A stretch of DNA of 64,000 bases from Oceanococcus sp. HetDA_MAG_MS8. Lineage in GTDB: Bacteria > Pseudomonadota > Gammaproteobacteria > Nevskiales > Oceanococcaceae. This document shows, in pieces, positions 1 through 64,000 of the stretch; within the stretch, counting starts at the first letter, position 1, and each line of letters starts with the position of its first letter. Both the position numbers and the translations under genes were made by a program. The notes under the pieces are model-generated. The model did not search any database, was not told the origin of the DNA, and saw nothing but the letters and a program-made list of their open reading frames with translations. The DNA is taken from the NCBI GenBank assembly GCA_019192445.1, contig JAHCMK010000004.1:62001-126000 (forward strand), in the 5' to 3' direction.

Positions 1-1095
<1,095 letters not shown>

Positions 1096-1104
1096 TTCCC
1101 GCCC

Positions 1105-1815
1105 ATGCAAACTGCCATTCCCAACCACGAGCGCCTCATTGTGGCCTTGGACCTCCCTGAGGCTGACCAAGCAAAGGAGCTGGTCCGTACGCTGGGCGAC
1201 AGCGTAAGCTTCCACAAGGTGGGGTTGGAATTGGCGATGACCGACGACTACTGGTGCCTTATCGATTGGCTGCTCGAGAACGATAAGAAGGTCTTTGTAG
1301 ACCTGAAGTTCTTCGATATTCCAGCAACCGTTGGCCGGGCTGTGCGCCGCTTATCCGAACGTGGTGTGCACCTGTGCACGGTGCACGGTAACCAGGGCAT
1401 CATGGAGGAAGCCGCTGCCAATAAATCTGGGGACATGGGCGTATTGGCAGTGACCGCTTTAACCAGTTTGGACCGCGGTGACCTCGACGACCTTGGCTTC
1501 GCATGTGATGTTGACGCTCTGGTGTTGTCACGTGCTAAACGCGCCTTAGAGGCGGGCTGCGATGGCGTTGTGTCTTCGGGGATGGAGGTTCAGGCACTGC
1601 GTGCGGCCGGCTTGCAAGATTTAATTGCGGTAACCCCAGGCATTCGCCCGGTAGATAATCGCCCTAGCGACGATCAAAAGCGTGTCCTCACGCCAGCCCA
1701 GGCAATTCGTCAAGGCTCGAACTATCTGGTTGTGGGTCGTCCCATCCGCGATGCAAAGGACCCACGTGAAGCCGCCTTAGCTATCCAAGCCCAAATTGCA
1801 GGAGCCGCGACATGA
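1105..1815 (+). CDS. pyrF: Orotidine 5'-phosphate decarboxylase
   Basis: Converts orotidine 5'-monophosphate to UMP, the last step of de novo pyrimidine synthesis, in the cytosol. The 236-residue length is normal for the bacterial enzyme. The family signature with the catalytic Asp-Lys-x-x-Asp network is visible as VFVDLKFFDIPATVG; the N-terminal LIVALDLPE strand and the C-terminal TPGIRP and VVGRPIRDAKDP phosphate-binding segments are also present. The ATG start follows gltD by nine bases with no clear Shine-Dalgarno, suggesting translation coupled to the upstream gene. Its stop overlaps the hemE start by four bases (ATGA). Confidence 0.95.
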   Translation: MQTAIPNHERLIVALDLPEADQAKELVRTLGDSVSFHKVGLELAMTDDYWCLIDWLLENDKKVFVDLKFFDIPATVGRAVRRLSERGVHLCTVHGNQGIMEEAAANKSGDMGVLAVTALTSLDRGDLDDLGFACDVDALVLSRAKRALEAGCDGVVSSGMEVQALRAAGLQDLIAVTPGIRPVDNRPSDDQKRVLTPAQAIRQGSNYLVVGRPIRDAKDPREAALAIQAQIAGAAT

Positions 1816-2870
1816 CACCAGCCGACCCGCACACCGTGGAGGCGTCACGCTTTTTACGCGCTATTGCCAGACAGCCCGTAGACCGCCCTCCCGTTTGGGT
1901 GATGCGCCAAGCAGGACGCTACCTGCCTGAGTACCGGGAAACACGGGCCAGAGCCGGCAGCTTTTTGGATTTGTGCCGGAATGCCGAATTGTGCTCAGAA
2001 GTCGTCTTGCAGCCCCTACAGCGATTTCCGCAGCTCGACGCCGCCATACTGTTTTCTGACATCCTCACGGTGCCAGACGCTATGGGGTTGGGTCTGCGTT
2101 TTGCGGCTGGAGAAGGCCCAGTATTTGATCGCCCTGTTCGCAGTACAGGGGCAATCCAGGCTTTAGCGATTCCGGATGTAGGCACAGAATTGGCCTATGT
2201 GACGGATGCCGTACGCCTGATCAAAAAGGACCTTGATGGACGCGTGCCATTAATTGGTTTCGCCGGCAGTCCCTGGACCATTGCCTGCTACATGGTGGAG
2301 GGGCAATCCAGCAAGAACTTTCATCACGTCAAAGCGCTGCGTTTCCAAGAGCCTGCGGCTATGCATCAGCTGCTGGAGAAAATCACCCAGACAACCATCG
2401 CCTATTTACAAGCCCAGGTGGAAGCCGGCGCCCAGGTTCTCATGGTGTTTGATACTTGGGGCGGACAACTCAGCACGGCCGACTACCTGAGTTTCTCACT
2501 CAATTATGGCCAGCAGATCCGCGCTACCATTCCTGCCGAGATCCCAATGCTATGGTTCACCAAAGGCGGTGGGCAATGGCTAGAACCGCAGGTCAATGCG
2601 GGATTTCAGGGCCTGGGCTTGGATTGGACGGTGGATCTTGCCGCGGCCCGTGCCCAAGTTGGGGACCGTGCCTGTCTCCAAGGGAATCTGGACCCAGCGG
2701 CATTACTGGGAACGGCCGACATGATTGCCCAGCAAACACAGCAGGTGCTGGATGCAGCAGGACCGGCTCCGGGATACATCTTTAATCTCGGCCACGGCAT
2801 CACACCGGATGTCACACCCGATGCCCTGCAGGTCGTGCTAGAAACCGTAGATACCCACCGGGTGAGCTGA
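1812..2870 (+). CDS. hemE: Uroporphyrinogen decarboxylase
   Basis: Decarboxylates the four acetate side chains of uroporphyrinogen III to give coproporphyrinogen III in haem synthesis. The 352-residue product has the N-terminal signature PPVWVMRQAGRYLPEYR, with the substrate-binding arginines, and the second signature GFAGSPWTIACYMVEG. The C-terminal LGHGITPDV segment is also typical. The start is set by GGAG about seven bases upstream, inside the end of pyrF, and by the ATGA overlap. pyrF and hemE therefore form a translationally coupled pair. Confidence 0.96.
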   Translation: MTPADPHTVEASRFLRAIARQPVDRPPVWVMRQAGRYLPEYRETRARAGSFLDLCRNAELCSEVVLQPLQRFPQLDAAILFSDILTVPDAMGLGLRFAAGEGPVFDRPVRSTGAIQALAIPDVGTELAYVTDAVRLIKKDLDGRVPLIGFAGSPWTIACYMVEGQSSKNFHHVKALRFQEPAAMHQLLEKITQTTIAYLQAQVEAGAQVLMVFDTWGGQLSTADYLSFSLNYGQQIRATIPAEIPMLWFTKGGGQWLEPQVNAGFQGLGLDWTVDLAAARAQVGDRACLQGNLDPAALLGTADMIAQQTQQVLDAAGPAPGYIFNLGHGITPDVTPDALQVVLETVDTHRVS

Positions 2871-3009
2871 CAGGACAGTACGAGCGTGGCAATGGTCGCG
2901 CTTGACGTGACGAGGGCCTAGAACTCCGTCACTGGCGAGATGACTCCAGCGCCAACAAGAGTGCTGCTCTCGTAGTACAGTGAGCCGTGCTTAGGGAGGA
3001 CACCCACAC

Positions 3010-3594
3010 ATGCATGATCTCACCTGCCCTTGGGCGACCAAAACCGATATCGAGCGCCAGTACCATGACGAGGAGTGGGGGCGGCCGACATTCGATGACC
3101 GCCGCATCTTCGAATTCTTCGTCCTCGAATCCGCCCAGGCGGGTTTGTCATGGTTGACCATCTTGCGTCGACGACAGGGATATGCCCAACGATTTGCCAA
3201 TTTTGACCCCGTCCAGGTCGCACAGATGACTACGGCGGATGTGGACGCCGCGGTGCAAGACACCGGCATCATTCGCCACCGCGGCAAGATCGAAGCTGCT
3301 ATCAACAACGCCCAAGTCTTCTGCGACATGCAAGCCAAACATGGACGCTTTGCCGACTATATCTGGCAGTTCGTCGAAGGCCGGCCCCGCATTAATCGCT
3401 GGCGCTCCCAGGAGAATGTTCCAGCCACAACACCAGTCTCCGATGCCTTGTCACGCGACTTGAAGTCAAAAGGCTTTCGCTTTTTCGGCAGCACGATTGC
3501 CTATGCCCACATGCAGGCCACAGGCATGGTGAACGACCACCTCGTTCATTGCCCTCAACATGCGATCTGCGCCGAACTTGCTGCCAAGCTCTGA
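3010..3594 (+). CDS. tag: DNA-3-methyladenine glycosylase I
   Basis: A base-excision repair enzyme that removes 3-methyladenine from alkylated DNA. The 194-residue protein begins MHDLTCPWATKTDIERQYHD, carrying the Cys and His of the structural zinc site; the other ligands lie near the C-terminus in NDHLVHCPQHA. The core ESAQAGLSWLTILRRR is characteristic of the Tag family. A strong ribosome site AGGGAGG lies about eight bases before the ATG. The 139 bases between hemE and this gene suggest its own promoter. It converges on the OmpA-type gene, with a shared terminator between. Confidence 0.95.
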   Translation: MHDLTCPWATKTDIERQYHDEEWGRPTFDDRRIFEFFVLESAQAGLSWLTILRRRQGYAQRFANFDPVQVAQMTTADVDAAVQDTGIIRHRGKIEAAINNAQVFCDMQAKHGRFADYIWQFVEGRPRINRWRSQENVPATTPVSDALSRDLKSKGFRFFGSTIAYAHMQATGMVNDHLVHCPQHAICAELAAKL

Positions 3595-3615
3595 GACCGT
3601 CGCTTCAAGCCACCT

Positions 3616-3644
3616 AGCAACAGCTCAGCAACAGCTCAGCAACA
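3616..3644. repeat. 11-bp direct repeat, two and a half copies
   Basis: The unit AGCAACAGCTC is present twice in a row, followed by a partial third copy AGCAACA, in the short gap after tag. It is probably a slippage product; no function is apparent. Confidence 0.7.
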
Positions 3645-3660
3645 ATCAAAACAAAGAGCC

Positions 3661-3692
3661 AAAAAAAGCCGGGGTCTGGCCCCGGCTTTTTC
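3661..3692. terminator. Bidirectional intrinsic terminator between tag and the OmpA-type gene
   Basis: A seven-pair GC stem (GCCGGGG at 3668-3674 with CCCCGGC at 3680-3686) has a five-base loop. It is preceded by seven A and followed by five T, so it can end transcription from both convergent genes. Confidence 0.9.
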
Positions 3693-3711
3693 GCTCAGTC
3701 TCAAAGCTTAG

Positions 3712-5328
3712 TTAATCATCAAGCAGGTGGATTTCTACCCGACGATTCAACGCCTGACCCTCTTCGGTCTGGTTAGTCGCTACGGGTACGCGCTCACCAT
3801 AACCCTTGGAGTAGACATTGCTCGGCGCAACTCCGCGTTGAACCAGATACTGCCTGACTGAGGCTGCCCGCCTCTCAGAGAGCTTTTGGTTGTAGCTGTC
3901 GGAGCCCAGGCTGTCGGTATGGCCCGCCACTTCAATTTTGAGTTCAGGCTGATCCAGCAGTGACTTGGCCACTTTATCCAGAAGCTGTTTGGCATCCGGG
4001 AGCAGTACCGCCTTGTCAAATTCGAAGTGAACGTTATTCAGCACCAGAACTTGATCCTTGATCGGACAGCCAACCTCATTGACCTCCAGGCCAGGATAGG
4101 TGTTCGGACATTGGTCAATCGTGTCCGGCACTCCATCGCCATCGGAATCTAAAGAGCAGCCCCGTTCATTCACCGGCGTTCCAAATGGCGTGTTCGGACA
4201 ATCGTCACGGAAGTCCGGCACACCGTCTTGGTCGGTATCGAAGGGACAGCCATGGATGTCCACCTCCGCGCCGAAGGGTGTGTTCGGGCACAGATCCTTG
4301 GTATTGATAACGCCATCCTGGTCGGTATCCAGCGGGCAACCCAATGCATCCACATCAGTGCCTTCAGGTGTGTCAGGACATTCATCGACGACGTCAGGAA
4401 CACCGTCCTTATCCTGATCCAATGGACAGCCAAATTCGTCCACAGCCACATTGGCGGGCGTATTCGGACAGCGATCAAGAAAGTCCGGAACGCCGTCACC
4501 GTCCGAATCCAAAGCACAGCCACGCTCATTCACGATGGCGCCCGCCGGTGTATTCGGACAGTCATCACGATAATCGGGCACGCCGTCATTATCGCCATCG
4601 GGGGGTGCAGGCGGCCAAGTGCCAAGCTTGGCCCGCAGGCCTACCAGCCCGTGCCAGCCGTAGAAACCTGTCTCGTCAATAGCTCCATCACCTTCCATGA
4701 AGTCAACAACATATCGGGCGTCTAAGGTGAGATCGAATATTTGGTTGAGCTTGAGCGCTGCGCCAACACCACCGTGAACACCTACACCAGTCTCATCACT
4801 TCCCAGGAAATCGATTTGGCGAAATGAGGCCCCGAAGGTGGGACCGATGAGCAGACGCCCCAGAGGCAGTAGGTAGTGCCCTGTCAAACCGACGCCTAAG
4901 CGCTCGAAATCTGAACTAAAGCCACCGCCGGCCACATTACCCACTTCGAGATTGCTGTATTGGCCTTCGACCTGCATAGCGAAGTTCTCAAACAGGGTTT
5001 TTCCGAAGCTGACGATCGCGGACACTCCGTTATCGAAATCGTCATCGTCAGCAAAGGTCGCCCCACCAGCCGCACCAATCCAGAAGCGGTCATCGAAGGG
5101 CGAGCCAAAATTCGGCTCAGGCGAGTTATTCATTGTTGGTGCTGACCGTGGGCGTGGCGCAGCTGCAGTAGGCTCCCTGCTGGAAGAGCTTTGTTGCTGT
5201 GTTCCCCCACGCAGCATCTCTTCGGCCCGCTCATCAATGGAGCGGTCGGACTGCGCCTGGGCCACTCCGACCAACGCCAGCGCCCCAATGCCGAGCGCCC
5301 ACGCGCGCTGATTCTTGAATGCGACCAT
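3712..5328 (-). CDS. OmpA-family outer-membrane protein with six thrombospondin type 3 repeats
   Basis: Likely an outer-membrane barrel anchored to peptidoglycan. The product starts MVAFKNQRAWALGIGALALV, a signal peptide cleaved after AQA. Next comes a Ser/Pro-rich linker, then a beta-barrel resembling OmpA (about residues 60-215). Six roughly 30-residue calcium-binding repeats of the form DSDGDGVPDxxDxCPNTPxG follow, DNA about 4066-4605. A C-terminal OmpA domain carries the peptidoglycan-binding HTDSLGSDSYNQKLSERRA segment. I chose the ATG at 5328, about seven bases after AGGGG; in-frame ATGs at 5334 and 5352 are alternatives. It follows the Ig-like lipoprotein gene by 40 bases, so the two are probably cotranscribed. 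Confidence 0.88.
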   Translation of the reverse strand: MVAFKNQRAWALGIGALALVGVAQAQSDRSIDERAEEMLRGGTQQQSSSSREPTAAAPRPRSAPTMNNSPEPNFGSPFDDRFWIGAAGGATFADDDDFDNGVSAIVSFGKTLFENFAMQVEGQYSNLEVGNVAGGGFSSDFERLGVGLTGHYLLPLGRLLIGPTFGASFRQIDFLGSDETGVGVHGGVGAALKLNQIFDLTLDARYVVDFMEGDGAIDETGFYGWHGLVGLRAKLGTWPPAPPDGDNDGVPDYRDDCPNTPAGAIVNERGCALDSDGDGVPDFLDRCPNTPANVAVDEFGCPLDQDKDGVPDVVDECPDTPEGTDVDALGCPLDTDQDGVINTKDLCPNTPFGAEVDIHGCPFDTDQDGVPDFRDDCPNTPFGTPVNERGCSLDSDGDGVPDTIDQCPNTYPGLEVNEVGCPIKDQVLVLNNVHFEFDKAVLLPDAKQLLDKVAKSLLDQPELKIEVAGHTDSLGSDSYNQKLSERRAASVRQYLVQRGVAPSNVYSKGYGERVPVATNQTEEGQALNRRVEIHLLDD

Positions 5329-5368
5329 GGTCATCCCCTGTAGCTTTGCCATTATTGCTTCTTGCTCC

Positions 5369-7675
5369 CTAGCGACCGTTCGCGCCAATAAGTGCGCCCA
5401 ACAGTTGCCCCAGTAGTCCGCCCAAACCACCAGCTCCGCCAGATTCACCATCTCCTGGATCCTCGCCTTCTTCACCGGCTGTACCCTCCAATACGTCATT
5501 ACAGCTTGGCGGGTCATTCGGGTTCCCCGTACTCAGCAGCAAGTTTGAGAGCAACGACAACAGATCGGGGGGGACACCATCCGTCAGCAGATCATCCGTG
5601 AGCGGTTGCACCAAAGAACAGACTTCGGGCAGCAAATCCACGGCCACAAGGACGGTGCCACTGCCCTCTATGTTTTCACCCGCATTGTTCGTCACGCTAG
5701 CGCTCACACAGGCTGTGCCTACGGTGAGATTAGGAATTAACCCTAGAACAGCCTCTTCATTAGCGGTTACCAAACCGCGGGAACCGGCTTGGTTACTCAC
5801 GAAGGCAGGGGGCGCCTGCAGGAAGTCGTCATTTCCTCCTCCCACTGTCACCGGTAATAGGGGTAGACAACCAGGCTTGAAGCCAGCGACCGTTTCCTCT
5901 GCGCCGAACAAGCCCGCCAATGAGGCCAACAAATTCGGTACTGCATCGATGAGGTCACTCCCAGCAGCCGCCAGAGGGCTGGTTTGGGTCAGTTGCCAAG
6001 CGGCGCGTTCAGAGTTCGTAATCGAGCACTGCTGGGGAGCATCCGCTCCTGGTAGCTGCACCTCAAAAATCAAGTCCGCGTCCATTTGCACTTGACGGGC
6101 GCTGCCAAGAACATCGCCGAGCCCTAATGTTCCGCTGGAAATACAGGCCAGCCCCGGATTCACTCTCAGGTCTACCAAGTCTGCAGGAACGATAATGGCG
6201 TCGGCATTTGCTGTGCTGCCACGGTAGTTCGCCACCACCGTAAGCCCTTGAGGCTCAGCATCAGCGCGCACACCTAGTACTCCGTTGTTATTCGGGATAT
6301 CTGCTACACCAGCACCGTCCAGACCGGATGCTAACCGGGTACGCCAGATGATGTCTGGGGACTGCGTGACATCGCACAAGAAGCGCGTCTCCGATACGAC
6401 CGGTTCACCGTCACCCTCTGCTGGCTCCTGTGTTTCTGCTTCGCAATTTGGTGGCAAGGCTTCGCTGGTCTCGCCAGCCGCCAACTCAAACAAAGCTGTG
6501 GCGGTGTAATCGTAACTCCCTGGCGCAAAGAGGAACCGGGGGCCATCTATGCGTAGTTCCCGTACGCGTGCGTCTGTCGCAATAACGTCTACCGATGCCG
6601 TCTGCCCGCCGAAGCTGGCGTTCACGGTGGCCAGTCCAGGGCTGACGTAACGGATTTCACCCTTGTTGAGGAAGACGGTGTTTCCCACAGCGACGACATC
6701 CGCCCGCTGAGACTGCCATTGCGCCGATTGCGTCAAGTCCAACTCGAAGGTTGGACCCACGTCACAGTTTGGGTCGTCATTTCGGAAGGTCCCGATCAAA
6801 GATAAGCTTAAGCGCTGATCTGGAAACAAGGTCAGTGGCTGATCGTCCGGCACGGTCACTTCACCTACCTGCAGCCGCAGTCCTTGCGGTTCATTTAGCA
6901 GCTGAGCATCACAGACGGTGACGCGAGCGAATTCACTATTGTTATCGCTGTCCGACTCGGGCGCGGTGCAGCTGACACTCGTAACGCCAGCACTCACCGC
7001 AGTGAAAACCCCTTTGGCGTCCTGGTCTAGACGCGCTTGAGCCGTGTTGCCGACAGTGCCAACAAGCGGCAATGACGAATCCCACTCTAGGTTATTGGTT
7101 ACGTCACAGACCACAGGGTTCGCACCCAGGCAAGAGTCATCTGTGAACTGCGCCGTGCAGCGGAATGGGGTGACCACACCTGGCACGGTCGGGTTGAGCA
7201 AAGGTGGCTCAATAAATAGATCCACCAAGCCTGGTCCGGTCAAACCAGCTTGTGTGACTTGTAATGAGGTGGAGCCCACCACACCATCCGCTGACGCCGA
7301 GATGGTCGTTACTGGCCCCGTGGCGATGGCCTGAGCTAATCCAGTCGTCGCATCAATGGTGGCGACAGCAGTAATGGAACTCTCCCAGGAAACCTCACCA
7401 GTGATGTCTCGACTGATTCGATCGACGACCACGTCGTCATTGCTCACGCCCGTGAAGAAGCCCACTGCACAGAACTGCTGAGTCAATCCCGAGGCGACGA
7501 TGGCGTTAGCAGTTGGGCAGCCAGAAGTGGGGCACACGCCGTTTTGCGGCTGCGCGCAAACTTCGATGCGGTCTAGCTGCCGCTGAAAGTCTGGGCTGCG
7601 CACACCTTCATCACAGCCTCCCAAAAACAACGCCGCCGCAAGGCTGACTAGCCCGAGCATACGATGACTGCGCAT
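5369..7675 (-). CDS. Large lipoprotein with bacterial Ig-like repeats
   Basis: A 768-residue predicted lipoprotein. MRSHRMLGLVSLAAALFLGG is followed by Cys, giving a lipobox LGGC. The body contains several segments like bacterial Ig-like group 2 domains, for example VSWESSITAVATIDATTGLA followed by ISASADGVVGSTSLQV, plus scattered cysteine pairs. The C-terminus ends in a Gly-rich GGAGGLGGLLGQLLGALIG stretch. The start at 7675 is supported by AGAGGG about eight bases upstream; a longer in-frame extension to 7744 would bury the signal peptide. The probable role is cell-surface structure or adhesion alongside the downstream OmpA-type protein; no specific function is recognised. Confidence 0.75.
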   Translation of the reverse strand: MRSHRMLGLVSLAAALFLGGCDEGVRSPDFQRQLDRIEVCAQPQNGVCPTSGCPTANAIVASGLTQQFCAVGFFTGVSNDDVVVDRISRDITGEVSWESSITAVATIDATTGLAQAIATGPVTTISASADGVVGSTSLQVTQAGLTGPGLVDLFIEPPLLNPTVPGVVTPFRCTAQFTDDSCLGANPVVCDVTNNLEWDSSLPLVGTVGNTAQARLDQDAKGVFTAVSAGVTSVSCTAPESDSDNNSEFARVTVCDAQLLNEPQGLRLQVGEVTVPDDQPLTLFPDQRLSLSLIGTFRNDDPNCDVGPTFELDLTQSAQWQSQRADVVAVGNTVFLNKGEIRYVSPGLATVNASFGGQTASVDVIATDARVRELRIDGPRFLFAPGSYDYTATALFELAAGETSEALPPNCEAETQEPAEGDGEPVVSETRFLCDVTQSPDIIWRTRLASGLDGAGVADIPNNNGVLGVRADAEPQGLTVVANYRGSTANADAIIVPADLVDLRVNPGLACISSGTLGLGDVLGSARQVQMDADLIFEVQLPGADAPQQCSITNSERAAWQLTQTSPLAAAGSDLIDAVPNLLASLAGLFGAEETVAGFKPGCLPLLPVTVGGGNDDFLQAPPAFVSNQAGSRGLVTANEEAVLGLIPNLTVGTACVSASVTNNAGENIEGSGTVLVAVDLLPEVCSLVQPLTDDLLTDGVPPDLLSLLSNLLLSTGNPNDPPSCNDVLEGTAGEEGEDPGDGESGGAGGLGGLLGQLLGALIGANGR

Positions 7676-7820
7676 AGATGTATCCCTCTTCAATGTAAAG
7701 GCGCAAAGCCGCCATCCCAAACGTGATGTCGGCATTCTGCCCAAGGCAGGTGCAAAATGCCAATAAATCAGGCTTTTTCAGAAACGTGTTGAGAGTCGAG
7801 CTGAAGAAAATGGAAACACA

Positions 7821-9158
7821 ATGAGTGGCACAATTCGACGCGCGGTTGCCGCATTATTTTGCGTGGATGATGAAATCTTGCTGGTGCGCCGCCAAGATCA
7901 CGCTCGGGCTTTCCCTGGTTATTGGGCCTGTCCTGGTGGCAAGGTTGAGCCCACGGAAGCACTAGCGCCGCCGCGCGCCAGCTACTGCGGGCTGGATATG
8001 GAGCTTATCGGCGCACTTGCCAGAGAGCTTCGCGAGGAGTTGGGCTTCGACCTGCATCGTAGTGATGTTTCCGTCTTTGAGCTTGGTGTTGCCACCACCC
8101 CACCTGGAGTGGGCAGGCGATTTGCTACGACCTTCTTCCGCATCAATTTAGCTCGCAAGCCTAATTTCACCTTAGATCTGCGCGAACACAGCCACATGCG
8201 CTGGGCCAGCGCAGAGGTCTTCTGGAAGGAGTATTTAGCCGGCGAGCTGCTTTGCGTCTCTGCCCAACAGCAACTATTACGTGCCTTAGCCGCGCAGCCC
8301 TCAGCCACTGATATCCTCGAACTGGGAGTTCGTCCAGGGCAGGAATATGGCCTCAACCTGTCCGAACCCATTTATGGGCTGAGAATTTTGCCCTTGCGCT
8401 CGCATACCCTGCCTCCGGCGACCCATACCAATGCCTTCTTGCTAGGCGAGCCGGGTGAAGACTTACAGCTTATTGACCCCTCGCCCTGCGACGCTGAGGA
8501 ATACGCAAAGCTTAAGTCCTTCTTAACCGCCTGGGGGCGCCCACAAAGACTGGTACTGACCCATCATCACCCTGATCACCATCAGCAGGCACCTCAGCTG
8601 GCTCGGGAATGGGACCTACCCCTGGCGATGTCCTTAGATACGCAGGAACGCATTGCTCGGCGTTGGGGCGATGATTACTTGGCCGGGATTTGCGTACACA
8701 CCTTATGTGAGGGCGACACCTTGTGCAGCAGCCGCGGGCGCGCCGTCAAAGTGGTTGCCGTACCCGGCCACGATGCCGGGCAGCTAGCCTTTCTACCGGA
8801 CGATCATCGCTGGATGATTACCGGCGATTTGTATCAGGGCGTGGGCACGGTCGTGATCGCTCAGCCTGAAGGCCACATGGCGACCTATTTCCATACCCTT
8901 GAAAAGGTGCTGAAGCTAGGTCCCGCTGTGACTGTGCCCTCTCATGGCATGGCTTTACCAGGCACTCGGCAGATTCGCCTGACGCTGGAGCACCGGCAGA
9001 AGCGCGAGGCGCATATCAGAGCGTTGTCGGAACAAGGCCTGGACGTAGAGGCGATTTTGCAACAGGAATACGCCGCAGTGCCAAAGGCTTTGTGGCCACT
9101 AGCCCGCTGCAACATCGAGTCTCATCTGCAAAAAATCCGCGAAGAGCAGATGTCATAA
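7821..9158 (+). CDS. NUDIX hydrolase fused to a metallo-beta-lactamase-fold hydrolase
   Basis: A 445-residue two-domain enzyme. The N-terminal NUDIX domain (about residues 5-150) has LLVRRQDHARAFPGYWACPG, then GGKVEPTE and RELREELGF, the two halves of the Nudix box. These halves are separated by about 21 residues where the consensus has 7. The C-terminal domain (about 180-430) has the zinc motif THHHPDHH, a downstream PGHDAGQLAF and a TGDLYQGVG strand, all typical of the metallo-beta-lactamase fold. It resembles the LACTB2/NUDIX fusions of proteobacteria, whose substrate is not established. It is divergent from the Ig-like lipoprotein gene. Confidence 0.82.
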   Translation: MSGTIRRAVAALFCVDDEILLVRRQDHARAFPGYWACPGGKVEPTEALAPPRASYCGLDMELIGALARELREELGFDLHRSDVSVFELGVATTPPGVGRRFATTFFRINLARKPNFTLDLREHSHMRWASAEVFWKEYLAGELLCVSAQQQLLRALAAQPSATDILELGVRPGQEYGLNLSEPIYGLRILPLRSHTLPPATHTNAFLLGEPGEDLQLIDPSPCDAEEYAKLKSFLTAWGRPQRLVLTHHHPDHHQQAPQLAREWDLPLAMSLDTQERIARRWGDDYLAGICVHTLCEGDTLCSSRGRAVKVVAVPGHDAGQLAFLPDDHRWMITGDLYQGVGTVVIAQPEGHMATYFHTLEKVLKLGPAVTVPSHGMALPGTRQIRLTLEHRQKREAHIRALSEQGLDVEAILQQEYAAVPKALWPLARCNIESHLQKIREEQMS

Positions 9159-9184
9159 TTTTTCTGCAACCTAGGTAAAGTAGC

Positions 9185-9215
9185 TTTCATTCCGGGCCGG
9201 GATGTCGTATACAAT
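9185..9215 (+). promoter_or_regulatory. Possible promoter of the porin gene
   Basis: A TATACA/TACAAT -10 overlap lies at 9208-9215, with a weak TTTCAT about 17 bases upstream. It sits about 80 bases before the porin ATG. The -35 match is poor, so this is tentative. Confidence 0.35.
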
Positions 9216-9295
9216 GCAGGCCCGCGATTTTTTGGGGACGCTGCTCGCGAACGGCAGCGATCGGGATTCCAACTTCTTTGAGGACCACAGTTCTA

Positions 9296-10336
9296 ATGAA
9301 AACCAAATTGACCGGTGCGCTGGTACTAGCGTCGCTGGCTGCTCCGCTGTCCGCACAAGCCGAAGGCAAGATCTACGGCGTATTCAACATCTCTGCCAAC
9401 CAAGTCGACAACACGCAAGCTGCTGTTGATCGTACCGCTGCCGGTAGCGCTCAGGGACAACGCTTCGGCTCCCAAGTTCAAGACGGCCAGAGCGCAGACA
9501 ACAATGGCTCCCGCCTTGGGTTTCAAGGTGAGCAAGGCCAATTCTTCTTCGCCATCGAAATGGCGCTGGGCACGGAAGACGACGGTCGTGGCGATCGCTT
9601 CCTTGGCCTGGGTGACACCCGCCACGCCTTCGTTGGCTTCAACAGTGGCGTTGGTACCTTCACCTTTGGACGCGTGAACACCGCCTACAAACTGGCTGGT
9701 CAACGCCTGGATCCCTTCTACGACACCTCGTCGGCCAACTTCGTTGGCGGATTCGGTACTGAAGGCGCGACCTACGGCCTGTCCAACCTGATCAACGGAT
9801 GGACGGACAACAGCATTACCTACCTCTCACCAGAAGTAGCTGGCCTGAGCGTGAATGCTGGTGTTCATCTGCAAGAGCTGAACGACGAAGATCATGACTA
9901 CAGTGTCGGCATCGACTACCGTTTGGGTTCGCTGACCGCTGGCGTGCAGTACCTCACCATCGGTGCTGACTTGGCTGACGGCGTGATTGCCGGAGCGGGC
10001 CAAGTCGTCGACACCTCAACCCAGGTTACCGCTCACTACGAAGGCGAAGGTTGGACCCTGGGCGCGTCTTATGAACTCATCGACCTGCGTCAAGTTGATG
10101 ATGAGCGTGGCTACGCCTTCTTGTCCGGCACTTTCGACCTGGGTGACATCACCCTGGCTGCAACTGTCGGTCAAGTGGACCAAGGCGCCGGTGAGGGTGA
10201 AGGCGCCACCTTGGGTGCCTTCGTGAACCTGATCGAAGACTTCCAGCTCTACGGTCTGTACTCCTACGCTGATCTGGATAACAACACCGAAAACAACACC
10301 GTATCCTTCGGTGTGCGTTACGGCTTCGAGATCTAA
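9296..10336 (+). CDS. Gram-negative porin
   Basis: A 346-residue outer-membrane porin of the general trimeric type. The signal peptide MKTKLTGALVLASLAAPLSA is followed by AEGKIYGVFNISANQVDN, the usual first beta strand. Later segments include SRLGFQGEQG, GVGTFTFGRVN and a C-terminal VSFGVRYGFEI ending in a hydrophobic residue, as recognised by the BAM machinery. I chose the ATG at 9296 because the signal peptide begins there; an upstream TTG at 9278 would only lengthen its n-region. GAGG lies 12 bases upstream. A strong terminator follows, so it is probably monocistronic. Confidence 0.9.
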   Translation: MKTKLTGALVLASLAAPLSAQAEGKIYGVFNISANQVDNTQAAVDRTAAGSAQGQRFGSQVQDGQSADNNGSRLGFQGEQGQFFFAIEMALGTEDDGRGDRFLGLGDTRHAFVGFNSGVGTFTFGRVNTAYKLAGQRLDPFYDTSSANFVGGFGTEGATYGLSNLINGWTDNSITYLSPEVAGLSVNAGVHLQELNDEDHDYSVGIDYRLGSLTAGVQYLTIGADLADGVIAGAGQVVDTSTQVTAHYEGEGWTLGASYELIDLRQVDDERGYAFLSGTFDLGDITLAATVGQVDQGAGEGEGATLGAFVNLIEDFQLYGLYSYADLDNNTENNTVSFGVRYGFEI

Positions 10337-10392
10337 AATCTAGCCTGACTACCACTCGCTGCTCTGGGCGCGAGTTCATACCAGGACGACAA

Positions 10393-10421
10393 ACGGCACT
10401 CTGCGGAGTGCCGTTTTTTTT
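10393..10421 (+). terminator. Intrinsic terminator of the porin gene
   Basis: A nine-pair stem (10393-10401 with 10406-10414) and four-base loop are followed by eight T. It stands about 57 bases after the porin stop codon. Confidence 0.93.
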
Positions 10422-10662
10422 GCGCGACGCCGTTGTTACCAGAATGCCGCGAGCACTCCCCCTAAGCATTAACGCGTCAAAACCACCGGTAGTACGTCTC
10501 TCCGACTCAAACGTCGCATATCGCGTACCTGACAATGAGGAGCTAACACCTCGCCATCGTCTGATTACGCTTGCAACCCCAGGCCGTACCCGGTCCCCTA
10601 TCCATACCCATGCCGAAAATCGGCGTGAACGTGACCTTGGCCGCTGGCGGGCATGAGCACAC

Positions 10663-10689
10663 AAAAATGCCGGCCGCAAAGGGCCGGCA
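10663..10689 (-). terminator. Intrinsic terminator of the DUF885 gene
   Basis: TGCCGGCC (10668-10675) pairs with GGCCGGCA (10682-10689). On the minus strand the stem is followed by five T. The 240 bases between this and the porin terminator hold nothing recognisable. Confidence 0.85.
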
Positions 10690-10720
10690 CTCGATCATTG
10701 AATGGATTATTCCAGCGAGA

Positions 10721-12595
10721 CTACTGCGCTTCCCCTAAAACGGTGGCACGCACCACATCCATCGGCGGCGAACCTGCGGACAACAAGGTTTCATTGAAAC
10801 GCTTCCAGCTAAAGTTGTCGCCTTCCCGCTTGCGATATTCGCGCAGTATTTGCCGGATGGCTAAGTCGCCTGCGTAATAACTGGCCAGCTGTACAGAGCT
10901 GAGCTTGGCCCGTGTGAGCTTCCCCTGTGCTTCCGCAGGCTCCTGAAAGCCTTGCCGAGTCATCAGAGTAAGAGCCTTCTCCTCAGGCCAATCCGTAGTG
11001 TGCAGTCGGATATCGATGATGGCGTTGATAATGCTGCGCAGCTGCAGCTTGAGATTGGCAATTTGCTGCAACTCCCGCCCTTGGGGATGATCGACGTAGA
11101 CCGTGTAGCCCTCATCCACGAGCTGGCTCTGAATATAAGAAGCCCAACCTTCTACCATCGGCCCATTTCGGAAGACCTTGGGAACCAGGCGCTCCACCCG
11201 ATTGGAATATTCCAATTGAACGAAATGGCCCGGCACGCCCTCATGAATGTACACCTCAGCTAAGGCCGGGCGGTTGTATTCCTTCAGGAAACCCTCTGAC
11301 TGCGACAGCATGGGCAGGTCCCAAAACCATACGGAATCGAGCTCCGGCTCAAAGGGTGGTGCCGTCTGAATCATAGCCACCGCATAGCCAGACAAGTGAG
11401 CGGGGATAGGCTCAATACGCAGCTTGGCTGTAGGCGGCAGGTCCAGAAGTTCCTTGTCTTGCACAAAGCTAACAATGGAGTCTGCTAAGGCATAACTGTC
11501 TTCAATCAGGCTCTCCACGGTCGGCCGATCTTCTGCCATCTTGGCCAGAACATTGCGGGCAACCTGTTCATCGCCAAGCTGGGCCGAGGGCTTCACCTCG
11601 CCTGAAGTGATCGCATCTTCTAAATAGCCATCGTGGATACGCCGAGCGATAGAGCGTAGCCGGTAATGTCGGTCCTGCAGCGCGGTCGTGGCTTTGTCCA
11701 ACAGCTCCTGTGGTCCTAAGGGGTAATCCATGTACAGCTCATACTTGCGCGCGTAGAGATCGGGCCCCAGTCGCCAAGGGCTATCTGGCCTTGGCGTAAC
11801 GGTGCTGGCAAACCATTCCCCGAAGTCATCCAATGCTTCTGCTGCATCAATACAGGCCTCGGAAATCTGCGTTCCAATAAGCCCGGTCAAACCCGCTCGG
11901 TCTACCAGTTCCGGAACCGTCTGGCGTAACAGACCCGTGTCGCTCACCATGCCCTTGATACGCGGCTGCACCAACATTTTTTGCACCGCCGTCGGCTGCA
12001 CTGCCTCTGGGCTTAAATTGGACTTCGCCTGCGCTAAGAACGCCGGAGTGGCAGCGCAGCGCGCAGCAAGGCTATGCAAGCGTTGCTCTAAAGGCGCGAA
12101 ATCGCGCAGCAACAAGGAGGAATACGCGCTCCCCAGCGTACCAATGTAGGTCAGCGGATCTCGCGCGACCTGCAAGTCGGTGAGCTCGAGAATATCCAGG
12201 CGGATTTTGGACAAGACAATGCGTCGGTCGGCACGAATGTGTGGATCAAGACGGTCTGGGTCTATGTTCTCCAGTGCCTGCTCCAAACGCCGCAAGCGGT
12301 TCACCGCGCTTTGCAGCGCGAGTGGTCGCATATCGGGCAAGCTGCGGTCATACAGATGCGGTGCCTCAGCCGTTCCGTGGCGACCCAAGGCCACACCCAG
12401 CGTGGGTTGCATGGCCAAGCTGAGCTCCAGATAACGCTCTGCGATGGTTTCCACTTGCCGCGCTTTGGCGACTTTCTGGTCCCAACCAGCGGGCAGCAAG
12501 GCCTGCTGCTCTAGAGACCCAGCGGGGACTTGCACGGCGCAGCTGCTAAGCGCGCTAACCAGCGCTGCAGCAAGCGCCATTCCTGTGATTCGCAT
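10721..12595 (-). CDS. DUF885 family lipoprotein, putative metallopeptidase
   Basis: A 624-residue protein of the DUF885 family, thought to be zinc-dependent peptidases. It starts MRITGMALAAALVSALSSCA, a lipoprotein signal with lipobox LSSC. The diagnostic motif VYIHEGVPGHFVQLEY near residue 430 contains His-Glu and a second His, the probable metal site and catalytic Glu. The start at 12595 is fixed by AGGAG six bases upstream; the in-frame ATG at 12613 lacks a ribosome site. It lies last in a run of three minus-strand genes after the TSUP gene and truC. The substrate is unknown. Confidence 0.85.
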   Translation of the reverse strand: MRITGMALAAALVSALSSCAVQVPAGSLEQQALLPAGWDQKVAKARQVETIAERYLELSLAMQPTLGVALGRHGTAEAPHLYDRSLPDMRPLALQSAVNRLRRLEQALENIDPDRLDPHIRADRRIVLSKIRLDILELTDLQVARDPLTYIGTLGSAYSSLLLRDFAPLEQRLHSLAARCAATPAFLAQAKSNLSPEAVQPTAVQKMLVQPRIKGMVSDTGLLRQTVPELVDRAGLTGLIGTQISEACIDAAEALDDFGEWFASTVTPRPDSPWRLGPDLYARKYELYMDYPLGPQELLDKATTALQDRHYRLRSIARRIHDGYLEDAITSGEVKPSAQLGDEQVARNVLAKMAEDRPTVESLIEDSYALADSIVSFVQDKELLDLPPTAKLRIEPIPAHLSGYAVAMIQTAPPFEPELDSVWFWDLPMLSQSEGFLKEYNRPALAEVYIHEGVPGHFVQLEYSNRVERLVPKVFRNGPMVEGWASYIQSQLVDEGYTVYVDHPQGRELQQIANLKLQLRSIINAIIDIRLHTTDWPEEKALTLMTRQGFQEPAEAQGKLTRAKLSSVQLASYYAGDLAIRQILREYRKREGDNFSWKRFNETLLSAGSPPMDVVRATVLGEAQ

Positions 12596-12684
12596 AGTGA
12601 CTCCTGTACTCATGACGATGATCTAAGTCTCCTGGCGCAACTGCTCAGCCACGGCCATTGCATAAGGAGCAAAGTGTATCGCCC

Positions 12685-13443
12685 TCAGCAATGACCAAGG
12701 TTAAGACGCTGTAAAGCATGCACAAAGTCATCCTGTAGCGGTGCCTTCAGTGTGAATAACTCTCGCGTCAATGGATGCTCAAAACGTAGCTGTCTAGCGG
12801 CCAGATACAAGCGGTGATAGCCCAGCCATTGGGCCAAGAGACGGTTATGGTGCCGGTCACCATAGTTCACATCCCCAATGATGGGATGGCTCAACCGGTT
12901 GAGGTGCCGGCGCAGCTGATGCTTGCGGCCAGTCAGGGGGGTGAGCTGGACCAAGCTATATCGCTGCTGTGGGTATCGCCCTAGTGGCTCGTCTAAGGTG
13001 GTGGTTGCTAACCGCAGCCAGTCGGTGCGGGCTGGCTGTGGGGCGTCGCTTTGACGCCGCCTGGGATCACCATGCGCGTCGCACTTATACACCAAGGCTT
13101 GATCGATGCTGCCGCCAGGAGGCATCCAGCCGCGCACCAAAGCCCAGTACATCTTCTGCATGCGATGCTGCGCGAACTGAGGTTGCAATTGGCTCGCCAT
13201 GGCCGAGGATTTCGCAAACAGCAAAAGGCCTGAGGTGGCTTTGTCCAACCGATGGACTGGATAGACCTTCGTTCCAATTAAGTCGCGGGTGAGCTGCAGG
13301 GCAAATTGAGTCTCTTGCCGATCAATGGGTGAGCGATGAACCAATAAGCCGGCGGGCTTGTGAATAGCGACGAGGGCCTCGTCTTCATAGATAAGGCGTA
13401 GCGCAGCGAGATCACAAACGGTGGGCATCAATGCCGCTTGCAT
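12685..13443 (-). CDS. truC: tRNA pseudouridine(65) synthase TruC
   Basis: Isomerises uridine 65 in tRNA to pseudouridine. The 252-residue protein shows IYEDEALVAIHKPAGLLVHR, typical of TruC, and the catalytic motif HRLDKATSG with its Asp. GRKHQLRRHLNRLSHPIIGD is the conserved second RluA-family motif. The ATG at 13443 lies nine bases after the stop of the upstream TSUP gene; an in-frame ATG at 13428 is possible and neither has a good ribosome site. Confidence 0.88.
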   Translation of the reverse strand: MQAALMPTVCDLAALRLIYEDEALVAIHKPAGLLVHRSPIDRQETQFALQLTRDLIGTKVYPVHRLDKATSGLLLFAKSSAMASQLQPQFAQHRMQKMYWALVRGWMPPGGSIDQALVYKCDAHGDPRRRQSDAPQPARTDWLRLATTTLDEPLGRYPQQRYSLVQLTPLTGRKHQLRRHLNRLSHPIIGDVNYGDRHHNRLLAQWLGYHRLYLAARQLRFEHPLTRELFTLKAPLQDDFVHALQRLNLGHC

Positions 13444-13452
13444 GGCTGGCTA

Positions 13453-14265
13453 CTAACGCAGCATGGCGGCCACGCTGGCAGCCACAGTCATCCACAACAC
13501 AAACCATTTCAAAGTGCGCTGACTGATATGCAGCGACCAGCTCACGGCCAAGCGAGCGCCGAGCATGGTGCCTAGGGCCAAAACCAAAGCCGGGACCCAC
13601 ACAACCTGATCACGGCTGACAAATACCACCAGGGCCACGGCCGTAAACATCATGGTGCATAGCAGCTTGAGTGCATTCGCCCGCCAAAGATCGTAGCGCA
13701 GAGCGCCACTTAAGCTTCCTAGTAACAAGAAACCCACCCCAGCTTGTACAAAGCCGCCATAAACCCCAGTCAGTAGGAGATACAACCATGCCCAAGGCTG
13801 CTCGGCCACTGCGCGAGCTGGCTCGTCAGGTTTCGGAGCCAAGGTCGTCGGGCGCAGCAATACCAAGGCCGCCATGCTGATCATCGCAAATAACATCAGG
13901 GGCTTGAGCACAATATTGGGCATGAACGACGCGCTCAGAGCCCCGATCAGTCCCCCCGCCATGGTCCACCCCAGGATGGGGCGCACATCATTCAGCGCTA
14001 GCTTTCCCGCCTGACTAAAGCCGCGTATACCCACCAAGCATTGCAAGAACACCCCCACCCTGTTCGTTGCGTTAGCAGCATCCGCGGGGAGGCCAAACAT
14101 CATAAGCGCGGGCACGGTGAGGTTACTTCCCCCTCCGGCTAAGGTGTTGATGACACCAGCGATGATTCCTGTCGCCAACACGACCAAGTAAAGCACAGAA
14201 TCCGCCGAGGCCAGCGCGTTCAAGACAGTGCTCACAATATGATAGGGCCCGTGGGAAAGTCGCAC
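13453..14265 (-). CDS. TauE/SafE (TSUP) family membrane transporter
   Basis: A multi-span inner-membrane protein of the TSUP family, which exports sulfite, sulfoacetate or other small anions. About eight hydrophobic helices are visible, with the family motif GVINTLAGGGSNLTVPAL after the first helix and a related GGFVQAGVGFLLLGSL at the start of the second half. No ATG precedes the first helix. GTG codons at 14265 or 14235 are the likely starts, so the N-terminus is uncertain. It is immediately upstream of truC. The substrate cannot be told from the sequence. Confidence 0.82.
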   Translation of the reverse strand: MRLSHGPYHIVSTVLNALASADSVLYLVVLATGIIAGVINTLAGGGSNLTVPALMMFGLPADAANATNRVGVFLQCLVGIRGFSQAGKLALNDVRPILGWTMAGGLIGALSASFMPNIVLKPLMLFAMISMAALVLLRPTTLAPKPDEPARAVAEQPWAWLYLLLTGVYGGFVQAGVGFLLLGSLSGALRYDLWRANALKLLCTMMFTAVALVVFVSRDQVVWVPALVLALGTMLGARLAVSWSLHISQRTLKWFVLWMTVAASVAAMLR

Positions 14266-14280
14266 GCCTCGCCAATCGGA

Positions 14281-14312
14281 GGCAGCGGGGGCAGCGGGGG
14301 CAGCGGGGGCAG
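14281..14312. repeat. 9-bp GC-rich tandem repeat
   Basis: Three perfect copies of GGCAGCGGG (14281-14307) and part of a fourth lie between the 3' end of tRNA-Pro and the TSUP gene. Probably slippage-prone; no role is evident. Confidence 0.75.
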
Positions 14313-14316
14313 GAAA

Positions 14317-14393
14317 TGGTCGGCGTGGAGAGATTCGAACTCCCGACCCACTGCTCCCAAAGCAGTTGCGCTACCAGGCTGCGCTACACGCCG
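14317..14393 (-). tRNA. tRNA-Pro (anticodon TGG)
   Basis: A full 77-base cloverleaf on the minus strand. The acceptor CGGCGTG at the 5' end pairs with CACGCCG, followed by A and an encoded CCA. The anticodon arm is ACTGC-TTTGGGA-GCAGT, giving TGG at positions 34-36. The T arm has GTTCGAATC. It closely resembles E. coli proM. Confidence 0.97.
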
Positions 14394-14401
14394 ACCTGCG
14401 C

Positions 14402-14407
14402 ATTATA
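14402..14407 (-). promoter_or_regulatory. -10 element of the tRNA-Pro promoter
   Basis: A perfect TATAAT on the minus strand lies nine bases upstream of the mature tRNA 5' end, followed by a GC-rich discriminator GCGC as at stringently controlled genes. No good -35 is visible. Confidence 0.6.
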
Positions 14408-14463
14408 ACGCAATTTTTTAGCCTTGCTCGATTCCCGAGCCCAAGTTGTTCGATAATACGTGC

Positions 14464-15324
14464 ATGACAGCTCAACGCATAGACGGCAAAGAGATTGCCG
14501 CAAACCTACGCCGTGACATCGCCAATCAAGTCCAGGCTGACGCTCAGGCCGGCCACAAACCCCCAGGCTTAGCCGTCGTTTTAGTTGGCGACAACCCCGC
14601 CTCAGAGGTCTATGTACGGAACAAAGAGCGCGCCTGCGCCGAAGTGGGGTTTGTCTCTGAGAAGATCACACCGCCGGCTGACATCAGTCAGCTAGAGTTA
14701 GAGGCCTTGGTCGACTCACTCAATACCCGCGACGACATCGATGGGATACTGGTGCAGCTACCCCTCCCTCAAGGCCTGGACGCTGATGCCATCCTCGACC
14801 GTATTCACCCCGGCAAAGATGTAGACGGCTTTCATCCCTCCAACATTGGCAAACTGCTGCAGAAGCGCCCCGGCCTGCGCCCGTGCACGCCTTATGGCGT
14901 GATGAAAATGTTGGAAGCCTGTGCAGTGGACCCTTGTGGGCAGCATGCCGTGGTGGTGGGAGCATCGAATATCGTCGGACGACCCATGGCGATGGAGCTG
15001 CTGTTAGCGAACGCCACCGTTACCATTTGTAATTCACGCACACGCGACGTCGCAGCCGAAGTCGCGCGAGCCGATATTGTCGTCGCTGGGGTGGGCATCC
15101 CCGAGTTCGTCAAGGGTGACTGGATCAAACCCGGCGCGGTCGTCATCGATGTCGGTATTAACCGTCTTGACGATGGGCGTTTGGTCGGCGACGTGGAATA
15201 CGCTGCGGCGGCTGAGCGGGCCCGCGCCATTACTCCGGTCCCCGGCGGCGTAGGTCCTATGACCATTGCCATGTTGCTGCACAATACTCTTTGCGCTGCC
15301 CGCGACCGTCGCGCCAAGAGTTAA
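14464..15324 (+). CDS. folD: Bifunctional methylenetetrahydrofolate dehydrogenase/cyclohydrolase
   Basis: Interconverts 5,10-methylene-, methenyl- and 10-formyl-tetrahydrofolate using NADP. The 286-residue product has the catalytic-lysine segment [17 protein letters not shown], then [14 protein letters not shown], the NADP site [18 protein letters not shown] and the C-terminal signature [16 protein letters not shown] chose the ATG at 14464 since FolD proteins begin just before the GKEIA segment; an ATG at 14446 would add six residues. No Shine-Dalgarno is present, and a GATAAT -10-like hexamer ends seven bases before the ATG, so the mRNA may be leaderless. It is divergent from tRNA-Pro. Confidence 0.94.
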
Positions 15325-15378
15325 GCCTGCGGCTTCCGGGCATTTGAGTATCCATGTGGCTCTGCGGGCCGGGCTGCG

Positions 15379-16281
15379 ATGATGAACTGGCGGCTGATAT
15401 TCGCCTATGCGGGCGTGGTGTTTGTCTGGAGCACGACGCCGCTCATGGTCAAACTCTCCACTCACAGCTTGAGCGTGCCCGCGGCAACCGGCCTACGCAT
15501 GCTCTTAGCCTGTTTCATCAGCATGAGCTTGCTGGCGTACCTCCGCCAAGCTCTGCCCTTGGATCGTCGCTCGCTCGCCTCCTACGCCGCGGCCAACCTG
15601 GGCATGTTCGGCTCACTCAGCTTGACCTACCAGGCCGTACAAACCATTCCTACCGGGTTAGTCTCGGTGATCTTTGGACTGGCTCCGGTATTGTCGGGGA
15701 CGTTTGCACATTTTATTTTGCATGAGCGCAACCTCACTCCCATGCGAGCTCTGGCCCTGCTGCTTGCCATTGCCGGCCTAGGCCTCGTCTTTGAAGGAGC
15801 GCTCGAGGTCGACCCTTCCGCCTGGCCGGGTCTGATTTTGGCCTTAGTCGCCACTGCGCTTTTCGCCTTGGGCAGCGTTCTGGTCAAGGCTTGGGCCAGG
15901 CACCTGGACCCCGTACAACACACCACGGGGTCGTTAATACTGTCGTTGCCTTTGTTCTTTGCCAGCTGGCTGTTGCTAGACCGCACCCTGCCGTCGCAGC
16001 TGAGTGCAACCAGTGTGGGGGCAACGGTATACCTCGCCATCATTGGCTCAGTGTTAGCCTTTGTGTTGTATTTTCAGGTACTACGCCACACCACAGCCGT
16101 TCAAGCTGCGTTGATCCCAGTCATGACTCCTGTCCTGGCCTTGTACTGGGGGCATTGGTTACTCAATGAGGAGCCGCCAGCCAGCGCCTTATACGGCGCA
16201 ATGCTGATTCTCTTAGGGCTGAGCTTGTACCAATTCGGTGCGCAGCTACGCCAATGGCTGGTCACTCGGCGAGCCTCATAA
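15379..16281 (+). CDS. EamA/DMT family permease
   Basis: A 300-residue inner-membrane transporter of the drug/metabolite superfamily, normally with ten helices in two EamA repeats. The first repeat starts LIFAYAGVVFVWSTTPLMVK, with the usual WSTTP-type motif; the second begins near ILALVATALFALGSVLVKAW. The C-terminal half ends in YGAMLILLGLSLYQFGAQL. The substrate is unknown. Its 3' end overlaps the convergent TSUP gene by six bases. Confidence 0.86.
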   Translation: MMNWRLIFAYAGVVFVWSTTPLMVKLSTHSLSVPAATGLRMLLACFISMSLLAYLRQALPLDRRSLASYAAANLGMFGSLSLTYQAVQTIPTGLVSVIFGLAPVLSGTFAHFILHERNLTPMRALALLLAIAGLGLVFEGALEVDPSAWPGLILALVATALFALGSVLVKAWARHLDPVQHTTGSLILSLPLFFASWLLLDRTLPSQLSATSVGATVYLAIIGSVLAFVLYFQVLRHTTAVQAALIPVMTPVLALYWGHWLLNEEPPASALYGAMLILLGLSLYQFGAQLRQWLVTRRAS

Positions 16282-17043
16282 CCACGCCAAGCTGCCCTGT
16301 AGCACCAAACTGAGGGCCATGAGCAGCAACACACCGCGCATGACGCGACCAAATGTGGCGGGCTGCAGACGCTCACGCAGAACATTCCCACTTGCCATAC
16401 CGGCCACAGCTGCGGGTATCAACCATGCAACGGTGGTCCATCCGCCAGGAAGAGCAAAGCCAGCAGAGACATAAGCTGGCACTTTGAGAAGATTCACCGC
16501 GCCAAAAAAGGTCGCCGCGGTCGCAATCCAAAGCGTGGGACTGAGGGCTTGCCTGGCCAAGTAGGCATTCAGAACCGGACCTCCTGCATGCACCAAGCTA
16601 CTGCTCAGTCCGGCCAGGGCTCCGAACACGGGCCCTGCCCAGGGCCGACTCACCCAAGCGGCCGAAAGGCGGGAGGGGATCACTAACAAAATCAGGCATA
16701 AAAGCCCGACTAAGATCTTGGTGAGAGCTTCAGGCAACACGCTGAGCACAAGGGTTCCAAGAATCACACCCAATATGCTCGCTGGCAAAAGCCTGCCTAA
16801 ACGCAGCTGCCCCCATAGGCCACGATGGCGCAGCAAAATGCCCAGATCCATGAATAGCAGCAAGGGCAGCATAAGCATCAGCGCCTGCGGAACGGGAAGC
16901 ACCAAGGCCAGCATCGGAACAGCCACCACGCCAGCGGCGCCAGCGAAGCCTGCCTTGGAAATGCCGGTGAAATACACACCGGCAATAGCAAGGAGCCAAA
17001 AGGCCCAAGGGTCAGCCCAGGAATCAGCCCAAAGATCAGCCAT
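16276..17043 (-). CDS. TauE/SafE (TSUP) family membrane transporter
   Basis: A 255-residue TSUP permease of about eight helices, with the N-terminal motif FTGISKAGFAGAAGVVAVPM and the second-half counterpart AGLSSSLVHAGGPVLNAYLA. The ATG at 17043 overlaps the upstream pirin gene by eight bases, so the two are translationally coupled. A longer in-frame start at 17121 would run well into the pirin gene and add a poorly conserved Arg-rich extension. Pairing with a pirin/quercetinase-like gene suggests export of an organic or sulfur anion, but this is inference. Confidence 0.83.
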   Translation of the reverse strand: MADLWADSWADPWAFWLLAIAGVYFTGISKAGFAGAAGVVAVPMLALVLPVPQALMLMLPLLLFMDLGILLRHRGLWGQLRLGRLLPASILGVILGTLVLSVLPEALTKILVGLLCLILLVIPSRLSAAWVSRPWAGPVFGALAGLSSSLVHAGGPVLNAYLARQALSPTLWIATAATFFGAVNLLKVPAYVSAGFALPGGWTTVAWLIPAAVAGMASGNVLRERLQPATFGRVMRGVLLLMALSLVLQGSLAWL

Positions 17044-17743
17044 GGGCACCAGCTGGCAAGTCGAATACCAGGGCTTGTAAACCTTCAGGACCCGCCTTAA
17101 CCGTCGCCGATGAGGTCTCACGCCATCCTACGGCGTCGGCCTGCCCCAAGGACCGTTGGTGCAGCTCGGCTTGACCCTGGAGGACATGTAAATAGCCCCA
17201 ACGTTCGGGCTGCGCCAAGTCCCTCTGTTCACCAGGCTCCAGTTCTAGCTGTAACAACTGCATATCTTGATGAATCTTCAAACTCCCCTCGCGACCGTCG
17301 CGGGTCACCAAGGCCTGCAAACCGGGTTGCCTGGCAAAAGGTTTTTGCTCATAACTAGGCTGCAAGCCACTGCGTTCAGGCATCACCCAAATCTGTAAAA
17401 ACTTGACGGGGTCAGTACGCGAGGCATTGAACTCCGAGTGCTGCACCCCGGTCCCCGCAGTCATTCGCTGCACTTCACCGGCGCGCAGAATAGAGCTGTG
17501 ACCCATGCTATCGCGGTGTTCCAGGGCACCCTCCAGCACATAAGAAATGATCTCCATATCGCGGTGCCCGTGCGTTCCAAAACCGGCACCCGGCGCCACT
17601 TCATCATCATTAATCACCCGTAGCACCGACCATCCCATATGGGCAGGGTCATAGTAACTGCCAAACGAGAAGCTATGCCGACTCTGCAGCCAGCCCATAT
17701 CTACAGCGCCACGATCGGCTGCGGGACGTGGATAGTCAAGCAT
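17036..17743 (-). CDS. Pirin-family protein (YhaK-like)
   Basis: A 235-residue bicupin of the pirin family. It starts MLDYPRPAADRGAVDMGWLQ with SRHSFSFGSYYDP. The N-terminal cupin metal site is GTHGHRDMEIISYVLEG with a further His in ALEHRDSMG and Glu in GVQHSEFN. Family members include quercetin 2,3-dioxygenases and oxidative-stress sensors. This short YhaK-like type is closest to E. coli YhaK, whose physiological role is unclear. It is first in a minus-strand pair with the TSUP gene and divergent from the LysR regulator. Confidence 0.88.
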   Translation of the reverse strand: MLDYPRPAADRGAVDMGWLQSRHSFSFGSYYDPAHMGWSVLRVINDDEVAPGAGFGTHGHRDMEIISYVLEGALEHRDSMGHSSILRAGEVQRMTAGTGVQHSEFNASRTDPVKFLQIWVMPERSGLQPSYEQKPFARQPGLQALVTRDGREGSLKIHQDMQLLQLELEPGEQRDLAQPERWGYLHVLQGQAELHQRSLGQADAVGWRETSSATVKAGPEGLQALVFDLPAGAHG

Positions 17744-17857
17744 GGTGCGTTCCTTGTGTTGATGAATGAGAGCTCAGCTTAGACCCCCTTTGTATTTATT
17801 GGAATTGTTTTATTTAGGCTGTTACGTTTATTTATTTTGAACATCTTGGCGATATCG

Positions 17858-18742
17858 ATGCGCGCACCCACTCTTGAATCTTGGCGCATGCTTTGCGCCG
17901 TGGCCGAGCATGGTGGCTTCCATGCCGCCAGTACCCAAGTGCATAAAACTCCCTCGGCCATCCACCACGGCTTACGCAAGCTGGAAGCAGAGCTCGGCCT
18001 CAGCTTGGTTCAAGTAGAAGGCAAACAGGTGGTGTTGACCCCAGCCGGAGTCACTTTAGGCAGGCGGGCCCAGTATTTGCTCGACGAATCGCAGCGTATT
18101 CTTGGGGTCGCCCAAGCCCTGAGCCAACAGCGTCAAGATTTGCGCTTAGCTGTGGATCAAGCTTATCCGCTCACCCAGGTGTTACTGCCCTTGGAATCCT
18201 TGCTTGAGCAGCATCCACATTGCCGTCTGGAGCTGCGCGAGCCTGTGCTCGGCGGAGCTGCAGAGATGCTCCAAAACCATGAGGCAGACCTTGCTATTAC
18301 CCCCTTGCCACTGCGCGATTGTCTCAATGAGCTCCTGGGCAGCGTGGACTTCCTGTGTGTTGCGGCCCCGCACCATCCTCTGCACCAGCTAGACAGGACT
18401 TTGCAGCTAGAGGACCTCAAAGCGCATCGGCAAATTGTGCTCCGCGACTCGGCCCGCAATCGCGACCATGACGCAGGCTGGTTAGGGTCTGAACAACGCT
18501 GGACCGTAGACCACCTCCACACCTCTACAGCGCTGGTGCAACGGGGCCTGGGTTATGCCTGGCTGCCTGCGATGCACATTCAAGAAGCACTGGATGCTCG
18601 GCGTTTACAGCCCCTCGCTTTAGAACAAGGCCAACGCCGGGCTGAAAATTTCTACCTCAGCAGCCGAGACCACGATGCGATGGGCCCGCTAGCGTTACAG
18701 CTGTGCGAGGCCCTACGTACTGCGCCCAGCCAAGCGTTATAG
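17858..18742 (+). CDS. LysR-family transcriptional regulator
   Basis: A 294-residue LysR regulator. The N-terminal winged helix-turn-helix is MRAPTLESWRMLCAVAEHGG onward, with HAASTQVHKTPSAIHHGLRK as the recognition region and LTPAGVTLGRR at the wing. Residues from about 90 form the effector-binding domain. The ATG at 17858 is at the usual distance before the HTH; an upstream TTG would add seven residues. The 114-base AT-rich gap to the divergent pirin gene is the likely operator region. A second pirin gene follows 31 bases downstream, so it probably controls one or both pirins. Confidence 0.88.
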   Translation: MRAPTLESWRMLCAVAEHGGFHAASTQVHKTPSAIHHGLRKLEAELGLSLVQVEGKQVVLTPAGVTLGRRAQYLLDESQRILGVAQALSQQRQDLRLAVDQAYPLTQVLLPLESLLEQHPHCRLELREPVLGGAAEMLQNHEADLAITPLPLRDCLNELLGSVDFLCVAAPHHPLHQLDRTLQLEDLKAHRQIVLRDSARNRDHDAGWLGSEQRWTVDHLHTSTALVQRGLGYAWLPAMHIQEALDARRLQPLALEQGQRRAENFYLSSRDHDAMGPLALQLCEALRTAPSQAL

Positions 18743-18773
18743 TGCGGCGCTGCTTTATCGCATAGGATTTTCG

Positions 18774-19649
18774 ATGACCGCTCCTGCCCTCAGTCACTTG
18801 GCGCATGTGATCACCCCGCGTAGCCGGGACATTGGCAGCCTGATTGTCCGCCGCGTATTGCCAAGCCCCCAGCAACGCAGCGTAGGCCCTTTCGTGTTTT
18901 TTGATGAAATGGGCCCGGCCGTGTACGCCCCTAATGACGGCGTGCAGGTGCGCCCTCATCCACATATTGGCCTGGCAACCATGACCTACTTGTTCGCTGG
19001 CGCCATCCGGCACCGCGACAGCTTGGGCGTCGTCCAGGATATTCGCCCCGGGGCCGTAAACCTGATGACCGCCGGACAGGGCATCGTGCATTCAGAACGC
19101 CCCGTCGAGCATGCCGACCCTATGGTGCTGCATGGCATCCAGTCCTGGATGGCCCTCCCCGAGCACCTCGAAACCTGCGCTCCCACCTTCCGCCATTACG
19201 CCGCCGATGAGATACCCAGCACCCAGCTTGCTGGCGCGCAGATTAAAGTGGTGATGGGCCAAGCCTTCGGCGAGCACTCCCCAGTGATGACAGCCTCACC
19301 CACCCTTTATGTGGATATTCAGCTGCCGCCCGGCGGCCGGCTGCCCTTGGTGGCCGATGCCGCTGAACAAGCCGTATTTGTGGTGTCAGGCCAGGTGCGC
19401 GTAGATCAAGACGCGCTCAGCCAGGGGCAAATGGGAGTCTTGGCCCAGGCCGCCACCCCAAGTTTGCACAGTCCCAACGGCGCCAGACTGATTTGGTTGG
19501 GAGGCCAGCCTTTAGGGCCACGCCAGCTGGAATGGAATTTCGTCAACAGCGACCCCAGACGCATACAACAAGCTGTGCGCGCCTGGCGCAATGGCGACTT
19601 TCCTGACGTGCCGGGCGACAAGGAATGGATTCCCTTACCACCCAACTAG
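18774..19649 (+). CDS. Pirin-family protein
   Basis: A 291-residue classical pirin. It contains RSVGPFVFFDEMGPAVYAPN, then the metal-binding VRPHPHIGLATMTYLFAG with His residues, IRHRDSLG and the Glu/His-containing GQGIVHSERP. The C-terminal pirin half follows. AGGA lies six bases before the ATG. It is only distantly similar to the shorter pirin encoded across the LysR gene, so the two are unlikely to be a recent duplication. Possible activities are quercetinase or iron-dependent redox sensing. Confidence 0.87.
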   Translation: MTAPALSHLAHVITPRSRDIGSLIVRRVLPSPQQRSVGPFVFFDEMGPAVYAPNDGVQVRPHPHIGLATMTYLFAGAIRHRDSLGVVQDIRPGAVNLMTAGQGIVHSERPVEHADPMVLHGIQSWMALPEHLETCAPTFRHYAADEIPSTQLAGAQIKVVMGQAFGEHSPVMTASPTLYVDIQLPPGGRLPLVADAAEQAVFVVSGQVRVDQDALSQGQMGVLAQAATPSLHSPNGARLIWLGGQPLGPRQLEWNFVNSDPRRIQQAVRAWRNGDFPDVPGDKEWIPLPPN

Positions 19650-19801
19650 CTTTCAGTGTCACCTACTCTTCAATCGGTGATTGACCACAGATCAACCTCA
19701 AACTGTAGGCCCCCATCCCGCTTGCCAAAGGCTGTTTTACCCGCTAATTTTTGATCCAACCTTGGGAATGAGTCGGCGCCCGCGTAGCGCCGCAAATCAC
19801 T

Positions 19802-21676
19802 ATGTGCTTAGCCAGTGCGAAATGTGCAGCCGCGGTGTTGCTGCTGATGTTATTGAGCGCCTGTGGAGGCGGACGTTCTCCGGTGGTTTCAACCGCTGAT
19901 GGGCGCTCCCAAGCCACGCCTGAAAAGCCTCTGGTGGACTACCTGCGCAACTTGTCCTCTCCGGTTGATGGCTATTCCATAGATACAGCGACGCTAGAGC
20001 AATTTCGTATTCCCACGAGCAGCGGGGCGGAACTAGACGCCTGGATTCGACGCCCACCGGGCAGCGACCCTCAGCCGCTGGTGTTGTTCATCACCCCCTA
20101 CTACGGTGGCGGTAGCCCCGACTTTCCCGGCAATGCTCTCGGCGACCCCTCTCGCACTTTGGCGGAATACCTCATTCCGTATGGCTATGCCGTAGGGTTT
20201 TTATCGGTGGGTGGCACCGGCAACTCTGGGGGATGCTTCCACAACGGAGGCCCGATTGAGCGACAGCAGCTCAAAGACGCGGTGGCATTTTTAGGCCAGC
20301 AAAGTTGGTCAAACGCGGCGGTAGCCGCCATGGGCGTGAGCTACGATGGCACCACTGCCATCGAGCTCTTTGTCGATCCGCCCGCAGAACTCAAAGCAGT
20401 CATTCCTATCGAAGCCATTAGCGACTACTACCGGTATAGCTTCGTCAACGGCATCATTCGCGAAAACACGCCCTTCTTCACCACTTACTACTACGCCATT
20501 GTGGGCTTAGGCCCGGTGGGTTTGTCTGGTGGTGTGGGCCCGAGTAGCCCAACAGATTTCGCGGTGCAACTCACTGGCGAACTTTGCTCGGAGCAATTGG
20601 CCTATCAACAAGAGAGCCTCACCGCGGGTATTACAGGAAATCGTTCCGATTACTGGGACGAACGTGACGCGATTGCCCTGCTTCAGCAAGATGCAGAGCA
20701 TCCGCGCCCGGCGATGTTCTACATCCAAGGCTACCAAGATGCCAACGTCGACCCGCAAATGACCGATGGCTTCATTGCAGCGGTCAAGGCGACCGGCGCA
20801 CCCTGGCATGTATGGATGGGCCAATGGGTGCACACCTATCCCCAACCGCGGACTGGGGACTGTTTGCCGCTGGAACCATGTCGCGGAGATTTTTTCGAGC
20901 AAGCTCTGCTCGCTTGGTTGGATCAGTTCCTCAAAGGGCGCGATACCGGCATTCTTGACGCTCCTGCTGTGCAAACGCAGGCTGATGATGGGCGCTGGCG
21001 CTACCAAGACGACTGGCCACCGCTTACAAGCACACTGCAAAGCTGGCACCTGCATGCAGATGGTCAGCTGAACCAACAGCCGAGTAGCGGCGTGGTCAGT
21101 TATACAGACCGCATTGGAGCTCGCCCAGAAGAACTGCGCGATATCGATGGCAACCTTGGGCCGCTCAATGATGCCCTACCCATCATTGCCGGGACTGCTA
21201 TCGAGTTTGTGAGCGCGCCGCTAAGCCAGCCCATGCGCTTGACGGGCGTGCCGCAGATCGTCACCCGGCTCAGCAGCGATGCAAGTCGTGGCAACTTCAC
21301 CGCAACATTGTTTGCGCAAAACCCCGCTGGTGAACGCCGCTACCTGAACTTTGCCCTGCAAAGCCTTAACCATATCGTCGACCCCAGCGCGGCGGCGTCC
21401 GACATTAGCGGGGAAGTTCTGGATCTGCGGCTCAACTTCTATCCTCAGGACAACATCATTGAGGCTGGCTGGCAGCTGGTCTTTATGATTGCTGGCGACA
21501 TCCCCAGCGCAGACATTTCTACCGGTTCGGTTAGTGGGAACTTCCTGACAACAGGGCCCAGCGCACTACCGCTGGGCCTTGGCGCGAACATTAGTCTGGA
21601 GCTCAGCGACACGCAGTTGTTGCTGCCGGTGAACAATAGCGACCGGCTGGAGCCCTTGTCATGGGGAACCAACTAG
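19802..21676 (+). CDS. CocE/NonD-type S15 family hydrolase, lipoprotein
   Basis: A 624-residue alpha/beta hydrolase of the X-Pro dipeptidyl-peptidase S15/CocE group. The N-terminus is a lipoprotein signal ending LLSACGGG, Cys 21 being lipidated. The nucleophile elbow is GVSYDG with Ser about 180. Asp of YIQGYQDANVDP and His of WMGQWVHTYPQ are the probable other triad members. The C-terminal beta-sandwich (about residue 440 on) matches the PepX_C domain. The ATG at 19802 lacks a clear ribosome site but begins the signal peptide. Substrates in the family range from esters to peptides. Confidence 0.83.
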   Translation: MCLASAKCAAAVLLLMLLSACGGGRSPVVSTADGRSQATPEKPLVDYLRNLSSPVDGYSIDTATLEQFRIPTSSGAELDAWIRRPPGSDPQPLVLFITPYYGGGSPDFPGNALGDPSRTLAEYLIPYGYAVGFLSVGGTGNSGGCFHNGGPIERQQLKDAVAFLGQQSWSNAAVAAMGVSYDGTTAIELFVDPPAELKAVIPIEAISDYYRYSFVNGIIRENTPFFTTYYYAIVGLGPVGLSGGVGPSSPTDFAVQLTGELCSEQLAYQQESLTAGITGNRSDYWDERDAIALLQQDAEHPRPAMFYIQGYQDANVDPQMTDGFIAAVKATGAPWHVWMGQWVHTYPQPRTGDCLPLEPCRGDFFEQALLAWLDQFLKGRDTGILDAPAVQTQADDGRWRYQDDWPPLTSTLQSWHLHADGQLNQQPSSGVVSYTDRIGARPEELRDIDGNLGPLNDALPIIAGTAIEFVSAPLSQPMRLTGVPQIVTRLSSDASRGNFTATLFAQNPAGERRYLNFALQSLNHIVDPSAAASDISGEVLDLRLNFYPQDNIIEAGWQLVFMIAGDIPSADISTGSVSGNFLTTGPSALPLGLGANISLELSDTQLLLPVNNSDRLEPLSWGTN

Positions 21677-21745
21677 GCATGGCTTAGGCCTGGCCACCCA
21701 AGGAACGAAACCTGCAGCGGCTCGCTCTTTGTGTGTGTTTCAGGC

Positions 21746-22894
21746 ATGGACGACCCGGCCATCACCTTGGACCCCAGCGCCAAAGGGCTGTTCGACGTAC
21801 TCCAGGATTCGGTCATTGTCACCGACACCCATGGACGTATTGTTTACTGGAACGGGGGCTCTGAACGCGCCTTTGGCTATACCTGCGCCGAAGCCTTAGG
21901 TCAGAGCCTCAAGCTCATCATGCCTACCGAACATCACTGCGCCTTTGCCCGCGGCTTGGAAAACCACAACCGCACGGGTGTTCCCAAGATGGCGGGCACA
22001 ACCTTCAGCCTGAACGGTCGTCGTCGCAATGGCGAAGAGTTCCCGGTACAAGTCGCACTCGCACGCTGGTTTGTCGGTTCTACGCCCTTGTTCTGCGGCC
22101 TTATTCAGGACATTAGCGACCTATGCGCCAGCCCAAGGGATGCAAACCGCATTAACCGGCTACGCCTTTACCAAAATCACACCGCTGAGGCGCAGTGCAG
22201 CCAGTCTCGCAAAGCAATACAGCGCCCCTTGACGCAGCTTATGCAGTGTTTGAACACCACCGACCCTGATGTACAGCAACCGCTGCAAGCCTACCCAGCG
22301 TTGCAGGAACAATGGACATCGGCAAAACGAGAGGCGGGCGACATCGACCAGATCCTTCACGCGGTCGAAGAATTGCACCGCGTAGGGCTGGGTCATCTTG
22401 ATGGACACTTGTCTTTGGATGACTCGGTGCAACAGGCTGTCTCTGTGTTGCGTGAACCCATTCGCAAGAGCGATGCTCGCATTCACGCCTCCAACCTGCC
22501 CCGCAGCTGCTTCGGGCTGGAAGACATGTGCCTAGTGTGGACGCATCTGCTGCGCAACGTACTGGAGCACAGTCACCCCCAGCGCGCTCCCATGGCAACC
22601 ATCAGCGGCCGAGTCGTCGATGGGTTTTGCGAGCTACGTTGCCAGGACAATGGCATCGGCATGGACTTAGAGCAGCTCACCCACGCTACAGAGCTCTTCT
22701 ACAGCGGCCACCAGCGCAGCCCTACTCAACGCGGCCTGGGGCTTAGTGTCGTTCGTCGCGTCTGCGAGTCCTTGGGCGGCTCGGTGAGCTTGCACTCAGT
22801 CCCCGGCGAAGGCACTACCGTGAGCTTGCTCATCCCCGAGTATCAAGACTGCAGCCAGTGCTCAATCACAAACTGCGCGGACCGCATTCATTAG
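21746..22894 (+). CDS. PAS-domain protein with histidine-kinase ATPase domain, atypical H-box
   Basis: A 382-residue predicted cytosolic sensor. A PAS domain (about residues 14-125) has DSVIVTDTHGRIVYWNGGSE and FGYTCAEALGQ. The C-terminal HATPase_c domain has the N box HLLRNVLEHS, G1 box CQDNGIGMD and G2 box RGLGLSVVRRVCESLGG. At the expected phospho-acceptor site the sequence is RKAIQRPL: Lys 156 stands where HDLKSPI-type kinases have His. It may therefore not autophosphorylate there, or the dimerisation domain is divergent. I chose the ATG at 21746; GTG codons just upstream are possible. Its 3' end converges on pldA. Confidence 0.78.
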   Translation: MDDPAITLDPSAKGLFDVLQDSVIVTDTHGRIVYWNGGSERAFGYTCAEALGQSLKLIMPTEHHCAFARGLENHNRTGVPKMAGTTFSLNGRRRNGEEFPVQVALARWFVGSTPLFCGLIQDISDLCASPRDANRINRLRLYQNHTAEAQCSQSRKAIQRPLTQLMQCLNTTDPDVQQPLQAYPALQEQWTSAKREAGDIDQILHAVEELHRVGLGHLDGHLSLDDSVQQAVSVLREPIRKSDARIHASNLPRSCFGLEDMCLVWTHLLRNVLEHSHPQRAPMATISGRVVDGFCELRCQDNGIGMDLEQLTHATELFYSGHQRSPTQRGLGLSVVRRVCESLGGSVSLHSVPGEGTTVSLLIPEYQDCSQCSITNCADRIH

Positions 22895-22914
22895 CCCCGC
22901 TGAGCGTTTTCGGC

Positions 22915-23934
22915 TCAAAGCCAATCGGTAATTGCCACCCCAAAACCCAACCGGTTGTGGTGCTGGTCGTAATCGATGAGGCTTTCCCCATAGCCCGCGA
23001 AGTACTGCACATAACCGCGAGCGCGGCCTGATAGAGGAAAACTCCAGTTCAGCTCTAAACTGCCCCGATTGTCGCTACGCGCATTATTCCTCCACACCGC
23101 CGAGTAGGTCTTTGAGCCCAGCTTGCGCGCAAAAATCACCTCAAACTGACCCACGAACCGTTCAATGTTGGGGTTTTCGTCCCCGCGCGGGTCATCTGGG
23201 CTGGTTTTCTCCGGGTCAGGAATCCGAACCCAGGGCCGAACGATGAGGGTTCGCCCCTGCACTTCCCAAATGAAGCTGGCGGCCACGCGATTCCAGCTGC
23301 GCGAGTCTGGTAAATCCCGACCATTGGACTGATGCACCAGGCCCAATGTCATCGCACTCAGTCTTGAGCCCAACACATTCCAGTCCACCGGAATACTCAG
23401 AAAAAGTTCGGGCTCATGATTTGTTTCGCGAAAGGGTCGCGACCGCGCCGCGTCGTAGGCCTGCCAGAAAGACTGCGCCGTATAGGCCACATTGAGACTG
23501 GCGCGTGAACCCAATACCTGCTGCCATACGGGAAACCGCACGCTCAACTGGAATTTAATCTCGGCCCGGTCGGTGAAGGCATCTCCCCCGGTGCTCGCCT
23601 GATTGGGGCTGTCGTGATACGTAAACGGCATCACATAATTTGGCCTGTAGGGCGTGAGCACGAAAGGCATCCACTGCGTAGCCCGTTCCACCTGCACCCG
23701 CCGCTCCAAAGGCGAAGGCCCTTGTGACTCTACGCCCTCCGGCGCGCTCTTAGCCTCGGCACAGATCGCGCGCAAATTTGCGACAGCGGTCTCACCTGGC
23801 GCGGATAGCAGAGCTTCACGCAAGCAGCTCTCGAAGGCATCCGTGCGCAGCGGTGGAAGGTCTTGCGCCCATGACAGGCGTGAAGCCGCCAGCAAAACGA
23901 CCATCGATACGCTGCGTAGGAGAAAGTGACTCAT
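22915..23934 (-). CDS. pldA: Outer-membrane phospholipase A1 (OMPLA)
   Basis: An outer-membrane enzyme that hydrolyses acyl esters of phospholipids that reach the outer leaflet. The 339-residue precursor begins MSHFLLRSVSMVVLLAASRL with a signal peptide ending near SWAQ. The active-site region LGLVHQSNGRDLPDSRSWNR has the catalytic His and Ser spaced by one residue, with Asn further on, and WRNNARSDNRGSLELNWSFP is a typical barrel segment. The barrel is preceded by about 90 residues containing two cysteines, longer than in E. coli. The start at 23934 is chosen for the signal peptide; the frame is open to 24006. Confidence 0.88.
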   Translation of the reverse strand: MSHFLLRSVSMVVLLAASRLSWAQDLPPLRTDAFESCLREALLSAPGETAVANLRAICAEAKSAPEGVESQGPSPLERRVQVERATQWMPFVLTPYRPNYVMPFTYHDSPNQASTGGDAFTDRAEIKFQLSVRFPVWQQVLGSRASLNVAYTAQSFWQAYDAARSRPFRETNHEPELFLSIPVDWNVLGSRLSAMTLGLVHQSNGRDLPDSRSWNRVAASFIWEVQGRTLIVRPWVRIPDPEKTSPDDPRGDENPNIERFVGQFEVIFARKLGSKTYSAVWRNNARSDNRGSLELNWSFPLSGRARGYVQYFAGYGESLIDYDQHHNRLGFGVAITDWL

Positions 23935-24161
23935 GGCACCCAAAGAGAAACAAGGTTTCGCAAGGCCTAAGCCCCAAGAAGTCGCAGCATCTGTGATGCC
24001 ACACAAATGGCAGTCCTAGCTATCCCTGCGTTCCGACCAAAGCCAAAGAGAGCAATGAGCGCGGAAGACGATGAACGCGCAGCCCCGCTGTAATCCGCGG
24101 ATGGCAACACGCAATACTCTGGAGTCCATGACGCATGCGCGCGGATGGCCAATCGGGAAAA

Positions 24162-24237
24162 TGGTGCCGGCTGAGGGATTCGAACCCCCGACCCCCTGAT
24201 TACAAATCAGGTGCACTACCAGCTGTGCTAAGCCGGC
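24162..24237 (-). tRNA. tRNA-Thr (anticodon TGT)
   Basis: A complete 76-base cloverleaf on the minus strand with acceptor GCCGGCT, encoded CCA, and anticodon arm CCTGA-TTTGTAA-TCAGG giving TGT. The T arm is GTTCGAATC. It stands alone between pldA and the signalling cassette. Confidence 0.97.
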
Positions 24238-24248
24238 ACTCGGCTCGC

Positions 24249-24254
24249 ATTGTA
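24249..24254 (-). promoter_or_regulatory. -10 element of the tRNA-Thr promoter
   Basis: TACAAT on the minus strand ends 11 bases before the mature tRNA 5' end and is followed by the GC-rich GCGAGCC discriminator. The -35 is not clear. Confidence 0.5.
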
Positions 24255-24520
24255 CCAATTTCTCCGGCAAAACTATCGATAACAGGCCGAATACCCGACT
24301 CATAAGGCATCCCCCACTGCGCGACACAATCCGATATATAAGGCGGTTAAAGCCGTTTGCTAGCCGTGTCGTCACTAGGCGCATGCGCGTTTTAGGGCTG
24401 TGTCCGGTGTACCATCGCAGCGTAAGCACGACATGGGTGGCCACAGCACGGGTGCACTGTTCTCAGCTTTGTCGGCGTGGATAGCTGGCATCGACCACTT
24501 GCTCTGGGGGTGAGCTTTAG

Positions 24521-25303
24521 GTGAAAAAATCTATCGAGGCGAACGTGCGCCCCAACAGAGCGCGAGCATTAGGGGTTCTTCAACAGCGTCTTATGCAGCG
24601 GCAGCCGCGTCTGGATCATGCTGCGTGGGCTGTACGCATGCGGCCGCATGCCGCAGTCAGCGGCGACCTTGTCATGATTTGGGAGGGCGCCGGAAACGGC
24701 TCTTTAAATGCCTTCATCGGTGATGTTGAAGGGCATGGGGCTGATGCCGGCTTTGTCGCCGTAGCCCTGATGGCTGCTCTGCACAGCCAAAACCTGGGCA
24801 ATTGCGCAGAGGGGCTTAAGGATCTCAACACCCTGTTATACGAAGACAGTGCGCATATGCCGCTGTGTACGGGGCTGCTGCTCAACCTTAGAAAGGACGG
24901 TTTTCTGTGTGTGGCTAGTGCTGGGCATATCCCGCTTCTGTGGATGCACGGCGATGGAACTGTCGATACCTTACCCGCTGAACACGGCCCACCTCTAGGA
25001 GCCTTTAGGGATGTGCCAGAGCTCAGCTGCACGCCAGCACAGATGCAACCTGGTGACCGACTTCTTTTGCTCACTGATGGATTGCTAGAGCGACGCCACA
25101 CGGGCTCGAGCACATTGGTGCTCCCCAACCCGGTGCGCGAGGCCGTTTTTCGCGCCGCAGGCACGGACTCTCTTCAGGAAGATGTGGACACCTTATGGTC
25201 AATGCTCACAGCCATGGTTGGGCCCTCGACCCCAGAAGATGATCAAACGATGCTCCTCATCGAGTACTCTGGTTCTGTGGCAGCCAATGGAGCGTCGGAA
25301 TGA
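24521..25303 (+). CDS. SpoIIE/RsbU-type PP2C serine phosphatase
   Basis: A 260-residue stand-alone phosphatase domain. All metal-binding signatures of the SpoIIE family are present in order: SGDLVMIWEG, IGDVEGHGADAGFVA, SAGHIPLLW, LLLLTDGLLE and PEDDQTMLLI. There is no sensory or membrane domain, so control must come from partner proteins. Such phosphatases usually dephosphorylate anti-sigma-factor antagonists or similar proteins. The start is GTG with GGGGTGAG upstream. The stop overlaps the next gene by four bases (ATGA). The roughly 280 bases before it contain tRNA-Thr's promoter region but no gene. Confidence 0.87.
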   Translation: MKKSIEANVRPNRARALGVLQQRLMQRQPRLDHAAWAVRMRPHAAVSGDLVMIWEGAGNGSLNAFIGDVEGHGADAGFVAVALMAALHSQNLGNCAEGLKDLNTLLYEDSAHMPLCTGLLLNLRKDGFLCVASAGHIPLLWMHGDGTVDTLPAEHGPPLGAFRDVPELSCTPAQMQPGDRLLLLTDGLLERRHTGSSTLVLPNPVREAVFRAAGTDSLQEDVDTLWSMLTAMVGPSTPEDDQTMLLIEYSGSVAANGASE

Positions 25304-25836
25304 CAGATGGAACTGTAGTTGAGTTAACAGACCTCAGCCCGCCGCCCATCGAGCGCGATGCCTTTTTCCGCACCGTCATTCGGAATATCACGGGTGCTTT
25401 GCAAGACACCATTGGTGAAGAAGAAGCCAAAGGCTTTGTCTCCGTCGTAGGCGCCGCGATGGGAGACGATATCAATAGCCGCTATCGCCACTCCTTAGGA
25501 GCTGCCTATCTAGACCAAACACAGGTTGCTGCGGTGTTGGTTGATCTTAAGCGTCGTATTGGCGGTGAATTTACAAATACAGCATCAACTCCAAGAGCCA
25601 TCGAGTTTCATAACAGTCGCTGCCCTTTCGGCATGAGCGTTCTTGGACGGCCTTCGCTGTGCATGATGACCTCCAATGTATTCGGCCGAATAGCCGCAGA
25701 GAATCTTGGCTACGCTCGAGTAGAGTTGGCGCGAACGATCGCACGCGGGGATAACCACTGCCGTGTCAAGGTGCACCTCCAACCCCATGCAGATGCTGCG
25801 CCGGGCGTCGGCCGGGAGTACTTTGCCGTTGGCTAA
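25300..25836 (+). CDS. Small protein with a probable methanogen output domain 1 (MetOD1-like)
   Basis: A 178-residue soluble protein. The C-terminal part has FHNSRCPFGMSVLGRPSLCM followed by TSNVFGRIAAENLGYARVEL and ARGDNHCRVKVHL. These conserved Cys and CPFG positions resemble the MetOD1 domain, a signal-output domain of unknown biochemistry found mainly next to signalling proteins. The assignment is from memory of the pattern and is moderate. It overlaps the phosphatase by four bases and is followed eight bases later by the kinase, so all three are made together. Conserved Cys may bind metal or a cofactor. Confidence 0.6.
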   Translation: MTDGTVVELTDLSPPPIERDAFFRTVIRNITGALQDTIGEEEAKGFVSVVGAAMGDDINSRYRHSLGAAYLDQTQVAAVLVDLKRRIGGEFTNTASTPRAIEFHNSRCPFGMSVLGRPSLCMMTSNVFGRIAAENLGYARVELARTIARGDNHCRVKVHLQPHADAAPGVGREYFAVG

Positions 25837-25844
25837 CGTTGGGT

Positions 25845-26957
25845 ATGTCCGCAGCTAAGCTTCAGCAACGGCTGCTGGAGGCATCACCATGGGCAGGGTT
25901 GTATGTGAGCGGTGATGGCCAAATCCACTCTGGCAACATGGCCGCCAAACAGTTTTTCGATTTGGGGGCTGCTGGCCAAGCTAAGCTCCAAGGGCTGATT
26001 GCTAAGGCCACGACCATGGAGGATGCGGCGACTGTTATCCAGCGCTTACTCAGGCAGGCAAGCGGTATGACGGAGGGCGTTCGCACAAAACTCCAACTCA
26101 CCGACAAAACCGGCCGACTCCACAAGTGCAGTCTGCATCTCAGAATGGTCGAACCGGGCAACGCTCGAGCACCCGCGTTATTGGTGTGTTACCTACTTCC
26201 CTATGAGCCCCGTGAGCAGGGCTTCCATTCTTTGCACGAAGAAGTCAAAACGAACCTTGTTCAACAGCGCGACAGATTCATACGTGAGCAGTTTGCTCAT
26301 CGCGATATATTGTTCGCGGTTATTCACGATCTCAAATCACCGATCGTCAATATTTCGATGCTGGCCGACATTGCCGAGGAACAACTGGGCCAGGACCAGG
26401 ATGTGGCTGGGTGTTTGGATTCACTGAAGTTACTGCAGAGCTCCGCGGCGGCAGCGAAGAAAATTCTCGGCGGGCTGACCGAGTTCTACCGTTTAGGTTT
26501 GGATATCTCTCATCCAGCAGAAGTAGACCTTAAGGTGCTGCTACAGGACATCAAGACTGAGGTTCTTAGCCGGCATCCTCATATGAGCATCACGCTCCCG
26601 GACTCTGCCCCCATCCTAAGAACCGAGGAGGCGATATTGCGCTCAGTATTGACCAACATTATGGAGAATGCGGCAAAACACCATCATCGCCCCCAAGGAC
26701 AAATTACGGTTGGTGTGACACTGGAGCACAATGAGATCATCCTTAGGATAGATGATGATGGCCCTGGCATCGCCGCAGAGTTGCGGGACCAAGTGTTTGC
26801 ACCGTTCTACTCTTCGGCAACTCAGCCGAGCACGGGGATGGGTTTAGCGATTTGTCGCCGCATGGTGCAGCATATTGGAGGAAGAATTGAACTGGGCTCA
26901 CCACAGGCGGGGCATGGTGCTCGGTTCACTATTTACTGGCCTGCTGCAGCAAACTAA
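25845..26957 (+). CDS. Sensor histidine kinase with PAS-like N-terminus
   Basis: A 370-residue cytosolic kinase. Residues 1-120 look like a divergent PAS domain (LLEASPWAGLYVSGDGQIHS). After a coiled segment comes the H box AVIHDLKSPIVNIS with phospho-acceptor His 161. The ATP-binding domain follows with N box VLTNIMENAAKHHH, G1 IDDDGPGIA and G2 GMGLAICRRMVQHIGG. The ATG at 25845 lies eight bases after the preceding stop; an in-frame TTG at 25839 is less likely. It is the third gene of the cassette, and the receiver gene converges on it from the other side. Confidence 0.87.
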   Translation: MSAAKLQQRLLEASPWAGLYVSGDGQIHSGNMAAKQFFDLGAAGQAKLQGLIAKATTMEDAATVIQRLLRQASGMTEGVRTKLQLTDKTGRLHKCSLHLRMVEPGNARAPALLVCYLLPYEPREQGFHSLHEEVKTNLVQQRDRFIREQFAHRDILFAVIHDLKSPIVNISMLADIAEEQLGQDQDVAGCLDSLKLLQSSAAAAKKILGGLTEFYRLGLDISHPAEVDLKVLLQDIKTEVLSRHPHMSITLPDSAPILRTEEAILRSVLTNIMENAAKHHHRPQGQITVGVTLEHNEIILRIDDDGPGIAAELRDQVFAPFYSSATQPSTGMGLAICRRMVQHIGGRIELGSPQAGHGARFTIYWPAAAN

Positions 26958-26977
26958 CCACGCCTACTAGGGTGAGC

Positions 26978-27562
26978 TTAGCTCTTAGGTCGCTCTGCGA
27001 CTGAGCCCCACTCCCATTGCGAATCCGCAATTGTTTCTTCCTGAGTGATGCTATGCAGCGCTTCGGTCAAAGAACGTGCGACCACGTCGCGTTGATCTTT
27101 TGACTGCAGCATTGTCACTGCATCGACTATCGATTTTCGAGCGCGGTCTAAACGCGAAATCAGATCATATGCGCGCACTGCAGAATAGGTGGTCGCGTAT
27201 AAGCGCTCAGGAGTCATTTGGGCTTTATCAATGTAGCCATCTAGGTCGAACTGCTGTGTCGCTTCGGATCGCGGAGCAACATCGGGATTCCCCGTCAGCA
27301 AAACCACGCGCGTTCGCCATATGCGCCCCTCCTGCCGAATACGCTCAATGAGGTCCAAGCCCGCAGTCGGAGACTCCATCACAACGTCCACGAATGCCAG
27401 TGCGATATCTGAGTCCCGATGCAGTATTGCCTCAGCCTCGCTAGCAGTAGCCGCCCAAAGCACATCTGCCGCCAGTCCGCGATAGGCAAATTTACGCAGA
27501 CAAGCCCTGACCACACCCCAGGTGTCTTCGCTGTCGTCTGCGACGAGTACCTTCCAAGCCAA
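26978..27562 (-). CDS. Response regulator receiver protein without DNA-binding domain
   Basis: A 194-residue protein with a receiver domain (about residues 1-130): the acidic pair in VLVADDSED, phospho-acceptor Asp in LAFVDVVME, Thr in VVLLTGNP and Lys in GYIDKAQM. Residues 131-194 form a helical extension, LYATTYSAVRAYDLISRLDR, resembling the start of DUF3369 regulators but with no output domain. The only start in frame is TTG, with AGGGG about six bases upstream. It converges on the histidine kinase and is its likely partner. Confidence 0.82.
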   Translation of the reverse strand: MAWKVLVADDSEDTWGVVRACLRKFAYRGLAADVLWAATASEAEAILHRDSDIALAFVDVVMESPTAGLDLIERIRQEGRIWRTRVVLLTGNPDVAPRSEATQQFDLDGYIDKAQMTPERLYATTYSAVRAYDLISRLDRARKSIVDAVTMLQSKDQRDVVARSLTEALHSITQEETIADSQWEWGSVAERPKS

Positions 27563-27729
27563 CTCAAACCCCTAAGCGGGCGCGTTTGTAAACACACCTC
27601 ATGATTTCCTTACACCGCTGGGAGTGTGCGCAGGCAGTCCATCCAAACTGCACACGAATACGGTCGATGCCTCAGACATCATCCCATCCCCATCGGATCG
27701 AGCCGCCACTAGGCACGCTCCAGACTAGA

Positions 27730-28482
27730 TTACGGGGTTGCCGGCCTGGGGTCTATACCGCCGTATTCGTCATTTTGGTGACGGACCCACGCACTGAGCC
27801 CAAGCAACACTAGATTTGGAGCGGCATTCAGCCCGCTGGAAGGCTCCATGAGTTGCGCTAAAAATGTTGACCCTCCGCCAGTAAGCCAAATCGGGTGCGG
27901 CTGGGCTTGAGCCTGCGCCCGCTGGATTGCGCCAAGGGCACATTGCATCGCGCCGGACAGTAGAGCGGGCTCGGTATCAGTCGCCAGATCTCGGATTCCT
28001 TGTTCCAAATCTGCAGGTGGCGGCAAGGCCGTGCGCGGGCCTAAGGCCTCCAATAAGGCTTGCGGGCCGGGTGCAATCCACCCACCCAGGTGCTGCCCGC
28101 CTGCGTCGCAGAGATCAAAAGTCATTGCCGTGCCAATACTGATCACCCCGCAAGCATCACCCTGCTGAGCATAAGCCGCTGCCAACGCCAGCCAGCGATC
28201 AACGCCCCATTTGCGATGATCGGAATACGCGCAGCGAATGCCTAAGCCTTCTTTGGGAGTGCGTACCCACTGGGTGTGGGGAGGGAGAACCCGGCGCAGC
28301 TGCCGCTCTCGGTCTGGGGAGGCAACACTGCTGATAACAACGCGCTCACCTGGGGCGAGTCGCTCAGCCCAAGCTGAGAGCTGTGCATAGTCCACCACTT
28401 CTACGTCACCAATGTCACCCTGGCCGGACCAATGACTGGCCTTCAGACGCGTATTCCCCGCATCTAGTAACCAAGCCCTCAT
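27730..28482 (-). CDS. coaX: Type III pantothenate kinase
   Basis: Phosphorylates pantothenate in the first step of coenzyme A synthesis; the CoaX type needs a monovalent cation and resists CoA feedback. The 250-residue protein begins WLLDAGNTRLKASHW, the ASKHA phosphate-binding motif, followed by KWGVDRWLALAAAY and the GTAMTFDL and GGWIAPG motifs. The ATG overlaps the stop of the upstream thioesterase gene by four bases. Confidence 0.94.
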   Translation of the reverse strand: MRAWLLDAGNTRLKASHWSGQGDIGDVEVVDYAQLSAWAERLAPGERVVISSVASPDRERQLRRVLPPHTQWVRTPKEGLGIRCAYSDHRKWGVDRWLALAAAYAQQGDACGVISIGTAMTFDLCDAGGQHLGGWIAPGPQALLEALGPRTALPPPADLEQGIRDLATDTEPALLSGAMQCALGAIQRAQAQAQPHPIWLTGGGSTFLAQLMEPSSGLNAAPNLVLLGLSAWVRHQNDEYGGIDPRPATP

Positions 28483-28904
28483 TGCTTGCCAGCAGGAGGT
28501 CGCACATAAGACCCTGTGGCATGCGCTACGAGGTCCTCACCGCTGGAAATCTCCACGGTGCAGACAATGAGTCTTTGCCCAAGTTTGATAATGCGCGCAT
28601 GCGCCTCTAAGTCCTGCATGGCAGGCCGGCGCAGAAAATGCATGTTCATATCCGTGGTGACGGCCAGCAGCTCCGGACCTACGGTGCCTAGGATGGCGGC
28701 GTACATAGCCGTGTCCGCCAACGCCATCATGGTGGGGCCAGATAAGGTGCCGCCTGGGCGCAGCTGTTGATCGCTGGCGGCTTGGCGAACACGCGCCTCA
28801 CCATCGCCGGCGTGCAATATGGAAATGCCGGAATCGGCCAAACCTGGAAGCTGCGGTCGCAGCAGCGCCTCCAGTTCTGCAGGATTTGCGAAGTAAGTAC
28901 TCAT
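28479..28904 (-). CDS. PaaI-family hotdog thioesterase
   Basis: A 141-residue hotdog-fold protein with GGTLSGPTMMALADTAMYAA and VTTDMNMHFLRRPAMQDLEA, the typical active-site helix and following strand of PaaI-type acyl-CoA thioesterases. The product's start at 28904 (MSTYFANPAELEALL) is preferred to an in-frame start at 28946. Its gene is coupled to coaX by an ATGA overlap, which suggests a link to CoA metabolism. The acyl substrate is unknown. Confidence 0.82.
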   Translation of the reverse strand: MSTYFANPAELEALLRPQLPGLADSGISILHAGDGEARVRQAASDQQLRPGGTLSGPTMMALADTAMYAAILGTVGPELLAVTTDMNMHFLRRPAMQDLEAHARIIKLGQRLIVCTVEISSGEDLVAHATGSYVRPPAGKQ

Positions 28905-28957
28905 GAACCGAATTATGCCCTTGCCGCCAGTCGCGGTATGCACCACGGAGGCTCAGC

Positions 28958-29491
28958 ATGGCCATCCCTGATTCTTGGCTGCACGGCGAACGTCGTGTTC
29001 GCTGGGCCCGGCGCATTTTGTATTCCGCGATGGCCTGCGGCATCAGCATTGTGGTCTTCGTCTCCCGCGAGGATCGCGGCGATGCACTCGCTTTAGCTGG
29101 AGAGTTTGTACTCGCCATTCTGGTCGCGAACCTTGCTTGGGTGTTGCGCGAGGTCTATATCCTCAGCAGCGGCCTAGAAGATGTGGGCTTAGACCGTACG
29201 GCACCGGCCCAGCTCATGCTCGGGAAGTCCATCCGCCGAATGGTGGGGGTATTGGTGATGATGTTATTGGCCGGCACTGGACTCATGCTGTGGGCCGGGC
29301 GGTTGTTGCCCCAAGATCCCAGCGGTGAGTTCGCCCTCTTGTTCTGGGTATTGCTGGCCAGTGGTTTTGCCTTATCGATTTACGTGGCCGAGTTGATTAC
29401 CCACCTCATACTGGCATTCGAGGCTGCGCTAATTCAGGCTCAGCAAACCCCAAACACCGCGCAGCAGCAACTGCACACCCAGCAGAGCTAA
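28958..29491 (+). CDS. Hypothetical four-helix membrane protein
   Basis: A 177-residue protein not recognised as a named family. Four hydrophobic helices are visible at about residues 21-37, 43-66, 95-114 and 124-153, with a Gln-rich cytosolic tail. GGAGG seven bases before the ATG supports the start. It is divergent from the thioesterase gene (53-base gap), and its 3' end overlaps the convergent TSUP gene by 63 bases. Function unknown. Confidence 0.75.
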   Translation: MAIPDSWLHGERRVRWARRILYSAMACGISIVVFVSREDRGDALALAGEFVLAILVANLAWVLREVYILSSGLEDVGLDRTAPAQLMLGKSIRRMVGVLVMMLLAGTGLMLWAGRLLPQDPSGEFALLFWVLLASGFALSIYVAELITHLILAFEAALIQAQQTPNTAQQQLHTQQS

Positions 29492-30163
29492 CACCAGGCG
29501 AAATACCCGTTCAAAACGGGCTTGAGACAGCTGGCTCATGAGGCGGCGACCGGCGAAAGTACCCATGACCACCGCCAGCGATAGCGCCAAGGCCCAATCC
29601 CAATGGCCCAAAACCGCAATCCCGGCTGTGCTGTAGGCGGCGAGCTTAACCAAGTGACCGATCACCTGGACCAGCGCCAGTGTTCCTACAACTTCTTCTT
29701 TGCGCCACTGGGGTGCAAAGAAAAACGGCGCCAGCACCAAGCCGCTGGCCCCCACTACAGGGCCAATGATTCCCTTAAGACAGCCTCCTATCACCATTCG
29801 CCAAGGCAAACTCAAGCCATGCACCCGCCCCGGCTTAGGCAGTAGGTTGGCCAGCACAAAACCGCCTAAGGCCAAGCGCAACAGGTTGGCATCCAGGTTC
29901 ACCAGCCAAGGAGCCACCAAAAACGGCCAAGGCGCTGCACAAGCGGCGCACAGCCCGCCGTTACGCCAGTCCACATCGTGTCTATAGGCCCAGGCCCGTG
30001 TGCCATTGGACACTGCCTGAACGATGGCATGTAATGCCAGCGCCACCAACGGGGACAAACCTGCCGCATAAAGCGCAGCAATAAGGATCGTGCCGCCACC
30101 GACGCCCGCCACAGCAGAGAGCACAGCGGCAAACACGGCAACAACACATAGCAGCGGCAACAT
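29429..30163 (-). CDS. TauE/SafE (TSUP) family membrane transporter
   Basis: A 244-residue TSUP permease, the third in this window. The N-terminal family motif is AVAGVGGGTILIAALYAAGL; the second half carries GGCLKGIIGPVVGASGLVLA. About seven to eight helices are apparent. The ATG at 30163 is used, with GTG immediately before it as an alternative. It stands alone, overlapping the convergent membrane-protein gene by 63 bases. Substrate unknown. Confidence 0.82.
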   Translation of the reverse strand: MLPLLCVVAVFAAVLSAVAGVGGGTILIAALYAAGLSPLVALALHAIVQAVSNGTRAWAYRHDVDWRNGGLCAACAAPWPFLVAPWLVNLDANLLRLALGGFVLANLLPKPGRVHGLSLPWRMVIGGCLKGIIGPVVGASGLVLAPFFFAPQWRKEEVVGTLALVQVIGHLVKLAAYSTAGIAVLGHWDWALALSLAVVMGTFAGRRLMSQLSQARFERVFRLVLALLGVQLLLRGVWGLLSLN

Positions 30164-30241
30164 CACGACAAGCGGCCTGACTCAACATGGGCGGGCAGTA
30201 TGCCCTAGCCCCCAGATTCAAGAACTCAGCTCGGCAAGAAC

Positions 30242-30281
30242 TTGACTCCCAGCAATTCACATACATACTAGTTGGTATGTA
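30242..30281 (+). promoter_or_regulatory. Promoter and TetR operator palindrome upstream of the RND operon
   Basis: TTGACT at 30242-30247 and CATACT at 30264-30269 form a promoter with 16-base spacing. Overlapping the -10 is the imperfect palindrome TACATACTAGTTGGTATGTA (30262-30281), whose outer seven bases on each side pair perfectly. It lies 27 bases before the TetR ATG, so autorepression of the whole operon is likely. Confidence 0.72.
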
Positions 30282-30307
30282 GACCACTTGGGGACCTGCT
30301 GCTCGAC

Positions 30308-30937
30308 ATGAATATGTCACGCAAAGAGGCCGCGGATCTCACCCGCAGCCGGCTCGTTCAAGCCGCATTCGAAGAAATTCATCGCAACGGGTTCAGGGCC
30401 GCGAGCCTAGAGGCCATTTTGCGCACGGCTAGCGTGACTAAAGGGGCTCTGTATCACCATTTCTCAAATAAAGCGGCCCTGGGTTATGCCGTTATTGATG
30501 AGGTGATTCGTCCTTTTATTGAGTCGAACTGGCAGCCAGTACTAGCCGCAGACAACATCATTGACGGCGCCATCTCAGTGCTGCATGCGCGGGTTCACGA
30601 ACGCAGTGATATGGCGCTCACCTTGGGCTGCCCTTTCAACAATTTGATTCAAGAAATGAGCGCGGTTGACGATGGCTTTCGCACCCGCCTGCACTCCATT
30701 TTGGAAGATTGGCGGCAGGGGATTTCAGCGGCCATTCGCCAGGGACAACAGCGGGGCGATGTGCGTAGCGACGTCGCCCCCGAAGAAACAGCCGATTTCA
30801 TTATTTCCGCCATTGAAGGCTGCATCGGGATGGCCAAGGGTGCTCAATGCGCACGCATCTACGATGGCGGAATGCGTGGCTTAGAGCATTACCTCAATAG
30901 CTTGCGGGCAAACCCCGCTACACCGTCGGGAGATTGA
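30308..30937 (+). CDS. TetR-family transcriptional regulator
   Basis: A 209-residue repressor. The N-terminal helix-turn-helix is SLEAILRTASVTKGALYHHF followed by SNKAALGYAVIDE. The C-terminal ligand-binding part has GCPFNNLIQEMSAVDDGFR, as in TetR proteins of the AcrR/YcdC-like C-terminal group. The ATG at 30308 is chosen at the usual distance from the HTH; an ATG at 30314 is also possible. It is followed two bases later by the RND gene, and an operator-like palindrome overlaps its promoter. It is the probable regulator of the four-gene operon. Confidence 0.88.
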   Translation: MNMSRKEAADLTRSRLVQAAFEEIHRNGFRAASLEAILRTASVTKGALYHHFSNKAALGYAVIDEVIRPFIESNWQPVLAADNIIDGAISVLHARVHERSDMALTLGCPFNNLIQEMSAVDDGFRTRLHSILEDWRQGISAAIRQGQQRGDVRSDVAPEETADFIISAIEGCIGMAKGAQCARIYDGGMRGLEHYLNSLRANPATPSGD

Positions 30938-30939
30938 TT

Positions 30940-33291
30940 ATGGGTGCGGTCTTTAATGCATTTTTGGAGCGCTACGCGCGCTGGGTGATTCGAAATCGAT
31001 GGCTGGTGCTTATCGCCAGCCTGCTGGCCATTGCCGGCATGGGCTATGGGGCTCAATACCTCACCTTCTCCACCGATTACCGCGTGTTTTTCGGCAAAGA
31101 AAATCCGCAACTGGTGGCCTTTGACCGGGTCCAGAACATCTACAACAAAAACGACTCGGTCCTGTTTGTCATCGAACCGGAAGGCGATACGGCCTTTAAC
31201 GCACAGACTCTGAGTCTGGCGGAAGAAATGACCGAAAAGGCGTGGATGCTGCCCTTCACGCGCCGCGTTGACTCCATCACAAATTATCAGCACACAGAAG
31301 CCCTGGGCGATGATTTGCAGGTCGGCGACCTGGTCAGCGACGCTGCGCAAAAAACGCCCGATGAGCTGGAGGCCTTACGCCAAATCGCCATCAATGAGCC
31401 CTTGCTGCTCAATCGACTCACCTCACCAAACGGGCATGTCGTCGCCGTCAACGTGACTTCTGAGTTCCCCGAACAAGACATTAGCGAGCTGCCGACTACG
31501 GTAGCCGCCGCGCGCGAGCTGCGCGACGAAATGTTGGCCAAATACCCCGGGCATAAGATTTATATGTCTGGCTCCAACATGATGAGCAACGCCTTCTCGG
31601 AGGCCAGCCAAGCAGATATCCAAACGCTGTATCCGCTGATGTATCTGACGCTGATCGTGATCATGTACCTGCTCCTGCGCTCCATTGCAGGAACGGTCGC
31701 CAGTGTGATTGTGATCATCTTGTCGGCAGCCGGTGCCATGGGCCTTGCCGGTTGGATTGGCATTGGCCTCACCTCACCCTCGGTGGCCGCTCCGGTCATT
31801 ATCACCACGCTGGCCATCGCTGACTCCGTGCATATCCTGGTGACCTATTTTGCCGACCGGCGTCAGGGGCTAGATCGCGAACCTGCCATGGTCGACGCTC
31901 TGAAAATTAACTTCATGCCGGTGCTCATGACCTCGGTGACGACGGCGATGGGCTTTCTCACCATCAACTTCACCGACTCCCCTCCTCTGCGCGATTTAGG
32001 CAATATCACCGCCATGGGTGTCATTCTGGCCTGGATGGTTTCTGTAACCACGCTGCCAGCCTTGATGATGATGTTTCCGCACAAGGTGCCCGCTGCCTCC
32101 AAAGACCGTATTTCCGGCGCCTTGGAAGCCTATGGCCGGTTTAGCCTGCGTCATCGCACCCCCTTACTGGTCGGCGGGCTCATCGTCTGCTTAGGGCTGG
32201 TGGCTCTCATTCCCAAAAATGAAACCAATGACCTCTTTGCGCATTACTTTGATCCACGCATTGAGTTTCGGACCGACACGGATTACATCGTCGACAACAT
32301 CTCTGGCTTGTACACCTTCGAGTTCGACCTCGCTGCACCGAACGGCGTCGCTGACCCCGAATACTTGCAGCAACTCGATGAATTCAAGCAGTGGTGGCTG
32401 CAAAACCCCAAGACACTGCATGTAGCCAGCGTGTCGGACATTTTCAAGCGCTTGAACAAGAACATGCACGGGGACGATCCCGCCTGGTATCGGCTGCCCG
32501 AGCAACGCGATTTAGCCGCGCAGTATTTGCTGCTTTACGAGTTCAGCCTGCCTTTTGGCCTGGACTTAGCCAATACCATCAACATCGATAAGGATGGCTC
32601 GCGTTTCTTCGTGGTCACCAAACACCTGACCAGCAAAGAAACCCGCGCACTGGCCGATGCCGCCAGGGATTGGCTCCAAGCCAATGCCCCCGATATGGCG
32701 ACTCTAGGCGTGTCGCCTGCGGTGATGTTTGCTTACATTGCCAAGCGCAATATCACCGCGATGATGTGGTCTATCCCCTTGGCCCTCGCGGCCATTTCGG
32801 TACTCCTGGTGTTTGCTCTGCGCAGCTTCAAGTTCGGAGCGCTGAGTCTGATCCCAAACTTGCTGCCATTAGGGATGGCCTTTGGGGTTTGGGGCGTGTA
32901 CAACGGCACCATCAACTTCACCATGAGCATCTGTTTAGGGATGGTCATGGGCATTATTGTGGACGACACCATTCACTTTTTTGCCAAGTACCTGCGCGCC
33001 AGACGCGAGCTAGGGCTGAGCCCGGAACAGGCGATTCCCTTTGCCTTTCGCACCGTGGGCACCGCCCTGGTGGTGACCTCCATCATTCTGGTTTGCGGCT
33101 TTCTCATTCTGGCCACCAGTGCGTTTACGCCCAACAACGGCATGAGCCAGCTCACAGCCATTGCCATTGGCACGGCGTTGTTCGCCGACTTCTTGCTGCT
33201 ACCGCCGCTGATTTTATTGGTCGACCGCGACGCCGCGGCCGACTCTTCCGATACTGAAACCCTCTTGGAGACTCAACATGCAAGCGCTTAA
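30940..33291 (+). CDS. RND-superfamily (MMPL-type) transporter
   Basis: A 783-residue inner-membrane protein of the HAE3/MMPL RND group, often linked to lipid or hydrophobic-compound transport. Helix 1 lies at about residues 20-40, followed by a large periplasmic loop, then five helices around 225-390. The pattern repeats, with a helix near 410, a second loop, and five helices to about 760. LTSPSVAAPVIITTLAIADS with the following HILVTYF, and GMVMGIIVDDTIHFFAKYLR, are the conserved RND helix-4 and helix-10 segments, the latter with acidic residues. The ATG at 30940 follows GGGAG; only two bases separate it from the TetR gene. Confidence 0.88.
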   Translation: MGAVFNAFLERYARWVIRNRWLVLIASLLAIAGMGYGAQYLTFSTDYRVFFGKENPQLVAFDRVQNIYNKNDSVLFVIEPEGDTAFNAQTLSLAEEMTEKAWMLPFTRRVDSITNYQHTEALGDDLQVGDLVSDAAQKTPDELEALRQIAINEPLLLNRLTSPNGHVVAVNVTSEFPEQDISELPTTVAAARELRDEMLAKYPGHKIYMSGSNMMSNAFSEASQADIQTLYPLMYLTLIVIMYLLLRSIAGTVASVIVIILSAAGAMGLAGWIGIGLTSPSVAAPVIITTLAIADSVHILVTYFADRRQGLDREPAMVDALKINFMPVLMTSVTTAMGFLTINFTDSPPLRDLGNITAMGVILAWMVSVTTLPALMMMFPHKVPAASKDRISGALEAYGRFSLRHRTPLLVGGLIVCLGLVALIPKNETNDLFAHYFDPRIEFRTDTDYIVDNISGLYTFEFDLAAPNGVADPEYLQQLDEFKQWWLQNPKTLHVASVSDIFKRLNKNMHGDDPAWYRLPEQRDLAAQYLLLYEFSLPFGLDLANTINIDKDGSRFFVVTKHLTSKETRALADAARDWLQANAPDMATLGVSPAVMFAYIAKRNITAMMWSIPLALAAISVLLVFALRSFKFGALSLIPNLLPLGMAFGVWGVYNGTINFTMSICLGMVMGIIVDDTIHFFAKYLRARRELGLSPEQAIPFAFRTVGTALVVTSIILVCGFLILATSAFTPNNGMSQLTAIAIGTALFADFLLLPPLILLVDRDAAADSSDTETLLETQHASA

Positions 33292-34072
33292 GCGTTCCTT
33301 AATCGTTGGCCTCGCGGCCAGCCTTAGCCTGCCCGCAATGGCACAAAGCACAGACCCTGCCCAACGCGGTTTGGAAATTGCGCAAGAAGCCGACCGGCGG
33401 GATGAGGGCTGGGGCGACTCATCTACGGTGATGACCATGACCCTGCGCAACAAGCAAGGCCAAGAGTCAACACGTGAGATGCGCAGCCGCTCCTTGGAGG
33501 TGGCCGATGATGGCGATAAGGGATTGATTATTTTTGATCACCCCAAAGACGTACGCGGTACCGCTTTGCTGACCTTCTCGCATAAATCGGGTAGCGATGA
33601 TCAGTGGCTGTATTTGCCCGCACTCAAGCGCACCAAACGAATCGCGTCGAATAACAAATCCGGCCCCTTCATGGGCTCCGAGTTTGCCTACGAAGACTTG
33701 TCTTCACAGGAAGTGGAAAAGTACACCTACAAGTACTTGCGTGATGAGAGCTACGAAGGTCAGCCGGTTTTCGTTATCGAACGGTTTCCTGTGGATGACA
33801 ACTCTGGTTACACCCGGCAAATCGTCTGGATGGATAGCGAGCGTTACATCCCGCTGAAGGTGGAGTTTTACGACCGCAAGCAAAGCCACCTGAAGACGCT
33901 GACGCTGCACGAGTACGAGCAGTACAAAGACAAGCATTGGCGTCCGCTGCGCCTGGAGATGGTGAACCATCAAACCGGCAAGTCCACCACGCTGAGCTTC
34001 GCCGAATATGAGTTCGACCTGGGCCTAGGCGAGCGCGACTTCGACCAGGGCGCTTTGGCCCGCGCGCGATAG
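33278..34072 (+). CDS. LolA-like periplasmic outer-membrane lipoprotein-sorting protein
   Basis: A 264-residue exported protein with signal peptide MQALKRSLIVGLAASLSLPA cleaved after AMA. The body matches the LolA-like family found beside MMPL transporters: SRSLEVADDGDKGLIIFDHP, WLYLPALKRTKRIASNNKSG and FMGSEFAYEDLS are typical. It is thought to carry lipid-like cargo across the periplasm. The start overlaps the RND gene by 14 bases with GGAG upstream. Confidence 0.85.
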   Translation: MQALKRSLIVGLAASLSLPAMAQSTDPAQRGLEIAQEADRRDEGWGDSSTVMTMTLRNKQGQESTREMRSRSLEVADDGDKGLIIFDHPKDVRGTALLTFSHKSGSDDQWLYLPALKRTKRIASNNKSGPFMGSEFAYEDLSSQEVEKYTYKYLRDESYEGQPVFVIERFPVDDNSGYTRQIVWMDSERYIPLKVEFYDRKQSHLKTLTLHEYEQYKDKHWRPLRLEMVNHQTGKSTTLSFAEYEFDLGLGERDFDQGALARAR

Positions 34073-34084
34073 CTAGAAGGCGGT

Positions 34085-34167
34085 GCCGCAGGGTTAGCTG
34101 CGGCCTGTCCCACTGTGCTACGGAGATTTGGCTGGGCTGCGGCGCGCCGCGAGCGCTGCTGCAGCCC
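34085..34167 (+). other. Two mRNA hairpins between the LolA-like and barrel genes
   Basis: GCCGCAG (34085-34091) pairs with CTGCGGC (34098-34104). GGGCTGC (34134-34140) pairs with GCAGCCC (34161-34167), enclosing a GGCGCGCC palindrome. Neither has a T tract, so they more likely affect mRNA stability or partial read-through than termination. Confidence 0.55.
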
Positions 34168-34197
34168 AAGCCACCAGTTTGTTATCGAGGAGACACC

Positions 34198-35463
34198 ATG
34201 CGCAGTCCTGCGCCAATCACAACCCGCCGCGCCGCTGCGCAACTCACCGCCATCGCGTGCATGGCGTGTATCTGTCCAACTGCGGTGCTCGCAGGGGCGT
34301 GGTACACCGAGGCTGAACTCAGTATACAAACCCGTATTCATCCCGAAGACGGCCCGCGCTCGGAACAAGAGCACACCGATAATTCGCTGGGGGTCTTGGC
34401 TGAGTTTTACTGGGAGTCGGATGACCGTAATCACTCCTTCACCTTTACGCCTTGGGCCAGACAGGCTGTGGAAGCCGAATCGCGTTCGCATTGGGACATT
34501 CGCGAGCTGCAGTGGACAGGCGTATTCGGGGACTGGGAGTTAAGAGCGGGTATTTCCAAAGTGTATTGGGGGCGCACCGAAATCTTTCCCCTCGTAGACG
34601 TCATCAACCAGCTGAACTTGCTGGAGAATTTCGACGGCGAAGACCGCCTGGGCCAGCCTATGCTGCGCGCCGCTTACCGCACCGGCCCCGGCTACCTTAT
34701 TGGCTTTGTACTGCCGGGCTTTAGGGAACAGCGCTTTCCCGGCCAAGAAGCCCGTTTATCGCCGCCCTTAGCGGTGCGCGACAGCGACCCCGTTTACGAA
34801 TCTACGGATGAGGATTCGCACGTGGATTGGGCGGTCCGTTATGCCGGTTATGTAGGCAGCCTAGACTTTGGCATTGCCCACTTTCAGGGAACCAACCGCC
34901 AACCTCTGCTCATTCCAGACAACCCCATGATGCCCACGGCCCTGGTGCCGGCCTATGGTCAGATGGAGCAAACCAGCATTGACGCGCAATACACTGCCGG
35001 CGGCTGGCTCTACAAGCTAGAGGCCCTGTATCGCGACAGCGGCGTTCCGCAGTTTCCTGCAGATGGTCTGCAATGGGGCGATGAGCAGTTTTATGCGGCA
35101 ACGGGAGGGCTGGAATACACCAGCTACGGCATCGCCAGCACCAGCGCAGACCTGGGCATGGTGGTGGAATATCTCTGGGATGAACGTGGGGAGGCCGCCA
35201 ACACCGCCTTCCAAAACGACCTCTTCTTAGGCGGACGCCTAGCCTTCAATGACGTGCTGGGTACGGCGATACTCAGTGGGGTGGTGGTCGACCTAGATAA
35301 CGACACCCGCTTTTTTAACCTGGAGGCTAGCGGGCGCTTCAACGGCCAAACCAGTTGGAGCCTGCAAACGCGCGTCTTCAGCAACGTCTCTGCCGAGGAC
35401 CAGCTCTTCTCCGCCATCCAGAACGACGATTACCTAGAGCTAAATATCACCCGATATTTCTGA
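34198..35463 (+). CDS. Putative outer-membrane beta-barrel protein of the RND operon
   Basis: A 421-residue exported protein with a signal peptide through PTAVLAGAWY. The rest alternates polar and hydrophobic residues as in barrels, for example ELRAGISKVYWGRTEIFPLV and SLDFGIAHFQGTNRQPLL, and it ends in an aromatic residue (LNITRYF), the usual outer-membrane targeting signal. It loosely resembles DUF1302-type proteins but I cannot place it confidently. GAGGAG seven bases before the ATG supports the start. Its position after RND and LolA-like genes suggests it completes an envelope transport route. Confidence 0.72.
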   Translation: MRSPAPITTRRAAAQLTAIACMACICPTAVLAGAWYTEAELSIQTRIHPEDGPRSEQEHTDNSLGVLAEFYWESDDRNHSFTFTPWARQAVEAESRSHWDIRELQWTGVFGDWELRAGISKVYWGRTEIFPLVDVINQLNLLENFDGEDRLGQPMLRAAYRTGPGYLIGFVLPGFREQRFPGQEARLSPPLAVRDSDPVYESTDEDSHVDWAVRYAGYVGSLDFGIAHFQGTNRQPLLIPDNPMMPTALVPAYGQMEQTSIDAQYTAGGWLYKLEALYRDSGVPQFPADGLQWGDEQFYAATGGLEYTSYGIASTSADLGMVVEYLWDERGEAANTAFQNDLFLGGRLAFNDVLGTAILSGVVVDLDNDTRFFNLEASGRFNGQTSWSLQTRVFSNVSAEDQLFSAIQNDDYLELNITRYF

Positions 35464-35658
35464 GCACCGCGTAGGCCGGCAAAAACGGGAGCAACCGCAG
35501 GTGGCGACCATGGAGAGACCACAGCGCGATGACGTACCGGGCACATAGGCCACAGATGCGCGTAGAGTCACGCGGAGGATGGACAGCATTTCCGGCGCCA
35601 CCGAAGCTTGGAGGAAGCTTAAAACGATGCGCCCTAGTCGGCGCTGGTTTTGTTTTTT

Positions 35659-35834
35659 CCACAGATGAGCACAGATTCGCGCAGATTATGGGGAGGCTTG
35701 GCAGTCGACCTGGAGGACCAGCGCTCGCCTTAACAGAAGTGCGACTTCTGACAATCGCTAAGTCACTGCCGCAATTTACGCTTAGGTCCAAGCCTACACA
35801 GTACTCATCTGTGGCCATCCGTGACCATCTGTGG
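35659..35834 (+). repeat. MITE-like element, copy A
   Basis: A 176-base noncoding unit beginning CCACAGATG and ending CATCTGTGG, a nine-base terminal inverted repeat. The inside contains AGTCGACCTGGA, CTTCTGAC and TAAGTCACTGCC, which recur in copy B at the same spacing. Repeats of the ACAGATT type are scattered in many proteobacterial genomes, but I cannot name a family. Confidence 0.75.
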
Positions 35835-35900
35835 AAACCACCATTCGAAAAGTAACAACAAGCTCCGAGACTCGCGACCTCGGCGGGCTTGAGTTTTTTG

Positions 35901-36076
35901 CCGCAGATTTGCGCAGATTGACTCAGATTGTTGTGGGGCCTTGCGGCCGACCTGGAAGCCCAACGCCCGCCTCACAAAAAGCGTTACTTCTGACTACGGC
36001 TAAGTCACTGCCACTATCCCCGCTTTTACGCAGATCTACACAGCACCCATCTGCGGCCATCAGTGACCATCTGTGG
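35901..36076 (+). repeat. MITE-like element, copy B
   Basis: The second copy is also 176 bases, beginning CCGCAGATT and ending CATCTGTGG, in direct orientation 66 bases after copy A. Shared landmarks include GACCTGGA, ACTTCTGAC, CTAAGTCACTGCC and GTGACCATCTGTGG. Both copies lack any coding capacity. Confidence 0.75.
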
Positions 36077-36123
36077 AAAAAACAAAAACAATCTGCGGCT
36101 GGTCTTTCTCCAGGTTCTGGGCC

Positions 36124-36157
36124 AAAAAAAACGCGGGCCACCCCAAGGCGACCCGCG
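36124..36157 (-). terminator. Intrinsic terminator of the subtilase gene
   Basis: CGCGGG (36132-36137) pairs with CCCGCG (36152-36157) with extra inner pairs. On the minus strand the hairpin is followed by eight T. It lies 64 bases after the subtilase stop. Confidence 0.85.
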
Positions 36158-36220
36158 CACTTTGCCCCCCGTAGAGTTTAGGCGCCAGGCTCCCCCGATC
36201 CCGGCAGCACCAAACTCGTA

Positions 36221-37612
36221 TTAGGGCAGCAACCCATCACAATACTCAAACGGATCCGCACTGGTTCCAAAGCTCTCCGAGCCAAAAGCCAGGTTGTTCC
36301 AGTAGGCCTTGCGCGCTTCAATCCATGCGGTTTGATGTTCGCAAAAGCCGGCCTCCTTCACCCGCGTTACTTCTCCGAATCCTAACTGAGCTAGGGCCTC
36401 GCTGACTACCGCTTTGTCCGGATCCGCCGTCAAGTCGCCCCAACCTATCTGTAGCCAAGGCGCCACGGGGTTGACCGGCAGCGCTCCCAGGTCCAGCACG
36501 CCCTCAACAGGGTCGTAGTCACCAATGGGTGGCACCCAGGCCGCCTCTTCCATGGCCCGACGCAATTGCCAGTTGGTGATGAATACATCATTCGCGGCCA
36601 CCATGAAGGCCTCGCCATCAATCAGCTTAATACCACCGGTGTGCCCTGCAGCGCGGCGGGCTTCCAGCAGAATCTTGGACGCTACGCCCGCAGCGCGCGG
36701 TGTGGAAAAGCTGGTACCACCAACGCTACGCGTGCCATTTTGGCAGGCCTGACAGTACGGTAGATCCTGCACGAAGTCGCTCACAAAGTCCGGAAAAATT
36801 CCGGACAAGCTGGTGCGCCCCTCGGAGGTGCCCTCTTCAATTCCCGACACCCCAATGCTCCACCATGGGCCGGCACCCGCACGAAAGGGGGAAAAGCCTG
36901 GCGCATTACCCGCAGAGCTGAAGTGCATTTTGCCTAGCTCGACCATGCCCTGGTACGAGAATTCGAAGTTCGCGGTTTCCGGAATGGGGTAGGCCACTCC
37001 AGGAATCGATACCCCATAACTGGTGGAGATCATATCCACAGCCGGATGGGTAAAGGCCAATTCATGGGAATCCACCGAGCCCAAGCCGTTAGGCTCTACA
37101 AACAGCACGATCGCTTCAGGGTTGGCCGTGAGCACGGCGGCGCTAGTACCGACGCCATGCGTATCCGATTCGGTATCCGGCAGAATGGGAATGTTCCCGG
37201 CCGCAAGGTCCGCAATCTGGTGGGTGGTGGCGATAATGTTGGTGCCTTCAAACCAGTAAAACTGGAAGGGCCGGATGTTGTTCCAAATCTGGGCATCCTG
37301 AGCAAAGTCGGCGAAAAAATCACCGCTGCGACTCAGCGAGATAATTTGCTCCGGCCCAATATCAAAGGCGTCTAGAACCTCAGGCGTCACCGCCGAGGGA
37401 GCACTCTTCGCATAAATATCCGAACCGGCATGGAAAAAGTCGTGGTACACGTTAATGCCGGAATCGATCACGGCCACGACCACCTGGGCCTGCCCGGCAT
37501 CAGCGCGAGCGGTCACAGGGGATGATGAGGCGGCAGAATTACTTCCGCCTTGGCAGGCTACCAGGCCGCTACACAGCAAGCCCAGAGCCGCCGCTTGCAG
37601 ACGACGAGTCAT
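36221..37612 (-). CDS. Subtilisin-like S8 serine protease, lipoprotein
   Basis: A 463-residue exported protease. The N-terminus MTRRLQAAALGLLCSGLVAC has lipobox LVAC, Cys 20. Catalytic residues are Asp 50 in AVIDSGIN, His 152 in DTHGVGTSAA and Ser in GGTSFSTPRAAG, with the oxyanion Asn in SSAGNAPG. Only about 25 residues separate the lipid anchor from the catalytic domain, so no I9 propeptide is present. A pair of Cys in YCQACQN may form a disulfide. AAGGAG lies upstream of the ATG. It stands alone and ends at its own terminator. Confidence 0.87.
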   Translation of the reverse strand: MTRRLQAAALGLLCSGLVACQGGSNSAASSSPVTARADAGQAQVVVAVIDSGINVYHDFFHAGSDIYAKSAPSAVTPEVLDAFDIGPEQIISLSRSGDFFADFAQDAQIWNNIRPFQFYWFEGTNIIATTHQIADLAAGNIPILPDTESDTHGVGTSAAVLTANPEAIVLFVEPNGLGSVDSHELAFTHPAVDMISTSYGVSIPGVAYPIPETANFEFSYQGMVELGKMHFSSAGNAPGFSPFRAGAGPWWSIGVSGIEEGTSEGRTSLSGIFPDFVSDFVQDLPYCQACQNGTRSVGGTSFSTPRAAGVASKILLEARRAAGHTGGIKLIDGEAFMVAANDVFITNWQLRRAMEEAAWVPPIGDYDPVEGVLDLGALPVNPVAPWLQIGWGDLTADPDKAVVSEALAQLGFGEVTRVKEAGFCEHQTAWIEARKAYWNNLAFGSESFGTSADPFEYCDGLLP

Positions 37613-37837
37613 GTGGGGGATTCTCCTTCCCTAGAGATGTCAAGGTTCTTGCACGACGCGAAGTCGCGCAGCAGGGTTCAGCAAAATATAAGCCAAAGCT
37701 GAATGCGTAGGGGTGCAATCGGCGCGTACTACTGAAAATCTACGCTTTGTCCATACGCCCCTGGTGTCCCTTAACAGAAGACATCAACACCTAGGTCGCC
37801 GTGTCCTGGCACCCGCGTTAACGCCGCCGGCTTAACA

Positions 37838-40288
37838 TCAGCGACGGCGCCTAGGCTCAGGGGGTTTTGCGAGCTCAGGGCGCTCCGGCCAATCATGTTT
37901 GGGATAACGCCCCCTCATCTGCGCGCGGACCTCCTTCCACGCGCCCGCCCAAAAGCTGCCAAGGTCGCGAGTGACAGCCAGCGGCCGCCGTGCCGGGCTG
38001 AGTAGGTGCAACAAGATGGGGCACTGATGGGGGCCCACCTGCGGCCCCGTGGCCAAGCCAAACATTTGCTGAACCGGAATGGCCAGCACCGGCCCCTCGG
38101 GTGCGAGATAGTCCAATGGCCACGACCGTCCATGAATTGTCACTTCAGATGGGCAAAAGCCTTGCAGCTCAGACCAAACCTGTTGCAGCCGAAATCCTAA
38201 ACCCTGCTCGAGCGCGTGGGCGCTGCGCAACTGCTCCAGGCTACTCATGCCGCGCAGAAATGGCGCCAGCCAATCCTGCGCCTCTGCCCTGAGCACCGCA
38301 TCACTACAATCCGGCCAAGCTAAGCCTTGGGCGCGCGCCCAGGCCACTCTGGCCTGAAGCTGCCGTAACTGGGGTGTCCAAGGCCATTGATCGGCCGCCT
38401 CGTTGACCAGAACTTGCAGCAGCGTCTGGCCAAGGCGCTCGGCATCACTCGGCAGTGGCGCCGTGTTCTGACTCAGCACTAGCTCAAGTAGCCGATGCTC
38501 TCGCCGGCATTGGAGTTGCCCGCGGGTGGGGTCCCAGCGCAAGTGCTCTTGCTGCGCAATGTGCTCGGGGCTTGCCGCTTCCAGCTCTGTGAGACGAATA
38601 CGAAGCGCCCGCCGAATCTGCCCTTCCGGACCACCAGAGATATCCAGCACCACCAGGAAGGATTGCTCAGCCAAATCCGGATCCCCCCTCAAAACTGCGC
38701 CGCCACCCCCGCTTAATTTGAAACGCCCTGCCCCTCCACGCTGTTGCCCAATGCGATCTACAAAAGCGTGGGCACAGGCCTGGCGCACCGCAGCAGATAG
38801 CTGCCAACTGCGGGCCGAGCCCCATTCGCGTGGAGCGCGACCACGCAGCCGGCGCAAAGCCTGGTCCAGGGCGGAGCGCTGCACGCGCGACAGACGCTGA
38901 TCAGCCCAGGCTTGGAGTATCTCCTCCAAGTCGACCAAGCTCTGTGGCAAGGGAAGATCCACCGTGCCGATGGCTGCGATGGCTAACAGGCAAAGCTGCT
39001 CTGCGGAGCTGCCCAAACCATGCCCCTGCTCCAGGAGGCTGGCCCAGCGTGGGTCCACACCCCACCGCGCCATAGCCGCCCCTTGCTGCGTGAGGCGGCC
39101 TGTACTCTCCAGCGCACCCCACTGACGCAGTCTTTGCTGCGCTTCCTGTAGCCGTCCAGGATGCGGTGGCTCTAGCCACGGCAGCTCTGCTGAGCCCCAG
39201 CGGGCTAGCTCCATCGCTAGCGGACTCAGGTCAGCGCGCTGTACTTCCGGCGCCAGCGCCGGTGGGAGTAACTCATCCTGAGGCCATAGCCGAAAAACCT
39301 GCCCCGGCCCAATCCGACCCGCACGACCCGCGCGTTGCTCGGCCTGGGCCTGTGTCACTCGCCGAGTGACCAAACGGCTATAGCCCGCCCGTGGATCGTA
39401 TTCGGCATAGCGCGACCAGCCCAGGTCTATCACCGTGTTTACACCCTGCACCGTGAGGCTGGTTTCGGCAACCGCCGTCGCCAAAATGATGCGGCGCTGT
39501 TGAGTTTGTAAGGCGGCCTGCTGCTCGGCAGCTTTGAGCCGCGCATACAAGGGAAATATCGGCGTGCTCAGCGACTGCAGGCTGCGCGCGGCCGCAGCAA
39601 TTTCACGCTCACCCGGCAAGAACACCAGAACGCTGCCAGAACCCTGCTCTATGGCCTCCAGCACCACTTGCCGCAGGCCACCCTCCAAAGCTTGGTCCAA
39701 ACTATGCGGCCGGTGGTGGTAGCGCAATGGAAAGCAGCGACCAGGGCAGTGCACATGCGGAGCGGACCAGCGCTGCTCTAAGTTTTGCCCTTGCAAGGTG
39801 GCCGACATCAGCCCCAGAGCTAAGTCCTCCCGCAGCGACGAACTGACCTCCGAGCACAAGGCCAATGCCAGATCAGCCTGGAGGCTGCGCTCATGAAACT
39901 CATCCAATAGCACAGCCCCCACGCCGCTCAGCTCCGGGTCCTGCTGGATGCGCTGCACCAAAACGCCCTCGGTCATCACCACTACGCGGTTCGTGGGAGC
40001 CAGCACAGTCTGATCACGCGTTTGCAAGCCCACCAGACCACCAGCCTGCTTGTCACCCGCGTTCACGGCCAGACGCGCCGCGGCCGCGCGCGCCGCTAGC
40101 CTGCGCGGCTGGGTCAGCCACACCTGACCTTGGAGCCAGGGCGACTGCAATAAGGCCAAAGCAACGGTGGTCGTCTTTCCTGCGCCAGGCTCTGCCTGCA
40201 AAATGAGCCGGCGCTCCCGGCCCAAAGTATCGACGATGGTCGGTAAGTAAGCGGCAATTGGTAATCCGGTCGCAAAGTCTGCTCGCAT
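37838..40288 (-). CDS. hrpB: ATP-dependent RNA helicase HrpB
   Basis: An 816-residue DEAH/RHA helicase of the HrpB type, close to the E. coli length. Visible motifs are I (AEPGAGKTTT), II (LLDEFHER), III (LMSATLQG) and VI (QRAGRAGRIGPG). The C-terminal HrpB-specific part (about residue 450 onward) follows. The start MRADFATGLPIAAYLP at 40288 is preferred to an in-frame extension to 40360 that would run into the divergent DAHP synthase gene. The gap to that gene is only 41 bases. HrpB's role in Gram-negative bacteria remains poorly defined. Confidence 0.93.
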   Translation of the reverse strand: MRADFATGLPIAAYLPTIVDTLGRERRLILQAEPGAGKTTTVALALLQSPWLQGQVWLTQPRRLAARAAAARLAVNAGDKQAGGLVGLQTRDQTVLAPTNRVVVMTEGVLVQRIQQDPELSGVGAVLLDEFHERSLQADLALALCSEVSSSLREDLALGLMSATLQGQNLEQRWSAPHVHCPGRCFPLRYHHRPHSLDQALEGGLRQVVLEAIEQGSGSVLVFLPGEREIAAAARSLQSLSTPIFPLYARLKAAEQQAALQTQQRRIILATAVAETSLTVQGVNTVIDLGWSRYAEYDPRAGYSRLVTRRVTQAQAEQRAGRAGRIGPGQVFRLWPQDELLPPALAPEVQRADLSPLAMELARWGSAELPWLEPPHPGRLQEAQQRLRQWGALESTGRLTQQGAAMARWGVDPRWASLLEQGHGLGSSAEQLCLLAIAAIGTVDLPLPQSLVDLEEILQAWADQRLSRVQRSALDQALRRLRGRAPREWGSARSWQLSAAVRQACAHAFVDRIGQQRGGAGRFKLSGGGGAVLRGDPDLAEQSFLVVLDISGGPEGQIRRALRIRLTELEAASPEHIAQQEHLRWDPTRGQLQCRREHRLLELVLSQNTAPLPSDAERLGQTLLQVLVNEAADQWPWTPQLRQLQARVAWARAQGLAWPDCSDAVLRAEAQDWLAPFLRGMSSLEQLRSAHALEQGLGFRLQQVWSELQGFCPSEVTIHGRSWPLDYLAPEGPVLAIPVQQMFGLATGPQVGPHQCPILLHLLSPARRPLAVTRDLGSFWAGAWKEVRAQMRGRYPKHDWPERPELAKPPEPRRRR

Positions 40289-40329
40289 GCTTGGTATGCT
40301 AGACCGATTTGATTGCCCGGAAGGATTCC

Positions 40330-41376
40330 ATGCATCGTCTCGACAATCTGCGCATTGCATCTATCCGCCCGGTAGCCACACCAGCTGCCGTGCAACAAGC
40401 GGCGCCCATTAGCGACGCCGCCGCGCAGACCGTACAAAAAACCCGCTCTGAAATTGAGGCTGTACTCAAAGGTCAGGATGACCGTGTGCTGGTCATTGTT
40501 GGTCCCTGCTCTATTCACGACCCCGTAGCCGCCCGCGAATATGCGCAGCGGCTGACCGCGTTGCGGGAAAAGGTCAACCAAGAGCTGCTCATCGTGATGC
40601 GGGTGTACTTTGAAAAGCCCCGCACCATCGTCGGCTGGAAAGGCTTAATTAATGACCCGCACATCGATGACAGCTTCGACATCGATCATGGCCTGCGCCT
40701 GGCGCGGCATCTGCTGATCGACCTGAATGCCATGGGCATGCCAGCGGGCGTGGAATACCTGGATATTCTCACCCCACAATATTTATCGGACCTCGTGAGC
40801 TGGGGCGCCATTGGAGCGCGCACCACCGAGTCGCAGTTGCACCGGGAAATGGCATCCGGGCTGTCCTGCCCTGTGGGCTTTAAGAATGGGACCAACGGCA
40901 GCATCCAGGTCGCGGTCGATGCCATTAAATCCGCCCAGCACCCCCACCGCTTCCTGTCTTTGACCAAAACGGGGGTGGTGTCCATCTTTGAAACCACGGG
41001 CAACCCGCTCACGCATATCATTTTGCGCGGCGGTTCCGATGGCCCAAACTTCGATGGCGACAGCATCGAAGACACAGCCGCTCGCCTGGAAAAAGCTGAG
41101 CTACCTGCGCAGGTGATGGTGGATTGCAGCCATGCAAACTCTGGCAAAAAACCCGAACGCCAGCCGGAGATTGCCCGCGACTGTATTGCCCGGCGCGCGG
41201 CTGGCGATCAGCGCATTTTTGGCCTCATGCTCGAAAGCCATTTGGTTGGCGGCAAGCAAAGCAAACCGGAAAACTACGGCCAGAGCATTACCGATGGCTG
41301 CTTAGGCTGGGATGACACTGAAGCCCTGCTGGTTGAGCTGGCACAAATGCTGCGCGAAGCAAAAACAGAAGCCTAA
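40330..41376 (+). CDS. 3-deoxy-7-phosphoheptulonate (DAHP) synthase, type I
   Basis: Condenses phosphoenolpyruvate with erythrose 4-phosphate, the first step of aromatic amino-acid synthesis. The 348-residue protein has LVIVGPCSIHDP, MRVYFEKPRTIVGWKGLIND and the C-terminal QSITDGCLGWDDTEALL, all typical of the AroF/AroG/AroH type. I cannot tell from sequence which aromatic acid inhibits it, so no single symbol is given. AGGA lies six bases before the ATG at 40330; the longer start at 40309 overlaps the divergent promoter region. A strong terminator follows. Confidence 0.94.
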   Translation: MHRLDNLRIASIRPVATPAAVQQAAPISDAAAQTVQKTRSEIEAVLKGQDDRVLVIVGPCSIHDPVAAREYAQRLTALREKVNQELLIVMRVYFEKPRTIVGWKGLINDPHIDDSFDIDHGLRLARHLLIDLNAMGMPAGVEYLDILTPQYLSDLVSWGAIGARTTESQLHREMASGLSCPVGFKNGTNGSIQVAVDAIKSAQHPHRFLSLTKTGVVSIFETTGNPLTHIILRGGSDGPNFDGDSIEDTAARLEKAELPAQVMVDCSHANSGKKPERQPEIARDCIARRAAGDQRIFGLMLESHLVGGKQSKPENYGQSITDGCLGWDDTEALLVELAQMLREAKTEA

Positions 41377-41394
41377 AACGCATCACATGCGTAG

Positions 41395-41429
41395 CCCGGC
41401 GCCTGCCCCACGGCCGCGCCGGGTTTTTT
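41395..41429 (+). terminator. Intrinsic terminator of the DAHP synthase gene
   Basis: An eight-pair stem, CCCGGCGC (41395-41402) with GCGCCGGG (41416-41423), is followed by six T. Confidence 0.93.
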
Positions 41430-41515
41430 ATGCCTGCATCTTCTGGCTACTAAGGTGCTAAGGGCGTCCAATGGACTTATGAAGCAACAGCTAAGACGCT
41501 CTAGCGTGCTGACTC

Positions 41516-42805
41516 TCAGACGCTTTGGCGTCTAAAGGGCGTGACCTTTTCGGTGGGGTCTGGAGGAAGCAGGTCCTCTGCAACGTCAATCCATACGCTA
41601 TTGCGGTCACAGCGCTTGAGGCGATCTAAGTCCTGACGCACTTGGCTCGATAGACTCGCGGGCTGCTCTTCATGTCGCGGCTGCACTACTCGGCCAGCAA
41701 TAGACGCGGTGAGTTCACTCGAAATCGGAGAATCAGGATGCTGCAAGTGCAAAGCAGCAATACTGTCGCGGATGTCTCCGGCCAAAGCTTCCAAAGCGGG
41801 CCCATTGGCATCGCGCATAATCACGCCAAACCCATCATCGTCCATGCGTGCCAGAAAGCATTCCTGAGTACTGCGCAGGTCTTGAATGGATTGCGCAATC
41901 GCGCGCAGCGCACGCTCGGCCGCGTAATGGCCGCAGCTTTCATCAAAACGCTTGAAGTAATCCAGGTCGATGAGCAGCAAGCCAATGGGTCGGCCACGCT
42001 GGGTGGCTTTGTCCCACCACCTGGATAAGCGGCGATCGAAGGAGGCTGCGCTGCGCAGGCTGGTCACCCGGTCGATATCGGCCATCTCAGACGCGCTTCC
42101 GGCATGCAGGTAGTCCAGCCGACTGACCCGTTCCAACATGAAGCTGCCAACAATCCCGATGGTATTGGCGGCGAACAGGTGCATCAAATGCGCCGCAAAC
42201 TCAGCCCGAGGCAGTCCTACAACAAGGTCACCAGCAACCGCCGCCAGGGTGACGAGCAAGGCCGTAATCAAACATGCAGGCCAGAGTAAGGCACTGACGA
42301 AGTAGGTATAGACGATCAGCAATAACTGCGGGGTATTGGTCATCACAAACCCATCCACCCCGGCTTGGGCGGCCACGCCTGCCAGCATCATCCCGGCGCA
42401 GACAATGGCCATACTCATGGCATAGCCCACGCGCCGATAATGACGTGGGTGATAGCTCACCCATAAGGTCAGGAGCGGAATAGGCAGCATGAGCAGCAGC
42501 TTCTCCACAAACAATGTGGTGCGCATGCTGTCCGGAGCAGTTAACAAGTCGAGGACCGCGGCCATAGCGACCAAGCCAATCGCCAGCACAATAGCCGCAC
42601 GAATGCGACCAATGTGTAAATCGGTGTACCGGCGGCGAAACTCGCGCTCGAGTTCAGGGTCGTCGAAGCGCAACCCACGCAGTCCGCGTTGCAGTTGGCG
42701 AGTACATGCCGCGCCTTGGGCACCTCGCTCAAAGGCTCTGTCCATGGCGCGCACTGTACGCCTGCTGTGGAGCTTTTGCAGCCAGGTAAGACTATTTTCC
42801 GACAT
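41516..42805 (-). CDS. Membrane protein with a degenerate GGDEF domain
   Basis: A 429-residue protein with six predicted membrane helices (about residues 70-225) followed by a GGDEF-type domain. The metal-binding segment LLLIDLDYFKRFDESCGH is preserved, but the signature itself reads ARMDDDGFGV: DDDGF at 322-326 replaces GGDEF. The catalytic Glu is lost, so it is unlikely to make cyclic di-GMP. It may be a receptor or have GTP-binding use. A roughly 50-residue extension after the domain is not recognised. GGAGG precedes the ATG by about ten bases. Convergent with the DAHP synthase gene, divergent from the Rossmann gene. Confidence 0.83.
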   Translation of the reverse strand: MSENSLTWLQKLHSRRTVRAMDRAFERGAQGAACTRQLQRGLRGLRFDDPELEREFRRRYTDLHIGRIRAAIVLAIGLVAMAAVLDLLTAPDSMRTTLFVEKLLLMLPIPLLTLWVSYHPRHYRRVGYAMSMAIVCAGMMLAGVAAQAGVDGFVMTNTPQLLLIVYTYFVSALLWPACLITALLVTLAAVAGDLVVGLPRAEFAAHLMHLFAANTIGIVGSFMLERVSRLDYLHAGSASEMADIDRVTSLRSAASFDRRLSRWWDKATQRGRPIGLLLIDLDYFKRFDESCGHYAAERALRAIAQSIQDLRSTQECFLARMDDDGFGVIMRDANGPALEALAGDIRDSIAALHLQHPDSPISSELTASIAGRVVQPRHEEQPASLSSQVRQDLDRLKRCDRNSVWIDVAEDLLPPDPTEKVTPFRRQSV

Positions 42806-42852
42806 CGCGCGGTAACCTCCGCAGGTCTACGCTTTTAGGTTTAGTTGAAGAC

Positions 42853-43485
42853 ATGTCAAATAACCGTCTTTACATCGGTGCAACCGGGCTCATTGGGCAA
42901 TGTTTCCTCGATGAAAATGCGCGTAAGAACAGCAACTTATCCATTCTGGCCCGCAGGCAGCCAGAGTCGCGCCCCAAGTTGGAGCAGTGGCATTGCGCCG
43001 CTGATCTGCGCGTCATTGCCGCAGAGGCTTTGGCGGGAATCCACACCGTGTTTTGTTCTCTTGGCACCACGCGCGCAAATGCGGGCTCCAAAGCCGCCTT
43101 TGCTGCCATCGATCGCGAGCTCACTTTGGATTTGGCACATGCCGCCAAAGCGGCCGGGGTACAGCATTGGATTCAGGTGTCTGCATTGGGCGCGAATCCG
43201 CGCTCTGTGGTGTATTACAACCGCATTAAAGGCGAGGTCGACTCCGCTCTAGCCGGCTTAGGCTTTGAGCGCGTCGATATTCTGCACCCCTCTTTACTGC
43301 TAGGCCCGCGCCAGGAACGCCGCCCTGCCGAAGCGCTCAGCCAACGGCTGATGCCCTTGCTCCACCCCCTACTGCAGGGCCCCTTACGCCCCTACAGAGC
43401 CACACCAGCCATGGCCGTAGCGCAGAAGATGCTCTCTTTGGAGGGCAGCAGCGAGCCGGGAGTCTTCCATCACGACTTTCGCTAG
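42853..43485 (+). CDS. NAD(P)-binding Rossmann-fold protein (HTATIP2-like)
   Basis: A 210-residue atypical short-chain dehydrogenase. It has LYIGATGLIGQCFLDE (dinucleotide-binding), TVFCSLGTTRANAGSKAAFA, IQVSALGANPRSVVYYNRIK with the Tyr-x-x-x-Lys-type pair, and LHPSLLLGPRQERRPAE, typical of the HTATIP2/YbjT-like group. The substrate is unknown. It is a single gene, with the catabolic operon converging from downstream. Confidence 0.8.
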   Translation: MSNNRLYIGATGLIGQCFLDENARKNSNLSILARRQPESRPKLEQWHCAADLRVIAAEALAGIHTVFCSLGTTRANAGSKAAFAAIDRELTLDLAHAAKAAGVQHWIQVSALGANPRSVVYYNRIKGEVDSALAGLGFERVDILHPSLLLGPRQERRPAEALSQRLMPLLHPLLQGPLRPYRATPAMAVAQKMLSLEGSSEPGVFHHDFR

Positions 43486-43518
43486 GCCGCCAAGTTCTCC
43501 AAAGGCTAGGGTACTAGC

Positions 43519-44925
43519 TCAGCCCACGGCCAGCGCTGGCACATCGAATATCTTCCCGGGGTTGAGAATGCCATCGGGGTCGAATACAGCTTTGACTCCC
43601 TGCATGAGCTGCACTTCGGCCGCGCTGCGAGTAAAGCCAAGCTGAGCCTTTTTCAGTAGCCCGATGCCATGTTCGGCAGATACGCTGCCCCGGTATTCAT
43701 GCAGCAATGCCGCCAAACCCTGGGCCAGATTGGTACAGTGTCGGTGGAACTGCTGCGCGGTCCAACTCACAGGCGGCAACACATTAATGTGCAGGTTGCC
43801 ATCGCCGATATGTCCAAACCACGCTATCTCTAGCTCTGGGGCTTGCTCCCTACAAAAGTCTTGAGCCGCTGTCACAAAGTCCGGCAGCTGCGACACGCAA
43901 ACACTCACATCGTTCTTATAGGGCTTGAGTGGCGACAAACTCTCGGAGATGTTCTCCCGCAGGCCCCACAAGCGTTTGGCATCGGCGCCAGAACCGGCGA
44001 TGACGCCATCGACCACGAGGTTTTGCTCCAGAAGCTCCTCAAAGAGAGCCAGCATCAGGGCTTGGTTGTGCTCCGCATGCTCAAACTCCATGAGCAGGTA
44101 GTAGGGGCAAGCACTACTAAAAGGCGGCGCGACCCCGCAGTGAGCCTGAACGGCCTGCAGTGAGCGCGCACAGAAGAACTCAAACGCCGTGATGGGTAGT
44201 TTGGTGCGCGCAGCGGGCAAGATTCGCGTAGCGGCCTCCAAATCTGGCAAGCCCAAAACGGCCACGCTGGTATCTACCGGCGGGCTTGTCAGGCCTAATG
44301 TCACTTCACAGATGATTCCCAGGGTGCCTTCGGAGCCAATCATCAGGTGTCGAAAATCGTAGCCTGCATTGTTTTTGATGAGGCCTTGCTGCAGCTTCAG
44401 CACTTCTCCGGCCCCCGTAACTACCGTGAGACCGCGTACCCAATCTCGGAGCATCCCATAGCGAATCACATGAATACCACCGGCGTTGGTGGCCACATTG
44501 CCGCCAATTTGGGATGAACCGCTAGAGGCAAAATCCACAGGAAAGTGCAGACCCATCTCCGCAGCCAAACTATGCACCTGGGCCGTGACCATGCCGGCCT
44601 GAACACTGAGACTTTGATCCACCACGCTACGCCCCAGGCATTGATTCATGCGTTCCAGGCACAGCAGAACCTCAGCACTGGTGGTTTGGGTTCCACCGCA
44701 CAAACCCGTTCTCCCACCAGCAGGCACCAAGGCAATGTTGTGCTCCCGTGCCCAGCGCACGACCGCTTGAACTTCAGCCACGCTGGAGGGGCGCACCACC
44801 GCCAAGGGCAACTCGGACTGCAGCCGAGAGCGATCCCCAGCGTAGCGACGTCGGTCGTCCTCGGCACGGAGCACAGCATCAGCCGCACCTAGCTGCTGCT
44901 GTAGCAGCGTCAGCGGGGTATCCAT
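43519..44925 (-). CDS. FAD-binding oxidoreductase, D-2-hydroxyglutarate dehydrogenase-like
   Basis: A 468-residue flavoprotein of the FAD-binding 4/GlcD superfamily. The FAD-binding region shows VPAGGRTGLCGGTQTTSAEV, DFASSGSSQIGGNVATNAGG and MIGSEGTLGIICEVTLGL. The C-terminal domain has WFGHIGDGNLHINV and SAEHGIGLLKK, with the His residues of the metal site. The sequence is closest in pattern to D-2-hydroxyglutarate or D-lactate dehydrogenases. AAGGAG lies nine bases before the ATG. It is the last gene of the five-gene operon, directly after a DUF1338 gene whose characterised relative produces D-2-hydroxyglutarate. Confidence 0.8.
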   Translation of the reverse strand: MDTPLTLLQQQLGAADAVLRAEDDRRRYAGDRSRLQSELPLAVVRPSSVAEVQAVVRWAREHNIALVPAGGRTGLCGGTQTTSAEVLLCLERMNQCLGRSVVDQSLSVQAGMVTAQVHSLAAEMGLHFPVDFASSGSSQIGGNVATNAGGIHVIRYGMLRDWVRGLTVVTGAGEVLKLQQGLIKNNAGYDFRHLMIGSEGTLGIICEVTLGLTSPPVDTSVAVLGLPDLEAATRILPAARTKLPITAFEFFCARSLQAVQAHCGVAPPFSSACPYYLLMEFEHAEHNQALMLALFEELLEQNLVVDGVIAGSGADAKRLWGLRENISESLSPLKPYKNDVSVCVSQLPDFVTAAQDFCREQAPELEIAWFGHIGDGNLHINVLPPVSWTAQQFHRHCTNLAQGLAALLHEYRGSVSAEHGIGLLKKAQLGFTRSAAEVQLMQGVKAVFDPDGILNPGKIFDVPALAVG

Positions 44926-44947
44926 CTACTCAGGCTCCTTCCAAGGG

Positions 44948-45742
44948 TCAGCGACGCAGGTCTGTACTTTCAAAGATCTTGTCAGCGCTGGCTTCTACAA
45001 AACCTTGGTAGAGCTCTCCATCCGCTTGTGGATAACGGTAAGCAAACTCATAAAAGCACCCCGGAATCACTTTATCGCCGTCAGCAAATGACACCGACAC
45101 TCGGTCTGCCAAGGTCGATGATTGTTCCAGCATCACCTCGGCCGAGCCCTTAATCTCGCCTCCGGAGGTATTCAGGGTATAGCCCGCCTCCTTGAGCCTA
45201 GCGTTCACCTGCGCGACCGAGTCGTAACCCGGAAGCTGATTCACGGCCACCGTGAAATGATTCGCGCGAAAGCCTAAGGCCGCCAACCAAGCCGCATATT
45301 CGCTCTCTTGAAGCAACTCTTCATATACCGCAAAAGACAGATCCCAATGGCGGCCAGAGGCCAAAAAAGCCGGACTCTGGGTAGCGTCTACCGGCACCTG
45401 GGCGCACAAGGGCGCAACCAACTCCTGCAAGCGTGGGCTGCACTCTTCGAGTAACAGCTCGCTGATGAAGATTTTGGGCACCTCTGGATCGGGGTGGATG
45501 TAGTACCGGGCGCGTAGCTTTTTGGCAGCGAATCGATAATGGTCGCCAATGACAAAACCCATGTGTGTGAACAGTGGATCCAAGGCCTCTAAGCCCAACT
45601 CTGGCGTATTGAAGGTCCGCAAGGCGATGTGGTCATTCACAATGGGATGGCCCTGGCCGAGTAGCGCGTGTATGGGCTGGGCGCTGGGGGCGAAACTGAG
45701 GTAGTCCGCCCATAGCCGGGCAAAAAAATCTTGCTGCTGCAT
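44948..45742 (-). CDS. DUF1338 family protein, 2-oxoadipate dioxygenase/decarboxylase-like
   Basis: A 264-residue member of DUF1338. The Pseudomonas putida relative HglS is an iron enzyme turning 2-oxoadipate into D-2-hydroxyglutarate; this copy is shorter. Probable metal ligands by analogy are His in NDHIALRTFN, His in GFRANHFTVAV and Glu in CFYEFAYRY. The ATG at 45742 is set by GGAGG about ten bases upstream, overlapping the end of astD; a start at 45766 is less likely. DUF1338 genes beside ast genes are common in gammaproteobacteria, so a role in arginine or lysine breakdown is plausible but unproven. Confidence 0.78.
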   Translation of the reverse strand: MQQQDFFARLWADYLSFAPSAQPIHALLGQGHPIVNDHIALRTFNTPELGLEALDPLFTHMGFVIGDHYRFAAKKLRARYYIHPDPEVPKIFISELLLEECSPRLQELVAPLCAQVPVDATQSPAFLASGRHWDLSFAVYEELLQESEYAAWLAALGFRANHFTVAVNQLPGYDSVAQVNARLKEAGYTLNTSGGEIKGSAEVMLEQSSTLADRVSVSFADGDKVIPGCFYEFAYRYPQADGELYQGFVEASADKIFESTDLRR

Positions 45743-45747
45743 GACGC

Positions 45748-47226
<1,479 letters not shown>

Positions 47227-47324
47227 TCAGGTTCTCCTAAGTATGAATAAGCGTCTGGCTGTGCAACTTCGGCCGACGCAGTGCGCGGCCGCATGTGAAC
47301 CGCTGCTGTGTTGTGGGAGGCAGG

Positions 47325-48347
47325 CTAAATACGGAGTGCGCGCACCGCATCGCCGGAGCCTAGTTCCAGTGCCCGCAAAACTTCTGGATCAACGGTGAGC
47401 GTGTCTGTGTCGGGGTTGACCCGCGCAGGCGCCAGCGTGGCGCGAAAATCGGCAACGGCCGTATTGGCAATGAGCATCATAGGGGCACCAGCCAAGCCGT
47501 TACCCGCGGCGATGATGTAGCGCTCTGAATGGCGCACGCTGCGAATATCTTTACGGTAAGCCTCCACCGAAGGCCCGGCATCGAAGATGTCCACATAACC
47601 GCGGAAGGTGAAGCCTTCTTTTTCTAGCAAACGGCGGGCAGGACGGGTTTCCAGGTGAACCTCGCTGATCACATCTTGCGCTGCTTGGTCGAGCAAGCTC
47701 ACGTACACCGGATAATGCGGCATCAACTCAGCGATGAAGGATTTTTGTCCCATGCCAACCCGGTGAATGGCATCGGCAAGATCCATGCTGAAAAAGTGCT
47801 TCTGCAGCCAAGTCCAAAATGGAGACCGCCCCTGAGCATCACTGACGCCACGTAGCTCGGCGATGACACGATCAGCAAAGCGCTGTGGGTGCTCGGCCAT
47901 AAACAGCATGCGGCAGCGCGACAGCAAATGCCCGTTTTGCCGCGCACGAGCCGCCGGCGTTAAAAACAAGGTGCATAGTTCTGACACGCCGGTGTAGTCG
48001 TTACACAGCGTCAGCACATCCTGGGTGTTGTAAATGCCCAGCTCTCGCGAGTGATGCACGACCTTACTCAGGTGATAGTGGTAGAAGGCATCCTGCAGGC
48101 CCACTCGGGCTTCGATACCCGTGGTGCCCACTACGGCCCCGGAGTCGATGTCTTCCATCACGAAGAGGTATCCAGCCGCCCCAGTATGGTCCTCGCTGGT
48201 GTTCACCGCTGCCACAGCCCGTTCAATACGGTCGCTGAGTTGCCCCTCGTCCTTGGGTAACGAAGTAAACCCATGCCCGGACTCTTCCGCAAAGTGCAGT
48301 AGAGCCGGGTAATCCGGTGCGGCAATTGGGCGGATGCGCATCATCAT
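47325..48347 (-). CDS. astA: Arginine N-succinyltransferase
   Basis: Transfers succinyl from succinyl-CoA to arginine, starting the AST pathway. The 340-residue protein shows MRIRPIAAPDYPALLHFAEE, GHGFTSLPKD, LCTLFLTPAARARQNGHLLS and FAERVIAELRG-like FADRVIAELRG, all typical of AstA. Three consecutive ATG codons start at 48347; GAGG six bases upstream favours the first. It follows the aminotransferase gene by eight bases. Some organisms have AruF/AruG heterodimers, but only one copy is present here. Confidence 0.92.
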   Translation of the reverse strand: MMMRIRPIAAPDYPALLHFAEESGHGFTSLPKDEGQLSDRIERAVAAVNTSEDHTGAAGYLFVMEDIDSGAVVGTTGIEARVGLQDAFYHYHLSKVVHHSRELGIYNTQDVLTLCNDYTGVSELCTLFLTPAARARQNGHLLSRCRMLFMAEHPQRFADRVIAELRGVSDAQGRSPFWTWLQKHFFSMDLADAIHRVGMGQKSFIAELMPHYPVYVSLLDQAAQDVISEVHLETRPARRLLEKEGFTFRGYVDIFDAGPSVEAYRKDIRSVRHSERYIIAAGNGLAGAPMMLIANTAVADFRATLAPARVNPDTDTLTVDPEVLRALELGSGDAVRALRI

Positions 48348-48355
48348 GATGGGCC

Positions 48356-49573
48356 TCAGGCGCTTGCGCGCTGCTCCAGCCAATGAGCCACAGCCTTATC
48401 TAGTCGCTGCATTCCTTCGGCGATGTCCTCAGGAGTAATGTTCAGCGCCGGTGCCATCCGCACCACATTCGGCCCGGCAACCAAGGCCATCACACCATGG
48501 GCAACCCCTGCGTTGAGGACATCACGGGCGCAGCCCTGATACTCCTCGGCCATCACGGCGCCCAGCAGCAAGCCTTTGCCGCGCACTTCGGCGAAAACGC
48601 CGTGGCGGCTCTTGATGCCCTCGAGATGCTCGCGGAACAGCTGCTCACGTTCTTTAACGCCGGCCAGGAAGGCCGGCTGATTCACTTCATCCAGCACCGC
48701 TTGAGCCACGGCGCAGCCCAGTGGGTTGCCGCCATAGGTGCTGCCATGGGTACCTACCTTGAGGTGCTCCATGATCTCGGCCGTGCTCAGCATTGCCCCA
48801 ATGGGGAAGCCTCCGCCCAAGGCTTTAGCGGTGGTGAGAATGTCGGGTGTCACTCCGTATTCCTGGTAGGCATACAAAGAACCCACGCGCCCGACACCAG
48901 ACTGCACCTCGTCGCAGATCATCAGCGCCTGATGCTTATCACACAGGGCACGCACGCCTGCCAGGAAATCGGGGTCGGCCGGAATCACACCGCCCTCCCC
49001 TTGCAAGGGTTCTAGCATCACCGCACAGGTACGCTCGGAAATCAGCGCTTCCAGCGCGGCCAGATCGTTGTAGGGCACGTGGTCAATAGCGCCGGGTTTG
49101 GGGCCGAAGCCCTCGGCATAGGCCGGCTGCCCACCGACGGTGACGGTAAAGAAGGTACGGCCGTGAAAGGCCTGCTTGAAGGCAATAATCTGGTCTTTGT
49201 CTTCACCGAATTTGTCATAAGCCCAGCGCCGCGCCAGTTTCAACGCCGCTTCATTGGCTTCAGCCCCCGAATTACAGAAAAACACCTTGTCGGCAAAAGT
49301 GGCCTCGCAGAGGGTTTGCGCCAACTTCAGTGCGGGCTCATTGGTGTAAACATTGCTGAGATGCCAAAGCTTGCGGCCCTGCTCTTCCAAGGCGGCCACT
49401 AACTTGGGATGGGCATGCCCCAAACAGTTCACCGCGATGCCACCGGCAAAATCGATGAAATCGCGGCCTTCTTGATCCCACAGTCGCGCACCTTTACCAC
49501 GCACCGGAATGACCGCGGCGGGGTTGTAATTCGGAGCCATTACGGCATCAAAAGTGGTGCGGTCCACGGTCAT
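48356..49573 (-). CDS. Acetylornithine/succinylornithine aminotransferase
   Basis: A PLP enzyme of 405 residues. It acts on N-succinylornithine (AstC) in arginine breakdown, and the same protein family serves as ArgD in biosynthesis; several bacteria use one enzyme for both. Motifs: [46 protein letters not shown] and the PLP-lysine region [17 protein letters not shown]. The ATG at 49573 has GGAG nine bases upstream; an in-frame start at 49639 lacks support. First gene of the operon and divergent from an Lrp/AsnC regulator. Its ast neighbours favour AstC. Confidence 0.92.
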
Positions 49574-49767
49574 CAAATTTTCTCCAAGAATGACGGCAAC
49601 TAAGGGGTCGCGCGAATAAAAGGGCTGAGCATCACCCACACAACTTTTGTTACATGTGGTTTTAGCAAGCTCTCCAGTTTAAGCAGCGACGGTGTCGATT
49701 CCTAGTGAAAACTTTGGTCGATTGCGCTGCTCTATACTGCAATTTGACGAAACTCTTATACATTTTG

Positions 49768-50193
49768 ATGAAAGAGCTGGATCGGCAGCTACTCGCAGCG
49801 CTCAGACACAACGCCCGCATGAGCACCTCCGCCTTAGCAAGAACCCTGGGAGTGTCGCGCTCAACCGTGCAAAGCCGTATTCAGAAATTGGAGTCGGAGG
49901 GTGTCATTCAGGGCTACTCGGTGGTCCTAGGCGATCGCTATTTGGAGGGGCGCATGCGGGCCCATGTGCTCATTACTGTGGAGCAGCGATTAACGCCCCG
50001 TCTCAATCGCCTGCTGGAGGGCATTCCAGAAATCGTAGCCCTGCATGCCATCAGCGGGGAGTTTGACCTGATCGTAGAAGTCGAAGCAGACGGGCCGCCC
50101 GCGTTGAATCAGGTGCTAGACCGAGTCAGTGCCCTGGAGGGTATTTTGCGCACCCAAACTTCGGTGATTCTGGAAACGCGATTGTCGCGTTGA
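49768..50193 (+). CDS. Lrp/AsnC-family transcriptional regulator
   Basis: A 141-residue regulator with N-terminal HTH (MKELDRQLLAALRHNARMST and LARTLGVSRSTVQSRIQKLE) and a C-terminal RAM ligand-binding domain (IVALHAISGEFDLIVEVEAD). The ATG at 49768 is placed at the usual distance before the HTH; the frame is open to 49705. A TATACT -10-like hexamer lies at 49733-49738. It is divergent from the ast operon across a 194-base gap, and Lrp-type proteins often control neighbouring amino-acid genes, so it probably regulates the operon. Confidence 0.9.
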   Translation: MKELDRQLLAALRHNARMSTSALARTLGVSRSTVQSRIQKLESEGVIQGYSVVLGDRYLEGRMRAHVLITVEQRLTPRLNRLLEGIPEIVALHAISGEFDLIVEVEADGPPALNQVLDRVSALEGILRTQTSVILETRLSR

Positions 50194-50299
50194 ACACCCA
50201 GTGTCCCGACTGCGCTCACGATGAAGGAGTCGCCTCCTATGCAATCGGAAAGACGATTCCAGGCCATTGCGGCCCCGAGACATACCAAACTAAGGATGT

Positions 50300-50680
50300 C
50301 GCACCGGCCACGTCAGTGCAGCAGATACCAGAGGGGGACCAAGCAGGCTGTGGAGGCATGCTCGGTCTGTGGTCGATGATGGCCGTTGTGGGGGCGTGAA
50401 ATCTCACTGTAAGAGTCGCGACGGCCGCGTCAATTCAGAAGAGGCAGGCGTGGGACCATGCAAGCTGTGGAGGCCCGTCTCTAAAGGCAGTCACTGACCT
50501 TCGCTGTGGGGGCGTACCGTCTCACACGTCGCCGCCTATTCCGCCCGGACTGCGGGGCTTTCAGAGTCGGCATCCTGCCTCCACTGAAAGTGGCGGACCT
50601 CCTGTCCGCCACCCCTGCGGGGCCTGATCCTGCGCCCGGACGGGGCGGCTCCTACAGTGAGACGGCACGCCCCCACACCG
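50300..50680. repeat. Tandem ~118-bp repeat with inverted 20-mer (REP-like)
   Basis: GTGGAGGC occurs at 50350 and 50467, and GTGGGGGCGT at 50388 and 50506, giving a unit of 117-118 bases. GTGGGGGCGTACCGTCTCAC (50506-50525) matches the reverse complement of 50657-50676 at 19 of 20 positions, and 50388-50407 matches at 17 of 20. This resembles a REP doublet; it may form a large hairpin in RNA or DNA. Confidence 0.65.
50590..50612. other. Perfect nine-pair hairpin
   Basis: GTGGCGGAC pairs with GTCCGCCAC around loop CTCCT, inside the inverted 20-mer pair. It is followed by CCCCTGCGGGG. No T tract is present, so termination is unlikely. Confidence 0.75.
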
Positions 50681-50725
50681 ACGACCGCAGCGGCACTTCC
50701 GACCAAACCGCCCGCAGGAATACGC

Positions 50726-51136
50726 TCAATCCGCCAGCGATTCTGCCGCCAGTTGGCGGACCCGCAGCACCATGGAGGACAGGCCATTACGGCGGTTCAC
50801 ACTTACGTGCCGGGCTAGGTCCAGAGCATCCATTTCGGCCGCTATATCGAGCTGGGCAACCTCAGCCGGAGTTTTATCGGCAATGATGAGGAGCAGCACC
50901 GCGATTAAGCCCTTGACGATCAAAGCGTCGGAATCCGCGCGGACATGCAAACGGCCCTGCTCGTCGACTTCAGCCACCATCCAGACCTGGCTCATGCAGC
51001 CCTTCACGATATTGTCTTCGACCTGCAGCTCGGCAGGCAGCCCAGGCATTTTTTTGCCCAGGTCAATAATGATGGCGTAACGCTCTTCCCAATCGCCCGC
51101 CAGCTCAAAAGCGGCTTTGAGATCATCTAAGGTCAT
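50726..51136 (-). CDS. sufE: Cysteine desulfuration protein SufE
   Basis: A 136-residue sulfur acceptor that takes persulfide from a SufS/CsdA desulfurase for Fe-S cluster assembly. The acceptor cysteine is in NIVKGCMSQVWMVAE. The N-terminal helix TLDDLKAAFELAGDWEERYA and C-terminal LSSMVLRVRQLA fit the SufE/CsdE family; it could be CsdE rather than SufE. Its ATG overlaps the manC stop by four bases (ATGA), an unusual pairing since the two functions are unrelated. No sufS or sufBCD is in the window. Confidence 0.88.
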   Translation of the reverse strand: MTLDDLKAAFELAGDWEERYAIIIDLGKKMPGLPAELQVEDNIVKGCMSQVWMVAEVDEQGRLHVRADSDALIVKGLIAVLLLIIADKTPAEVAQLDIAAEMDALDLARHVSVNRRNGLSSMVLRVRQLAAESLAD

Positions 51137-52548
51137 TGTTTACGTCCATAGTCATCTTCAAAGCGCACGATATCGTCCTCACCTAAATAACTGCCGGTTT
51201 GCACCTCGATCAGCTCCAAAGGAATGGTGCCGGGGTTTTCTAGGCGGTGCGTGGTGCCCAGCGGGATGTAGGTGGATTGGTCTTCGGTGAGCAAAAAGGT
51301 CTTATCGCCACAGCTCACTTTGGCAGTGCCCTTGACCACGATCCAATGCTCCGCGCGGTGATGATGCATCTGCAGGCTCAGTTTCTGCCCTGGCTTGACC
51401 ACAATGCGCTTTACCTGGTGGCGCGGTCCCGCATCCACACCCTCATAGGACCCCCAGGGGCGGAACACTTGGGGATGGTGTACGGCTTCATTACGCCCCT
51501 GCGCATCTAAGCCCTTGGCAACGGTTTTGACCTCTTGGAGGCGATCTGCACGGCTAACCAGCACCGCGTCATCGGTTTCCACCACCACCAGATCATCCAA
51601 ACCCACCGCGGCCACCAAACGCGAGCGGGCCAGCACCGAGGTATTCCTGCAATCCTGCATATGCACATCGCCGCGCTGCACATTGCCTTCGGCATCCGGG
51701 CTGCCGAGCTCACGCAGGTAGTTGAAGGACCCCACATCGTTCCAGCCACAATCCAAGGGCAGCACCACGGCTTTGTCGGTTTTCTCCATCACGGCATAGT
51801 CAATAGAGTCTTCCGGACAGGCCGCGAAGGCTTGGGCATCTACGCGAACAAACAGACCGTCCTGCGTTTCTCCGGCCAAAGCCTCTTCGCAGGCACGCAC
51901 GATGTCTGGCGCGAACTGGCGCATCTCGCTGAGCAACGTGTCTGCGGTAAACACAAAAACCCCCGCATTCCAGGTGTAGCCCCCATCTTGCAAGTAGCTC
52001 TGGGCGGTGGCCAGATCGGGTTTCTCCACAAAGCGCGCAATGTCGAAGGCCCCATCCGGCCGCTGCGCGCCAGCCTGGATGTAGCCATAGCCGGTCTCAG
52101 GGCGATCGGGCTGAATGCCAAAGGTAACCAAAGCGCCGGCCTGAGCCAGGGGCATGGCGCTGCGCACCGCCGCTTTAAAAGCCTCCTGATCACGGACCAC
52201 GTGGTCCGCAGGACTGACCAGCAAAATGGTATCGGGCCCAGTGGTTGCGGCGGCGTGTAAGGCCGCTAAGGTCACGGCTGGCGCGGTATTCCGCGCACAG
52301 GGCTCAAGGAGCACGGGTGCTGCATGGGCGTCTTGGCGATCTAAATGCTCGCGCACAATGAAGCGATGCGCTTCACCACCCACCGCCAGCAACTGCTGAT
52401 CAGCGCAGATGCCGCGCATGCGCTGCACCGTGTTTTCCAGCAAGCTGGCCTCGTTATCCAAAGCTAAAAATTGCTTGGGAAAATCTCGCCGCGACAGCGG
52501 CCAAAGCCGTGTTCCGGAGCCACCGGTCAGCAACACACAAGTCAGCAT
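51133..52548 (-). CDS. Mannose-1-phosphate guanylyltransferase/mannose-6-phosphate isomerase
   Basis: A 471-residue bifunctional enzyme making GDP-mannose for surface polysaccharides. The nucleotidyltransferase signature TGGSGTRLWPLSRRDFPKQF is at the N-terminus, FVEKPDLATAQSYL follows, and the C-terminal cupin PWGSYEGVDAGPRHQVKRIV with LQMHHHRAEHWIVVKG is the isomerase domain. Related to ManC, AlgA and CpsB; no polysaccharide cluster is nearby to choose among them. The start at 52548 follows an unusual AT tract of seven T and eight A with no ribosome site. An in-frame ATG at 52587 would add 13 residues. Confidence 0.92.
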   Translation of the reverse strand: MLTCVLLTGGSGTRLWPLSRRDFPKQFLALDNEASLLENTVQRMRGICADQQLLAVGGEAHRFIVREHLDRQDAHAAPVLLEPCARNTAPAVTLAALHAAATTGPDTILLVSPADHVVRDQEAFKAAVRSAMPLAQAGALVTFGIQPDRPETGYGYIQAGAQRPDGAFDIARFVEKPDLATAQSYLQDGGYTWNAGVFVFTADTLLSEMRQFAPDIVRACEEALAGETQDGLFVRVDAQAFAACPEDSIDYAVMEKTDKAVVLPLDCGWNDVGSFNYLRELGSPDAEGNVQRGDVHMQDCRNTSVLARSRLVAAVGLDDLVVVETDDAVLVSRADRLQEVKTVAKGLDAQGRNEAVHHPQVFRPWGSYEGVDAGPRHQVKRIVVKPGQKLSLQMHHHRAEHWIVVKGTAKVSCGDKTFLLTEDQSTYIPLGTTHRLENPGTIPLELIEVQTGSYLGEDDIVRFEDDYGRKQ

Positions 52549-52628
52549 AAAAAAATATTTTTTTTGGTGAAGCGCGGAGCATAGCAAGGCGGGCTCGCAA
52601 GGCCCTGCTTCTGGCGGATTTTTGGCGC

Positions 52629-52637
52629 TTATCCACA
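52629..52637 (+). promoter_or_regulatory. DnaA box upstream of nrdA
   Basis: TTATCCACA is an exact match to the consensus DnaA box. It lies about 58 bases upstream of the nrd -35. DnaA controls nrdAB in E. coli, so a similar role is plausible. Confidence 0.7.
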
Positions 52638-52679
52638 GCTTTTTCGCAGACTATGCATAGTGTGTCCCACCCCTTATGA

Positions 52680-52727
52680 ACACAAGATGGTGGGTTGACA
52701 GCGCATCCCGAACACAAGATATTGTGC
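52680..52727 (+). promoter_or_regulatory. nrdA promoter overlapped by two NrdR-box-like sites
   Basis: TTGACA at 52695-52700 and GATATT at 52718-52723 form a promoter with 17-base spacing. ACACAAGATGGTGGGT (52680-52695) touches the -35 and ACACAAGATATTGTGC (52712-52727) covers the -10. The two starts are 32 bases apart, about three helical turns, as for tandem NrdR boxes. Transcription start would be about 52730, just before the nrdA leader. Confidence 0.75.
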
Positions 52728-52788
52728 ACCCGTGCCGAATAAAGCACGGTCGAGACACTTGCCGCTTCACTCTTGCGAGAACAAAACC

Positions 52789-55728
52789 ATGGATGCCACC
52801 ACCGAAGCTCCTGCTGCTCCTGCCGGTCGTCTACCGCAGTCGAGCGCAAAGCCCGCCAACACCGAAGTCAACGCCACTGCTCCTGGCACCTATAAGGTGA
52901 TTCGCCGAAATGGCAAAGTCACACCTTATGACCCCAGCAAGATCAAGGTCGCATTGACCAAGGCCTTTCTGGCTGTAGAAGGTGGTCAAGCAGCGGAATC
53001 CAAGCGGGTTCACGACACGGTGGCGCAGCTCACCGAACAAGTCAGCCAAGGGGTGACCCGGAACCTGCCCGGCGGTGGCACCGTTCACATTGAAGACATC
53101 CAAGACCAAGTCGAACTGGCGCTGATGCGCTCTGGTGAACACAAGGTGGCACGCTCCTATGTGTTGTACCGCGACCAACAGGCGCAAAAGCGGGCTGCGA
53201 AGCAGGCCGAGTCGGCCGCCGTACAAGAAGCCCCGCAGCTCCATGTTCGGGGTGCAGACGGCAGTCTGCAGCCGCTGGATGCCAGCCGAATCCATCAGCT
53301 TGCTGTTGAAGCCTGTGAAGGCATTGCCGATGTAGACCCCGAAAAGGTCACACAGGACATCCTGCGTAATCTGTATGACGAAATCTCGGAAGCCGACCTC
53401 GCTCAGGCGCCCACCCTGGCAGCGCGTGCGCTGATTGAAACCGAGGCCAACTACTCGCTGGTGGCGGCCCGCTTGCTGATGGACAAGCTGCGCCATGAAG
53501 CGCTGACCAAGTTGGGTATGTCGACCCTGTACGCCACGCACAGCGAAATGCGTGAGCTGTACCCCAGCTACTTCCGTAGCTACGTGAAGCAGGCTGTGGA
53601 ATGGGAACTCTTAGACGACACCCTGCTGCAGTACGACTTGGAGCGTTTGGGCCAAGCCCTGTTGCCGGATCGGGACAACCAGTTCAACTTCCTGGGTCTG
53701 CAAACCCTCTACGACCGTTACTTCATCCATCACGACGGCGACCGCTTCGAGCTGCCGCAGGCCTTCTTTATGCGGGTAGCTATGGGACTCGCCATCAATG
53801 AAGTCGATCGTGAAGAGCGCGCCATCGAGTTCTACACCCTGCTGTCGTCCTTCGACTTCATGTCGTCCACGCCGACCCTATTCAACTCGGCCACCCTGCG
53901 TCCGCAGCTCTCCAGCTGCTACTTGACCACGGTGCCTGACGACCTCACCGGCATTTTCGGCGCCATTCACGACAACGCCATGCTGTCCAAATTCGCCGGC
54001 GGTCTGGGCAACGACTGGACCCCGGTTCGCGGCATGGGCGCCTACATCAAAGGCACCAACGGCAAGAGCCAAGGCGTGGTGCCCTTCTTAAAAGTGGCCA
54101 ACGACACCGCCGTCGCGGTCAACCAGGGCGGCAAGCGTAAGGGCGCCGTCTGCGCCTACCTCGAAACTTGGCACCGCGACATTGAAGAGTTCGTGGAGCT
54201 GCGCAAGAACACCGGCGATGAGCGCCGCCGCACCCACGACATGAACACCGCCAACTGGGTGCCGGATCTGTTTATGAAGCGGGTGCTGGAAGAAGGTCAG
54301 TGGACCCTGTTCTCACCCGACGAAGTGCCGGACCTTCACGACCTCACCGGCCGCGCCTTTGAAGAGCGCTATGTGCAGTACGAAGACAAGGCTGACCGCG
54401 GCGAAATTCGTAACTACAAGCGCATTCCGGCCGTGCAGCTGTGGCGCAAAATGTTGGGCCAGCTCTTCGAAACCGGCCACCCTTGGGTAACCTTCAAAGA
54501 TCCCTGCAACCTGCGCAGTCCGCAACAGCATGTGGGCGTGGTGCACTCCTCCAACCTGTGCACCGAGATCACACTGAACACCTCGCCTGGCAAGGAAATC
54601 GCCGTGTGCAACCTGGGCTCGGTGAACCTGGCCCAGCATGTGGTCAAGCGCGAAGACGGCACGGTGGAGCTGGACCGCGAGAAACTGCAGAAGACCGTGC
54701 GCACCGCCATGCGCATGCTGGACAACGTCATCGAGTACAACTACTACTCGGTCGGTACCGCGCGCGATTCCAACCTGCGTCACCGTCCAGTCGGCTTGGG
54801 CCTGATGGGCTTCCAAGATGCCTTGTACAAGCTAGGCCTGCCTTATGAGTCGGACGATGCGGTGCAGTTTGCCGATGAGTCCATGGAACTCATCAGCTAC
54901 TACGCTATTGACGCTTCCAGCGAATTAGCTGCCGAGCGTGGCAGCTATAAGAGCTACCCGGGCAGCCTATGGAGCCAAGGCATTCTGCCCATCGACAGTA
55001 TCGAAAAGCTGGCAGAAAACCGTGGCGAAGGCCAACTCGATCAAGATCGCAGCCAGCGTCTGGATTGGGACAGCCTGCGTGAGAAGGTCAAGACCGTGGG
55101 CATGCGCAACTCCAATTGCATGGCCATTGCGCCTACGGCCACCATCGCGAACATCACCGGCGTCTCGCAATCCATCGAGCCCACCTACCAGAACCTTTAC
55201 GTGAAATCGAACCTTTCCGGCGAGTTCACAGTGGCCAACCCCTACCTGGTGCAAGAGCTCAAAGCGCGCGACCTCTGGGATGAAGTGATGGTGCACGACC
55301 TCAAGTTCTACGACGGCTCGGTGCAACAAATTGACCGCGTACCGGACGACGTCAAAGCCCTGTTTAAGTGCGCCTTTGAAATCGATGCCAGCTGGCTGGT
55401 CAAAGCGGGTAGCCGCCGGCAAAAGTGGCTGGACCAAGCTCAAAGCCTCAACCTGTACATGCGTGAACCCTCGGGCCGCAAACTGGACGAGCTGTACAAG
55501 CTAGCATGGAAGAGTGGCCTGAAAACCACGTACTACCTGCGCACTATGGGTGCAACGCACAGTGAGAAAACCACCATTGAAGATAGCCGCCTGAACAAAG
55601 TGGCCGGTGGTAATGCCGGAAACAACCCAGTCGCCTCTTCCGCACCTAGCCCCACACCCACGGCCAGCCCAGAACCCGCACCTCAAGCCTGCTCCATCCT
55701 CGACCCGGATTGTGAGGCATGCCAGTAA
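52789..55728 (+). CDS. nrdA: Ribonucleoside-diphosphate reductase alpha subunit, class Ia
   Basis: Reduces ribonucleoside diphosphates to deoxy forms with NrdB. The 979-residue protein has two N-terminal ATP-cone domains: residues about 35-125 with VIRRNGKVTPYDPSKIKVAL, and about 150-240 with LHVRGADGSLQPLDASRIHQ, as in Pseudomonas NrdA. Catalytic residues include Cys in LSSCYLTTVPDD, Asn-Cys-Glu in NLCTEI, Cys in IAVCNLGSVNL, Tyr-Tyr in KTTYYLRTMGA and the C-terminal DPDCEACQ shuttle cysteines. The ATG at 52789 is favoured; an in-frame GTG at 52732 would coincide with the predicted transcription start. nrdB follows 243 bases later. Confidence 0.96.
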   Translation: MDATTEAPAAPAGRLPQSSAKPANTEVNATAPGTYKVIRRNGKVTPYDPSKIKVALTKAFLAVEGGQAAESKRVHDTVAQLTEQVSQGVTRNLPGGGTVHIEDIQDQVELALMRSGEHKVARSYVLYRDQQAQKRAAKQAESAAVQEAPQLHVRGADGSLQPLDASRIHQLAVEACEGIADVDPEKVTQDILRNLYDEISEADLAQAPTLAARALIETEANYSLVAARLLMDKLRHEALTKLGMSTLYATHSEMRELYPSYFRSYVKQAVEWELLDDTLLQYDLERLGQALLPDRDNQFNFLGLQTLYDRYFIHHDGDRFELPQAFFMRVAMGLAINEVDREERAIEFYTLLSSFDFMSSTPTLFNSATLRPQLSSCYLTTVPDDLTGIFGAIHDNAMLSKFAGGLGNDWTPVRGMGAYIKGTNGKSQGVVPFLKVANDTAVAVNQGGKRKGAVCAYLETWHRDIEEFVELRKNTGDERRRTHDMNTANWVPDLFMKRVLEEGQWTLFSPDEVPDLHDLTGRAFEERYVQYEDKADRGEIRNYKRIPAVQLWRKMLGQLFETGHPWVTFKDPCNLRSPQQHVGVVHSSNLCTEITLNTSPGKEIAVCNLGSVNLAQHVVKREDGTVELDREKLQKTVRTAMRMLDNVIEYNYYSVGTARDSNLRHRPVGLGLMGFQDALYKLGLPYESDDAVQFADESMELISYYAIDASSELAAERGSYKSYPGSLWSQGILPIDSIEKLAENRGEGQLDQDRSQRLDWDSLREKVKTVGMRNSNCMAIAPTATIANITGVSQSIEPTYQNLYVKSNLSGEFTVANPYLVQELKARDLWDEVMVHDLKFYDGSVQQIDRVPDDVKALFKCAFEIDASWLVKAGSRRQKWLDQAQSLNLYMREPSGRKLDELYKLAWKSGLKTTYYLRTMGATHSEKTTIEDSRLNKVAGGNAGNNPVASSAPSPTPTASPEPAPQACSILDPDCEACQ

Positions 55729-55745
55729 GCGATTCGCCACGGTGC

Positions 55746-55786
55746 TTTGTTGAAACAGAGGGCCACCGGCCCTCAGTTTCAACAAA
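55746..55786 (+). other. Long hairpin in the nrdA-nrdB gap
   Basis: TTTGTTGAAAC (55746-55756) pairs with GTTTCAACAAA (55776-55786). After one A-A mismatch GAGGGCC pairs with GGCCCTC around loop ACC: 18 pairs in all. It lies 17 bases after the nrdA stop and has no T tract, so it is more likely an mRNA-stability or partial attenuation element than a full terminator. Confidence 0.8.
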
Positions 55787-55971
55787 TGGGTGCGGGCCAA
55801 TCGCTGGCGAAGCGATAACGCTCATGACCCTGCCTCACCCGATAGTGCACCACGCATCGCAATGACAACGAGAACCGCCATCGAACGGTCGACCGCTGCC
55901 AACACAGCCATAACGCCCTTCCGAACCGCTTTCACTGATTGATTCAAAAACATCTCACCAGAGGAACCACG

Positions 55972-57156
<1,185 letters not shown>

Positions 57157-57227
57157 AAATCCTTTCCGTAGGGATCGAGGTACAGCTGGATTTTGATGAC
57201 CTAAAACTGGACTGAAATTGACTAACT

Positions 57228-57313
57228 CTGGATTTGCCAATCAGCCGCTTCTATTGCTGGATTTGCCACAGCAAACATCAGCAAGACGCGAGAAGCTATT
57301 TCTGGATTTGCCA
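57228..57313 (+). repeat. Three copies of CTGGATTTGCCA
   Basis: The 12-mer CTGGATTTGCCA occurs at 57228, 57257 and 57302, spaced 29 and 45 bases, with a related CTGGATTTTG at 57186. The irregular spacing argues against CRISPR. The repeats could be protein-binding sites or remnants of a mobile element. Confidence 0.7.
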
Positions 57314-57551
57314 ACAGCCTTTAAATCCAACGCTTAGGAGAAGAATTTTTTGGATACGAGACTTAACGAGTGCCAAAACCGGAACGCTTCCTAAGAACGG
57401 TTTTCTGTAAAGGGGCAGAACCGCTGTCCAAAACGACAGAATTTTGTCCTGCTTGTGTGGATACCTGCAATCACTGACCCAATACAGGCAACAAGTGACC
57501 CCGAGAAGCGTTCTCATTTGGAATCTTGTAACTGATTGAAAACTGGTGTGT

Positions 57552-57673
57552 GGGGGTAGAAATACCCCCCACTTCACCTTCAGTAACCTCGCTGCCCTTA
57601 CGGGGCAGTCTCCTGGCTCGCTGTTTAGCGATAAAGCGAGCCACCGGATGTCACCCCGTCCGGTGGCTTTTTT
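57552..57673 (+). terminator. Four-hairpin structured region ending in an intrinsic terminator
   Basis: GGGGGTA-GAAA-TACCCCC (57552-57569) and CTGCCC-TTACG-GGGCAG (57592-57608) are followed by GGCTCGCT/AGCGAGCC (57615-57642) and GCCACCGGA/TCCGGTGGC (57640-57667) with six T. The last two stems share 57640-57642. The final hairpin is a strong plus-strand terminator. The clustered stems suggest a small RNA or the end of a long 3' untranslated region of nrdB. Confidence 0.75.
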
Positions 57674-57853
57674 GTTGTCTAAAGCCCTACCGATACGGCT
57701 ACGGATTGGGCGCTTCAGACCCACGCTGTGCTTGGCTATTCAGAAACAGAAGTCGAGAGCTGATTTCTTTCGTGGATTAGGGGGTGAACCTTACCGCTCC
57801 CGGCCGACATCAGACCACCTTACCGTCGCCGCATTACCCACCCCGGCCTTTTC

Positions 57854-59812
57854 TCAGGGGGATTCGACTTCGCGTGCAAGGTCGAGCATGCGTGCGTATT
57901 TGAAACGCGCATCGATCAGGTAGCTGTTCAACTGATCACGCCGCTTTTTGCGCTGCTCTTCGAATATCAGTACGAGTTGCTTCTGGACCCGCAAGCGGAG
58001 CGCTCTGCGCTGCCGCAGCATGTCAGGGTGCATCTCAGCCTCCACAATGGGTTGTTCCAGTGCGAAATACATGGAGAGAAGCAGATGAGGCTCAGCATCG
58101 AGCAACCACAACTGAAGCCATTGTGGATGACCGACATCATCAAGCAGCAAGGTAGTCGCTGTAACGGACAGCTGCTTCAACTGCCCCTCCACGATCTGTA
58201 TGCAACGACTCAGAAGCGCCTTTGCGACTCCGAGCTCGCCCTTAGCAGCCGCCGAGTCAGCAAGCGCGATCGCGGCTTCAACACTGGGGAGATCGCTCAG
58301 ATCGCTTCGCAATAACCGAAGCCAGTAGTCCGAAGCTGTCGACGCTCGGTAGTCATCAGCTTGCTCGGCTCGGCGACGAAACCTGGTGGAGCGAAGACAC
58401 ACGGCCGCATCACCCATAGCTTCACGATACTCATCGCAGCTTATCTCGCCGTGCTGAAACAGGGCCTTCAGCACCGCCGATGATTGCTCAACTGGACGTT
58501 CGCTGGTGGGCTCGGCCACGCGACGCTGCGCTTTTCCCCGTTCTGATAACCATGACCACCCGATCCCGAGCAAAGCCTGCGAGGTATAGGGCCCATCCGT
58601 TGCCACGCGACCGAAAATCGGCGTGGCCGTTGCAGCCGAGTTCGCATTCAGGAATTGCCACCCCAGCACCAAGTTCGCCTTGTCGACCAGCGCCTGAATC
58701 TGAAGATCGTTGCTTTTTGTTTGTCCAATTCGGTCGAGCACCGCCCATGCGCGCTGTGGCTCCCCACTGGCCATGAGGGCTGTCGCCAGGTTGTACCGCA
58801 TATACATTGCAGAGCGCAATATCTTGACTGAACTGCTGCTTGCGCCTCCCAGGTGCGGGCCTTCCAGCAGTAGTGCTGCGGCCTCTGGATAACGTGAGAG
58901 CGCCAACAGTGCCATCGACTTCAGGTGCCGATATTGCATCTCTTCAATGGGTCGAGAGGGTGATATCGACAGTTCCGATACTCCCCTGTAATCACCGACC
59001 CGAAACTGCAATGCCGCCAACCGCAAACGCGCCGTGACCAAATCCTGCGTGATTCCGCTGAGAGATTCCCAGTGATCAATTGCCCGCTGAGCTGTACGCC
59101 CCCAACCATGAGTGATGGCGCAGGCTGCCAGCACTCGCATCTCCTCAACTGTGTAATCCGTCACCTCGACTGTCCTGAGAAGAGCGAACAACGCGCTGAC
59201 GATTTCCGAGCTCTTTTCCTGTTGGAAGCAAGACTCTCTAATTACCCGCCACACCGGCCGTTGCAGACGCTGTACCCGGTCTGGAATTTCCCCAGGGTCG
59301 ACTCCGGGCAGCCAATCCACCGCAGCTCGCCACCACGAAGCCTCCATGCGCAGCGGCCATTGGGATATCTCGACCCATTCTCGAAAAAGACCACGCTGAA
59401 AGGAAATTGCAATCTCACGGGTGGTGGGCGCAACCTCAGTCTTTAACAAGGGCGAGCCCAGCCCGTCTATGGCACTAACTAGCAACGCAGGTTGAACCCC
59501 TGCCGGTGATTCGAGACGAACGCTGCAGCTATGGCCCAGAGGTGCGAATTGACCTACTTGCTGAGGTTTCGAAGCACCGAGCAGTTCCGCGCGGTATGCC
59601 GAGCAAGGCTTGTCTGCATCAGGAAGAACGAATATTTGCAATCCGTCGGCGTGTGAGTCCAGGGTCGCCCCTGGCTCTTTGATCAAATTGACCTGGTGCT
59701 GCTCCCAGTCCCAATACAACTGATGTGTATTCTCGGAGATTGGTCGCTGCCCGAGGCACGGTGCCATGAAAGCTCCGAGCGCAACGGCAGTGACCCGTCG
59801 TTTCCAGGCCAT
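57854..59812 (-). CDS. Unrecognised 652-residue exported protein of the DUF1329/DUF1302 operon
   Basis: Not recognised as a named family. It begins MAWKRRVTAVALGAFMAPCL, a likely signal peptide. From about residue 220 the sequence is helical, with TPR-like pairs such as AITHGWGRTAQRAIDHWESL, LRLAALQFRVGDYRGVSELS and LALSRYPEAAALLLEG, suggesting a periplasmic protein-protein scaffold. The tail is strongly basic and helical (RQRRALRLRVQKQL, RKKRRDQL). The ATG at 59812 is ten bases after the YCF48-like gene's stop, so it is in the same operon. Function probably relates to the envelope transport proteins encoded upstream. Confidence 0.68.
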   Translation of the reverse strand: MAWKRRVTAVALGAFMAPCLGQRPISENTHQLYWDWEQHQVNLIKEPGATLDSHADGLQIFVLPDADKPCSAYRAELLGASKPQQVGQFAPLGHSCSVRLESPAGVQPALLVSAIDGLGSPLLKTEVAPTTREIAISFQRGLFREWVEISQWPLRMEASWWRAAVDWLPGVDPGEIPDRVQRLQRPVWRVIRESCFQQEKSSEIVSALFALLRTVEVTDYTVEEMRVLAACAITHGWGRTAQRAIDHWESLSGITQDLVTARLRLAALQFRVGDYRGVSELSISPSRPIEEMQYRHLKSMALLALSRYPEAAALLLEGPHLGGASSSSVKILRSAMYMRYNLATALMASGEPQRAWAVLDRIGQTKSNDLQIQALVDKANLVLGWQFLNANSAATATPIFGRVATDGPYTSQALLGIGWSWLSERGKAQRRVAEPTSERPVEQSSAVLKALFQHGEISCDEYREAMGDAAVCLRSTRFRRRAEQADDYRASTASDYWLRLLRSDLSDLPSVEAAIALADSAAAKGELGVAKALLSRCIQIVEGQLKQLSVTATTLLLDDVGHPQWLQLWLLDAEPHLLLSMYFALEQPIVEAEMHPDMLRQRRALRLRVQKQLVLIFEEQRKKRRDQLNSYLIDARFKYARMLDLAREVESP

Positions 59813-59822
59813 CACACGCCGA

Positions 59823-60851
59823 CTATCCGCCGTCCGCCAACCGCGCAGTGATCGTCGCTTCTGAGCTGGTACGCACCACGCCGACATCCGTTGCTAACAG
59901 AAAGTGATCCCCAACGGTCAAAACATCATTGAACGAACCGGTGTTTTCCCCGTCGAATTCATGAGCAAGTGCCAACGGCTGAACCTCACCAGACGCCTGC
60001 ATCAGCAGCAGCTTTCGGTTGAGTGTCGTAACCAGAAACTGCTCCGCGGTCAGTGGCGCCACGGAAGTCAGCCCGAGAACCGTACCGGTTTCCAGTTGTT
60101 CCCAGTTTCCGGATCCAAGGTCGCGGGTCAGAAATGCGTTACCACGCATGCCGACGATAAGCGCGCCGTCCTCGCCGTATTGGGCCACGGAATAGAAGGA
60201 CCCGTCGTAGGGTGAATCGAGCTGCTGCCACTGCTGACCATCATCGCTGCTTGCGATGAAGCCCATCTCACCGACAAGCGACCAGCGTCCCGTGTCGAAT
60301 TGGTCAATGGAATATAAATGCACGGCGGCATCGGTCACAGCGGGAGCATCGACAGTCGTCCAGCTATCCCCACCGTCCCGCGTTTGCAGAAAAGTACCGA
60401 AAGCACCGACAGCGAAACCCTCTTCGACCGAAATGAATTTCACATCCAGCAGTGGGCCCGCACCATTTGGCTCGAAGCGTTGCAGCTGCCAATCCTGTCC
60501 GCCATTCTCGCTTCGCAGAATGACGCCGTCATGGCCGACGACCCAGCCATGTTGCTCATCCACGAAATGGACCGCCGTCAGCAGCGAATCAACAGGAACA
60601 ATCACTTGCTGCCAGGCGGCTCCATCGTTGGAGCGCAGAACATGCCCGCGTTCGCCAACCGCAACAAATCCGGCACCGACTCTCTCGATATCCAGGATCA
60701 ACCCGTCTGCCGCCAATGGATAGGGTTTCGACGCTTGCGGCTGGGTGTCATTCTCATCCGCAATGGCAATACCACTGAACGCCATTGCGAGAATCAGGGC
60801 CAGAGCACTCGGGCACAAGGGACGAACGCTTTGCATTTTCATAGTCGCCAT
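59823..60851 (-). CDS. YCF48/HCF136-like BNR beta-propeller protein
   Basis: A 342-residue exported protein: signal peptide SALALILAMAFSGIAIA and then repeated blades with the BNR pattern, for example VGERGHVLRSNDGAAWQQVI, VGHDGVILRSENGGQDWQLQ and VGAFGTFLQTRDGGDSWTTV. YCF48-like proteins in non-photosynthetic bacteria are commonly encoded with RND transporters, DUF1302 and DUF1329. It follows DUF1302 by two bases. The ATGs at 60851, 60842 and 60836 are in frame; the true one is uncertain. Probable assembly or accessory role in an envelope complex. Confidence 0.82.
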   Translation of the reverse strand: MATMKMQSVRPLCPSALALILAMAFSGIAIADENDTQPQASKPYPLAADGLILDIERVGAGFVAVGERGHVLRSNDGAAWQQVIVPVDSLLTAVHFVDEQHGWVVGHDGVILRSENGGQDWQLQRFEPNGAGPLLDVKFISVEEGFAVGAFGTFLQTRDGGDSWTTVDAPAVTDAAVHLYSIDQFDTGRWSLVGEMGFIASSDDGQQWQQLDSPYDGSFYSVAQYGEDGALIVGMRGNAFLTRDLGSGNWEQLETGTVLGLTSVAPLTAEQFLVTTLNRKLLLMQASGEVQPLALAHEFDGENTGSFNDVLTVGDHFLLATDVGVVRTSSEATITARLADGG

Positions 60852-60853
60852 GC

Positions 60854-63349
60854 CTAGAACTGATACTTCAGGAAGAAGCCAAGGTTGTCGCGGTCCGCGT
60901 AGTTGTTATCACGCCCTGCCCCGGTAAACATGTTGTACGCCAGCGTGAAGGAATAACCACGCTCATGCTGGACTTCCAGTAGCAAGTTGAGCTGTTTCCG
61001 GCCCTCGACAAAGTTGGCCGCCGGCCCCGGAGCATTGCCGTGGATGTCGTGCTGCCAGATAAACAGAGGCTGGACACTGATCCCCGGCAAGACCGATTCG
61101 TAACGAATCCGACCGACCACCCGGTAACCCCAGGAGAAGGCATCAGCAAATGCACTACGACGTTCCTGAAACGGATTAAAGCGCAATCCATCGGGGCCGA
61201 CTGTGCAGGTTGGATTGCTTGAGCAGGCCAACTGTGAACCATCCGCACCGCTGCCGTCGGCACCTGCACTGGCGTGCGTTGTAGCCGTGTAGGGCCCTTC
61301 AATCTGCAGCTCATGGAAATCGGGCATGTTCAGCACATGGGTGGCCGCAAGCTCGTACAGCAGAATGACCTGGTCGGCGAAAATCCAGTTTTCCGAGGCC
61401 CCCAGAACCCGAGTGGCCCCCAGGTTGTACTGATTCACCTGACCGTCAATCCAGCCCTGGATATAGCTGTTCGGCGCAGTTTCCCCGATCGTGCCATGCC
61501 GGTAAGGCTCGATAAAACTCGGGAATGACCGGGCCGAACCCGGTAGCGAGCCCACGATCAGATTGATCGTATCGGTGTATGGATTCTCACCCCTCGCATC
61601 AACGAAGTCATTGCTGCCATAGGTCACGATGTTTCCTGATTCGTCATACCCGCGACTCGCCTGAGAACCGGCACAACCAATGCTCTGGTCATGGCAGCGA
61701 GTGAGGGTTGGCCCCAGCGCCGCAAAGGCCAGGTCGGCAATCGCCACCTGCAGCGGCAAATTGGGTCGGTACGCGACCTCACCTTGGAAGGAGTATTCCC
61801 CGAAGGTGGTATTAAAGCTCACCCCGTACATCTGAATGTCTTCCGGGTACTGCAACTGAACCTTGATCGAGTCCAGTGCCAGGGTGTCGTTGAGCGGCTC
61901 GTTGGGGTTGCCCACTAGCAGATTGGTCAGACCGGTCAGCGCCGTGACCGGGTTGGTTGCGCCGAAGTCCGTAAGCAATACTCCCGGGTTCGTCACTGCC
62001 AGCTGGGCGACCTCCAGAGCCAGAGCGGTCTGTGCTTGCAGCGAACTGGTCAGCGGCAGATTCGGGCATGCCTGCAAAAACTCAAAGGTGTTCGTTGCAT
62101 CAATTCCTGCGGTATTGCCTTCGCGACGCGCACAGCTGGCGTCAGCTGCATAGAAACTCGCATACGGCAATTTGGAATGATAGTTCATGAAGTACAGACC
62201 AAACTCCGTACCGTTATTCAGGTCATAGAAGTAACGCTTCAATGCGACACCAAACTGGCCACTGTCTCTGGCTCGTCTTTCTGGCAGCAGTTCACCCGTT
62301 GGAGACAAGGGCGTAATCAAAGCCAATGGGTTGTCCACGAAGGACGCGACGCCATCCGGGTCTTCATGGCCACTGAATGTCAGGTTGACGTTGTCGCGCA
62401 GGTTGTCACTACCCACATCAATGAACGACATAAAGGAGCCCGGCGTGGGTATCTCGATGGGCTCCCATTCGTACTGGTAGTACACCTCAAGATCGATGTC
62501 CCAGAATGCCTGGGTACTTGCCCGGATCATTCCGACAGGCAGGAAAAGCTCTTCCAGCAAGCCGAAGCCAAGGCGATACAGGCTGTTGGCATTCACGGGC
62601 TGGGCCTGATTCACGCTGTTAACGACGGCCACTGTGCTCTGCCCCCAGTTAACCGTTTGCCGTCCCACCCGGAAAATGAGGTCACGGTCACCAAAAAATG
62701 GTGTCGTCCCGTAGAAATTGAAGTCCAGCAGGTCATACCGCAACCCCGCCTGTTCGGCTGTCCGATGATCGCGATCTTCCCGAACAACCTCACCGGGACC
62801 ATAGACCTGATCAAAATAGCGGTTTGAGGTCTGCGTGTTCCCTGTCGTGCCAGTGCGGTCGACATTCTCTGCCGTGACCCGGTTTGGGTGAAACTCCTCG
62901 AAGTCGTAGTTGACGTAGTCGTATATCCCGATTCCGCGTGCGAAGAAGCCGAAGTTTCCCCATTCAATCGTGATGTCGTTGTTGATCTTCAACGGGGCCT
63001 GGGTGATGTCGCCGCGGTCGTAGTTCAGGTTGCCGTCATCCAGGTTGACGGAGGCGACACCTGGCGCACGCGCCAACTGCTGAGCCGGGTGAATCTGCTC
63101 GCGGTGCACGCCCTGACAGTACTGGTATGGGCCAGAACACAGATCAGGGTCCAGGTTGAGCTTGCCCACGAGAAAGTCCTTGCGGTTCTCGATTCGCCAG
63201 CTGTACCCGAAGGTCCCGGTGTTATTAAGCACCCCGGAGAAGTTCTCACCGAAGGCCGAAAAATCAAACTGAATCGCCTGAGCCCCGAAACTGAGGGCAA
63301 CCAGGGTCACTCCGGACGCAGCCCGGCTTAGCAAGTTGGTAGCACGCAT
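60854..63349 (-). CDS. DUF1302 family outer-membrane protein
   Basis: An 831-residue predicted beta-barrel of the DUF1302 family. A signal peptide VTLVALSFGAQA is followed by FDFSAFGENFSGVLNNTGTF and SWRIENRKDFLVGKLN, typical of the family start. RVGRQTVNWGQSTVAVVNSV is the most conserved DUF1302 stretch. The C-terminus LGFFLKYQF ends in Phe, as outer-membrane proteins do. GGGAG precedes the ATG by nine bases. It lies 23 bases after the DUF1329 gene. Such pairs occur in lipid, steroid or hydrocarbon transport loci. Confidence 0.87.
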   Translation of the reverse strand: MRATNLLSRAASGVTLVALSFGAQAIQFDFSAFGENFSGVLNNTGTFGYSWRIENRKDFLVGKLNLDPDLCSGPYQYCQGVHREQIHPAQQLARAPGVASVNLDDGNLNYDRGDITQAPLKINNDITIEWGNFGFFARGIGIYDYVNYDFEEFHPNRVTAENVDRTGTTGNTQTSNRYFDQVYGPGEVVREDRDHRTAEQAGLRYDLLDFNFYGTTPFFGDRDLIFRVGRQTVNWGQSTVAVVNSVNQAQPVNANSLYRLGFGLLEELFLPVGMIRASTQAFWDIDLEVYYQYEWEPIEIPTPGSFMSFIDVGSDNLRDNVNLTFSGHEDPDGVASFVDNPLALITPLSPTGELLPERRARDSGQFGVALKRYFYDLNNGTEFGLYFMNYHSKLPYASFYAADASCARREGNTAGIDATNTFEFLQACPNLPLTSSLQAQTALALEVAQLAVTNPGVLLTDFGATNPVTALTGLTNLLVGNPNEPLNDTLALDSIKVQLQYPEDIQMYGVSFNTTFGEYSFQGEVAYRPNLPLQVAIADLAFAALGPTLTRCHDQSIGCAGSQASRGYDESGNIVTYGSNDFVDARGENPYTDTINLIVGSLPGSARSFPSFIEPYRHGTIGETAPNSYIQGWIDGQVNQYNLGATRVLGASENWIFADQVILLYELAATHVLNMPDFHELQIEGPYTATTHASAGADGSGADGSQLACSSNPTCTVGPDGLRFNPFQERRSAFADAFSWGYRVVGRIRYESVLPGISVQPLFIWQHDIHGNAPGPAANFVEGRKQLNLLLEVQHERGYSFTLAYNMFTGAGRDNNYADRDNLGFFLKYQF

Positions 63350-63372
63350 TTGTCTGTCTCCCAGAAGCTCGG

Positions 63373-64000
63373 TTACTTCGATGCCTGCTTCTGAACAGTG
63401 TTTGGTTCAAAGTGGCGATCGGAGAAACTCACGGTCTGGTCGTAAGGCCGCCCTTCATTCTGCATGGCAGTCGCAAAGTAACGCCCGCTATTCAGGTGGT
63501 AGATGATTTCGGGCTGCGTGCTCGTGGCCTGGATATTGGTGTTGTCCATCAGATGTCCTTCCTGGAACTGCATCAGCTTGCCTTCGTGGTCGTAGGCGTC
63601 AATGGCGACGACATTCCAGGAATCTTCATCCAGGTAAATGGTTCGCTTGCTGAAGGTATGACGGTTATCCGGTTTGTTATTGGCTTCGACAACCCACACG
63701 CGACGCAACTCGTAACGCGGCAAATCCTGGTTCACATGATTCGGCGAGGCAATTTCGTCATAGGTCGTCGGCGGCGTGCCGATCTTGTAAGAGTTGGCCG
63801 GGATATACATTTCCCGCTTTCCAATCATCTTCCAGCTGAAACGCTCCAGGACGCCGTTGTACATGTCCACCTGGTCATAGAACTGGTGGCCGTCGGTGCC
63901 CTCGTAGGGGTTGTCACAACAGACCGCTGGGGCGCGACGAATCCGCTTCAGCGCCGGGGCATACAGCCAGGCCGAACGACCTTCCGGTCCGAATCCAGCT
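63373..64000 (-). CDS. DUF1329 family protein, N-terminal part outside window
   Basis: The frame is open through the window edge, so only the C-terminal 208 residues are visible. They include GRSAWLYAPALKRIRRAPAV, FYDQVDMYNG, KREMYIPANSYKI and DLPRYELRRVWVVEANNK, all characteristic of DUF1329, which has a LolA-like fold and partners DUF1302 proteins. It is the first visible gene of the minus-strand operon DUF1329, DUF1302, YCF48-like and the unknown protein. An RND transporter is expected in such clusters and may lie beyond the edge. A GTG at 63870 is internal, not the start. Confidence 0.85.
   Translation of the reverse strand, partial: AGFGPEGRSAWLYAPALKRIRRAPAVCCDNPYEGTDGHQFYDQVDMYNGVLERFSWKMIGKREMYIPANSYKIGTPPTTYDEIASPNHVNQDLPRYELRRVWVVEANNKPDNRHTFSKRTIYLDEDSWNVVAIDAYDHEGKLMQFQEGHLMDNTNIQATSTQPEIIYHLNSGRYFATAMQNEGRPYDQTVSFSDRHFEPNTVQKQASK

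Follow-up and report, generated by a model that had tools for sequence, protein, structure and literature searches.

The regulators PoxR, DmpR and MopR carry a V4R sensor domain ahead of AAA+, and HsbR is a receiver-PP2C protein. H-NOX is a small cytosolic sensor encoded beside its kinase HnoK, in Caulobacter by overlapping genes, and it has three cysteines that bind zinc and serve as a redox switch (PMC12329717, PMC7108781). In the HsbR/HsbA partner switch (PMC6482189) and in SiaABC (PMC7647112), the phosphatase acts on a STAS-type antagonist. For the MetOD1 family, Galperin et al. 2018 (PMC5847659) give Methanobacteria and Methanomicrobia as its distribution, describe archaeal proteins that are stand-alone or placed behind receivers, with REC-MetOD1 in methanogens, and suggest an enzymatic activity related to ATC_hydrolase. 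A REC-MetOD1 protein of Methanosarcina acetivorans accepted phosphate from a kinase in vitro, and both this phosphotransfer and the position behind receivers fit an output role in archaea.

The locus compared here with these systems lies in a window of 64,000 nucleotides (the whole stretch of DNA that was analysed) from Oceanococcus sp. HetDA_MAG_MS8, contig JAHCMK010000004.1, and consists of four signalling genes between a tRNA gene and coaX:

24162-24237, minus strand: tRNA-Thr(TGT), which bounds the variable interval on the left; it also adjoins coaX in the relatives G001, G002 and G003
24521-25303, plus strand: stand-alone SpoIIE-type PP2C phosphatase of 260 aa with intact metal-binding motifs, Pfam SpoIIE 1.3e-32
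25300-25836, plus strand: MetOD1 (PF18546) protein, 178 aa, Pfam 2.8e-21, predicted V4R/H-NOX-fold sensor
25621-25761, plus strand: presumed metal or redox site marked by invariant cysteines and spanning the codons of Cys108 (25621-25623), Cys121 (25660-25662) and Cys154 (25759-25761)
25839-26957, plus strand: histidine kinase of 372 aa if started at TTG (an ATG follows at 25845), HATPase_c 3.8e-24
about 25869-26252, plus strand: N-terminal PAS of the kinase (PAS profile, PAS-fold model), followed by the H-box at 26325 and the HATPase
26978-27562, minus strand: single-domain receiver, 194 aa, convergent, Pfam Response_reg 6.4e-10, C-terminal tail ending near W-x-W-G-S
27730-28482, minus strand: coaX, type III pantothenate kinase-like (named by eye), which bounds the variable interval on the right

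The four domain assignments of the original prediction were borne out by the open reading frames and the Pfam matches, and an HMM search placed its 25300-25836 product in PF18546 well above threshold (76.5 bits, curated cut-off 23.8); the family is present once in this genome. Translational linkage was read in the sequence as an ATGA overlap of the phosphatase and MetOD1 genes at 25300-25303, and the predicted eight-base gap between the MetOD1 and kinase genes requires the ATG start at 25845; with the TTG start it shrinks to two bases. The receiver gene does converge on the three-gene run. Sigma-70 promoter-like sites numbered 0, against 2.5 expected from shuffles. The phosphatase contains the motifs SGD, GDxxGHG, TDG and DDQT and so has the catalytic motifs expected of an RsbU/HsbR-type SpoIIE phosphatase, and the two-component hallmarks are complete, with the H-box HDLKSP at residue 163, the N box, the G1 box and HATPase in the kinase and D9/D10, D59, T90 and K113 in the receiver. 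Since these hallmark residues are present, the phosphatase, kinase and receiver look functional from their sequences. HisKA gave no Pfam match for the kinase. SpoIIE (residues 60-249) is the sole Pfam family matched in the phosphatase, and no sensor domain was therefore recognised in it, as had been predicted.

The coaX/tRNA-Thr interval is a variable site, and the four genes are an extra DNA segment in it. The interval measures 3492 bp here versus 38 bp in G002 and 37 bp in G003, and in the genus-mate G001 it holds a different gene, which means that the site takes unrelated DNA. Only short imperfect repeats were found at its borders. Support for a single unit comes from the fact that these genes, and no others, occupy an interval that three relatives have without them. 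A four-gene system conserved across genera was nevertheless rejected, also under the refuting condition set in the original prediction, as the set of four was found once only in a survey with our own SpoIIE profile: the window's locus excepted, no SpoIIE stood beside MetOD1 in 80 genome-contig loci (the best 80 of 420, flanks up to 6 kb) or in 29 class loci (flanks mostly 1.5 kb), many of these loci being short or ending early, and in locus L032 one SpoIIE gene lies 4.6 kb from MetOD1.

Of the neighbourhood co-occurrence that the original prediction proposed to look for, the part that did emerge, and strongly, is MetOD1 with a kinase. In 77 of 80 loci from 11 phyla, MetOD1 is followed within 300 bp by the start of a specific PAS-kinase, the loci being the best 80 of 420 and no random sample, and the PAS profile having been built from downstream genes of the same loci, so that the count arises partly by construction; in the other three loci the contig ends (L011, L036) or the genes are fused (L065). 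The window kinase, which was outside the profile-building set, matches the partner PAS with 42.9 bits (E 2.7e-11); its PAS is divergent (13-31% identity), and a PAS-fold model supports this N-terminal domain. The PAS-kinase also lies downstream in 17 of 18 class loci, L138 falling just short (E 0.0022). Only 1 of the 24 kinases that do not follow MetOD1 in the best 80 of 420 loci has the partner PAS; a second kinase 3 kb from MetOD1 in L173 carries it (8.6e-17), and five kinases from loci without a known MetOD1 (L106, L108, L115, L116 and L117) match weakly, with E from 3e-5 to 4e-4. Neighbour genes were called greedily from open reading frames, some of them, also among the 78 downstream genes, being spurious frames, and 57 of 61 upstream and second-downstream candidates were taken into the analysis. 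The H-NOX-associated PAS (HNOBA) as the identity of the kinase PAS was unsupported, as it is not among 25 of the 26 families listed for the 78 downstream genes and no such entry was noticed among 50 listed PDB rows, neither of which excludes it. MetOD1 and the PAS-kinase directly downstream thus appear to be a conserved pair recurring in many bacterial phyla, of which the SpoIIE gene is not part, and the pair most likely works as a sensor with its own kinase. Our literature search found no published description of it in bacteria.

The original prediction took MetOD1 for an output domain, a role that we reject for bacterial MetOD1 on the fusions and the fold. Despite the family name, bacterial MetOD1 is most likely an input domain, because of its V4R/H-NOX/Bet3 fold, its three invariant cysteines without a conserved histidine, its fusions ahead of a kinase or sigma-54 activators and the constancy of its kinase partner. 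In L065, MetOD1, HisKA and HATPase share one 496-aa frame with no PAS matched, and in 13 of 33 class matches MetOD1 is fused ahead of a sigma-54 AAA+/HTH regulator (all 13 fall into a single BLAST cluster, and two were checked for Pfam domains). The bacterial fusions seen are thus to kinase, AAA+ and HTH; the window protein is stand-alone, lacking the REC linkage that the family name suggests. Cys108, Cys121 and Cys154 are invariant in 112 of 112 alignment rows (81 of 81 in a smaller set), while no column offers a conserved histidine for heme: only position 159 has histidine in more than 30% of the 112 rows, and tyrosine is commoner there. Heme binding of the H-NOX kind was rejected on this ground. 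The predicted model (pLDDT 89.4) has PoxR, DmpR and MopR sensor domains among its best fold matches, at Z about 13, although values up to this level can, as the tool warns, reflect a common arrangement in helical folds; TRAPP Bet3, which is not a sensor, is also among the top matches, and H-NOX 2kil is a middling one (Z 8.5, rmsd 3.4, 127 residues). V4R is absent from the Pfam matches at E up to 1, though the fold is shared, HNOB is not among them, and a PDB sequence search with the MetOD1 profile gave nothing credible, the top hit being ribosomal L12 at E 0.042. In a tree of 94 MetOD1 rows, the window protein sits on a long branch apart from the gammaproteobacteria, its partner being a Gemmatimonadetes MAG (98/87); we take this as a hint of transfer only.

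The sigma-54-fused branch is often found near carbonic-anhydrase-like genes, at least one of which is closest to CS2 hydrolase. These neighbours hint that the three-Cys domain may sense reactive sulfur or another small thiophilic molecule; a literature search on carbonyl sulfide hydrolase with sigma-54 found nothing.

Another contig of the same genome, C3, carries a twin PP2C/receiver pair (37% and 32% identity to the window's proteins), convergent like the genes in the window and with the same C-terminal tail on the receiver, and beside it are a HATPase_c_2 protein, a second PP2C and a 112-aa STAS protein. A search of 369 class genomes and 61 genomes of relatives gave the twin as the nearest relative of the window PP2C, and the best match of the twin receiver among the regions compared is the window receiver (1.7e-26 vs 6.5e-16). 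In the PDB the window PP2C has three matches, namely Rv1364c and a pair of sequences titled "probable two-component response regulator". The gene combination in the cassette is indeed unusual, and the cassette lacks, as had been stated, any STAS, anti-sigma or DNA-binding protein; the STAS antagonist and the HATPase anti-sigma kinase are both found at C3 with the twin pair, and STAS gave no match on the window's stretch of contig C4. Partner switching is nonetheless not to be discounted, since the STAS/HATPase_c_2 module beside the twin pair makes it a likely output.

We propose that the locus is a laterally variable signal-response module of three layers, input, relay and output, and consider this model as a whole to have an even chance of being correct. 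Cytosolic MetOD1 would respond to a small reactive molecule through its pocket or through the three-Cys site (metal, Fe-S or redox) and would set in trans the PAS-histidine kinase translated directly after it, in the way that H-NOX acts on HnoK; this link is well supported, the ligand and the direction of control being conjectural. We infer that phosphate passes from the kinase to the convergent single-domain receiver and that the receiver and the stand-alone PP2C work jointly as a split HsbR/RsbU-type regulator. The PP2C may then dephosphorylate a STAS antagonist, for which the 112-aa STAS of the C3 partner-switch module is the most likely, if putative, substrate. A bolder reading, which we put forward tentatively and on balance doubt, is that MetOD1 of bacteria is related to H-NOX but lacks heme, and that together with its dedicated PAS-kinase it makes up an unrecognised sensor-kinase family of at least 11 phyla, with a sigma-54 sister branch hinting at a reactive sulfur or small thiophilic ligand, wired here into a STAS partner switch via the split receiver-PP2C.

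It is possible, though rather unlikely, that only MetOD1 and the kinase truly belong together, the PP2C and the receiver being passengers at the coaX/tRNA-Thr site and the kinase signalling to a distant response regulator. The lack of SpoIIE beside MetOD1 at the other loci examined, the different gene at this site in G001 and the opposite strand of the receiver would all agree with this, as would the scores of the window receiver, which reach 97.3 bits with receivers from other genomes but only 89.5 bits with the C3 twin. The receiver, which has five matches in its own genome, itself included, could serve another kinase instead, and one is encoded 1.6 kb ahead of the cassette (21731-22894). 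Against passengers speak the ATGA overlap of PP2C and MetOD1 and the convergent recurrence of PP2C and receiver on C3, two genes kept together even though the MetOD1-kinase pair sits between them here. That all four genes are unrelated and neighbours by chance we regard as very improbable: the set was found once only, but its genes are overlapping or tightly spaced, the MetOD1-kinase pair recurs in nearly all of the best 80 of 420 loci, and they are the sole occupants of an interval from which they are absent in three relatives.

The remaining explanation makes MetOD1 an enzyme or output module, with ATC-hydrolase-like C-S bond chemistry, under kinase or phosphatase control. The Pfam name, the archaeal REC fusions and the enzymatic activity suggested by Galperin et al. 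(PMC5847659), the phosphotransfer to the M. acetivorans protein, a weak match to ATC_hydrolase below its cut-off (15.3 bits, E 0.035, cut-off 28.1) and a mean column identity of 51%, a high value for a sensor, point in this direction. We find it improbable for bacteria, where MetOD1 occupies the input position N-terminal to AAA+/HTH and HisKA/HATPase, where phenol sensors and H-NOX are among its fold matches, and where the receiver profile of the SpoIIE survey, which is narrow, matched no MetOD1 frame in the loci covered.

We return to the three-layer module with MetOD1 as its sensor. If this is true, what the databases call an output domain of methanogens appears to serve bacteria widely as an input domain that has a kinase to itself, a protein family of no known function gains a role and a fold, cyanobacteria, planctomycetes, proteobacteria and others possess a heme-less counterpart of H-NOX/HnoK, and the locus shows how a two-component sensor can plug into Ser/Thr partner switching. 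Compared with H-NOX/HnoK, MetOD1 is likewise small, encoded beside a kinase, of the same fold class and equipped with three cysteines, but it has no conserved heme histidine and is matched in Pfam by MetOD1 and not by HNOB; of the cysteines (139/164/172 in S. oneidensis H-NOX, 108/121/154 in MetOD1) one is placed differently, and only the 33-residue spacing (139-172, 121-154) agrees. MetOD1 resembles PoxR, DmpR and MopR in fold and, in the sigma-54 branch, also in domain order, whereas the window protein is stand-alone and kinase-partnered. With the methanogen proteins (PMC5847659) it shares the Pfam family and the Cys cluster, the archaeal ones being stand-alone or behind receivers. Finally, the C3 module, with its STAS, HATPase_c_2 and second PP2C, resembles HsbR/HsbA and SiaABC, but the window receiver and PP2C are unfused, being encoded by separate genes on opposite strands, and the STAS and HATPase_c_2 proteins are encoded on another contig.

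The four-gene layout proposed in the original prediction is borne out, with the genes positioned as described and each product matching a Pfam family, among them MetOD1 ("methanogen output domain", PF18546), for which the suggested check is positive:

24521-25303, plus strand, stand-alone SpoIIE-type PP2C phosphatase (SpoIIE, 1.3e-32)
25300-25836, plus strand, MetOD1 protein (MetOD1, 2.8e-21)
25839-26957, plus strand, histidine kinase (HATPase_c, 3.8e-24)
26978-27562, minus strand, receiver (Response_reg, 6.4e-10)

The catalytic and phosphorylation motifs of the phosphatase, kinase and receiver, read from the sequence, are all intact. The eight-base gap claimed between the MetOD1 and kinase genes holds with an ATG start at 25845 and fails with the TTG at 25839, which the ORF list also allows. 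A 142-aa ORF lying over the tRNA-Thr gene (24016-24444, minus strand) matches nothing in Pfam and is most likely an artefact of reading across that gene. Another PAS histidine kinase (21731-22894; best NCBIfam match FixL, below cut-off) is encoded 1.6 kb before the cassette, with a phospholipase A1 gene (22915-24006) and the tRNA-Thr gene standing between, and could feed the cassette's receiver.

The pairing of MetOD1 with a kinase recurs across bacteria. The 178-aa MetOD1 protein retrieved 420 relatives from genome contigs, and most of the best 80, kept for comparison (best-segment identity 52-60%), were sorted by the tree tool, on their record titles, into 11 phylum groups; the phyla with relatives include Pseudomonadota, Cyanobacteriota, Myxococcota, Planctomycetota, Acidobacteriota, Verrucomicrobiota, Actinomycetota, Gemmatimonadota and Nitrospirota. 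A profile was built from the N-terminal PAS domain of genes 3' of MetOD1, with the window kinase left out, and a match to it starts no more than 300 bp past the MetOD1 stop in 77 of these best 80 loci, a count that is partly by construction because the profile came from the same downstream genes. The three loci without a match are L011 and L036, whose contigs end 107 and 17 bases past MetOD1, and L065. Among the stand-alone MetOD1 loci from class genomes, which include two doubles of the contig loci (L128 = L004, L129 = L078), the PAS domain follows within 300 bp in 17 of 18, and L138 falls just short (E 0.0022). Two checks of the pairing are independent of profile-building or nearly so: the window kinase matches the profile at 42.9 bits (E 2.7e-11), and among the 24 kinases that the 80 loci contain besides those following MetOD1, one has the PAS domain, in L009, where it ends directly before MetOD1. 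Against full specificity of this domain stand the match of an additional L173 kinase, located 3 kb away from MetOD1 (8.6e-17), and five weak kinase matches (E 3e-5 to 4e-4) in receiver-fetched loci without known MetOD1. The 78 downstream genes scanned, some of which are spurious frames, include 46 with HisKA and 8 with HWE; since the kinase types differ, the common part is the PAS domain and not the catalytic half. In the structural model, this domain adopts the usual PAS fold (mean pLDDT 83.1). No description of the bacterial MetOD1-kinase pair was found in the open-licence literature, as far as its accessible text extends.

MetOD1 had been taken for an output domain, a role at odds with its position in fused proteins. 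In L065, from an Actinomycetota MAG, a single frame contains MetOD1 (58-188), HisKA (276-340) and HATPase (383-490), and no PAS matched. The search of the class, Gammaproteobacteria, found MetOD1 in 31 of 369 genomes, with 33 matches: the window protein, 19 stand-alone proteins, one of them truncated at a contig end, and 13 proteins with long open frames (521-631 aa). All 13 long-frame proteins form one BLAST cluster; in the members inspected, and in the two run through Pfam, MetOD1 stands ahead of a sigma-54 activator AAA+ domain, and a Fis-type HTH comes last. In the compared genome G055, a short MetOD1 match lies behind the winged helix of an HTH protein (L119:5756-6397), whose cysteine spacing, C-x12-C-x20-C-x7-C, is reminiscent of SufR-type Fe-S repressors. 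Placement before a kinase or an enhancer-binding regulator and the HTH junction agree, and, on this domain order, an input role of bacterial MetOD1 fits. According to the available portions of two reports, archaeal MetOD1 is also found behind receivers (PMC5847659) and a kinase passed phosphate to an archaeal REC-MetOD1 protein (PMC11784639); the archaeal role may differ from the bacterial one.

Among PDB structures, the AlphaFold2 model of MetOD1 (75 sequences, pLDDT 89.4) best matches TRAPP Bet3, with Z reaching 13.7, and three phenol sensors (PoxR, DmpR, MopR; Z about 13), followed by the V4R protein MJ1460 (Z 9.4) and H-NOX (Z 8.5), values which, as the tool warns, may reflect a common arrangement; Foldseek likewise has TRAPP Bet3 and the phenol sensors among its matches. 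In the accessible part of their paper, Galperin et al. tied MetOD1 from sequence to V4R, HNOB and ATC hydrolase (PMC5847659), which points the same way. Cys108, Cys121 and Cys154 are invariant in all 112 aligned MetOD1 rows. Of these, 13 are sigma-54 fusions and 99 lack a sigma-54 part, the window protein, the L065 protein and two or more doubles being among the 99. The same rows contain no conserved His column, which makes H-NOX-like heme binding unlikely.

The sigma-54 branch offers a clue to the ligand. In 9 of its 13 loci (L158-L170), the MetOD1 regulator has a beta-carbonic-anhydrase-like gene nearby. Of two such proteins compared with the PDB, the one from L158 is nearest to CS2 hydrolase (1.1e-46), whereas for the one from L163 beta-carbonic anhydrases come first (9.1e-42) and COS and CS2 hydrolases rank lower. 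Seven of the nine genes have a relaxed -24/-12 site (no more than 3 mismatches) near their start, against a summed expectation of about 0.6 from letter shuffles of the same stretches; two of the seven sites fall within the called frame, frame starts being uncertain. This suggests that the sigma-54 branch senses reactive sulfur or some other small, thiophilic compound, and is only a hint of the same ligand class for the kinase branch.

Repeated co-location of the four families, proposed as a sign of one system, does not extend to the phosphatase, as a SpoIIE gene adjoins MetOD1 in no other MetOD1 locus examined. The sole locus with a HATPase-SpoIIE protein in the vicinity, 4.6 kb upstream of MetOD1, is from Nitrospira moscoviensis, where MetOD1 and its kinase share a same-strand array with this protein and two large kinase-like ones (L032:266-8448). 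A search of 61 relative and 369 class genomes placed the closest relative of the window's PP2C on C3, another contig of the same genome, where it is likewise convergent with a single-domain receiver. The window and C3 receivers have in common W-x-W-G-S near the C-terminal end. This C3 twin adjoins a partner-switch-like module:

L118:7909-12776, HATPase_c_2, second PP2C, 112-aa STAS protein and a GGDEF-like frame (by eye)

The second PP2C has an N-terminal part that looks membrane-bound by eye, and Pfam found no family in the C3 copy of the GGDEF-like frame. The genus-mate G001 has STAS, GGDEF-like frame (by eye), second PP2C and HATPase in the same order, and the stand-alone PP2C/receiver pair has no match in the 13 kb compared there (L123). 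The pair therefore looks like a partner-switch add-on used twice, which in the window brackets the MetOD1-kinase pair. The window receiver scores higher against receivers of other genomes than against the C3 twin; in the reverse comparison, starting from the C3 twin, no receiver in the regions compared matches better than that of the window. STAS is matched six times in the genome, in four cases within long frames of 567-592 aa.

The cassette occupies the interval between coaX (27730-28482, minus strand, named by eye) and tRNA-Thr(TGT) (24162-24237, minus strand), which adjoin in three compared genomes (L193, L194, L195):

Window, 24238-27729, 3492 bp, four genes
G001, 810 bp
G002, 38 bp
G003, 37 bp

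The G001 interval contains a different 214-aa frame, outer-membrane-protein-like by eye, and none of the three regions has a match to the PP2C, to MetOD1 or to the receiver. Gene order to the right of coaX is the same in G001 and the window; the phospholipase gene to the left of the interval has no match in G001. MetOD1 occurs in 2 of 61 neighbourhood genomes, the window's own included, the other being the HTH type of G055. The four genes therefore look like one block, either acquired in this genome or lost by its relatives.

In the scheme that we put forward, MetOD1 would probably control its kinase, and the kinase would, with somewhat less assurance, act on the convergent receiver. It is an even call that the receiver and PP2C would act jointly, and the proposal that their output is directed at a STAS protein as target is just as finely balanced. 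The outline as a whole is the leading explanation, at about even confidence; the chance that all its steps hold together is lower.

A close parallel is H-NOX and its kinase HnoK. As far as the available text of two reports goes, the zinc ligands of H-NOX are three Cys plus a His or a Gln, oxidation of the zinc-site Cys makes H-NOX inhibit HnoK, and hnox and hnok of Caulobacter are overlapping genes (PMC12329717, PMC7108781). The two systems are alike in the three Cys and the kinase gene alongside, whereas MetOD1 has no conserved His for heme. MetOD1 and its kinase are thus best read, by analogy, as a heme-less parallel to H-NOX/HnoK.
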